This document shows, in pieces, positions 1 to 33,374 of a stretch of 33,374 nucleotides of DNA. Source of the DNA: Nitrospira sp. (GTDB lineage: Bacteria; Nitrospirota; Nitrospiria; Nitrospirales; Nitrospiraceae); contig JAHFEW010000047.1 of assembly GCA_023248215.1 (NCBI GenBank), forward strand, positions 1 to 33,374, read 5' to 3'. The notes under the pieces were generated by a model. That model saw only the letters and a program-made list of their open reading frames with translations. It made no database searches and was not told the origin of the DNA. Both the position numbers and the translations under genes were made by a program. Within the stretch, counting starts at the first letter, position 1. Each line of letters opens with the position of its first letter.

Positions 1-508
1 TCTCAATTGCTTTAACGGTGTTCGTTTCTTTGACATAACGTTCGATTTCATCGTTAGAAGAACCGGTCAGCCGATTTGCGGTAGGAATGTGAACAGCTAC
101 GGTATCTTGGGTCTGCCAGTTTGGGTTCAGAGACTGGATTTCCTTTACGGCGGCCTTCACCCAAACCCAGAAAACCGGGAGAGAGGTGTTCCCCGTATCG
201 CACAGTACGATCATGGAAGGCGCGCCAGTTCCCAATAGAAAGTTAAGAGTTGATAATTCAAGCTGAAGGCTAATAGCCTCATCATTATTGATGTAGCGTG
301 GTTTTTCTGACCCCTTAACTTGAACAAAAAAAGACAAATCTCTTACCTGCCCTCCTTCCGGGATATTAACCAGGAAATCCCATCCAAAGTCTTCGCTTGC
401 TGGATTCATTATCCAGTGCCGCGGCCGGGCGGCCTGAAATGCAGCTACTGCTGTGGTCCCCGTTATCTGAGCGAAAGATTGTTTTGGATAAGAGGGTTCT
501 GTTGCCAT
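1..508 (-). CDS. DUF4365-type PD-(D/E)XK nuclease-like protein (partial, runs off left edge)
   Basis: The reverse strand is open from an ATG at 508 to the window edge, about 169 codons with no stop. The start is supported by a purine-rich GAGGAGAGGAAG ribosome binding site just upstream. The N-terminal half has the layout of DUF4365: SEDFGWDFLV at residues 38-47, then a hydrophobic strand ending in FFVQVKGS at 60-67. D44 and the Q63-V-K65 pair are candidates for the PD-(D/E)XK metal-binding and catalytic positions. Further on, PSMIVLCDT and the aromatic VFWVWVKAAV are also typical of the family. DUF4365 proteins are generally found as orphan or defence-linked nuclease-like proteins, and the substrate here is unknown. 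The gene is divergent from the ribbon-helix-helix gene and lies in the same lower-GC accessory segment. The family call is fairly firm; the activity is inferred. The C-terminus is not in this window. Confidence 0.8.
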   Translation of the reverse strand, partial: MATEPSYPKQSFAQITGTTAVAAFQAARPRHWIMNPASEDFGWDFLVNIPEGGQVRDLSFFVQVKGSEKPRYINNDEAISLQLELSTLNFLLGTGAPSMIVLCDTGNTSLPVFWVWVKAAVKEIQSLNPNWQTQDTVAVHIPTANRLTGSSNDEIERYVKETNTVKAIE

Positions 509-581
509 TGAGTTCTTCCTCTCCTCATTAAAACCAATCCAACATTGCGATAAATAAACATTTGGCGATCGCTTTAATTGG

Positions 582-598
582 TAATACGCGAGGTATTA
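582..598. promoter_or_regulatory. Inverted repeat, candidate operator/promoter of the RHH gene
   Basis: TAATAC-gcgag-GTATTA forms a perfect 6-bp inverted repeat. It overlaps a TATTAT/TATATT sequence that could act as a -10 box for the downstream ribbon-helix-helix gene. RHH proteins commonly repress their own promoters by binding such repeats, so autoregulation is a reasonable inference. The palindrome GCGATCGC lies just upstream at 565-572. Confidence 0.4.
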
Positions 599-632
599 TA
601 TTGAAGCGAGCGCATCTGTGGAGATTATGGAA

Positions 633-887
633 ATGACGACTAAGACCGAGCTGATGCAGTTTAAGGTTACTCCGCAAGAAAGAACTCCTATCGAGAAATG
701 TGACAAGAAGCAAGGCATGACGGTTTCGGAATACGTGAGGGCTTGCCTGCTCATGGAAATGGTCCTCGATGGCGAAATGCAGGCCTTAAAGATCGTGGCA
801 ACGACCATCGGACGAAAGGCAGTCAAAGCCTTACACAAGCGTGCGGAACAGTTGGAAGCAATCGGAGAAGCTGAACCGAGCAAATAG
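633..887 (+). CDS. Small ribbon-helix-helix DNA-binding protein (MobC/Arc-like)
   Basis: This is a predicted 84-aa protein. A GGAG at 620-623 sits 9 nt before the ATG at 633, which favours that start; GTG 618 and ATG 627 are in-frame alternatives. The N-terminal ELMQFKVTPQER has the look of an RHH beta strand, and KKQGMTVSEYVRACLL is a typical RHH helix-turn-helix segment (GxTxSEYVR). The C-terminal half is a charged helix. Such proteins occur as accessory mobilisation factors and as small repressors on plasmids and integrative elements, consistent with the recombinase remnant directly downstream. DNA binding is inferred from the fold pattern, and whether it serves mobilisation or repression cannot be told from the sequence. 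The central PQERTPIEKCDKKQG part diverges somewhat from the usual charged linker. Confidence 0.65.
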   Translation: MTTKTELMQFKVTPQERTPIEKCDKKQGMTVSEYVRACLLMEMVLDGEMQALKIVATTIGRKAVKALHKRAEQLEAIGEAEPSK

Positions 888-894
888 TAAGTGA

Positions 895-1160
895 GCATCC
901 CCGTGGCAGAGTCTACCGCAGACATTCCGGCGAACTGCTGTCAGGAATCTGGAGAGAGCGGGCGTCTCACGTTCTGCGGCCATGAAATTGACCGGCCACA
1001 AAACGGAGAGCGTGTATCGTCGTTATGCGATTGTGTCGGAAGCGGATCTGCCGGAAGGAGTGCTCAAACTCGCGAGCTTCAGGACAAGTTCGGGCAAAGC
1101 ACGGGCAAAGCAAATGGTGTCGGTTGGTGGAATGGAAGAGGCAGAAGCGCGTAAGCGATT
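895..1160 (+). pseudogene. Tyrosine recombinase (phage-type integrase) C-terminal remnant
   Basis: In the frame of position 895, directly after a TGA stop, the peptide reads FRRTAVRNLERAGVS (from 925), then AMKLTGHKTESVYRRYAIVS (from 979) and EADLPEGVLKLA. This is the C-terminal catalytic block of tyrosine recombinases: the RR arginine, the TGH histidine and the YRRY nucleophile region are present. The upstream catalytic domain, the usual HD before the arginines and the N-terminal domains are missing, so only about 60 of roughly 300-400 residues survive. There is no start codon or ribosome binding site. The frame runs on without a stop into the tRNA sequences, so the 3' boundary is arbitrary. 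Its position 5-10 nt from a tRNA 3' fragment is where an element's integrase is expected. A remnant is near certain; which element it served is inferred. Confidence 0.85.
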
Positions 1161-1165
1161 GATAA

Positions 1166-1230
1166 TGGTGCCGGAGACCGGGATCGAACCGGTACGGGCC
1201 TTTTGGGCCCGAGGGATTTTAAGTCCAGGG
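1166..1230 (-). pseudogene. 3' part of a split tRNA-Leu (anticodon arm to CCA)
   Basis: Read on the minus strand this gives an anticodon loop CTTAAAA (anticodon TAA), a perfect long variable arm (CGGGCC-CAAAA-GGCCCG), a T arm ACCGG-TTCGATC-CCGGT, an acceptor 3' strand CTCCGGC and an encoded ACCA. The 5' half is absent: the bases before the loop are CCCTGGA and fit the TCCCT arm poorly, and the fragment begins 3 nt after the CCA of the neighbouring intact tRNA-Leu. This is the expected trace of site-specific integration into a tRNA gene. The matching 5' half, with the perfectly complementary AGGGA, is at 3933-3979. Confidence 0.85.
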
Positions 1231-1233
1231 TTT

Positions 1234-1320
1234 TGGTGCGGGAGGCGGGACTTGAACCCGCACACCTTTTACAGTACAGGATTTTAAGTCCTGGGCGTCT
1301 GCCGATTCCGCCACTCCCGC
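1234..1320 (-). tRNA. tRNA-Leu (anticodon TAA)
   Basis: This is a complete class II tRNA on the minus strand. The acceptor stem is GCGGGAG/CTCCCGC, the D region is TGGCGGAATCGGCAGACGC, the anticodon arm is CAGGA-CTTAAAA-TCCTG, a long variable arm follows, and the T arm is GCGGG-TTCAAGT-CCCGC. The discriminator is A and CCA is encoded (TGG at 1234-1236 on the plus strand). It would decode UUA leucine codons. It lies inside the segment flanked by the two halves of another tRNA-Leu with the same anticodon. Confidence 0.96.
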
Positions 1321-1329
1321 ATGCCCCAA

Positions 1330-1371
1330 TTCGGCAACATCCGCAACATTCTGCAACCGCATTCGGCAACA
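1330..1371. repeat. Short GCAAC-containing repeats next to tRNA-Leu
   Basis: TTCGGCAACA occurs at 1330-1339 and again at 1362-1371. The related units TCCGCAACA and TTCTGCAACC lie between them, so GCAAC recurs four times at 9-13 nt spacing. Short tandem sites near an attachment site can be recombinase arm sites, but this is a guess. The tract is also the immediate upstream region of the tRNA-Leu gene. Confidence 0.4.
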
Positions 1372-1445
1372 ACCAACCAGCCCCTACCCCACACAACACG
1401 GTTGCCGGGTGGCAAGGTACCAGCGGGGCTAGTGCGTGTCAATGC

Positions 1446-1844
1446 TCAGGCAAGAAACGAGGGAGGATGAACTTTCGTGCCCCCGCTCTCTGTCCCTCCC
1501 CGCTTCGCTGCCCGTTGCTTCGCACATTTAAGCCGATTGGCTTCCTTCACTTCCGGCCTATGCTTGTTCCTCTGCCACCATGCGCTGATGTGTGCACGGT
1601 GTTGCTCGGGGTGGGCCGTCCTGTACGCGCCGTTGATGACTTTGGCCTTCTCGGGGTCTCCATAGTAGGTAGCCTTTGACCTTGCACGGACACGCTCACA
1701 GTCCTGGCGATGGAATGTGTTCTGTGGTCGGCCCTTCCCCGGTCGATGGAAGTACGCACGAGGCCGGGGCTTGCGGCGGCGGGTGGCGCTAACGGTGGGC
1801 CTTCGTGGCCGCGTCGTTGTGGTAGCCAGGGTCGGTTTCCTCAT
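1446..1844 (-). CDS. Hypothetical basic protein, weakly HNH/phage-like
   Basis: This is a 132-aa frame from ATG 1844 (TTG 1853 is in frame). The protein is very basic. The N-terminal third is rich in Thr, Arg and Pro and may be disordered. The middle contains FHRQDCERVRARSK and then a repeated pattern of the type YYGDPEKAKVINGAYRTAHP and HRAHISAWWQRNKHRPE, which resembles the Arg/Asn/Glu-rich helical segments of phage proteins and of regions near HNH nucleases. No complete HNH motif is seen. The start overlaps the end of the upstream gene by about 56 nt, which suggests coupling or that the true start lies further in. It appears to be the last gene of a three-gene minus-strand cluster beginning at 2463. 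A real gene is likely; the function is unknown. Confidence 0.5.
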   Translation of the reverse strand: MRKPTLATTTTRPRRPTVSATRRRKPRPRAYFHRPGKGRPQNTFHRQDCERVRARSKATYYGDPEKAKVINGAYRTAHPEQHRAHISAWWQRNKHRPEVKEANRLKCAKQRAAKRGGTESGGTKVHPPSFLA

Positions 1845-2118
1845 CGGCAGCAAGCGCCTGGCTTCTGAAGAGAGACACTGTTAGACATCGGACGTGCGCG
1901 CTCAGAAGATGTTCTAAGCCCAGCTCCTGGGCAATCAGTGCCTTGACATCGAACAGCAGCGCGGCAAGCTCGGTGCGCGTGCGGCGGCTCCGCGTGGAGT
2001 CGCGCATATAGGCAAGGCGTGCGGCCCGTTTGGCCTTCTTGGCAGCGTAGCGGTCCTTGAAATACTGGGAGCGGTCTTTGGGGTGCGGCTGGGGCTTCTG
2101 GATGGTCGTAGGTTCCAT
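1789..2118 (-). CDS. Hypothetical basic helical protein
   Basis: This encodes 109 aa. A GAGGAG lies about 12 nt upstream of ATG 2118. The N-terminal half is strongly basic (DRSQYFKDRYAAKKAKRAAR), followed by RRTRTELAALLFDVKALIAQ, which predicts an amphipathic helix. No known domain is recognised. The composition would suit nucleic-acid binding, but that is inference only. It follows the 99-aa gene by 45 nt and overlaps the next gene downstream, forming a probable operon within the tRNA-flanked segment. Confidence 0.55.
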   Translation of the reverse strand: MEPTTIQKPQPHPKDRSQYFKDRYAAKKAKRAARLAYMRDSTRSRRTRTELAALLFDVKALIAQELGLEHLLSAHVRCLTVSLFRSQALAADEETDPGYHNDAATKAHR

Positions 2119-2163
2119 GGTGTGGGTGCTCTCCTCGTTCTGGTTTGTGTGTGGTCCTGTGGG

Positions 2164-2463
2164 TCACTTCCATTCAATAATTGATGCTGCGAATCCTGGC
2201 GGGGCCTGATCGGCGGGCGGTTGGGTACCGTTCATCCCAGCGGTGATGCGATCCACGACATATTTGACGCGGTGAGCTTGCTCCGGATGGGCGGTGAGGA
2301 TTGTCCGCACCTGCTCGGAAAGAGTATCGGCCTGGGTGACGACTGGGGCCACAACGGCGGGCGATTCATCGGCGGGAGTGCCTTCGATGGGGGCGATGGA
2401 TTGCTTGACGACCTTCTTTGACTTGGAGGCTGGGGCTGATTTTTTAGCGGTGACGGCATTCAT
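2164..2463 (-). CDS. Hypothetical 99-aa protein
   Basis: The start at 2463 is preceded by a near-ideal AAAAGGAG with 6-7 nt spacing. The N-terminus is Lys/Ala/Ser rich (MNAVTAKKSAPASKSKKVVK), the middle is Pro/Val rich and probably flexible, and the C-terminal part TLSEQVRTILTAHPEQAHRV predicts helices. No family is recognised. It is the promoter-proximal gene of the minus-strand trio and is divergent from the 55-aa gene at 2606. The first-gene position and strong ribosome binding site argue that it is expressed. Confidence 0.65.
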   Translation of the reverse strand: MNAVTAKKSAPASKSKKVVKQSIAPIEGTPADESPAVVAPVVTQADTLSEQVRTILTAHPEQAHRVKYVVDRITAGMNGTQPPADQAPPGFAASIIEWK

Positions 2464-2605
2464 GTAAACTCCTTTTGGGGTTGGGAATGAGGGTGAAAGT
2501 GGCGGATGCGCTCAAAAGCTCTTGCCAAGTCCGAAACCGTCCGGTAGCGTAATTTTGGGGCCTCAATCACGAGGCCACCACGACCCTACGAGGAGACGAG
2601 AAGCG

Positions 2606-2773
2606 ATGGACAAACAGAAGAGGAATCTTAAAGAGAACCCGGTGCCAGCAGTTAAGCTGTTGGACATGACTGATCTCGATCCCAAAGTGAACAAGGATCG
2701 AATTGCCGGGAGAGAGTTCTTGGAGGCGGAAATAAGGAAGATTCAGAGGGTGTCGAAACAGGGAGGCATGTAG
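2606..2773 (+). CDS. Hypothetical 55-aa charged protein
   Basis: The chosen start is ATG 2606, with AGGAG 10 nt upstream. The open frame extends further 5' but without a ribosome binding site. The product is small and highly charged (MDKQKRNLKENPVPAVKLLD at the N-terminus, then a helix REFLEAEIRKIQRVSKQ) with no signal peptide or known motif. Its TAG stop is followed directly by the ATG of the exported protein at 2774, so the two are probably cotranscribed and translationally linked. The function is unknown. Confidence 0.6.
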   Translation: MDKQKRNLKENPVPAVKLLDMTDLDPKVNKDRIAGREFLEAEIRKIQRVSKQGGM

Positions 2774-3142
2774 ATGAGTATAGTCAGCCAAAGAGGACTG
2801 CTCTCATTTCTAGTCATGATCATATGCGCGGTTGGATGGGTTGTAAGTACCCATGGCGGTTCCGCAGCGGACAACTTAGAACAAGTGGGACGATTCTCTG
2901 TTGTTGCAGCAGATGGATATGCGCTTCTTCTCGACACGAAAACTGGATGTGTGTGGAGCGGGATGGCACTCAAGTCCGAAGGGCCTTTGGGGACCGGCTC
3001 CAGCATTCGAAAATTCGTTCTCATGTCTGTTGAAGGCCTATATTACGTGCCGACCTCTGCTCCTGAGCTTTCGAAGTCTTCCAGAGTAGCGCCCGATAGA
3101 TGTATCTCATTAGCCGTCGGCGAAAAAAGTGGAGGTGGCTAG
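2774..3142 (+). CDS. Predicted exported protein, unknown function
   Basis: This encodes 122 aa and begins immediately after the stop of the 55-aa gene. Residues about 8-32 form a Sec-type signal (LLSFLVMIICAVGWVVSTHG with an AxA-like GSAADN junction). The mature part starts VGRFSVVAADGYALLLDTKT and contains two cysteines, GCVW and DRCISL. The GYALLLDTKTGCVW pattern is common in small bacterial secreted proteins that carry a single beta-hairpin 'variable-tryptophan' motif, but no named domain can be given. A periplasmic or secreted location is inferred from the signal peptide. Confidence 0.65.
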   Translation: MSIVSQRGLLSFLVMIICAVGWVVSTHGGSAADNLEQVGRFSVVAADGYALLLDTKTGCVWSGMALKSEGPLGTGSSIRKFVLMSVEGLYYVPTSAPELSKSSRVAPDRCISLAVGEKSGGG

Positions 3143-3301
3143 CACCGTCCCCGAGGTAGCCGTTGGCCTCTCTTGTTCCATTCCATTACCTTGTTCCTGC
3201 GCCTGTGCCACTTCTTGTCCGCGTGGGTCTCGACCTTTTTGACACCTAAGCCAAAAGGGTGTAGAAGCGATTAGGTAATGTTATTTAAACAAAGGAGCCC
3301 C

Positions 3302-3481
3302 ATGGCCAACTTTAGATACCCACCGGGAAACTTGGTTTGTCCACCATGCTACCGTGACAATGCATCAAAAGATTTTCTAAATCCGTCAAGCAAAGCAACG
3401 GGCGGAATATGCCAAGCGTGTGGCAAGGAAGCTGTTGAGTTGTGGTTTCTGCCTCGTATCTCAATATGCGGGCTACCTTGA
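3302..3481 (+). CDS. Small zinc-ribbon-like protein (59 aa)
   Basis: AAAGGAG lies 5 nt before ATG 3302, so this start is preferred over the upstream in-frame ATG at 3278. The protein has two CxxC pairs, CPPC at residues 14-17 of a short N-terminal part and CQAC about 25 residues later, arranged like a zinc ribbon that holds one metal ion. The C-terminus is hydrophobic (VELWFLPRISICGLP). It is probably cytoplasmic, and any nucleic-acid or protein target is unknown. About 160 bp without a gene separate it from the exported protein upstream. Confidence 0.6.
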   Translation: MANFRYPPGNLVCPPCYRDNASKDFLNPSSKATGGICQACGKEAVELWFLPRISICGLP

Positions 3482-3555
3482 CAGATTCGGGTCTAACACC
3501 TACGCTTCAGGCCGCTTCGCATGGGCTCATTTGTAAACGGAGGGCACCAAGTCTT

Positions 3556-3894
3556 ATGCGCTCTTCAATCACCCTGGTGCTGTTGTGTCTTTCGTTGCTT
3601 TGGACTGCCCCACTTGTCACAGCAGACGATTCAGGAAAGATCATCCTGAAAGAATCTGCAAACGGATCACGGAGCCTTCGCCCCTTTACGATTCAGGACA
3701 AGTGGGAAGTCCGGTGGGATTCAACCGACGTAATATTCATCTACCTACGGACGGAGAAGGGGGAAAAGATTACCACGTTGGCTTCAAGCTTGAAGGCTGG
3801 GAGCGGCCACACGTTCTATCCGAAGGGCGGAATGTATTTCCTTGAGATCAATTCGGGCGCGGATTGGACGATCACGGTGATTCAACTGCCGTGA
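3556..3894 (+). CDS. Small secreted beta-sandwich-like protein
   Basis: The start at ATG 3556 gives a clean 112-aa exported protein: MRSSITLVLLCLSLLWTAPL followed by VTADD, a Sec signal with likely cleavage after the alanine. The open frame extends further upstream but that part has no signal-like or conserved look. The mature domain includes PFTIQDKWEVRWDS, VIFIYLRTEKG, SGHTFYPKGGMYFLEINSG and ADWTITVIQL. This strand-rich pattern ending in a GG-x-YFLxIN hairpin and a W-x-VxV strand recurs at the C-terminus of many bacterial exported proteins of unknown role. Binding or surface functions are possible but not shown. It is the last gene before the 5' tRNA-Leu fragment. Confidence 0.7.
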   Translation: MRSSITLVLLCLSLLWTAPLVTADDSGKIILKESANGSRSLRPFTIQDKWEVRWDSTDVIFIYLRTEKGEKITTLASSLKAGSGHTFYPKGGMYFLEINSGADWTITVIQLP

Positions 3895-3932
3895 TTGGAT
3901 GTGACTTTCCGGCGCACTGCCCTGCCCGTAAT

Positions 3933-3979
3933 CCGAGGGATTTTTAGTCCCTTGCGTCTGCCGATTCCGCCACTCCCGC
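3933..3979 (-). pseudogene. 5' part of a split tRNA-Leu
   Basis: Read on the minus strand this is acceptor 5' strand GCGGGAG, a leucine-type D arm TGGCGGAATCGGCAGACGC, and a complete anticodon arm AGGGA-CTAAAAA-TCCCT, after which tRNA similarity stops. The variable, T and acceptor 3' segments are missing here but occur at 1166-1230. Read literally the anticodon would be AAA; the other half carries TAA, so the single mismatch lies at the anticodon first base. One base pair of the joined acceptor stem would also mismatch (GCGGGAG with CTCCGGC). Confidence 0.85.
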
Positions 3980-4060
3980 AGAAGGAACACTGTCGGGGCG
4001 AAATCTAACATTGGGGTCCCGGGGGGTCAAGCTGCTCCGACTCACCATCACTCTAAAATG

Positions 4061-4092
4061 CAAACAGCCTGTCCCTCGCGAGACAGGCCGTT
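4061..4092 (-). terminator. Hairpin terminator downstream of the YtxH gene
   Basis: GCCTGTC (4067-4073) and GACAGGC (4082-4088) pair over an 8-nt loop, and the stem is extended by AAC/GTT around one mismatch. On the minus strand it follows the YtxH stop by about 45 nt and is followed by TGTTTGCATTTT, a loose T tract, so it could end transcription of that gene. Confidence 0.6.
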
Positions 4093-4135
4093 ACAGTGCC
4101 CTGCTATCGGGACTCATGCCGGCGGTCAGCCAGAC

Positions 4136-4387
4136 TTACGCAGCTGCTTTATGGTCGTCCTTTGTGACCAGTGCCTTGCTGCGCTCCACCATCGTCGATA
4201 CGCCGCTCTTGACCGATCGACTGAAGCGGGTGGCCTGGAGCTGAGCCCGCTTGGCATAACGGGCGACATCCCGCCTCGTTTCCGCACCGGTCTGCGGAGC
4301 TAGGAGTAATCCCAGCGCCGCCCCTACGACTGCGCCCCCTCCGATAATCGCTGCAATCTTTGCCGCCTCACGCCCCTTGGTAGACAT
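4136..4387 (-). CDS. YtxH domain-containing protein
   Basis: This encodes 83 aa from ATG 4387, which has GGGAGG 8 nt upstream; a longer in-frame start at 4414 lacks one. The sequence has the YtxH layout: a short polar N-terminus, a glycine-rich membrane segment (IAAIIGGGAVVGAALGLLLA) directly followed by the PQTGAETRRDVARYAKR signature, then a basic amphipathic helix. YtxH proteins are small general-stress-associated membrane proteins whose biochemical role is not settled. The C-terminal VTKDDHKAAA tail is polar. It is divergent from lgt across a 327-bp spacer and appears monocistronic with its own terminator. Confidence 0.85.
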   Translation of the reverse strand: MSTKGREAAKIAAIIGGGAVVGAALGLLLAPQTGAETRRDVARYAKRAQLQATRFSRSVKSGVSTMVERSKALVTKDDHKAAA

Positions 4388-4661
4388 CGTGACATCCTCC
4401 CTTTGGTGTAACAAGGTTTACGGTCCACTGACTTTCGGCGAGAGCTACCGATGAGTACAGCATCAACTGTGCCACGGCACGGCGATGCGGATTCGTTGGC
4501 AATTTTCAATGTCGAAGGGAGGCAGGTTAGCGACTTCTCATAAAGGGTGCTGTTTTGTGAACAATGGAAGGAGACAACCGTTTCAGAAAAGCGACAGACT
4601 TCCGTAGGAAAAACCATCGAGCCCTTCTCGGCCCTTGTCCGGCGTGGCTTCGCCGCGTACC

Positions 4662-4690
4662 TTGCAATGCGGATCATGCTCACATAAGAT
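4662..4690 (+). promoter_or_regulatory. Candidate promoter of lgt
   Basis: TTGCAA, 17 nt, TAAGAT match the sigma70 consensus at four of six positions each. Initiation would fall near 4697, leaving a short leader that contains the GGAG at 4703-4706 and excluding the upstream ATG 4700 as the start. The rest of the 4388-4714 spacer holds only a short hairpin (CGGCG-TGGCTT-CGCCG, about 4640-4656) and no convincing gene. Confidence 0.4.
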
Positions 4691-4714
4691 CGCGAAACTA
4701 TGTGGAGTCCTTCT

Positions 4715-5548
4715 ATGCTGTCGTGGTCTCGCGCCATCCCCTATCCCGATATCGACCCGGTCTTCCTGCGATTAGGGCCGTTGCAGTTCCGGTGGTATGG
4801 TCTGATGTATCTCATCGGACTCGCCTTGGCCTATTTTATTATCGAGGCGCGGGCCAGGGCGCAGAAGCTCCCGATGAACAAGGACCAGGTCTACGACATG
4901 ATCGTCTATGCGGCGGTCGGTGTCTTTGCCGGCGGCCGCCTGGGCTATGTCCTGTTTTACAACCTGTCCTACTATTTGGAGAATCCACTCAAGATTTTCG
5001 CTGTCTGGGAAGGCGGCATGTCTTTTCATGGCGGATTGATCGGCACGATCGTGGCGCTGGTGCTGTTCGCAAAACGGCAGGGCATTACGGTGCTCACCAT
5101 TGCCGACCTCGCCGCCGGTGTGACCCCGGTGGGTCTCGGACTGGGCCGAATTGGCAATTTCATCAACGGCGAACTCTATGGCCGCCCGACCGATGTGGAC
5201 TGGTGCATGGTATTCCCAGCCGGCGGGCTGGCCTGTCGCCATCCCTCCCAGCTCTACGAAGCCCTCCTGGAGGGCCTGCTGCTCTTTACCCTGCTCTGGC
5301 TCATCACCCGACGGTTCCCGCCGCCGGGCACCGTGTTCGGCGCCTTCCTGATGGGATACGGTCTCTGCCGGATTGTGGTGGAGTTCTTTCGCGAACCGGA
5401 TGCACAGATCGGATTCATCTTCGGCACGATTTCGATGGGTCAGTTGCTGAGCATTCCCATGATTGTGGCGGGAGCCATCATTCTGGCGATAGCCTGCCAG
5501 CGCAAGAGCCCGCTCCAGACCAACTCCGGCTCGGTTCCCCTGCGCTGA
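4715..5548 (+). CDS. lgt: Prolipoprotein diacylglyceryl transferase
   Basis: This integral inner-membrane enzyme transfers diacylglyceryl from phosphatidylglycerol to the lipobox cysteine of prolipoproteins, the first step of lipoprotein maturation. ATG 4715 is chosen because GGAG lies 8 nt before it, giving 277 aa, close to family length. Key motifs: FRWYGLMYLIG near the N-terminus, GGRLGYVLFYN, the HGG motif with H105, and the signature GLGLGRIGNFINGELYGRP, in which R145 and E153 correspond to essential residues of the E. coli enzyme (R143, E151). HPSQLYEALLEG and GYGLCRIVVEFFREPD are also conserved. About seven hydrophobic segments are visible. It converges on a TPR lipoprotein gene 27 nt away, and several other predicted lipoproteins in the window are its likely substrates. 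The identification is secure. Confidence 0.98.
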   Translation: MLSWSRAIPYPDIDPVFLRLGPLQFRWYGLMYLIGLALAYFIIEARARAQKLPMNKDQVYDMIVYAAVGVFAGGRLGYVLFYNLSYYLENPLKIFAVWEGGMSFHGGLIGTIVALVLFAKRQGITVLTIADLAAGVTPVGLGLGRIGNFINGELYGRPTDVDWCMVFPAGGLACRHPSQLYEALLEGLLLFTLLWLITRRFPPPGTVFGAFLMGYGLCRIVVEFFREPDAQIGFIFGTISMGQLLSIPMIVAGAIILAIACQRKSPLQTNSGSVPLR

Positions 5549-5575
5549 CGCGAGATCACAGCACGAAGTCGGCGG

Positions 5576-5980
5576 CTATTGGGGTTTGGCATCCATATAG
5601 GATTTCTTGTCCAACTCCACATCACCATCAAATTTCCGAAGCGGCGGGGCATCCCAAATAACCTTGTTGCCGGGCGCCAGGTTGGCCGCAGCGACATAGT
5701 GTTTCCTCGCCTCGACCTTCTCGCCTAATCGCTCCAATGCCAAGGCGAGGTTGTAGTGGGCTTCCGCGACGGTTGGATCGGCTTGAATGGTCGCGAGATA
5801 CACCTGTTTGGCCCCTGCCCAATCCTGTTTCGCGAACAACTGATTCCCCTGTTCCAATTGTTGGCTCACCACGGCGCTGGTTCCTGCCGGTGCGTGGAGC
5901 GCCCGCACCTCTGCCTTCTGCCGGGCGGCACAACCGACCAGCGCCATCGTCAGAACCGCCGCCCATACGAGAGATCTCAT
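5576..5980 (-). CDS. TPR-containing lipoprotein
   Basis: This is a 134-aa predicted lipoprotein. The signal is MRSLVWAAVLTMALVGCAAR with lipobox LVGC (Cys17), making it a substrate for the Lgt encoded next to it. The mature part carries about two tetratricopeptide repeats: QLEQGNQLFAKQDWAGAKQV and AEAHYNLALALERLGEKVEA, then a partial helix pair. TPR lipoproteins act as protein-interaction scaffolds in the periplasm; the partner is unknown. ATG 5980 has AAGGAGG at 5 nt spacing. It starts 16 nt after the addA stop on the same strand, so it is probably the last gene of the addBA operon even though its function seems unrelated. Confidence 0.85.
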   Translation of the reverse strand: MRSLVWAAVLTMALVGCAARQKAEVRALHAPAGTSAVVSQQLEQGNQLFAKQDWAGAKQVYLATIQADPTVAEAHYNLALALERLGEKVEARKHYVAAANLAPGNKVIWDAPPLRKFDGDVELDKKSYMDAKPQ

Positions 5981-5996
5981 GCCACCCTCCTTTTGC

Positions 5997-8900
5997 TCAC
6001 CACGTCACCGCCACACCATGACGCAGGAAAATGAACTCAAAACCTGCGATCGGTGCCCCTAACGATTGCACCGCCGCCGCCTGATAGAGCCGCGCCTGCC
6101 CTCGATAGGTCTCCGCCCTCGCCGCGACCTGATCGAGGGGGATCATATCCGTCTTATAGTCGGCAATCCAGAGTTCGCCATCAAGGCGATAAAGCAGGTC
6201 GATGACCCCTTCCATCACCTGTCGACCCGCATTCCACGGCATGAGAAACGGCACCTCGCGCCCAACCACGGTCGCTCGTCGCAACCGCTCGTACGCAGGG
6301 GATTGGACAAAGGTGCGCAGAAGATCCCGCACCTCCTCAACAATGGCCTCTTGCGCCGCCTCGTCTTCTTCATCAAATGCCAAAGACTCTCGATTGATCA
6401 GAGCCAATTGCGCAGAAACATCGGCGCCGAACTCCCAATACTGCAGGAGGCGGTGGGCCATCGTCCCCACGGATTGTCCCAGGCCAGGACGCCTTGTCCG
6501 GCTTGGTTCAGGCTCAATCACCTGCGCCGGTGTTGAGTGAAAGTCCGTCGGTGATACCAGCAGCGGTATCGACAATTGGGCGCTCCACTGCTGATCGCGC
6601 TGCGCCCATCGATCGGATAATGCCTGTTCCGTAATACCTGGTTCTAAAACCATCGGTTGCGCGCGTGGCCTGAAGGGCGGACGATCTTCACCTTGAAGAA
6701 TGGTTTGGCGCAGGCCGACGATGCCCACGGGAATGTTCCGCTGGTCGGGCCGGCCGAGTTCCGCCCCTGTGGCCTGTTCCAACAATTCGAGGAGCGCGCC
6801 GCGTGCCCGCCGCCGAGGTAGAGCTCCGGATAACACCAGGCACTCACGCGCGCGTGTCATTCCGACATAGAATAGCCGGCTCCGTTCCGCCTGTTCACGC
6901 GTTCGCGTTTTCTCCGCAACAAGTACTGCACCCAAGCTGCAATGGTCGCCCAAGTCGAGCCCCTGCACGCCCGTGGACCAATCGTGCCAAATGAGCGGGC
7001 GAGCAGGACCACGGCCGGCTCCGTCTCCGTGATGCAAACCGGCCAGAATCACCAGCGGAAACTCCAACCCCTTCGCCTTATGGATGGTCAAGACCCGCAC
7101 GGCGTCGACGGTGTCTTCCGCCAGCGCACTCTCTGCTTCCTCCGGCTGGTCCGTAAGCCGTGCCAGCATCAGATCGACAAATCCGGCTAGCGTCAGAGCG
7201 GGACGATCGGCCAGATCCGCTGCCATCTGACGAACCTTCAATAGATTGGCGACCGCCTGCTCTCCATGCAGAGAAGCGGCTGCAAGTTCGAGCACCGGCA
7301 GCTGCTGGAAAACTAGACTCACCGCCTCAGGCAGCGGACAGCGGGGCGCCTGCTCATGTAACTGCGAGAGGACGACGTATAGCCGCCGAAGCGGCCCGGC
7401 ATGCGGACTGGTCCAGGCCGCGAGTCGATCGACCCGTCGATAGTCCAGCGCATTCATTTCTTGTAGCGCGACCAGCGCCGAGTCGGGCAGGCCTCCTACA
7501 GCCGACCGAAGCAGGCCCACCAGGGCAATGCGGTCGTGAGGATTGTCGACGCATCGGAGAATGTTCACCAGATCGATGATTTCCTGCCGACGATAGAAGT
7601 GTTTTTCACCGTCGATGATGTAGGCAATGTCATGTCGGCGAAGAGCCTCCAGATAATGCTCGGCCTGGGTGAGTTTACGAAACAGGAGCGCGATGTGCCC
7701 GGGACGCAACCCGGCTTCTGGTCCTGTAGCCGTGGTCCCTGCCTCGGCCGGCTGCAGCCACCGGTCGATCAAGAGAGCAATCTGTTCCGCTTCGACCCTT
7801 GTCGCCGCAGCAGAATCCAACTCGTCATCTTCCTCCGACGTCACCAACCGGAGTTCGACGCCGGGATTGCGAAACTGATTCAATCGATTCGGTCGAACCG
7901 TGAGCGGAACATTCGGCGGCTGAATGGCCGGTTGCGCCACCAGGAGTGCGTTGAACACGCCGTTCACCACGTCGAGTACCTGCGCATGGCTTCGAAAGTT
8001 CGTCGCCAGTTCACAACGGAGCGCGCCGCTGCGCTCCATCCGGTCGACGACATGGTCGAACGCTTCGATATCGGCCCGGCGAAAGGCGTAGATCGATTGT
8101 TTGGGGTCGCCGACGATAAACAGTTTTCCCGGCTCGAGTTCGGCGTCGCGCCAGGAGGAGGCTTGTGTTCCCAGCTGCTCGGCGAGATAGAGGACGATCT
8201 CGTACTGCACCGGATCCGTATCTTGAAATTCATCGACGAGCAGCGCGCGATAGTCGCGCTTCAATTGTTCCCGGATTGCGGGATGATCACGGAGAAGCGT
8301 GCGGGCCTTACCTAACAATCCGTCGAACGTCAGCCAGCCGGAATCCAGGAAAGACTTTCGCACGGCCCGCACGAACGGCGAGAGCAGGGCCAAGAGCTTC
8401 TGCAGCAGCTCATGATCGACCTTGAGCAATCGCTTCGCAATTCGATGCAACGCTTCACCTTCCGCTAACTCCTCATCTGTCCAACCGGCCGGCGAGCCGA
8501 GATCTTTTGCCAACAGTTCCTGTGTCTCGAGTGAAACCGTCCGCAGGCCTTCCATTCCGTGAGACAGCAGAGTGCCGTACAGTTCCGCGACAGCGGCGAG
8601 CATCTGTTCGATTCTTCGACGCTTCGGGCGATCATGCCGCGCCAGCAGGTCTTCTGCTTGCGCCTGCCGGCGAGCGAACCAATCTTGCAGTCCGGGACTG
8701 AGAGTCGTCTCCCCGACCTGTTTCGTCAGCCCCTCGAGGTCGATTAAGTCGCTGTGCAGGCTATAGGCCAGCTCACGCAGCTCATCGAGACGGAACAGGC
8801 CTAGGAGGACCCGCCAACGCTCATGGTCGCCGCCGGTCACCCCCAACTCACGATCCAGCCAGAGGTCCCACTCGCTGGTAAAATGTTCGTCGAAACGCGA

Positions 8901-9380
8901 TCCGTCTTCATCCGTCCGAAACGTCGGCGTGACGCCGGCTTCGATGGGATACAGTCGCAGTAGATGTGCGGCAAAACTGTGGAGCGTTCCGATCTGCGCC
9001 TTCTCGACATCACGAAAGGCTGCGTCGGCCCTCGCCACGATCTCGTCGGTCGTCCAGCCGTATCGCATGCGAAGGTCGGCGATGGAGACCGTGCCGCTGC
9101 CGGCAACAGAACTGTCGCGGCCTTCCGCGGTCACGAGCGCACGCAGCCGTTCCCGCAAGCGGAGTTTCATTTCCGTGGCGGCTTTGTTGGTGAAGGTCAG
9201 GGCGACGATACGCGACAGATCGAGCGGATCCGACCGGCGCATGAGGAGGTACAGAAGCCGATTCACCAGCAGAGTCGTTTTCCCCGTTCCCGCTCCGGCA
9301 ATCACCACCACATTGCGATCGAAGGTGGTGGCGGCAGCGATTCGAGCCGCCTGGTCTGGTATCTGCGTGGATTCAGTCAC
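5997..9380 (-). CDS. addA: AddA-type helicase-nuclease subunit
   Basis: This 1127-aa UvrD/Rep superfamily 1 helicase with a C-terminal RecB-like nuclease is the AddA subunit that, with AddB, unwinds and resects double-strand breaks to load RecA. Visible motifs: Walker A GAGTGKT at residues 29-35, TFTNKAATEMKLRLRERL (motif Ia), LLVDEFQDTDPVQYEIV (motif II), LFIVGDPKQSIYAFRRA (motif III), VRVLTIHKAKGLEFPLVIL (motif V) and RLFYVGMTRARECLVLSG (motif VI). The nuclease lies in the last 100 residues: MEGVIDLLYRLDGELWIADY followed by KTD, with a late QARLYQAA motif, so the metal ligands and catalytic lysine appear intact. The start is GTG 9380, which overlaps the addB stop by 8 nt (GTGACTGA), indicating translational coupling. 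The length is in the normal AddA range. Confidence 0.95.
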   Translation of the reverse strand: MTESTQIPDQAARIAAATTFDRNVVVIAGAGTGKTTLLVNRLLYLLMRRSDPLDLSRIVALTFTNKAATEMKLRLRERLRALVTAEGRDSSVAGSGTVSIADLRMRYGWTTDEIVARADAAFRDVEKAQIGTLHSFAAHLLRLYPIEAGVTPTFRTDEDGSRFDEHFTSEWDLWLDRELGVTGGDHERWRVLLGLFRLDELRELAYSLHSDLIDLEGLTKQVGETTLSPGLQDWFARRQAQAEDLLARHDRPKRRRIEQMLAAVAELYGTLLSHGMEGLRTVSLETQELLAKDLGSPAGWTDEELAEGEALHRIAKRLLKVDHELLQKLLALLSPFVRAVRKSFLDSGWLTFDGLLGKARTLLRDHPAIREQLKRDYRALLVDEFQDTDPVQYEIVLYLAEQLGTQASSWRDAELEPGKLFIVGDPKQSIYAFRRADIEAFDHVVDRMERSGALRCELATNFRSHAQVLDVVNGVFNALLVAQPAIQPPNVPLTVRPNRLNQFRNPGVELRLVTSEEDDELDSAAATRVEAEQIALLIDRWLQPAEAGTTATGPEAGLRPGHIALLFRKLTQAEHYLEALRRHDIAYIIDGEKHFYRRQEIIDLVNILRCVDNPHDRIALVGLLRSAVGGLPDSALVALQEMNALDYRRVDRLAAWTSPHAGPLRRLYVVLSQLHEQAPRCPLPEAVSLVFQQLPVLELAAASLHGEQAVANLLKVRQMAADLADRPALTLAGFVDLMLARLTDQPEEAESALAEDTVDAVRVLTIHKAKGLEFPLVILAGLHHGDGAGRGPARPLIWHDWSTGVQGLDLGDHCSLGAVLVAEKTRTREQAERSRLFYVGMTRARECLVLSGALPRRRARGALLELLEQATGAELGRPDQRNIPVGIVGLRQTILQGEDRPPFRPRAQPMVLEPGITEQALSDRWAQRDQQWSAQLSIPLLVSPTDFHSTPAQVIEPEPSRTRRPGLGQSVGTMAHRLLQYWEFGADVSAQLALINRESLAFDEEDEAAQEAIVEEVRDLLRTFVQSPAYERLRRATVVGREVPFLMPWNAGRQVMEGVIDLLYRLDGELWIADYKTDMIPLDQVAARAETYRGQARLYQAAAVQSLGAPIAGFEFIFLRHGVAVTW

Positions 9381-12300
9381 GTGCCACCTTCAGCGACCGG
9401 AGGCCCCGCAACGCTCCGGCTTGCGAGGAACGATAGGCTCGCCACCAGCTCAGTTGATGCGCACGCCGACAGGCTGTCGAAAAATCGCAATGGGCGCAGT
9501 ACGCATCTGGGACGATAAAATGTTGTCCGGCACGCACGCCGTCGACCAGCACCCGCAGGGTCTTGTGTAACAGCAGGCCGGAGGGGCCTTGCCAGTCCGA
9601 GGCGGCGAACGAGGCGCGCTCAACGCCTGGAATGCCCTGCGGCAGCAGATAGAGGAAGTCGACCTGTTCTGGAAAGGCACCCTGCGGTTCGCCGGACGAC
9701 GAAGCGGCCGTCATCAAGCTGTACAGCGCCGGCTGCAGACGCGCGCCCCGCAAGGCAGCCTGCAGGAGATGTCGATCCTTTGCCTCAACCCGGCCGTTGG
9801 CGCGGTACTTATAGTCGATCACGCGCAGGGCGCCTGAAGCCGGATGCCGATCGACGCGATCCCATCGTCCACGAATCGGAACGGGATCCAGATCCGCCCG
9901 ATGCGGCAAGGCTCCCTTGGCATCGATCTCGAATTCCACCGGAAGAAATCCTGACGCCCTCACCTCCTCGCGATCGGATGCCAGCGTGAGTGCCACCACG
10001 CGCTGAATCTGTTCTTGCGCCAACCGCCAGGTCAGGGCATAACCGGTTCCGTGAGTTGCCGCAAAGGTTGCACAGGCTTGAGCGACGGCTCGACTCGCCT
10101 CCTCGGCGATGACCTCTGCGGAAAGCGCCGCCGCCGGCCATCCCTGTTGGATCAGGCCAAGATAGCAGAGGCGCAACGCCTCATGGCACAGCTGCCCCAT
10201 CGCAGTGGGTGACAGTTCCATGGAAGGAACCTGGCGCACGGATTCCAACTCAAGTACCTGTCCTGCAAAATATTGAAACGGACAGCGCGCGTAGGACTCC
10301 AGCGCGGTCGGCGAGAAACCGCGCCGGCCGACTAGAGACCAGTGAGCAGTCGAACTTTCGAGTATACCGTCGTAGGCGCTGAGCCCCGGCTGATCGCTTT
10401 CGATCGCGCCTTGCGCCTCCAGCCCGTGGGAAAATAAGCCTCCATCACGCCCGACCGCTTCCAACAGGTCGGACACGTCTCGTCCCTGCAGCACCCTGCT
10501 TACGGTGAGTTCCTCCCGAGTCAACAGCGGCGGCGTAAACAACGCGAGCGCAGCACGGTCCGGCCACCGACGCGGCAAGGCAAACAGAGACTCGGCATCT
10601 GAGGAGTGTGACAGGCTTCCGGCCATGTCCAGATAGGTCGATGGGGCCAGTGGACGACCGGCTGCATCCGCCCGTTGATAGGACAGGTATAAGCGCTCGG
10701 TCGCTGACGACCGCAGCAATTCGAAGAGCAGCGCTTCTTCGGCATACCCTTGAAGTTTTTGATCAATTTTGTAGCCCAAGGTTTCACTGAGAATCAGCCG
10801 GTGCCGATCACGGAGAAACCCGTCCTCATGGATAAAACGGGGAAACAATTTTTCGTTCATCCCTACGATGAAGAGAGTCCGAAACCCCACTCCACGCGCT
10901 GCCATCGCGTCTAGCACTTGCACTCCGCGATGGGAGGAAGGCGCCAGGACACAGGTGGTCCGTTCCAGCACTTGCGTGAACGTCTCAGTCCATTCATCCC
11001 AGGTGATGGTGACGCCGAGCCGATCCAACTCACGCAGCTGCGCGAACACTTTGGATAGCGACTCGTTCACATCGCCGGCGGCCTCCCACTGCGATGCAGA
11101 ATCAACCGGCTGAGAAGTTCCCAAGGGAACGGTCAGATGTTTTTCAGCGAGGGACAGAAAGGCATCCGTCAGGTCGCCATAGCCGCCCTTATCAGGAAGG
11201 CCGTTCACATCGCCGATCAGCTCAGAGACGCAGCTCCAAAGCATGCGTAGCTGTCCACCATCGATCGACAGGGGACCGATGTCCTCGGTGAAGGCCTCCT
11301 CGTTGCCTGTGCCCCAAGAATCCAAGCGTCCCAACTGTGCCAGCCGCCTCCACTCGTCCTCGCCACGGGTAATACCCAATGCCTGCACCGCCAATCGCCA
11401 GAGGTCTGGACGCGGTTCGATGGTCTCGGCGTTGCTCGTCACCCGACGGTTCCAGGGCGACGTGAGGACTTCCAGCATAGCCGGCCGGTACAGCCCATTC
11501 CCCTTCAGCTGCGCGAGGTGGAGCAGCGTCTTGACCGCCGGCTCTTGCAACAGCGGCAGTGTCGCACTGGAGACGAATGGAATTCGATGCTGGTCGAACG
11601 TCCGCTTGAGCACTGTCTGATACGGGACGAGGGTTCGTCCCACCACTCCGATCTCGTCAAAGCCATAGCCGTTGGTCTCCACCAGCGAAAGGATTTGTTT
11701 GCAGACCAGGGTCAACTCATCTTCGATGCCGGCGGTGTTCCGTACTTCGACCGATACTTCTACTTTGTACTCGTGAGGGAGAACGGCATCATCCAGCGAC
11801 GCGGGCAGAATTTCTTCCGAACCGCCGGCGAGCGGATAGAGATGTCGCTCCAGAAATTGCCGAGCGAACCCATAGGCCGGATGTTTCTCGAGCGGAAAAT
11901 AGACCGTCACCGCGAGGGCTGCACTCAGCGCTTCCAGGAGAGTTAATTGGGTTTGCGTCAGGTCATAGGAACCGTAATAGCAGAGGCGGGTTAGACCGCG
12001 AAGAAAAGGCGAGGCCGGCACAAACTCGGTGACGAGGGCAGCCAAATCATCGGGGGATCCTACGCCAAGCGCGGCTCGGCTTTCCCGAAGGGCGGCATAT
12101 AAGGTGAACAATCCCTTGAGCTTCTCACGGTCCTCCGATGCGAACTGCTCCTCATCCACCGCGCGCAGAGCCACCGCAGAATCTACCGTTGCATCTTTCA
12201 GGTCACGCAGGCTGGCCCACAAGGCAGCCCAGGCTCCCGGAGGCAGATGAGACAAGCGAAGCGCTTCCGTCTGGGGAACATTGCGCTGCCCGAGTAGCTG

Positions 12301-12606
12301 AAGCAGATGCTCGAAGAAGACATCGCTTACGAGCGCGACGCGACGCTCCCTGTCGGATACTCTGCCACAAGCAAGACGCTCACGGTCGAGGTGCAGCGCG
12401 AGTTGGTGGAACGAGAGGATGTGCACATTGAGTAACGACAGACCATGCGTCAAGGCAAGGAGTCGCTTGAGGGAACGGCGCAGCTGATCGGATGGCACGA
12501 CGAGCGCCACTCCGGCGAGAGGATCTTGCGCCTTCAGGGCTCGGAGATCTTGAACCAGCGCAGATTCGAGGGTGGGATGGAACGGGCCGGTGATGAGACG
12601 AAGCAT
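9373..12606 (-). CDS. addB: AddB-type PD-(D/E)XK nuclease subunit
   Basis: This 1077-aa protein partners AddA. The C-terminal nuclease domain shows GRWDRVDRHPASGALRVIDY then K933, the D...DxK core. Four cysteines are placed for the AddB-type [4Fe-4S] cluster: YARCPFQYF near residue 773 and CAHCDFSTAC at about 1037-1046 (CxxCx5C). The N-terminal half is an inactivated helicase fold. It begins MLRLITGPFHPTLESALV, so the glycine-rich Walker A loop and its lysine are missing. Middle motifs such as VQVLDAMAARGVGFRTLFIV and GMNEKLFPRF are helicase-like remnants. No clear ribosome binding site precedes ATG 12606, and about 108 nt separate it from the zinc-ribbon gene. The assignment rests on the AddA neighbour and the nuclease/Fe-S architecture. 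Confidence 0.9.
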   Translation of the reverse strand: MLRLITGPFHPTLESALVQDLRALKAQDPLAGVALVVPSDQLRRSLKRLLALTHGLSLLNVHILSFHQLALHLDRERLACGRVSDRERRVALVSDVFFEHLLQLLGQRNVPQTEALRLSHLPPGAWAALWASLRDLKDATVDSAVALRAVDEEQFASEDREKLKGLFTLYAALRESRAALGVGSPDDLAALVTEFVPASPFLRGLTRLCYYGSYDLTQTQLTLLEALSAALAVTVYFPLEKHPAYGFARQFLERHLYPLAGGSEEILPASLDDAVLPHEYKVEVSVEVRNTAGIEDELTLVCKQILSLVETNGYGFDEIGVVGRTLVPYQTVLKRTFDQHRIPFVSSATLPLLQEPAVKTLLHLAQLKGNGLYRPAMLEVLTSPWNRRVTSNAETIEPRPDLWRLAVQALGITRGEDEWRRLAQLGRLDSWGTGNEEAFTEDIGPLSIDGGQLRMLWSCVSELIGDVNGLPDKGGYGDLTDAFLSLAEKHLTVPLGTSQPVDSASQWEAAGDVNESLSKVFAQLRELDRLGVTITWDEWTETFTQVLERTTCVLAPSSHRGVQVLDAMAARGVGFRTLFIVGMNEKLFPRFIHEDGFLRDRHRLILSETLGYKIDQKLQGYAEEALLFELLRSSATERLYLSYQRADAAGRPLAPSTYLDMAGSLSHSSDAESLFALPRRWPDRAALALFTPPLLTREELTVSRVLQGRDVSDLLEAVGRDGGLFSHGLEAQGAIESDQPGLSAYDGILESSTAHWSLVGRRGFSPTALESYARCPFQYFAGQVLELESVRQVPSMELSPTAMGQLCHEALRLCYLGLIQQGWPAAALSAEVIAEEASRAVAQACATFAATHGTGYALTWRLAQEQIQRVVALTLASDREEVRASGFLPVEFEIDAKGALPHRADLDPVPIRGRWDRVDRHPASGALRVIDYKYRANGRVEAKDRHLLQAALRGARLQPALYSLMTAASSSGEPQGAFPEQVDFLYLLPQGIPGVERASFAASDWQGPSGLLLHKTLRVLVDGVRAGQHFIVPDAYCAHCDFSTACRRAHQLSWWRAYRSSQAGALRGLRSLKVARD

Positions 12607-12714
12607 GGAGACCGTGCGTCGTTATTCCTGAAGCGGGAAGCGGAAGACCGGAATGATCATGCCATGAGTCCTCTTTGTGCTTCACGAGAGACGCGCGACG
12701 AACGACGTGATCCG

Positions 12715-12879
12715 TTAGCCCGTTTCCGGGCCCAACAATTCTCCATTGCAATCGATGCACGCCCAATCCCCGTCGATGAACTTCATCGCTTCCCCGCAGG
12801 TACCGCATTCAGGCGGCGGTCCCTTATCAATCACGGGAAGATCCGGCAGTTCAAAATCATCTTCATCTGGAACCGTCAT
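12715..12879 (-). CDS. Small zinc-ribbon protein (54 aa)
   Basis: The reverse strand from ATG 12879 to TAA 12715 encodes 54 residues, and GGAG lies 5-6 nt before the start. The N-terminus is acidic (MTVPDEDDFELPDLPVIDKG), followed by PECGTCGEAMKFIDG and DWACIDCNGELLGPE, i.e. CxxC-x14-CxxC, a clear zinc-ribbon arrangement. Small proteins of this kind usually bind nucleic acid or larger proteins; no specific role can be assigned. It lies 12 nt after the glutaredoxin-like gene and upstream of addB, and is probably cotranscribed with both. It is short enough to be missed by length-filtered gene calling. Confidence 0.8.
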   Translation of the reverse strand: MTVPDEDDFELPDLPVIDKGPPPECGTCGEAMKFIDGDWACIDCNGELLGPETG

Positions 12880-12891
12880 ATATCTCCGATC

Positions 12892-13158
12892 TTATGCGCC
12901 CTGAGGTCTCATTTTTAGCTGCAACGCCTTCTCGGCGCTCTGACGCGGCGGCACACCCACGAAGGTCAATCGTCCATCGATAATCGTCGCGGGTACCGCC
13001 CGAACGGAATGACGATTAGCCAGTTCCTGACCATCCGTGGTGGTGATATCGACTTCTCGATAGCTAAAGCTATACTTCACCCTGAGTTCCTTCCACAGGC
13101 GTTTCGCCGAGGGACAGGCTCCGCAGGTCGGTGAGTGCAACAAGGTCACGTTCGGCAT
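12892..13158 (-). CDS. Glutaredoxin/thioredoxin-like protein
   Basis: From ATG 13158 (preceded by AAGGAGAGGGG) the product has 88 aa. It shows a thioredoxin-fold pattern: MPNVTLLHSP strand, CGACPSAKRLWKELR with redox pair C13 and C16, YREVDITTTDGQELANRHSV, the conserved cis-Pro region VRAVPATIIDG, and a closing strand LTFVGVPP. It should act as a cytoplasmic disulfide or glutaredoxin-type reductase. The open frame extends upstream by 44 codons but that segment has no ribosome binding site and overlaps the pgm promoter region. It heads a probable operon with the zinc-ribbon gene, addB, addA and the TPR lipoprotein, and is divergent from pgm. Confidence 0.85.
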   Translation of the reverse strand: MPNVTLLHSPTCGACPSAKRLWKELRVKYSFSYREVDITTTDGQELANRHSVRAVPATIIDGRLTFVGVPPRQSAEKALQLKMRPQGA

Positions 13159-13228
13159 GGTCAACCCCTCTCCTTCACGTGAGTGGATCTTAACACCCAC
13201 GCGGAGGAGCGCGCAAGCAAGTGCGCGC

Positions 13229-13257
13229 CTGACATTGCTCATCGACCTGTATATACT
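13229..13257 (+). promoter_or_regulatory. Sigma70-type promoter of pgm
   Basis: CTGACA (13229-13234), a 17-nt spacer and TATACT (13252-13257) each match the consensus at five of six positions. Initiation would be near 13264, leaving a leader of about 54 nt before ATG 13318. Just upstream, GCGCGC (13209-13214) and GCGCGC (13223-13228) can form a hairpin. Confidence 0.7.
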
Positions 13258-13317
13258 GAGCGCTCTGTGATACGGGAACTTATCACTCACTACTCATAAC
13301 GCCTCATCGAGGAGTCC

Positions 13318-14970
13318 ATGCCTCTCCATCCACACGCCGGACAACCGGCACAACCGGATCAGTTGGTCGATCTCGCGAAACTCGAACGGGCCTACCACAC
13401 GGCAACACCGGACCCGTCCGATTCTCAGCAGCGCGTAAGCTTCGGCACCAGCGGTCATCGTGGCTCATCCCTCCGCCATACCTTCAACGAAGCCCACATC
13501 CTCGCCGTCACCCAGGCGATCTGTGAGTATCGGCATGCAGCCGGTACCACCGGTCCCCTCTTCATCGGCAAGGACACCCATGCCCTCTCGGAACCTGCCC
13601 AACGCACGGCACTCGAAGTGTTGGCCGCGAACCAGGTTCAGGTCCGCATGGATCGTGACGATGGCTATACCCCTACGCCGGTGATGTCTCACGCGATTCT
13701 CACCTACAACCGGGGCCGGACATCCGGCCTCGCCGACGGCATCATCATCACCCCGTCGCACAATCCTCCGGAGGACGGCGGCATCAAATATAACCCGCCG
13801 CATGGTGGGCCGGCTGATACCGAGGTGACGAAGGCCATTGAGAATCGAGCCAACGAACTCCTGACAGCCGAGTTACAAGGCGTGAAGCGCGTGCCATACG
13901 AACAGGCGCTGAGGGCCTCCTCCACAGCCAGGCATGATTTCGTCGGGCACTATCTGGCGGACCTCGTCAACGTGGTCGATCTCGATCGCATCAAGGCGGC
14001 GAAGCTGCGCCTCGGCGTCGATCCCCTGGGAGGGGCAGCCGTGGCCTACTGGCGTCCTTTGGCCGAGCGTTATGGTTTGGACCTGCACATCGTCAACGAA
14101 GCGGTCGATCCGACGTTCGGTTTCATGACGCTGGATTGGGATGGCAAAATTCGCATGGACTGCTCCTCCCCTTATGCGATGGCCTCGTTGATTGGATTGA
14201 AGGACCGTTTCGATCTCGCCTTCGGCAACGACACCGACACCGATCGCCACGGCATCGTGACACCCGGCGCCGGCTTGATGAACCCCAATCACTTCCTTGC
14301 TGCCGCGATTGCCTATCTCTTTACCCATCGTCCAGGCTGGAAGACGACCGCTGGAGTCGGCAAGACCATCGTCAGCAGCAGCATCATCGACCGCGTGGCG
14401 AACGCCATCCAACGTCGCCTGGTCGAGGTGCCGGTCGGATTCAAATGGTTCGTGCCGGGGCTCAGCGATGGTTCATTGGGGTTTGGCGGGGAGGAAAGCG
14501 CGGGCGCCGCGTTTCTCCGTCATGATGGGACCACCTGGGTGACCGACAAGGACGGCATCATCATGGATTTGCTCGCGGCAGAGATGTTGGCGGTCACCGG
14601 GAAAGATCCGGCACAGCTCTATGGCGAGCTGACTGCCCGACTGGGTGAGCCGGTCTACGAACGGATCGACGCGCCGGCCACGCGGGCACAGAAAGCCGCC
14701 CTGCAGAAATTCTCCCCGCGGCAAGTGCAGAGCCGGGAGCTGGCTGGGGAACCGATCACCGCCATGTTGACTGAAGCGCCGGGGAACAAGGCCTCTATCG
14801 GAGGACTCAAGGTCACCACGGCCAACGGCTGGTTCGCCGCACGCCCGAGCGGGACGGAAGATGTCTATAAACTGTATGCGGAAAGCTTCAACGGCCCGGC
14901 CCACCTCCGACGTATTCAGGAAGATGCGCAGGCCTTGATCAAGCAAGTCTTCTCCAGCGCCGGGGCCTAA
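13318..14970 (+). CDS. pgm: Phosphoglucomutase (alpha-D-glucose phosphate-specific)
   Basis: This enzyme interconverts glucose 1-phosphate and glucose 6-phosphate in the cytoplasm, feeding glycogen, nucleotide-sugar and envelope synthesis. The product has 550 aa, typical of the bacterial Pgm type. Motifs: [13 protein letters not shown] near residue 40, the phosphoserine loop [20 protein letters not shown] with Ser147, the magnesium loop [10 protein letters not shown] with D305, D307 and D309, the substrate loop [17 protein letters not shown], and the phosphate-binding [17 protein letters not shown] at the C-terminus. ATG 13318 has GAGGAG 4 nt upstream. It is transcribed from its own promoter, and no partner gene follows closely on the same strand (58 nt to the NlpC/P60-like gene). 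Confidence 0.97.
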
Positions 14971-15028
14971 TCCTGCCGGCGCTCCGCCGCGACCCACGAT
15001 TCTGAGGACCAGGTATACTTAGGCTAGT

Positions 15029-15730
15029 ATGCCGACGTTATCTCGCACTCTGAGCAGCCTCATCCTTGCCGCAGCTCTCACTGCTTGTGCTGCTCCTTCG
15101 TCGCAAGGAATCCGTTCGACCGTCACCCCAATCCCTGGTTGCTGCCGCGCCACTCAAGCGGATCCTCGTCAGCAGGCGATCGTTCGTACGGCGGTCAAGC
15201 TGGTCGGAGCGAAGACCATTGAGAGCCAGGGGCGCCGCATTGCCTACGATTGCGCCGGAGTGACCCGTGCCATTTATCTCGCCCATGGTATCGACCTCTA
15301 TGAAGGGAGCGCAGTGGACGGCGCTGCCAACGGCGTGCGCCTCATCTACAACCATCTTCGCACGCATGGACGACTCCACCGCGGTCCGGTGGTACAGGCC
15401 GGTGATTTGGTGTTCTTTGACAATACGTGGGACTACAATGGGGACGGTCGCGTCAACGATCCCTTGACCCATGTGGGGGTTGTGGAGGCAGTGGAGACTG
15501 ACGGCACGATTGTCTTTATCAGCCGCGTGGCCGGCGCGATTGAGCGTTATCGGATGAACGTGGCGCAGCCCCATGTCCATCGGACAGCCGACGGGCGCCT
15601 GCTCAATGACTACATGCGTCGTAAACACTGGCGGGACGGAGACCAGACTTCCTATCTCACGGGCGAGTTATTTGCCGCCTTCGGCACGAGAGTGGTAGAG
15701 TCATCTGCACAACCATCAGACAGAAGGTAA
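15029..15730 (+). CDS. NlpC/P60-like (CHAP-type) predicted lipoprotein
   Basis: This is a 233-aa exported protein. The signal [13 protein letters not shown] ends in a lipobox (LTAC, Cys20), so it should be lipidated by Lgt. The core resembles the cysteine peptidase fold: [20 protein letters not shown] with catalytic-type Cys75, then [20 protein letters not shown] and [20 protein letters not shown] with His148. Enzymes of this group cleave peptidoglycan peptides or amide bonds. The spacing of Cys, the GDLVFF strand and the H-VG strand fits, but the insert with an EF-hand-like [14 protein letters not shown] is unusual. A ribosome binding site is weak. The yacG gene follows 5 nt later and is probably cotranscribed. 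Confidence 0.8.
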
Positions 15731-15735
15731 ACACC

Positions 15736-15936
15736 TTGTCCCCTGCGAAGCCGTCCACAACCCGCTGTCCTGAATGTCACCTGCCGACGACCTGGCAGGA
15801 CAATCCCTGGCGCCCATTTTGTTCTGAGCGCTGCCAAATCATCGATCTGGGAGCCTGGGCGAGCGAGCGGTATCGTGTGGAAGGACCAAGCCTGACGGTG
15901 GGTGAATCGGAATCGTTTTCTTCGGACGACGACTAG
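15736..15936 (+). CDS. yacG: DNA gyrase inhibitor YacG
   Basis: This small zinc-binding protein binds GyrB and inhibits DNA gyrase. The 66-aa product has the full family pattern: [11 protein letters not shown], then [19 protein letters not shown] and ASERYRVEG, i.e. CxxC-x15-CxxxC with the diagnostic SERC-x-x-IDLG-W motif. The start is TTG 15736, with AGAAGG about 7 nt upstream; no ATG alternative precedes the first cysteine pair. The acidic tail [10 protein letters not shown] is typical. Its TAG stop forms part of the left end (CTAG) of the dispersed repeat at 15933. The presence of a gyrase inhibitor and of topoisomerase VI in one window is notable but probably coincidental. Confidence 0.95.
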
Positions 15937-16164
15937 CGGGATGTTGAAAAAGTCCGCCGGCTTTGTTCTCGCAAGACACTGCCGCCTCACTATCTCGGCG
16001 GCGTTCACAAAGGTGACGCTCATTATTCTTCGCGCCGCGGAACCTCGCTGCGGCCTCGCTGGACAGCCTTTTTGACCATCCCGCGGAGTCGTATCTCATG
16101 GACCCAGACTTGCGGACCATCGAGTCCTGGGAGGTGTAGCAATAGTTTTTCCGCAGCCTGCTAG
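15933..16164. repeat. Dispersed non-coding repeat, copy A (MITE/REP-like)
   Basis: The interval begins CTAGCGGGATGTTGAAAAAGTC and ends GTTTTTCCGCAGCCTGCTAG, forming degenerate terminal inverted repeats around CTAG. It shares several blocks, in opposite orientation, with 26270-26476: AAAAAGTCCGCC, GTTCTCGCA, GCTGCGGCCT-x-GCTGGAC-x-GCCTTTTTG and GTTTTTCCGCA-x-CCTGCTAG. No gene is supported inside. A short stem CCGCC...GGCGG is visible around 15985-16005. Confidence 0.8.
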
Positions 16165-16179
16165 TTATTCCTCCCACCA

Positions 16180-16545
16180 CTATTCGCAGCGACAGTTGGC
16201 CTTATAGTCCATGCAGAGCGGCCCGATGTTCCGCTCGCAATCGCAGCTACATTTCGGCGTTTTCCCAGCCGGGCAGGTGATCTGGCAGGTCTGCTTGATC
16301 CCCATCCCGCAAGACACGATTTCACAGGAATTGGATCCTTCAGCCAACAACAGCGGCAGTGACGGCATGACAGGAGCCTGGGTCTGTTGCAAGGCATCGC
16401 GTTGGATCGCCGGCGTCAACATCTGCTGCGAAGCTCCCTCCGCGCCAATTTCTTCCGCCGCCACCGGTGCACTGAAACCGGCCAGCAAGAGGATCAGCAG
16501 AAGGGCCTCGCTTCCGACCATCCGTGGCAATGACCGCATCGTCAT
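16180..16545 (-). CDS. Cys-rich exported protein
   Basis: This is a 121-aa exported protein. Residues 1-30 form a Sec signal (SEALLLILLLAGFSAPVAAE, likely cut after AxA). The middle is a Gln/Pro/Leu linker. The last 50 residues hold ten cysteines (from NSCEIVSCGMGIKQTCQITC to the terminal CRCE), an even number that suits either five disulfides or a metal-binding cluster; PKCSCDC is especially dense. The start at 16545 has GGAAGG upstream; ATG 16539 is an alternative. No known family is recognised. It lies 114 nt downstream of the DUF1501 gene on the same strand and about 15 nt from repeat copy A. Confidence 0.75.
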   Translation of the reverse strand: MTMRSLPRMVGSEALLLILLLAGFSAPVAAEEIGAEGASQQMLTPAIQRDALQQTQAPVMPSLPLLLAEGSNSCEIVSCGMGIKQTCQITCPAGKTPKCSCDCERNIGPLCMDYKANCRCE

Positions 16546-16659
16546 GACACCACCTTCCTTTCAGACGGCCCGTAGGATAGGAAGAATAGGTTGTGAAATC
16601 AATCCCCGATTGGGACACCATGCGAAACCTGCGACCCGCGCCCATTACGAGGCGGCTGA

Positions 16660-17871
16660 TCAACCGAGGCAATCAATCGCCGGATGTCGTCCCCTGCCGA
16701 ATGTGACCGGAGGCAGCCCCCACCACTTCTCAATCACGGTCGCATACAGACTCCGATAGTCGATCGTGTATTTCAGATCGCCATCTTGTAAGGCCGTGAG
16801 TGACGGCGGCATTCCATACAGGCCGCCTTTGACCTGCCCACCCATGACCAGATGCGGAGCCGCCGTGCCGTGGTCGGTCCCGTGGCTGGCATTCTCTTCC
16901 ACTCGGCGACCGAACTCGGAATAGGTCATCACCAGCACGTCTTTCCAGACGCCCTGCCCCTGCAGCGCTGTGCGAAAGGCCGTCAACGCCTGCGCAAGCT
17001 CGTCCAGCAATCGATAATGTGCAGGCAGTTGCCCGGCATGGGTATCGAAGCTCCCCTGGGTCACTTTGATGACGGAAACAGGAACGTGTGCGGCGATCAA
17101 CTTGGCAGCCACCTCGAGTTGTTTGCCGATCCTACTCGTTGGAAACTCGATTCCCAGCTGCGGCGCCTGCCGGATGCGGCCCTGCAGGTCCGTCGCAGCA
17201 TGGAAGATCTCACGCTGCCCGTCCAGGATATGCGCCAACGAACGGTTCGCTGTTGGCATGGAGACCGGTCCCATCGAGCCGGCCTGCTGCAAGAACTGCC
17301 CGGGATCGTTCAGCGCAATGGTGCGTGCCTTTCCTCCACTCAACGGACCGGCGTCCCCCTTGCCGAGAAGAATGCCCTCGGCGGTGAATTCAGGCGGCAA
17401 AGGGAATTGTTCACAGACTCTCGACAACCATCCTTTATCCAGCACCTGCTCACTGTCCGACGCGGTCTCCCAAATTTCGATCGACCGGAAATGGGAACGA
17501 TTAGGTCTGGGATACCCGACGCCGGTTACCAACGCCAGTTCCTTGCTCTCCCATAGGGACATCAACGGCGTCAACGCCGGGTGGAATCCAAGCTTGGGCG
17601 TGAGCTGACGGACCTGATCGCGCGGAATCGCCAGTTGTGGGCGCGCCCGGTAATAGGCTCCGTCCTCATAGGGCACCAGGGTGTTGAGACCGTCGTTGCC
17701 GCCATGGAGTTCGACGAGAACCAGCATTCGTTCTCGGTCGCGTCGCCCCACGAGCGGCTCGTTCTCCTGCGCAGCCCAAAGCCGTTCCAGCCAGAACGGG
17801 CGCAATAGAACGAGTGGCAGCGCCACGGCGGCTTTCAATAACTCGCGTCGCTGCAGTTCATTCAGGATCAT
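16660..17871 (-). CDS. DUF1501 domain-containing protein
   Basis: From ATG 17871, preceded by TGAGG, the product has 403 aa. The N-terminus LQRRELLKAAVALPLVLL is a twin-arginine-like signal, suggesting folded export. DUF1501 features: RMLVLVELHGGNDGLNTLVP (alkaline-phosphatase-like HGGNDG), PNRSHFRSIEIWETA, and near the C-terminus DVLVMTYSEFGRRVEENASH and GTDHGTAAPHLVMGGQVKGG. The fold is of the alkaline phosphatase/sulfatase type, with the HGGNDG, EFGRR and GTDHG motifs as likely metal or substrate site. The exact reaction is unknown for this family. It starts 7 nt after the DUF1800 stop, and the two are commonly paired across bacteria, so they probably act together. A longer open frame to 18027 overlaps the DUF1800 gene and is not used. 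Confidence 0.92.
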   Translation of the reverse strand: MILNELQRRELLKAAVALPLVLLRPFWLERLWAAQENEPLVGRRDRERMLVLVELHGGNDGLNTLVPYEDGAYYRARPQLAIPRDQVRQLTPKLGFHPALTPLMSLWESKELALVTGVGYPRPNRSHFRSIEIWETASDSEQVLDKGWLSRVCEQFPLPPEFTAEGILLGKGDAGPLSGGKARTIALNDPGQFLQQAGSMGPVSMPTANRSLAHILDGQREIFHAATDLQGRIRQAPQLGIEFPTSRIGKQLEVAAKLIAAHVPVSVIKVTQGSFDTHAGQLPAHYRLLDELAQALTAFRTALQGQGVWKDVLVMTYSEFGRRVEENASHGTDHGTAAPHLVMGGQVKGGLYGMPPSLTALQDGDLKYTIDYRSLYATVIEKWWGLPPVTFGRGRHPAIDCLG

Positions 17872-17878
17872 GACGGCC

Positions 17879-19207
17879 TCACCTGAGTTGATAGACCGGA
17901 TCGAGGACCAGCTGTCGAACGGCTTGGCCGCGCTCCTCCCCTGCAGCCAATGGCTGCACAGGACCGAGCGGGAGCAGAGTCGCCTGGACGATGTCGATGG
18001 GTTCCGCCGCCAGCCAGGTCGCGCCATGCGTCTGGTTCATGTCGCCCATCCCCTGCCCCCGGACATGACCCGTTTCATGTCCGCGAATCGCGCGCTGCAG
18101 CATCTGCGTCCGGTCCAGGAGGGTTGCGGTGGTAATCCATCGCGTGCCGCCCGGCCATCCCTTGACGTTGGGAGGATCAAACAGATCCTGTCCAAGCCGG
18201 CGTCCGCATCGGACGAGTTGCAACGGCTCCTCGATCGGCAGATTGAAGAGCCTCGCCGTCCCCACCGTGAGTTCCACCGGAGACTTGATCAGGCAGCCTC
18301 GATTCTCGGGCGCCCAGAAATGCGGCGTCAGGACGAGCGCGTTGAGGAGGGATGCCATGTCGTAGTTGTTCTGTCTGAACAAACCGGCGAGGCGCTCGAC
18401 CTCCGCCTTGTCAGGTTCGTCCGAGATAAATTCACGCCACAACTTGCGGGCCAGATACCGTGCCACCTGAGGCTGCTCGAGCGTCAGCGACAAGATGTCA
18501 TCTCCGTCGAAATAACCGGACTTCCCGAAGACCTCTTTGCGTCCCTCGTCATGCCGGCGCCGCTCGACCCGGAATGCACCGGTGCGATGGTCGAGGTGCC
18601 ATCCAGTAAAGGCCCGTGCCGCCTGCTTGATGTCTTGTTCGGTATAGTGTCCTTCCCCCAAGGTAAAGAGCTCGAACAACTCACGGGCAAAATTCTCGTT
18701 CGGATGCTCCCTGTGGCTGGTCTGCGTATCGAGGTAGAGCAACATCGCCGGATTCTTCGCGACGGCATGCAGCAGGGTTCGAAACGAGCCCAGCGCCTGT
18801 AGCCGCAAGAGCACGTTCTGTTGATACAAAAACGGCGGCCACTTCACCTTCTGCAAACTCGACGTAAAGTGGTTGTGCCACAACAGGGTCATGCGCTCCA
18901 ACAGCCGACTGCGCGTGGTCAGCAGTTCCCGGTACCACCAAACTTTAAGCTCCTGGCCCTCTTCCTTTCGTGCCTCACGAAAGGCCTTTCTATCCATCTC
19001 GCTCCAGTGCTTGCGCTCGTTCGCCGGTGGGGGAAGCCGATCAATCCATGACGGCGGCGGAGTCTGGGCCTTGTGTGTGGGAATTGCCAGCGCCTGCGCG
19101 ACCGCCGCGCCACGATCCAGCCGCATGAGTTGTCGAATCTCGTCTGGGGTCCCGCCGAACCCGGTGCGGGACAGGAAATGTCGAGCCTCGTCGAACATCA
19201 GGCCCAT
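17879..19207 (-). CDS. DUF1800 domain-containing protein
   Basis: This 442-aa protein shows the DUF1800 pattern: EARHFLSRTGFGGTPDEIRQ at the N-terminus, WWYRELLTTRSRLLERMTLL followed by WHNHFTSS, MLLYLDTQTSHREHPNENFA then RELFELFTLGEGHYTEQDI, the ARAFTGW motif, and late FDPPNVKGWPGGTRWI. These are the blocks that define the family; its biochemical function is not established. No obvious signal peptide is present. It precedes the DUF1501 gene by 7 nt and the pair forms a two-gene unit, possibly followed by the Cys-rich exported protein. The first codon could also be the ATG four residues in (MFDEARHF). Confidence 0.93.
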   Translation of the reverse strand: MGLMFDEARHFLSRTGFGGTPDEIRQLMRLDRGAAVAQALAIPTHKAQTPPPSWIDRLPPPANERKHWSEMDRKAFREARKEEGQELKVWWYRELLTTRSRLLERMTLLWHNHFTSSLQKVKWPPFLYQQNVLLRLQALGSFRTLLHAVAKNPAMLLYLDTQTSHREHPNENFARELFELFTLGEGHYTEQDIKQAARAFTGWHLDHRTGAFRVERRRHDEGRKEVFGKSGYFDGDDILSLTLEQPQVARYLARKLWREFISDEPDKAEVERLAGLFRQNNYDMASLLNALVLTPHFWAPENRGCLIKSPVELTVGTARLFNLPIEEPLQLVRCGRRLGQDLFDPPNVKGWPGGTRWITTATLLDRTQMLQRAIRGHETGHVRGQGMGDMNQTHGATWLAAEPIDIVQATLLPLGPVQPLAAGEERGQAVRQLVLDPVYQLR

Positions 19208-19256
19208 GATCGCGCTCTCCGGATCAAAGCCGCAGCTCTCTTCTAACGAACGAGGA

Positions 19257-19298
19257 TCAACCGGTTCGGTTGACAGGGACCATAATCCCTTCGATACC
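19257..19298 (+). promoter_or_regulatory. Palindrome with possible promoter of the first cupredoxin-like gene
   Basis: TCAACCG-gtt-CGGTTGA (19257-19273) is a perfect inverted repeat. It overlaps TTGACA (19270-19275), a perfect -35 hexamer. Seventeen nt later is GATACC, a poor -10 match at three of six. The palindrome could be an operator controlling the downstream lipoprotein gene at 19349. The -10 weakness keeps confidence low. Confidence 0.4.
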
Positions 19299-19348
19299 TG
19301 GGAACCATCCTAGTAGCCATCGCCTGGTGACGTTTTGTAGGATCGCGC

Positions 19349-19783
19349 ATGGTTCGCCCTCTGCTGCTCCTCCTCATCCTGCTTGCGATCGGCTTAGATG
19401 CCGGCTGCAGTTCCAAACCCGGCCCCCGCCTCACGGGAGCGGTTCGTTATTTCAACATCAGAACGGACGTCGCACCGCGTCACCTCATCGTGCAGATCGG
19501 CGACGAAGTCCGCTGGCAAAATCTGAATCAACACCCGGTGCGCCTGCGGATGCTCGAAGACAATGGACCCGAATTGATCGCCTGCGACAAAGGTTTCTCG
19601 CAACTCGGGGTGGTGCAAGATACCGTCACGATCGCTCCCCTGCAGTATGTCAGCCTCTGCTTTTCGAAGGCCGCCACCCTGCGCTTCAATGTCTGGCTCG
19701 ATGCCGACGATCCGCAAGGCGCCATGACTCCCACGGGGAGCATCCGTGTCGAACGATCGCCTGCATCGAAGCGCAGTTCCTGA
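19349..19783 (+). CDS. Cupredoxin-like lipoprotein (copy 1)
   Basis: This is a 144-aa predicted lipoprotein: LLLLLILLAIGLDAGC with lipobox Cys20. The mature domain reads VRYFNIRTDVAPRHLIVQIG, DEVRWQNLNQHPVRLRMLED, LIACDKGFSQLG, IAPLQYVSLCFSKA and FNVWLDADDP, ending GSIRV. The GDEVRWxN strand and overall beta pattern match cupredoxin-fold proteins, but the usual Cys-x-His-x-Met copper ligands are not in place. Two conserved cysteines (ACDKGFS and LCFSKA) suggest a disulfide instead. It shares this pattern with the gene at 25756, so the two are paralogues. No ribosome binding site is strong. A role in metal handling or electron transfer is possible but unproven. Confidence 0.75.
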   Translation: MVRPLLLLLILLAIGLDAGCSSKPGPRLTGAVRYFNIRTDVAPRHLIVQIGDEVRWQNLNQHPVRLRMLEDNGPELIACDKGFSQLGVVQDTVTIAPLQYVSLCFSKAATLRFNVWLDADDPQGAMTPTGSIRVERSPASKRSS

Positions 19784-19842
19784 GATCCCCTGTATCGGCA
19801 CACCCTGCATCGAAGGAGGACTGCTCCGTCTGCAACAGCTCG

Positions 19843-20259
19843 CTAGCAGGGAATATTCACGGATGGATCACAAAAGAGTGGCGCAATCACGGTGGGTCGC
19901 ATGTAGCGTGATGACGGATCCTGGGCTCCCATGGGCGCGGTGAGAGGAGGTCCACCCGTCATACCGGGCAGCCCTTTGCCAATCGTCCCGAAAGACTTGC
20001 CTTGGCTGGAGGGAATGGTGACCCCTTGCGGCGCGCTGGCACCCGAGGCTGTCGAAGATATAGATGACGACTGTGCCAGTGGATTTGGAATCGGCAGGGT
20101 TCCCAAGGACTGCGTGTTCTGTCCTGGCTGATTCTGCGGGCCTGATGGAAGCGAGGGGGTCTGGGCCATGCAGACCCATGGCACTGCAACCAGGTACGCA
20201 GAGATTCCTGCTAGTCGTAGACTCGTCCACATCCGACGCCTCATTTCAAGCCGGTCCAT
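19843..20259 (-). CDS. Pro/Ser-rich exported protein
   Basis: This encodes 138 aa. ATG 20259 is preceded by AAAGGGGG at about 4 nt. The signal is RLAGISAYLVAVPWVCMAQ, with cleavage after CMA likely. The mature part is low complexity, rich in Pro, Gln, Ser and Gly (PSLPSGPQNQPGQNTQSLGT, then a Ser/Ala tract and GLPGMTGGPPLTAPMG), and ends in a short two-cysteine tail APLFCDPSVNIPC. No domain is recognised; the protein may be largely disordered in the periplasm. It converges on the cupredoxin-like gene and lies 15 nt downstream of the PII-like gene, suggesting an operon with it. Confidence 0.65.
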   Translation of the reverse strand: MDRLEMRRRMWTSLRLAGISAYLVAVPWVCMAQTPSLPSGPQNQPGQNTQSLGTLPIPNPLAQSSSISSTASGASAPQGVTIPSSQGKSFGTIGKGLPGMTGGPPLTAPMGAQDPSSRYMRPTVIAPLFCDPSVNIPC

Positions 20260-20274
20260 TCGTCCCCCTTTCGA

Positions 20275-20580
20275 CTAGGTCAACTGGCGACAGGGCCAGG
20301 TGAACATCCTGATCGAAGGCTTCTGCCCACCGGGACGTTGCGTCACCTCATCGCGCCAGGCCTTGACGGTGTGCTCGACCCGTTCTGCATGGGCGTCGTC
20401 CACTGCAACCATGATCACGCTGTTGACTCCGGGGTAGAAGGAGACCCCTTCCGCCGGCCCCGTCTGCCCCGCTCCGATCGTCTCGGGCATCTCGGTGTAC
20501 GCACGCACGTCACACTGCTCCAGCAACACATGGACTCGGTCCTTGAGCGACGACCGAAACACCAGCATCAACATATTCAT
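20275..20580 (-). CDS. PII-like/DUF3240-type small protein
   Basis: This encodes 101 aa from ATG 20580, with GGGGGGAGGG about 6 nt upstream; longer in-frame starts lack this. The sequence has a ferredoxin-like PII pattern: MNMLMLVFRSSLKDRVHVLL, EQCDVRAYTEMPETIGAGQT, a glycine-rich T-loop-like stretch GPAEGVSFYPGVNSVIMVAV, and DDAHAERVEHTVKAWRDEV. PII-like proteins are trimers that bind small effectors or metals; DUF3240 and related families are often linked to metal efflux. The tyrosine of the canonical uridylylated T-loop is not evident. The first gene of a pair with the Pro-rich exported protein; it lies about 85 nt downstream of top6A on the same strand. Confidence 0.7.
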   Translation of the reverse strand: MNMLMLVFRSSLKDRVHVLLEQCDVRAYTEMPETIGAGQTGPAEGVSFYPGVNSVIMVAVDDAHAERVEHTVKAWRDEVTQRPGGQKPSIRMFTWPCRQLT

Positions 20581-20665
20581 GCCACCCTCCCCCCAGAACA
20601 CGAGCCCAGCTCCTGTTGTCGCTCTGCGCTGAGCCGGCTGAAAAAGCGGGCACACCAGTTTCCCA

Positions 20666-21772
20666 CTAATCCAACCAGTCCTTCTCCTTCAATTTCCTGG
20701 GCAGATATTTCTTGGTCAGGTATTGAAAGTCCTTGTTCGCAAGCGCATCCAGTTCAAATTTGAGACCGTTCGCGAGCATCCGTTTGATTTCCTCTTGCCA
20801 AGCTGGTTTCTGGAACCACCGATAGTTCAGCAGCTCCTTGGCGCGGGTGACGTCCTTGTCGTTCAGCTTGATCCCGACATTGCGGGGTAGCTCATACCGT
20901 TCCGGGTCGGCGCTGGACAGACCGATGAACTTCGCTTTTGGAATCGCCATACGCTGGCTCTCAAACGCCAGGTTGATCGACCCCTGCTTGACCACCGAGT
21001 AAATGTAGTACCCCCAGGGATCGTTGTCGACCAGCACATAGACCGGCAACCGGTGCTCTTCGTGGAGCCGGCGAGCCAGCCGTCGAACGCCGCGCGGGGG
21101 CTGGCCGTTCCCGGTTAGGAGCACACAGTTGTACCGCCGCCAGAACTTGTCTTCGGACAGGCGGTTCCACTGGGTGCCTTTTTCAACCAATAAGAGGAAG
21201 TCCGCCGTGCAGCGGCGAATCTCGAGGTATTCCGGTTCGACGATTGAGGGCACAGAATATCCACCCTTGCCCAACTTGGCGCAATCCACTCGGTCCCCAT
21301 CATCACCGAACACCACCGGTCCCACGATGCTGCCGCTGTTTTCCGCCCGCACATGGAGTTCTTCCCGGAGGGCCACCAGCGAGACTTCCAAATCTTCGAT
21401 GATCGGATCGGACTCATCCTGCGTATCGAACGTGTTCTCATGCGAGTCCTGAATCGTATGTTTGGTGCGATAGTAGATTTCCCTGAGCGAGGTGGTGAGG
21501 TCGGCCCGCTGCAGCTCGGAGAGCGCATCGGCGACCAGCATCGTCTGCATGAACTTCTTCGCCATGCCGACATTAAAAAACGATCGGGCCTGCTTCTTCT
21601 CGCCCATCTCAATCAAACCCTTGCGGGGGTTGAAGGACACATTCGACAGCGCGCGAATCGGAATCGCAAACGTGGGGTCTTTGGCACGTTGCGCCGCTGC
21701 AATGACCACATCGGCCATGCCGATGAGCTTTTTCTCCACCGCGCCATTCTTCTTCGGTTTTGCCTGTGCCAT
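20666..21772 (-). CDS. top6A: DNA topoisomerase VI subunit A (Spo11-like)
   Basis: This 368-aa catalytic subunit of type IIB topoisomerase makes the double-strand break through a tyrosine and is related to Spo11. The 5Y-CAP region has SLREIYYRTKH with Tyr100/Tyr101 as candidate nucleophile. The Toprim domain has DFLLLVEKGTQWNRL (Glu197) and PVYVLVDNDPWGYYIYSV (Asp249, Asp251), the magnesium ligands. KFIGLSSADPERYELP is a further family block. The length and order match archaeal and plant Top6A. It starts 8 nt after the top6B stop, so they are cotranscribed and the heterotetramer partners are made together. Topo VI is mainly archaeal and plant; a complete A/B pair in a bacterial chromosome is uncommon but has been reported in some bacteria. 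The identification is secure. Confidence 0.95.
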   Translation of the reverse strand: MAQAKPKKNGAVEKKLIGMADVVIAAAQRAKDPTFAIPIRALSNVSFNPRKGLIEMGEKKQARSFFNVGMAKKFMQTMLVADALSELQRADLTTSLREIYYRTKHTIQDSHENTFDTQDESDPIIEDLEVSLVALREELHVRAENSGSIVGPVVFGDDGDRVDCAKLGKGGYSVPSIVEPEYLEIRRCTADFLLLVEKGTQWNRLSEDKFWRRYNCVLLTGNGQPPRGVRRLARRLHEEHRLPVYVLVDNDPWGYYIYSVVKQGSINLAFESQRMAIPKAKFIGLSSADPERYELPRNVGIKLNDKDVTRAKELLNYRWFQKPAWQEEIKRMLANGLKFELDALANKDFQYLTKKYLPRKLKEKDWLD

Positions 21773-21780
21773 AGCCTGTC

Positions 21781-23895
21781 CTATTTCCTTTTGCGGGTGA
21801 GGGACGTCGCTGGGCGTTTCCGCTTCGGAAGGGCTGCCTTCTTGCCGGACGATGCGTCTCCGACAAACAAATCTTGCTGCCCGACCTTCGCCTTTGCTGC
21901 CGCGGGACGTTTGGCCCTCCCGCTTCCAGGTCTAACCTTTGGGGCTCGCACCGATTTCACCGGAGCCTTCGTCTCCGAAAGCCGCTCGAATTGCGCCGGC
22001 TTGCTTGAGACGACCGGCACCGTAGCAGTCTGCTGTGCGACCTCGGTCTCCCCTTCAATCCCCTCCGTGGTCACAATGATGGAATGCGGCAAGCCCTCGG
22101 GTCCAGCTCCGGTTTTGCCCAAGGCTTCATCCGTTTTGAGGCCCCCCGTGCGCGAGCTGGCGATCTTATGCAGCTGCTCTTTCAATTGCTCGGTTGGTAG
22201 CTTGCCGCCTTTGAGACGATTGCAGGCCTCCACGACTTCTTCAATATAGAGATCAAAGATGTTGCGCCGCCGAAACTCGCTGGCAGCTCGTTCCTTCCGT
22301 CGCAGGAAAATTCCCAGTCGGCGCCCGGCCTCGCGTAGCGCCAGCGTGATCTCCTTCTGAATCTCGTCGTAATCCGCAATGGCTTCTTTCGACTCGCTGG
22401 TGAAGGGTACCCACACGGAAGCCATATGGACAAAGATCACCATGGGACCGGCGGGAAGCGCGCCACGCGACTGTGTCATGCCGTAGTTGCGCCAGGTCGT
22501 GTTGAGCACCGCCTTGAAGGTCGAACAGGCCGATTGCTGAAAGAGCAACGGCACCCGGTTGGCATATCGAATCACGCGCGCAAGCTCGGTATCGTGACCA
22601 TGATCTTCGCCTTCCGCCAGCGGCATGGCAGCCGGTTGCGGCTTGACGGATTCTTCCGGTCCCTTGCCGAATGCCAACCCCGCCTCGATGATGAAGGGAT
22701 TTCCTCGATAGACGGCCGGCGGACGGCTCACGGCCGTATAAAATTCACCCTTAATCTGTTTGTAAAGGCCGGACAGAATCGCCTTCTCGCCGATCGGCGA
22801 AATACAGTTCGTCGGCGGAGCCATGATCTTGGTCGTCTGAATCGTCTTGTACAGCGTTTCCGCCGCCTGGTGCTTCACGGCGCGAGGCTTGGCGTCGGGC
22901 GACAGCTTTGCCGACTTGCACATCTCTTCAGCCAAGGCCGGTGAGACACGGCAAAAATCGCTCGCTAAAAAACTCGCCACCGTATGGCTCTTCGTGTCTT
23001 GCAACATTTTCAGCAACACGCCGAATTCAATGCCATAGGGATGCGGCTTGATTTCCTTCGGTGAGGGCGGCAGTTCATGGTACGTCCGGGGATATTCTTT
23101 CGTCTCCCCTTCCGGTGTCTGGTAGACCAGCCGCACATGCGGATTCGCAATAGACGTCTGTTCCAACCATTCATCCACCGAGGCGCGCCCCTTCTGGTAC
23201 CGACCTTCCACTTCGATCGCCACCTCCGTGCCTTGGGGCTGCGCCCACTCGATCTGTTTGTTCTCATGCACCAGCGGCTCGTTTTTCTTCGTGTCGATTT
23301 GCACTTCGAAGTAATGCGCCGTCGCGCGCGGCCCCGTGCGGGAAATCACTTTCACCGGCTTGCCGGTCGTGAGCTGGCCATACATTCCGGCGGCGGAGAT
23401 CCCGATACCCTGCTGGCCCCGGCTCATACGCATGCGGTGAAATTTCGATCCGTACAGCAGTTTGGCGAAAATTCGAGGAACTTGTGCGCGGACAATGCCT
23501 GGTCCATTGTCGGTGACCGTCACCCGGAAACGTGTCGCCTGACTTGGCGTCACGGGAGTCGGCCCGTTCACCACCGTTTCGAGCTTCACGGTCACATCGG
23601 GGAGAATACCCGCTTCCTCGCAGGCGTCCAGCGAGTTGTCCACGGCTTCTTTGACGCAGGTCAGCAACGCCTTCCGGGGATTATCGAACCCCAGGAGATG
23701 CCGGTTCTTCGTGAAAAACTCCGAAACGGAAATCTCCCGCTGGCGGGTTCCCATTTCAATCGCTGTGACCGCAGACGTACCCTTCTCCGTAAGGGAGGGT
23801 TTTTTTCGTGGCGCGGCCTGTTCAGAGTCGATGGTGACGGATTGGGACACAGTTTTCGAGGACCGAATAGATGGCGGTGATGTCTTGGTGGCCAT
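21781..23895 (-). CDS. top6B: DNA topoisomerase VI subunit B (GHKL ATPase)
   Basis: This 704-aa subunit drives strand passage by ATP-dependent dimerisation. The GHKL ATP-binding Bergerat fold is intact: LLTCVKEAVDNSLDACEEAG (E83 and N87), VTVTDNGPGIVRAQVP (D129-N-G-P-G-I), and SRGQQGIGISAAGMYGQL (160-174). Downstream are SPALAEEMCKSAKLSP and PTNCISPIGEKAILSGLYK of the H2TH and transducer parts, with the switch-lysine region in the RVPLLFQQSACSTFKAVLNT block. The last 65 residues are a Lys/Ala/Pro-rich tail (KVRPGSGRAKRPAAAKAKVG) that may bind DNA non-specifically, and the first 40 residues are also low complexity. It is the first gene of the top6B-top6A operon; an AGAGG is near ATG 23895. Confidence 0.95.
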   Translation of the reverse strand: MATKTSPPSIRSSKTVSQSVTIDSEQAAPRKKPSLTEKGTSAVTAIEMGTRQREISVSEFFTKNRHLLGFDNPRKALLTCVKEAVDNSLDACEEAGILPDVTVKLETVVNGPTPVTPSQATRFRVTVTDNGPGIVRAQVPRIFAKLLYGSKFHRMRMSRGQQGIGISAAGMYGQLTTGKPVKVISRTGPRATAHYFEVQIDTKKNEPLVHENKQIEWAQPQGTEVAIEVEGRYQKGRASVDEWLEQTSIANPHVRLVYQTPEGETKEYPRTYHELPPSPKEIKPHPYGIEFGVLLKMLQDTKSHTVASFLASDFCRVSPALAEEMCKSAKLSPDAKPRAVKHQAAETLYKTIQTTKIMAPPTNCISPIGEKAILSGLYKQIKGEFYTAVSRPPAVYRGNPFIIEAGLAFGKGPEESVKPQPAAMPLAEGEDHGHDTELARVIRYANRVPLLFQQSACSTFKAVLNTTWRNYGMTQSRGALPAGPMVIFVHMASVWVPFTSESKEAIADYDEIQKEITLALREAGRRLGIFLRRKERAASEFRRRNIFDLYIEEVVEACNRLKGGKLPTEQLKEQLHKIASSRTGGLKTDEALGKTGAGPEGLPHSIIVTTEGIEGETEVAQQTATVPVVSSKPAQFERLSETKAPVKSVRAPKVRPGSGRAKRPAAAKAKVGQQDLFVGDASSGKKAALPKRKRPATSLTRKRK

Positions 23896-24490
23896 TCAAC
23901 CTCTCAAGCAAACGATCCGGACAGGAATGACTCGGCACGTCTGGCATAGAAGGATACGTAGTCACTTGGTCGTTTACAGGGAACGGGGCGGAGAGTCAAG
24001 CCTTGACGGCATTCCTGGCGGCATTGAGGCTAGCCAAAGGGGGAAGACAGATATGGGCGGGAATCAGGTGAAAAGATTTAGGTGGGAGGAGCACGCACCT
24101 ACCGAGGAGAGGTAGATACGGCGGAGATCTCGGGAGGATTTTAGGCTTCCCAGTACAAGCTGGGCATGCACACCGTCCTCAGCGCTCAATCCCCTTCATG
24201 TCGATATTCCCCCGGGGCGTTCACTCCCCCCACGAGGGTACGATAGGCCTCCCGCCTGTGCTAGTCAAGAGGTCCTGAAATGAATTTGATCCTGAGATTC
24301 GGAGGCCCCTCCAGGGCTAACCCTGGTAGCTCTTATCGGCCGGCCGTCACATCATACGAACAGCAGCGCACATTTTCCCTCGTCCCACATGGAAATGTCC
24401 GCTCTATCGGGGCGGAAGAGATCGGCGACACTACCGATGCCTTTTCCTCCCCGATCTTATCCACGTCCCCTTCAAGAAAGGTGTGAGCAT
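23896..24490. other. Long intergenic spacer upstream of top6B
   Basis: About 595 bp without a convincing gene. It should contain the top6B promoter near its left end, though no strong boxes were recognised. It holds a perfect stem CCAGGG-CTAA-CCCTGG (24311-24326) and a palindrome GTCAAGCCTTGAC (23995-24007). A 68-codon frame at 24280-24486 has no recognisable content and is not called. Confidence 0.5.
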
Positions 24491-24571
24491 ATGCCTATCC
24501 TACTCTGGTAGCTCGGCGTTCCACTCAGTCTGGTTTTGCTGTTGTGGCTGTTTGGTGTGGTCAGCTTTTAG
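24491..24571 (+). pseudogene. Miniature hydrophobic membrane-peptide gene with in-frame TAG
   Basis: From ATG 24491 (AAAGG about 10 nt upstream) the frame reads MPILLW, TAG at 24509-24511, then LGVPLSLVLLLWLFGVVSF and a TAG at 24569. Reading through gives a 26-residue single membrane span with the MPILLW-x-LGVPLSLV pattern seen in small bacterial membrane peptides. A TTG-to-TAG change at codon 7 would explain it. Options are a recent nonsense mutation, a sequencing error or TAG read-through. The match to a family is from memory, not searched. Confidence 0.5.
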
Positions 24572-24626
24572 TTGTCGACAAGAGCCGGAATGCACCTCGC
24601 GCTGTGGCCTCTCTCTCGGATCCTGA

Positions 24627-25493
24627 TTACCCAGTGTGTAAACCGTGGATGTCATCGATCAACTTTTGGAGCGTCGCGACCGCCTTTCGGCGCTGGATAG
24701 GGGTCAACATGCGGTCGATTCCCACAAGCATAGTCGTAAGACCAACGCGCAGGTCCTTCACTGTGTCGAGATAAACACGAGGGGCACTGTGGTCGGGAAA
24801 GACAAACATCGCCCGTAAGGCCTGACTCGCTTCACCGGCAGGTGGCCGGCGCCGCATCAAGGCCAACAGCTCCCGATGGCGCTGCTGTCGGTACTGCCAC
24901 CATGCAGGCTGTGTATCAGGCAACGCCACGCTCCATTCCCGAATCCGGGCGGTCTGCTCACGGCTCAATGGTCCCAACCAGTCTTCCGCTAGAGAGAGCA
25001 TCGTTCTTGCGCGCTCATCCAGACGTGACAGAGTTGGTTTTTGTAGACGACGTGCAGCCTTCTCTTCCTCTTTGGTCAGGACCTCCTCGAAACTTCGAAT
25101 CTGTTGCTCCGTAACGGTTGTCAGCAAGATCCCTCCGTCCGGCGCGATACGCTCGAACAAATCGGCTCGCAATCGGTCATAGGATGCATAGGTCCATTCA
25201 AGGTCTTCGCGAGTCAATCCCCGGTTCACACGCTGCTGCACGTCTTTGAGAAAGTGTTCGTACTGCGGAAGGGCCTCCGTCCGGTGCTGCAGCAGAAGCG
25301 GTTGCAGCATCGTCATCACGTCTCGACGTTGTCCGGAGCTCAGGTCCAGATAATGGTCCAATTGCCAGCGAATCAGCCAATCGGCATGGCGATAACCGAA
25401 GGTCAGCGCACAACCCGTCAACAAAGCTATGACCATCAGCAGACAAGAGGTCAGCAATCGAGCAGATGTCGGCGCACCCGGGAAATGCATCAT
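24627..25493 (-). CDS. DUF6279 family lipoprotein
   Basis: This is a 288-aa predicted outer-membrane or periplasmic lipoprotein. The signal LLTSCLLMVIALLTGC ends in lipobox LTGC (Cys28). The mature sequence starts ALTFGYRHADWLIRWQLDHY then LDLSSGQRRDV, the conserved N-terminal block of DUF6279 proteins, followed by long helical segments (TEQQIRSFEEVLTKEEEKAA; LSLAEDWLGPLSREQTARIR) and a C-terminal RKAVATLQKLIDDIH. The function of the family is unknown. The first codon could be either of two ATGs (MMHFPG). It stands alone on the minus strand, divergent from the second cupredoxin-like gene across about 260 bp in which no gene was seen. Confidence 0.85.
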   Translation of the reverse strand: MMHFPGAPTSARLLTSCLLMVIALLTGCALTFGYRHADWLIRWQLDHYLDLSSGQRRDVMTMLQPLLLQHRTEALPQYEHFLKDVQQRVNRGLTREDLEWTYASYDRLRADLFERIAPDGGILLTTVTEQQIRSFEEVLTKEEEKAARRLQKPTLSRLDERARTMLSLAEDWLGPLSREQTARIREWSVALPDTQPAWWQYRQQRHRELLALMRRRPPAGEASQALRAMFVFPDHSAPRVYLDTVKDLRVGLTTMLVGIDRMLTPIQRRKAVATLQKLIDDIHGLHTG

Positions 25494-25755
25494 CGGTCCT
25501 ATTTTGGGTCGAGTGTAAGCACGATTTCGCCCTGATCAATGGGTGTTCAACATGACTCATCAATAACCAGTCGATCGCTGTATGCATACTGGGGTTTTCC
25601 CGAGTATGGCGGAAGGGTCTGGCCTACTACTGTGAAGCTATTGGACGAAATAGCACGCGGAGGAAGCCGTAGGTCCTACCGCGGCTGTTTGTCTAGGGTG
25701 CAGGACCGCTGCAGACCAGGGAAGACATTCACCACTATTCATTGAGGAGGAACCC

Positions 25756-26193
25756 ATGAAGACGATTCTGCATTCGATGATGGCATTGGCAATTTTGTCG
25801 GTGGCTGCCTGTTCTAGCTCACCCACGGCATCGAAAACCCAATCAGAAATGGAAGCCGGGACGAAAACAGGGATGGTCAAAAATATTGTCATCACTGACA
25901 CCGTGACGCCCCCGGCATTGACCGCACATGCCGGGGACGAAGTACGCTGGATCAATCAACGACAGGAATCTGTCATCGTCGCGATTGAAGGCCCTCTTGA
26001 CCATCGGGTGTCCTGCCGGAATGGATTCTCGAAAGCCCTGGGCATGGGGGTAGACAACTCCACCACATTGGCGAGCAACGAGACAGCCGGCCTCTGCTTC
26101 ACTCGCCTTGGCACCGTCAACTATTCAGTGCGGCCGTCATCCGATGACAGAGGCAGCATGACCAAATCACAAGGCTCCATCGTGGTTCAGTAG
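25756..26193 (+). CDS. Cupredoxin-like lipoprotein (copy 2)
   Basis: This encodes 145 aa, with GAGGAGG upstream of ATG 25756. The signal MKTILHSMMALAILSVAACS has lipobox VAAC (Cys19). The mature part includes VKNIVITDTVTPPALTAHAG, DEVRWINQRQESVIVAIEGP, SCRNGFSKALG, AGLCFTRLGTVNYSVRPSSD and closing GSIVV. It aligns by eye with the protein at 19349: GDEVRWxN, CxxGFS, LCF and the final G-S-I-x-V are shared at similar spacing. As in that copy, a copper ligand set is not evident and two conserved cysteines could form a disulfide. A hairpin terminator follows. Confidence 0.8.
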   Translation: MKTILHSMMALAILSVAACSSSPTASKTQSEMEAGTKTGMVKNIVITDTVTPPALTAHAGDEVRWINQRQESVIVAIEGPLDHRVSCRNGFSKALGMGVDNSTTLASNETAGLCFTRLGTVNYSVRPSSDDRGSMTKSQGSIVVQ

Positions 26194-26220
26194 AGGCACT
26201 AAACCTATAGAAACAAGCCG

Positions 26221-26248
26221 CCGCCTGCATCCTGTATGCAGATGGCGG
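26221..26248 (+). terminator. Hairpin after the second cupredoxin-like gene
   Basis: CCGCCTGCAT and ATGCA-gat-GGCGG pair over a CCTGT loop, with a 3-nt bulge, 27 nt after the stop codon. The following TTGCGGTTTG is only weakly T-rich, so termination is probable but not certain. Confidence 0.5.
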
Positions 26249-26269
26249 TTGCGGTTTGAGAACTCTGTC

Positions 26270-26476
26270 CTAGCAGGTTGCGGAAAAACTCGATTTTTGC
26301 ACCATACGCCGCGATCAGCTCACGTGGCGTGTTGGTATTAGAATAGCCCGCAGGGTGCGCAAAAAGGCCGTCCAGCAAGGCCGCAGCGAGCGAAGCGGCG
26401 AATCGTACTCTTGCCTACGGTGAGTCGCTGAACGATGCGAGAACGCCGCTGGCGGACTTTTTCCGCATCCTGCTAG
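26270..26476. repeat. Dispersed non-coding repeat, copy B (MITE/REP-like)
   Basis: This begins CTAGCAGGTTGCGGAAAAAC and ends CTTTTTCCGCATCCTGCTAG, a nearly perfect terminal inverted repeat of about 19 bp. Its reverse complement shares ordered blocks with copy A at 15933-16164, including the AAAAAGTCCGCC start and the CTGCGGCCTTGCTGGACGGCC core. No coding frame is supported. It lies between the convergent cupredoxin-like gene and katE, a typical site for small mobile or palindromic repeats. Confidence 0.85.
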
Positions 26477-26550
26477 AGCAAGAGGTGTGAGCAGGCAGTG
26501 AAAACAAGGACCTCTCAATCCCTTGCTCGACCCCATCAGAAGTTCGCCTT

Positions 26551-28737
26551 TTACTCTGGGCTGGCGAGTTCGATTTCACGAGCCCAATGACGGTGGGGCT
26601 CCATTGCCTTGATGAAGCGGGCCGCAACCTGTTTGGCTGAGGCCTGACGTGCCACCACAATTCCCTCATCACTGGGCACATCTCCGCTTTTATCCATACT
26701 TTTATGTAGCCCTAGAAGCGACATCGCGGATTGCAGGACGTTGACGCCGGCCCCTGTTGCAGCGATCGGTTTGCAATGCAGGTACGCCTCATGTGTGAAC
26801 ATGCTTGCTTTGGGTGTCCGCAACAACGTCCAAACGCTCTCTTCGCCGCCCGGAATATAGAGGGCATCGAAAAGGACGGACCCGGTGGTCAGCAGACTGA
26901 AGTCAATCTTCATGTCGGTCCCATCGGCCGTCTTCAGAACTCCAGAGCGCGGTGCGACGATTTTCGCCATGGCTCCCACTGCCGCCAATGCCGTCTTCAT
27001 GCTCACGACTGCTTGACCATCGACCCCGTCGGCGGCAAGAATCGCCACTTTTCTGGTCTGGATTCCTTTCTTCGGAGCAAGCACCATGCTCAACGCCGCG
27101 GACTTTTCCACGGAAGCGGTCGCTCGCTTCGGCTGAAATTGTCTTGGATCATCATCGGCCGGGATGCTTAAATTGAGAGGCCCGGTAATGCTCGTGACGT
27201 GTAGACCCAGTCCTTCGGCGACACGCGCCGCTAATTTCTTATCGACCTGTGCGAGTAGTGCCACCATGCGTTCTCGTATGGCCGAGACGTCGACCTTCCC
27301 GAGTTCAAATCGCAGCGCCTGTACCAGGTGCGCCTGCTCGGAGGCTGATTGGCTCCTCCAAAACAGCGCCGCCTGGCTGAAGTGATCGAAAAAGCTTTTG
27401 CTGCGCTCACGGACTTTTGATCCCGTCAGCTTTTCCGCATAACTGAGAAAGCCCCCCATATCCGCCTGTGCCTGCATGGGACAACCACCCCCCAGCGTAT
27501 TGGGGTGGTAACTGGCCTGTCCCGCATTGATCGTCTGGCGCATATGACCGTCCCGCTGATTGTTGTGCAGCGGCGCAACGGGACGATTGATGGGAATCTC
27601 ATGAAAGTTTGGTCCACCCAATCGGATGAGCTGTGTATCCGTATAGGAGAACAGCCGTCCCTGTAACAAGGGATCATTGCTGAAATCGATTCCAGGGACG
27701 AGGTGACCGGGATGGAATGCCACCTGTTCGGTTTCAGAAAAGAAATTGTCCGGGTTCCTGTCGAGCGTCATTTTCCCGATCCGAACCACGGGCACCAGTT
27801 CCTCAGGAATAATCTTCGTCGGATCAAGCAGATCGAATTCAAACTTGTGTTCATCCCTTTCCTCGACCACTTGGACCCCGAGTTCCCACTCAGGAAAGTT
27901 TCCCGTCTCAATGGCTTCCCACAGATCGCGCCGGTGGAAATCCGGATCCAGGCCGGAGATCTTCTGTGCCTCATCCCAGAGAATGGAATGAACACCCAAG
28001 AGCGGTTTCCAATGGAACTTCACGAATCGTCCGACGCCCTGAGCATTCACGAAGCGAAAGGTATGAACGCCAAACCCTTCCATCATGCGAAAACTTCTGG
28101 GGATCGCCCGATCCGACATCAACCACATGACCATATGCATGGATTCGGGCATGAGCGAAATGAAGTCCCAGAAGGTGTCATGCGCCGATGCTGCTTGCGG
28201 CATCTCATGCTGAGGCTCCGGTTTGACCGCATGGACCAAATCTGGAAATTTCACCGCATCTTGAATGAAGAAAACGGGCATGTTGTTGCCCACCAAGTCA
28301 TAGTTGCCTTCGTCAGTGTAAAACTTGACCGCGAATCCCCTCACGTCGCGCGCCAGATCAGTGGAACCTCGAGACCCGGCCACAGTAGAAAACCGCACGA
28401 ACACCGGTGTTTTCACGGCGGGATCCTGAAGAAACTTGGCTCGCGTCAGGGAAGCGAGGGATTTGTAGACTTGAAAATATCCGTGGGCCGCAGAGCCCCT
28501 GGCATGGACGACCCGCTCGGGAATGCGCTCGTGGTCGAAATGGGTGATTTTTTCCCGGAGGATGAAATCTTCCAGCAGCGACGGACCGCGTGGGCCGGCT
28601 TTCAAACTGTTCTGATCATCGTTGATGCGAAGTCCCTGATTAGTGGTTAGATATTGGTCTCCGGACTGTTCCCGCACACTTTCCAGAGCTTGAACTTTCT
28701 TATTTTTGCTGTCGCGTTTCGGACGATCTTTTGGCAT
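26551..28737 (-). CDS. katE: Large-subunit catalase HPII with C-terminal DJ-1/PfpI-like domain
   Basis: This cytoplasmic heme enzyme decomposes hydrogen peroxide. The 728-aa length and two-part layout are those of HPII-type clade 2 catalases. The catalase core shows RVVHARGSAAHGYFQVYKSL with distal His85, KTPVFVRFSTVAGSRGSTDL, the asparagine region NMPVFFIQDAVKFPDLVHAV and the proximal heme-tyrosine motif RLFSYTDTQLIRLGGPNF near residue 365. After about residue 560 a DJ-1/PfpI-like domain begins (RKVAILAADGVDGQAVVSMK; ALYIPGGEESV). Its nucleophile elbow ATGAGVNVL lacks the cysteine, so it is probably structural. The start ATG 28737 has AAGGGA upstream. It is followed closely upstream by the hemerythrin-like gene (28782) on the same strand, which suggests a joint oxidative-stress unit. 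Confidence 0.97.
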   Translation of the reverse strand: MPKDRPKRDSKNKKVQALESVREQSGDQYLTTNQGLRINDDQNSLKAGPRGPSLLEDFILREKITHFDHERIPERVVHARGSAAHGYFQVYKSLASLTRAKFLQDPAVKTPVFVRFSTVAGSRGSTDLARDVRGFAVKFYTDEGNYDLVGNNMPVFFIQDAVKFPDLVHAVKPEPQHEMPQAASAHDTFWDFISLMPESMHMVMWLMSDRAIPRSFRMMEGFGVHTFRFVNAQGVGRFVKFHWKPLLGVHSILWDEAQKISGLDPDFHRRDLWEAIETGNFPEWELGVQVVEERDEHKFEFDLLDPTKIIPEELVPVVRIGKMTLDRNPDNFFSETEQVAFHPGHLVPGIDFSNDPLLQGRLFSYTDTQLIRLGGPNFHEIPINRPVAPLHNNQRDGHMRQTINAGQASYHPNTLGGGCPMQAQADMGGFLSYAEKLTGSKVRERSKSFFDHFSQAALFWRSQSASEQAHLVQALRFELGKVDVSAIRERMVALLAQVDKKLAARVAEGLGLHVTSITGPLNLSIPADDDPRQFQPKRATASVEKSAALSMVLAPKKGIQTRKVAILAADGVDGQAVVSMKTALAAVGAMAKIVAPRSGVLKTADGTDMKIDFSLLTTGSVLFDALYIPGGEESVWTLLRTPKASMFTHEAYLHCKPIAATGAGVNVLQSAMSLLGLHKSMDKSGDVPSDEGIVVARQASAKQVAARFIKAMEPHRHWAREIELASPE

Positions 28738-28781
28738 GGCGCATTCCCTTGTGTTCGTACTCGCCGGGCGGTGGGTTATGT

Positions 28782-29303
28782 TTACCGTCTAGCCTTTTTA
28801 GGCGCCCGCGATGATGACGACGAACGCGTAGACCCCTTCCCGCGGCCGTTGGTTTTGGCCATCAGCGCTTCCTTCCGCTTCATGACACGGGTCTCCAGGG
28901 ATTCCCAGTCAATGTCGCTCTCCTCAGCTTGCGGCAACATCTCGTTCTCTTCTTCCTCAATGTGATGTTTGACCAACTCGCCGAGCACCTTGAACTTCGC
29001 TTGAAACTTCTCATCGTTGGGTTTGAGTTTTTTTAGTTCTTTGATCAGGACATGAACGAGGTGATGCTCCTCGACCGCCTCGTTCATCATGTCGTCCTCC
29101 TCGATTTCCTTTCGGATGGCCGGATAGATCAGTGCTTCTTCCAAGTCCGCATGCACTTCTAATTCCTGAATGGCCGTTTTAGCGATCTCACCACGTTCCC
29201 GTCCTTCGGCAGATTCAAACTCCTCGAAGAGTTCCTTCACTTTGTTGTGATCTTCTTTCAACATCTGCACGATTCCGGATGCCACGCCTGCTTTGCTTGC
29301 CAT
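28782..29303 (-). CDS. Hemerythrin HHE domain-containing protein
   Basis: This encodes 173 aa from ATG 29303, chosen because AAGGAG lies 8 nt upstream. The HHE-type helical bundle has histidines and acids at the expected places: LKEDHNKVKELFEEF (His19), ELEVHADLEEALIYPAIRKE (His51, Glu55), EEHHLVHVLIKEL (His80, His81, His84) and VKHHIEEEENEMLPQAEE (His113, His114, Glu118). These could bind a diiron site for oxygen, nitric-oxide or iron chemistry. The last 25 residues are a Ser/Arg/Lys-rich tail (RGKGSTRSSSSSRAPKKARR) that may bind nucleic acid. It lies 45 nt upstream of katE on the same strand and is divergent from the YihY-family gene. Confidence 0.92.
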   Translation of the reverse strand: MASKAGVASGIVQMLKEDHNKVKELFEEFESAEGRERGEIAKTAIQELEVHADLEEALIYPAIRKEIEEDDMMNEAVEEHHLVHVLIKELKKLKPNDEKFQAKFKVLGELVKHHIEEEENEMLPQAEESDIDWESLETRVMKRKEALMAKTNGRGKGSTRSSSSSRAPKKARR

Positions 29304-29488
29304 ATTGGATCTCCTTTCGGGTGAATACACATACACAATCATTTCCGGCCAAACTATCATGCCGGCCGTTCAGCGCTAGCTCGGGGAAGCCCTAGTTACC
29401 ACAAGTGGCGCCATATGGTGGCATGCAGGAAGAGGAAATGCGTCAGGTCTTGGCCACACCCACTAATGAAGACACGAAAGGAAGAGTA

Positions 29489-30618
29489 ATGGCATCTCAT
29501 GGTTTGAATATGGCGAACTTTGGCCTAATGCGGGAGTTGCTGAAGCAAACAGCTACCCAATGGGGCCAGGACAAAGTTCCGCGTCATGGCGCAGCCCTTG
29601 CCTACTACACAGTGTTCTCCATCGTTCCCCTGCTGGTCATCGTCATTGCCATGATCGGACTGGTGTTCGGACAGGAGGCCGCGCAGAGTTACATTTTGCA
29701 ACAGTTTGAAAGCCTACTGGGTGAACAGAGCACAGCGGCGATCAAAGACATGATTCAGCGCGCAAGCCAGCCGTCCACCGGCATCATAGCCACTCTCGCG
29801 GCCCTCGCAACGTTGCTATTCGGCGCATCGGGACTATTCGGACAGCTTCAGGATTCCTTGAACAGCATCTGGGGAGTGGAACCGAAAGCACGCGGGATCT
29901 GGGGCATCATCCAGGACCGTTTTTTCTCCTTCCTGCAGTGCTCGGAACGGGGTTTCTGCTGCTGGTGTCCTTAGTCCTGAGCGCCGGTTTGGCCGCATTC
30001 GGCAAGTGGTTCGGTGGATGGTTGCCCGCCCCTGAATTTGTGCTGCAGATCTTGAACGCTCTCGTATCCTTCGCCGTCATTACCGCGTTGTTCGCCATGA
30101 TGTTTAAAGGGCTTCCGGATGCTCGTGTGGCTTGGCGTGACGTATGGATTGGTGCCGCACTTACGGCATTCCTCTTTACGATTGGAAAGTTCTCCATCGG
30201 GCTCTATCTCGGGAAGAGCGACGTGGGCTCCGCTTACGGCGCGGCGGGATCGCTGGCCATTCTGCTGGTGTGGGTGTACTACTCGGCACAGATTCTATTG
30301 TTCGGGGCGGAATTTACCCAGGTCTACGCCAACAGGGCAGGCGCTCGTATCATTCCGACTGAGAACGCCGTCAGCGTCGATCCCGAGAAGGCGGGGGGCG
30401 AATTGTCAGACACCGGGGCAAGGGGTCGAGCCGAACCCCGGGGCTCGACTGACGGACAGAAAGAGCCCTGGGTTCATGCAACGGGCGGGACCCTCCTGCA
30501 ACACAATGGCTCTGAAGCACCATCCCTCAGAAGCGAGATCGGCTGGCTAGGAGTGGGACTGGTCGTCTGGTCTCTCGTAAAAGCCTTCCGCAGGGAACCA
30601 GCCGGTCATTCACACTGA
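29489..30618 (+). pseudogene. YihY/UPF0761-family membrane protein, frameshifted
   Basis: Two overlapping frames together make one YihY (formerly ribonuclease BN-like) protein. Frame one, from ATG 29489 (GGAAGAG upstream), gives PRHGAALAYYTVFSIVPLLV, IGLVFGQEAAQSYI, GASGLFGQLQDSLNSIWGVE and GIWGIIQDRFFSF, then leaves the family. The next frame continues VLGTGFLLLVSLVLSAGLAA, LFAMMFKGLPDARVAWRDVW, GKSDVGSAYGAAGSLAILLV and YSAQILLFGAEFTQVYA. One base is missing near 29933-29936 (SF-L-A-VLG would be restored by adding one). Six T's at 29920-29925 are a second possible slip site. The C-terminal tail from 30360 is polar. Family proteins are inner-membrane with about six spans; their true role is uncertain. 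It may be a genuine pseudogene or a sequencing error. Confidence 0.85.
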
Positions 30619-30667
30619 TCCTCGCCGCCAATGCTCATATTTGCCGTGACGGGCGGCTCCTTTCCCT

Positions 30668-31120
30668 CTATCTGCGCGTGATCGTCATGCGATGGAGCCA
30701 GGCAATTTCGATACGGACTTCCGAGCCGATCGGACAATACAACGGCGCCGAGGTATTATTACTTTCCACGCGAGCCTTCAACGTGCCGCTATCGCTCTCG
30801 ACCTCCAGCACACCAAGATGTTCATGGAGGTCCACCACACAGGACAGGGTGCGGGAATCACGGTCGGCCGCGATGGTCCTGGCCACCACCGGCTCTTGCA
30901 GCGTAATAAGATCGTTTGGCCGAAATGTGGGTTGCTCCCAGAATTCCATGGCAATCAACCACCCCGCGCCCACAACGATCGCCCACAGCGCCACCAGGAT
31001 GGCGGAGGCGCGCCGAGGATGGTGGATCTTCAACCAGCGGGCTAATGTGCGAGCTCCCATCACCAGCAAGATGCCGATGAAAGCCAGCACGAGCATGATC
31101 AGGAACATGCGAAGATTCAT
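30668..31120 (-). CDS. Small membrane protein with two spans, unknown function
   Basis: This encodes 150 aa. Two N-terminal membrane segments (MFLIMLVLAFIGILLVMG; AILVALWAIVVGAGWLIAM) are joined by a basic loop ARWLKIHHPRRAS, which should be cytoplasmic. A C-terminal domain of about 85 residues follows (FRPNDLITLQEPVVARTIAA; SCVVDLHEHLGVLEVESDSG) with beta character and two cysteines; it should face the periplasm. No family is recognised. ATG 31120 overlaps the stop of the upstream REC-PAS gene (ATGA), so the two are translationally coupled and may act together. Confidence 0.75.
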   Translation of the reverse strand: MNLRMFLIMLVLAFIGILLVMGARTLARWLKIHHPRRASAILVALWAIVVGAGWLIAMEFWEQPTFRPNDLITLQEPVVARTIAADRDSRTLSCVVDLHEHLGVLEVESDSGTLKARVESNNTSAPLYCPIGSEVRIEIAWLHRMTITRR

Positions 31121-32739
31121 GCCGAGCCATGGAGGTCGCTGACAGCGGCGACGACATAGACCCCATTCGCCGTCGTCAGCGGCGTGAGCTGGATGGCGAG
31201 GGGAAACTCCGTCCCGTCTTTTCGCAAGCCGACGAGGTCGCGGCGGTTGCTCAGAGACACCGTCTCGGGGTGGGCAAGAAAGGCGGAACGATGTTCAGGA
31301 TGCCGGGCACGCAACCGTTGGGGAATAAGCCGATCGACAGACTGCCCGAGGAGCTCGCCCACCTCGTACCCGAATTGCGTTTCGAGACGGGCATTGGCCA
31401 GCAGAATCTTCCCGCTCGCATCGACCATGACGATCCCATTGAGCGCGGACTCCACCATGACGCGTAAGCGCTCCTCGCTCTCGCGCAGCGCCTCTTCAGT
31501 CCGTTTCCGCTCCGTGATATCTTGCGCGAACACCAGTACGCCAAGGATGTTGCCCTGCGTATCGGTATACGGGACCTTGTCGGTCTGCACCCAGCGTTTC
31601 TCTCCCGACCCGGTTTGATAGGGCTCCACGATCCCAAGTTTCGGCCGCCCCGACACGATCACCTCAAGATCGTCTTGGTGATACTTCTCAGCTTCCTCCG
31701 GATAGAACTCTTCGGTCGACCGGCCCTCGATCTCGGCCACGGTCTTGTTGATGGATTCGGCCGCGCACCGGTTCGCTCGCAGGATGCGATTGTGGGAGTC
31801 CTTATACCAGACCATCGCGGGGATAAAATCCAACAGGACCTGTTGTTCGATCTGTTGCTGCAGCAGCCGTGCTTCAGCTTCCTTCCGGGCCGTGATGTCC
31901 CGCACGATGCCGCAATGCACACGTTGACCTCCGGAGATCCAACTACTGAGAGACATCTCGATGGGGAATTCTCGGCCGTCTTTGTGCAGGCCACGCATGG
32001 TCACGATGGTGCCCTTCAGGCGCATGTCGCCCGTCGTGCGCACTCGCTCCAACGCCTGCTGATGGTTGGCGCGATACCGTTCGGGCATGATCATGATCAG
32101 AGACTGTCCCAGCACCTCTCCAGCCGCATAACCGAACAGACGCTCGGCCGCGCCGTTCCACGATAAAATGTGTCCCTCTCCATCGGCGAGCACGATCGCA
32201 TCGGGAGCGGTTTGTACGACTTCGCGAAATCGGTCCTCACTGGCCGTCAGGGCCTGCTTGGCCGCAGCCGCTTCAATGGAGAGATGCTTCACACCGATCG
32301 CTCGCCGGATGAGGGCTTTGAGTTCCTCCGCATCGTAGGGCTTGGTCAAATAGCCGAATGCGCCTTCGGTCAGAGACCCATGCTTCTTCGCGACTTCGAC
32401 AAATGCAGTCAGCATAATCACCGGCAGCACAGGGTCGATCTCTTTCAGGAGGGTGAGGACGGAGAGTCCATCCATGTCAGGCAACATCAAATCCAGCAGC
32501 ACCGCCGCAAAGGACTCCGCCTTGGCCTTGGCCAGCGCCTCCGCCCCAGTGCCGGCGACTTGCACGCGATACCCGGCATGTTCGAGGAGATCATGCAGCA
32601 CGAGCGCAATGTCAGGATCATCATCTACGATGAGGATGGAGGGCGGAGGTGGCTCGGTGACGCTGGGTGTGGCAATGGACATGGCAGTCAACGAACCAGT
32701 GGAGTAGTCGTAGGGCCGTTCCACTTCTCGGACGGACAT
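31117..32739 (-). CDS. Response-regulator receiver protein with three PAS domains
   Basis: This encodes 540 aa. The N-terminal receiver domain has D40/D41, phosphoacceptor D83 (AVLLDLMLPDMDGLSVL), T111 and K133 (YLTKPYDAEEL). It is followed by three PAS modules: about 168-290 (DAIVLADGEGHILSWNGAAE; FGYAAGEVLGQS), about 300-410 (AMVWYKDSHNRILRANRCAA; DITERKR) and about 420-535 (NGIVMVDASGKILLANARLE; FGYEVGELLGQSV). No histidine kinase, GGDEF or DNA-binding domain follows, so the output must be by protein interaction or a partner. The start could be 32739 (AGGA upstream) or an internal ATG at 32682. Its stop overlaps the small membrane-protein gene by 4 nt. Confidence 0.92.
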   Translation of the reverse strand: MSVREVERPYDYSTGSLTAMSIATPSVTEPPPPSILIVDDDPDIALVLHDLLEHAGYRVQVAGTGAEALAKAKAESFAAVLLDLMLPDMDGLSVLTLLKEIDPVLPVIMLTAFVEVAKKHGSLTEGAFGYLTKPYDAEELKALIRRAIGVKHLSIEAAAAKQALTASEDRFREVVQTAPDAIVLADGEGHILSWNGAAERLFGYAAGEVLGQSLIMIMPERYRANHQQALERVRTTGDMRLKGTIVTMRGLHKDGREFPIEMSLSSWISGGQRVHCGIVRDITARKEAEARLLQQQIEQQVLLDFIPAMVWYKDSHNRILRANRCAAESINKTVAEIEGRSTEEFYPEEAEKYHQDDLEVIVSGRPKLGIVEPYQTGSGEKRWVQTDKVPYTDTQGNILGVLVFAQDITERKRTEEALRESEERLRVMVESALNGIVMVDASGKILLANARLETQFGYEVGELLGQSVDRLIPQRLRARHPEHRSAFLAHPETVSLSNRRDLVGLRKDGTEFPLAIQLTPLTTANGVYVVAAVSDLHGSA

Positions 32740-32853
32740 TGTCCTATTTTTAACGACAAGAATCCAACCCCGAATGTCGGCGGCGCTCCTCTCTCAATTC
32801 CAATACCACCATACGCTATGAGCTATCGGCCATTGGCTCTTATCTTCAACGCT

Positions 32854-33030
32854 TCACTTTTTCCGGTAGACGTTCAGCCCGATTTTTTCCTCCCGATCCG
32901 GAATGGTGACATTTCCCTCCGTCGAGGCGATGATGATGGTCTTCCCCGACGCTGACGGCCCGAACTCCTTCGTGAGATCTACCTTGATGGTCAGCAGGGT
33001 TCCCTCGACAGTCATTTCCACATTTTTCAT
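32854..33030 (-). CDS. Conserved 58-aa protein
   Basis: The reverse strand from ATG 33030 encodes 58 residues, with GGGGAG about 4 nt upstream. The sequence MKNVEMTVEGTLLTIKVDLT, KEFGPSASGKTIIIASTEGN and VTIPDREEKIGLNVYRKK is a compact all-beta pattern. I have seen very similar short proteins annotated as hypothetical in many bacteria, but no function is known. It starts 9 nt after the dodecin stop, so the two are probably cotranscribed. It is below common length cut-offs. Coordinates are set by the dodecin frame and could be off by one. Confidence 0.8.
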   Translation of the reverse strand: MKNVEMTVEGTLLTIKVDLTKEFGPSASGKTIIIASTEGNVTIPDREEKIGLNVYRKK

Positions 33031-33039
33031 GATGCTCCC

Positions 33040-33243
33040 CTAATCCTTCAGGACAAACGTGACTTTGAGCGCCACGCGGTACTGCGTGATTTTCCCATCC
33101 TCGATATCCACCTTCTGATCCTCGATCCAGGCGCTCTTCACGTTCTGCAGGGTCTTATTCGCGCGGGCGATGCCGAGATGGATGGCATCATCAAAACTCT
33201 TCGGAGAAGCGGCAATGATTTCCGTGACGCGTGCAACAGACAT
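33040..33243 (-). CDS. Dodecin family protein
   Basis: This encodes 67 aa from ATG 33243, preceded by AGGAGG at 5 nt; the frame extends upstream without support. Dodecins form hollow dodecamers that bind flavins and related ligands, protecting cells from free flavin. The sequence matches the family along its whole length: MSVARVTEIIAASPKSFDDA, IHLGIARANKTLQNVKSAWI, EDQKVDIEDGKITQYRVALK. Trp39 and Gln54 lie where the flavin-stacking tryptophan and contacting glutamine are expected. It leads a two-gene unit with the 58-aa conserved protein. Confidence 0.95.
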   Translation of the reverse strand: MSVARVTEIIAASPKSFDDAIHLGIARANKTLQNVKSAWIEDQKVDIEDGKITQYRVALKVTFVLKD

Positions 33244-33374
33244 GATGACCTCCTGGTGTAAGGTGGGTGGTGCACTCGACGCCATCAGGCTAGGCCGAGC
33301 GAGAAGAACTGTCAAGGTGGGCCGACCGGCAGACTTGAAAACACGTAGGCCACAGGCGTAGGCGGGTGTTCTAG

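What the first reader, a model, noticed from the sequence alone, without database searches (positions are those of the whole stretch)
1166..3979. tRNA-Leu(TAA) split into two halves 2.7 kb apart, with an intact tRNA-Leu(TAA) inside
The 3' half (1166-1230) and 5' half (3933-3979) share an 18-bp anticodon-arm core with one mismatch. Rejoined, they give a class II tRNA-Leu with perfect anticodon, variable and T arms and only one acceptor mismatch. The intact tRNA-Leu with the same anticodon lies between them, 3 nt from the 3' half. This suggests an element that splits a leucine tRNA at the anticodon arm while supplying a working copy, or successive insertions at the same site.
Basis: partly seen in the sequence, partly recalled or inferred. 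Interest (0 to 1): 0.75.

Follow-up and report, generated by a model that had tools for sequence, protein, structure and literature searches.

The report
Mobile element swaps a leucine tRNA
A small mobile-element remnant in a Nitrospira-type bacterium sits inside the leucine tRNA gene that it broke and carries its own leucine tRNA beside the insertion point; most relatives have already exchanged their original tRNA gene for this foreign one, so the window appears to show the otherwise missing step of a tRNA gene replacement.

Summary
The minus strand reads: native promoter, 5' half of a tRNA-Leu(UAA) ("type II", 3979-3933), 2.6 kb, an intact and different tRNA-Leu(UAA) ("type I", 1320-1234), 7 nt, type II 3' half (1226-1166). 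Rejoined, the halves fold as tRNA-Leu(taa). Two relatives in the genus and several other genera carry an uninterrupted type II gene here. One of them (G007) shares both flanks with G001, which has type I plus a decayed type II 3' half. G028 and G012 also have promoter-type I-type II 3' half without the 2.6 kb; 22 other genomes have type I alone.

The three-part layout recurs independently in Mesorhizobium and other loci (host 5' half, 0.8-2.6 kb, foreign tRNA-Leu(UAA), 10-21 nt, core plus host 3' half; one has an integrase fragment). Two IMG/VR phage contigs carry integrase and tRNA-Leu(UAA) 9 nt before the bare core, an apparent attP.

Best reading: remnant of an element using tRNA-dependent integration (known for actinophages and rhizobial prophages). 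It breaks the tRNA at the anticodon loop without rebuilding it and supplies its own. Recombination between the near-identical 5' halves can then delete the element and leave the foreign tRNA under the native promoter. No integrase survives in the window element.

The parts
3933..3979 (-). R: 5' half of the split host tRNA-Leu(UAA), left next to its native promoter; first 26 nt identical to tRNA I, the rest type II; anticodon loop CTAAAAA (T->A)
3933..3950 (-). 18-bp att core at the R end (GGACTAAAAATCCCTCGG)
   Evidence: matches 1209-1226 with one mismatch
4002..4030 (-). native tRNA-Leu promoter (TTGACC-17-TAGATT); the ttagatttcgcc stretch is conserved upstream of the tRNA in both type I and type II relatives
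1227..3932 (-). E: inserted element remnant (about 2.7 kb with tRNA I), small ORFs, no integrase found; no DNA match in 28 other genomes of the genus
1234..1320 (-). tRNA I: intact foreign tRNA-Leu(UAA) carried at the end of E, 74% identical to type II
1227..1233 (-). 7-nt spacer between the CCA end of tRNA I and the core
1166..1226 (-). F: displaced 3' half of the host type II tRNA-Leu(UAA), CCA end included; core 1226-1209
1329..1374 (-). short direct repeats (GTTGCCGA type) just upstream of tRNA I; candidate integrase arm-type sites
   Evidence: p = 0.015 alone; 15 sites combined p about 1.6e-6
1446..1853 (-). ORF in E, weak similarity to a phage endonuclease VII annotation (E = 2e-3)
838..1071 (+). 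relic of a tyrosine integrase C-terminus (one stop) beside the tRNA 3' end, from a separate conventional island; homologous to the integrase beside the intact type II gene in G004
618..887 (+). NikA-like mobilization protein gene of the same neighbouring island
   Evidence: Pfam PF21983, E = 1.5e-8

Best explanation
E is the decayed remnant of a site-specifically integrated element that recombined with the anticodon loop of the host's own tRNA-Leu(UAA) gene (type II). Its attP held a complete, divergent tRNA-Leu(UAA) (tRNA I) a few nucleotides from a short core. Integration therefore did not rebuild the target but broke it, and tRNA I took over, as in tRNA-dependent lysogeny. Afterwards the element lost its integrase. 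Recombination between the similar 5' halves of the broken host gene and of tRNA I can delete the element, leaving promoter-tRNA I-3' half (G028, G012, G001). With decay of the relic this becomes a clean replacement, as in most of the genus. The window keeps the intermediate. Shown: the three-part anatomy, uninterrupted type II sites in relatives, collapsed and swapped states, independent copies of the layout, and phage contigs with the matching attP-like arrangement. Inferred: the recombinase, the order of events, the recombination step, and that tRNA I is functionally required.
For: Rejoined halves fold as tRNA-Leu(taa). Uninterrupted type II gene at the same lgt/promoter locus in G007, G004 and other genera. 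G007 (type II) and G001 (type I plus type II 3' half) share both flanks. [promoter][I]AAAC..[3' half] without E in G028, G012, G001; type I alone in 22 genomes forming one lgt clade. Three-part layout in G244, G241 and G243, split over two contigs in G240, with a tyrosine-integrase C-terminal fragment in G244. Foreign tRNA-Leu(UAA) about 21 nt before core plus type II 3' half in another Nitrospiraceae genus, G073, with syntenic chromosome beyond. IMG/VR contigs L244 and L250: integrase, then tRNA-Leu(UAA), 9 nt, core without a tRNA 3' half. Direct repeats upstream of the foreign tRNAs. Published precedents PMC10865867, PMC11476347, PMC11288001.
Against: No integrase or remnant in E and no relative of E at DNA level in the genus, so mobility of E itself is not shown. 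The first 26 nt of R match tRNA I, which needs gene conversion or a recombinational acquisition. The sister G028 lacks E, so either several losses or a horizontal gain is needed. The bin holds a second complete type II tRNA-Leu(UAA) on contig C33, possibly contamination, so loss of function in this organism is not certain. The contig ends at position 1, so the left flank could not be compared for this genome.
Confidence: 0.85

Rival explanations
1. A conventional tRNA-targeted island integrated and rebuilt type II at one junction while carrying an extra tRNA-Leu at its far end; a later deletion removed the rebuilt 3' half and the integrase, leaving R truncated by chance just after the core.
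For: Conventional islands at this tRNA are common in the order (intact gene plus displaced 3' half from about nt 30), and an integrase relic lies beside F in the window.
Against: Independent loci G244, G241 and G243 show the 5' half ending exactly at the anticodon-loop core with no 3' half, and the phage contigs L244 and L250 lack a tRNA 3' half beyond the core. A chance deletion would have to stop at the same place each time.
Confidence: 0.08
2. A rival history for the same kind of insertion: E is a recent arrival at a locus already carrying [promoter][I][3' half], acquired by homologous recombination from another lineage that still had the insertion; the crossover lay inside the 26 nt shared by the two 5' halves.
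For: R's first 26 nt equal tRNA I, and the sister G028 has the E-less state with the same I-AAACCCT-F junction.
Against: No donor with E is known. Gene conversion of R by tRNA I explains the same pattern without transfer. This affects the history only, not the nature of the insertion.
Confidence: 0.3
3. The arrangement is an assembly chimera of two strains in the bin.
For: The genome is in 199 contigs with 3.93% estimated contamination, and the two 5' halves share about 27 bp.
Against: The same layout occurs in unrelated genomes, some with all three parts on one contig. A chimera would not explain the type II 3' half behind tRNA I in the complete single-contig genome G001.
Confidence: 0.04

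Closest known systems
tRNA-dependent lysogeny of actinobacteriophages (Guerrero-Bustamante and Hatfull 2024, PMC10865867)
   Same: Integration into a host tRNA gene with a short core that does not rebuild the tRNA; [quoted passage not shown] one example (Gaia) uses tRNA-Leu.
   Different: Here the host is a Nitrospira-type bacterium, the target is tRNA-Leu(UAA), the element tRNA lies 7 nt from the core, the element is a 2.7-kb remnant without integrase, and relatives show permanent replacement of the host gene. The paper demonstrates function; here it is inferred.
Lo5R7ANS-like prophages in tRNA-Leu(UAG) of Sinorhizobium meliloti (PMC11476347)
   Same: A prophage inactivates a tRNA-Leu gene in its central part and carries its own isoacceptor, which resembles tRNAs of unrelated bacteria.
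   Different: Different anticodon (UAG) and host; intact prophages rather than a remnant; no collapsed, promoter-captured states reported in the passages read.
Roseophage CRP-810 (PMC11288001)
   Different: tRNA-Thr; a whole phage with integration confirmed by PCR; replacement of the host gene not examined in the passages read.
Conventional genomic islands in tRNA genes (Islander type, PMC4383910)
   Same: Tyrosine-integrase target in a tRNA gene, with a displaced 3' fragment marking one end.
   Different: Those islands rebuild the target tRNA from their own DNA; here no rebuilt tRNA exists at either junction.

Membership tests
tRNA-dependent lysogeny / tRNA-dependent integration | insertion site lies inside a host tRNA gene | tested here: met
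   R and F are the halves of type II tRNA-Leu(UAA), uninterrupted in G007, G004 and other genera
tRNA-dependent lysogeny / tRNA-dependent integration | short core; target tRNA not rebuilt at either junction | tested here: met
   18-bp core with one mismatch; R is followed by ATTACGGG and F is preceded by AAACCCT; ARAGORN finds only tRNA I
tRNA-dependent lysogeny / tRNA-dependent integration | element carries an intact tRNA of the same isotype | tested here: met
   tRNA-Leu(taa) at 1320-1234
tRNA-dependent lysogeny / tRNA-dependent integration | element encodes a tyrosine integrase | tested here: not met
   no integrase match in 1227-3932; present in phages L244 and L250 and as a fragment in G244. 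The window element is at best a remnant and is not filed as a full member
tRNA-dependent lysogeny / tRNA-dependent integration | element is a temperate phage | tested here: inconclusive
   one ORF weakly like a phage endonuclease VII annotation; no structural genes seen; no relatives in viral contigs for two ORFs
tRNA-dependent lysogeny / tRNA-dependent integration | element tRNA is required because the host tRNA is lost | not testable with these tools
   needs genetics; also clouded by a second type II gene on contig C33 that may be contamination
conventional tRNA-targeted genomic island | target tRNA rebuilt at one junction | tested here: not met
   R has no 3' half attached

The most novel reading that the evidence does not exclude
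The window preserves the intermediate of a genus-wide replacement of the host's tRNA-Leu(UAA) gene by a mobile-element tRNA. Elements with the tRNA built into attP, between the integrase arm sites and the core, break the host gene, and recombination between the 5' halves then hands the foreign tRNA the native promoter. This would be a general, repeatable route by which bacterial tRNA genes are replaced by foreign ones.
Probability: 0.5. Interest if true: 0.78.

Novelty: new variant of a known kind. Interest (0 to 1): 0.66.

Why it matters
tRNA genes are usually treated as vertically inherited, and tRNA-targeted elements as harmless because they rebuild their target. Here breakage, supply of a foreign tRNA and loss of the element are seen as separate states at one locus across one genus, with independent parallels in Mesorhizobium and other bacteria. 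It gives a concrete, testable path for replacement of a tRNA gene by a mobile element, and it extends tRNA-dependent integration beyond the actinobacterial, rhizobial and marine phages described in the papers read. It also gives a simple search signature (CCA, about 8-24 nt, anticodon core, lone tRNA 3' half).

Tried and rejected
E against phage and plasmid DNA collections: only tRNA matches. E ORFs against viral contigs: no relatives. Pfam: no E ORF reached a curated cut-off. Integrase remnant in E: none; the integrase relic in the window lies outside E, beside F. Type II relic behind tRNA I in the main clade: no convincing signal (one of 22 at p = 0.003), so a single ancestral swap is not proven. 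Spacing of tRNA end to core (8-13 or 21-24 nt) suggests helical phasing, but this was post hoc with 12 sites and is only a hint.

Full report
WHAT IS THERE. The window is the whole of contig C80 (33,374 bases) of a 199-contig genome; position 1 is a contig end. On the minus strand the order is: promoter TTGACC-17-TAGATT (4030-4002); R, the 5' half of a tRNA-Leu(UAA) (3979-3933); 2.6 kb of small ORFs; tRNA I, an intact tRNA-Leu(UAA) (1320-1234); AAACCCT; F, the 3' half of a tRNA-Leu(UAA) with its CCA end (1226-1166); then the relic of a tyrosine integrase and a NikA-like gene. R and F share an 18-bp core spanning the anticodon loop with one mismatch. Joined there, they are called as a 90-nt tRNA-Leu(taa) with one acceptor mismatch. 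tRNA I is only 74% identical to the type II gene of G007, whereas the joined R+F is 93% identical to it.

THE SITE IN RELATIVES. The lgt gene and the promoter anchor the locus. An uninterrupted type II tRNA-Leu(UAA) stands there in G007 and G004 of the same genus and in other genera (G030, G032, G033, G034). Type I or its variant I' stands there in the other 25 genomes of the genus for which the locus was read. In three of those, G028, G012 and G001, type I is followed directly by AAAC.. and a type II 3' half (intact in G028, decayed in the others). G001 and G007 share the genes on both sides, so G007 is a genuine unoccupied site and G001 a swapped one. In an lgt tree, G000, G028, G012, G004 and the pair G001+G007 are unresolved at the base of the genus, and the other 22 genomes form one supported clade. 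The 2.6 kb has no DNA match in the other 28 genomes of the genus.

THE SAME ANATOMY ELSEWHERE. A pattern (CCA end, short gap, anticodon core) was searched in public genome contigs and viral contigs, and ordinary tRNAs were filtered out. Loci with an intact tRNA-Leu(UAA) about 8-22 nt before core plus a lone 3' half were found in Mesorhizobium, Rhizobium, Roseococcus and others. In three of them (G244, G241, G243) the host 5' half lies 2.6, 0.8 and 1.1 kb upstream on the same contig and ends at the anticodon-loop core; in G240 it is on another contig. G244 retains a C-terminal tyrosine-integrase fragment between the halves. The foreign tRNAs differ between several of these genomes while the broken host gene is nearly the same, so repeated events are likely. 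G073, another Nitrospiraceae genus, has its own foreign tRNA about 21 nt before core plus type II 3' half at the same lgt locus, with conserved chromosome beyond. Two IMG/VR contigs, L244 and L250, have an integrase gene, a tRNA-Leu(UAA), 9 nt and the core with no tRNA 3' half, next to a phage-type RNA polymerase gene: the arrangement expected of an unintegrated attP.

MECHANISM. Best reading: an element whose attP contains a complete tRNA-Leu(UAA) beside a short core inserted into the anticodon loop of the host tRNA-Leu(UAA), breaking it and replacing its function. Shown: anatomy, unoccupied and swapped sites, independent copies, attP-like phage arrangement. Inferred: a tyrosine integrase did it, and tRNA I is required. 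Direct repeats lie just upstream of the foreign tRNA in many of these loci (window p = 0.015; 15 sites combined p about 1.6e-6; some of the 15 are related, so this overstates independence). They are candidate arm-type sites, so the tRNA may lie within attP itself. Later, recombination between the 5' halves (27 bp identical in the window) would delete the element and place tRNA I under the native promoter. The G028 state has exactly that structure. R's first 26 nt match tRNA I and not type II; gene conversion by the same pairing, or acquisition by recombination, would explain it. Which of the two happened is open.

KNOWN OR NEW. tRNA-dependent lysogeny is established experimentally for actinophages (PMC10865867). 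Similar cases are reported for S. meliloti prophages in tRNA-Leu(UAG) (PMC11476347), and CRP-810 has the same order of phage tRNA and core (PMC11288001). This case works like those. Because no integrase remains, the window element is filed as a probable remnant, not a proven member. What I did not find described is the closeness of tRNA and core with repeats outside, and the permanent replacement of a host tRNA gene seen in graded states across a genus. A text search for Nitrospira, genomic island and tRNA-Leu together found no paper, which is weak evidence.

CAVEATS. The bin contains a second complete type II tRNA-Leu(UAA) at the edge of contig C33. A gene on that contig is closest to other genera (73% against at most 70% over short parts in this genus), which suggests but does not prove contamination. 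The window's own left flank cannot be compared because the contig ends there. The order of events (E as ancestral intermediate or as a later arrival) is not settled, and the single-swap history of the main clade is an inference, since no type II relic is detectable there.

Noticed in passing
window 838-1166 and L084 (G000:C50), L086 (G028:C555): Remnants of conventional tRNA-Leu islands: type II 3' halves next to degraded tyrosine-integrase genes, with repeats TTTGCCCGTGC near each; probably several islands stacked at this locus in G000 and G028.
   Followed up: partly
L085 10489-10578 (G000:C33): A second complete type II tRNA-Leu(UAA) at the very end of contig C33; a neighbouring gene resembles other genera, possibly bin contamination.
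   Followed up: partly
L098 (G082) and L094 (G179): Further foreign tRNA-Leu(UAA) genes followed by type II remnants at about 500 nt and 181 nt; in G082 the foreign tRNA sits behind a promoter like the native one.
   Followed up: partly
L244 6442-7656; L250 9654-12057: IMG/VR phage contigs with integrase, tRNA-Leu(UAA), 9 nt, core and a T7-like RNA polymerase gene; likely temperate podoviruses using this integration strategy.
   Followed up: partly
12 loci listed: Distance from the tRNA CCA end to the core falls at 8-13 or 21-24 nt, about one helical turn apart; post hoc, small sample.
   Followed up: no
L106 9707-10229 (G073): The insert upstream of the foreign tRNA in G073 carries a toxin-antitoxin-like gene pair, and the host 5' half is missing there.
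   Followed up: no
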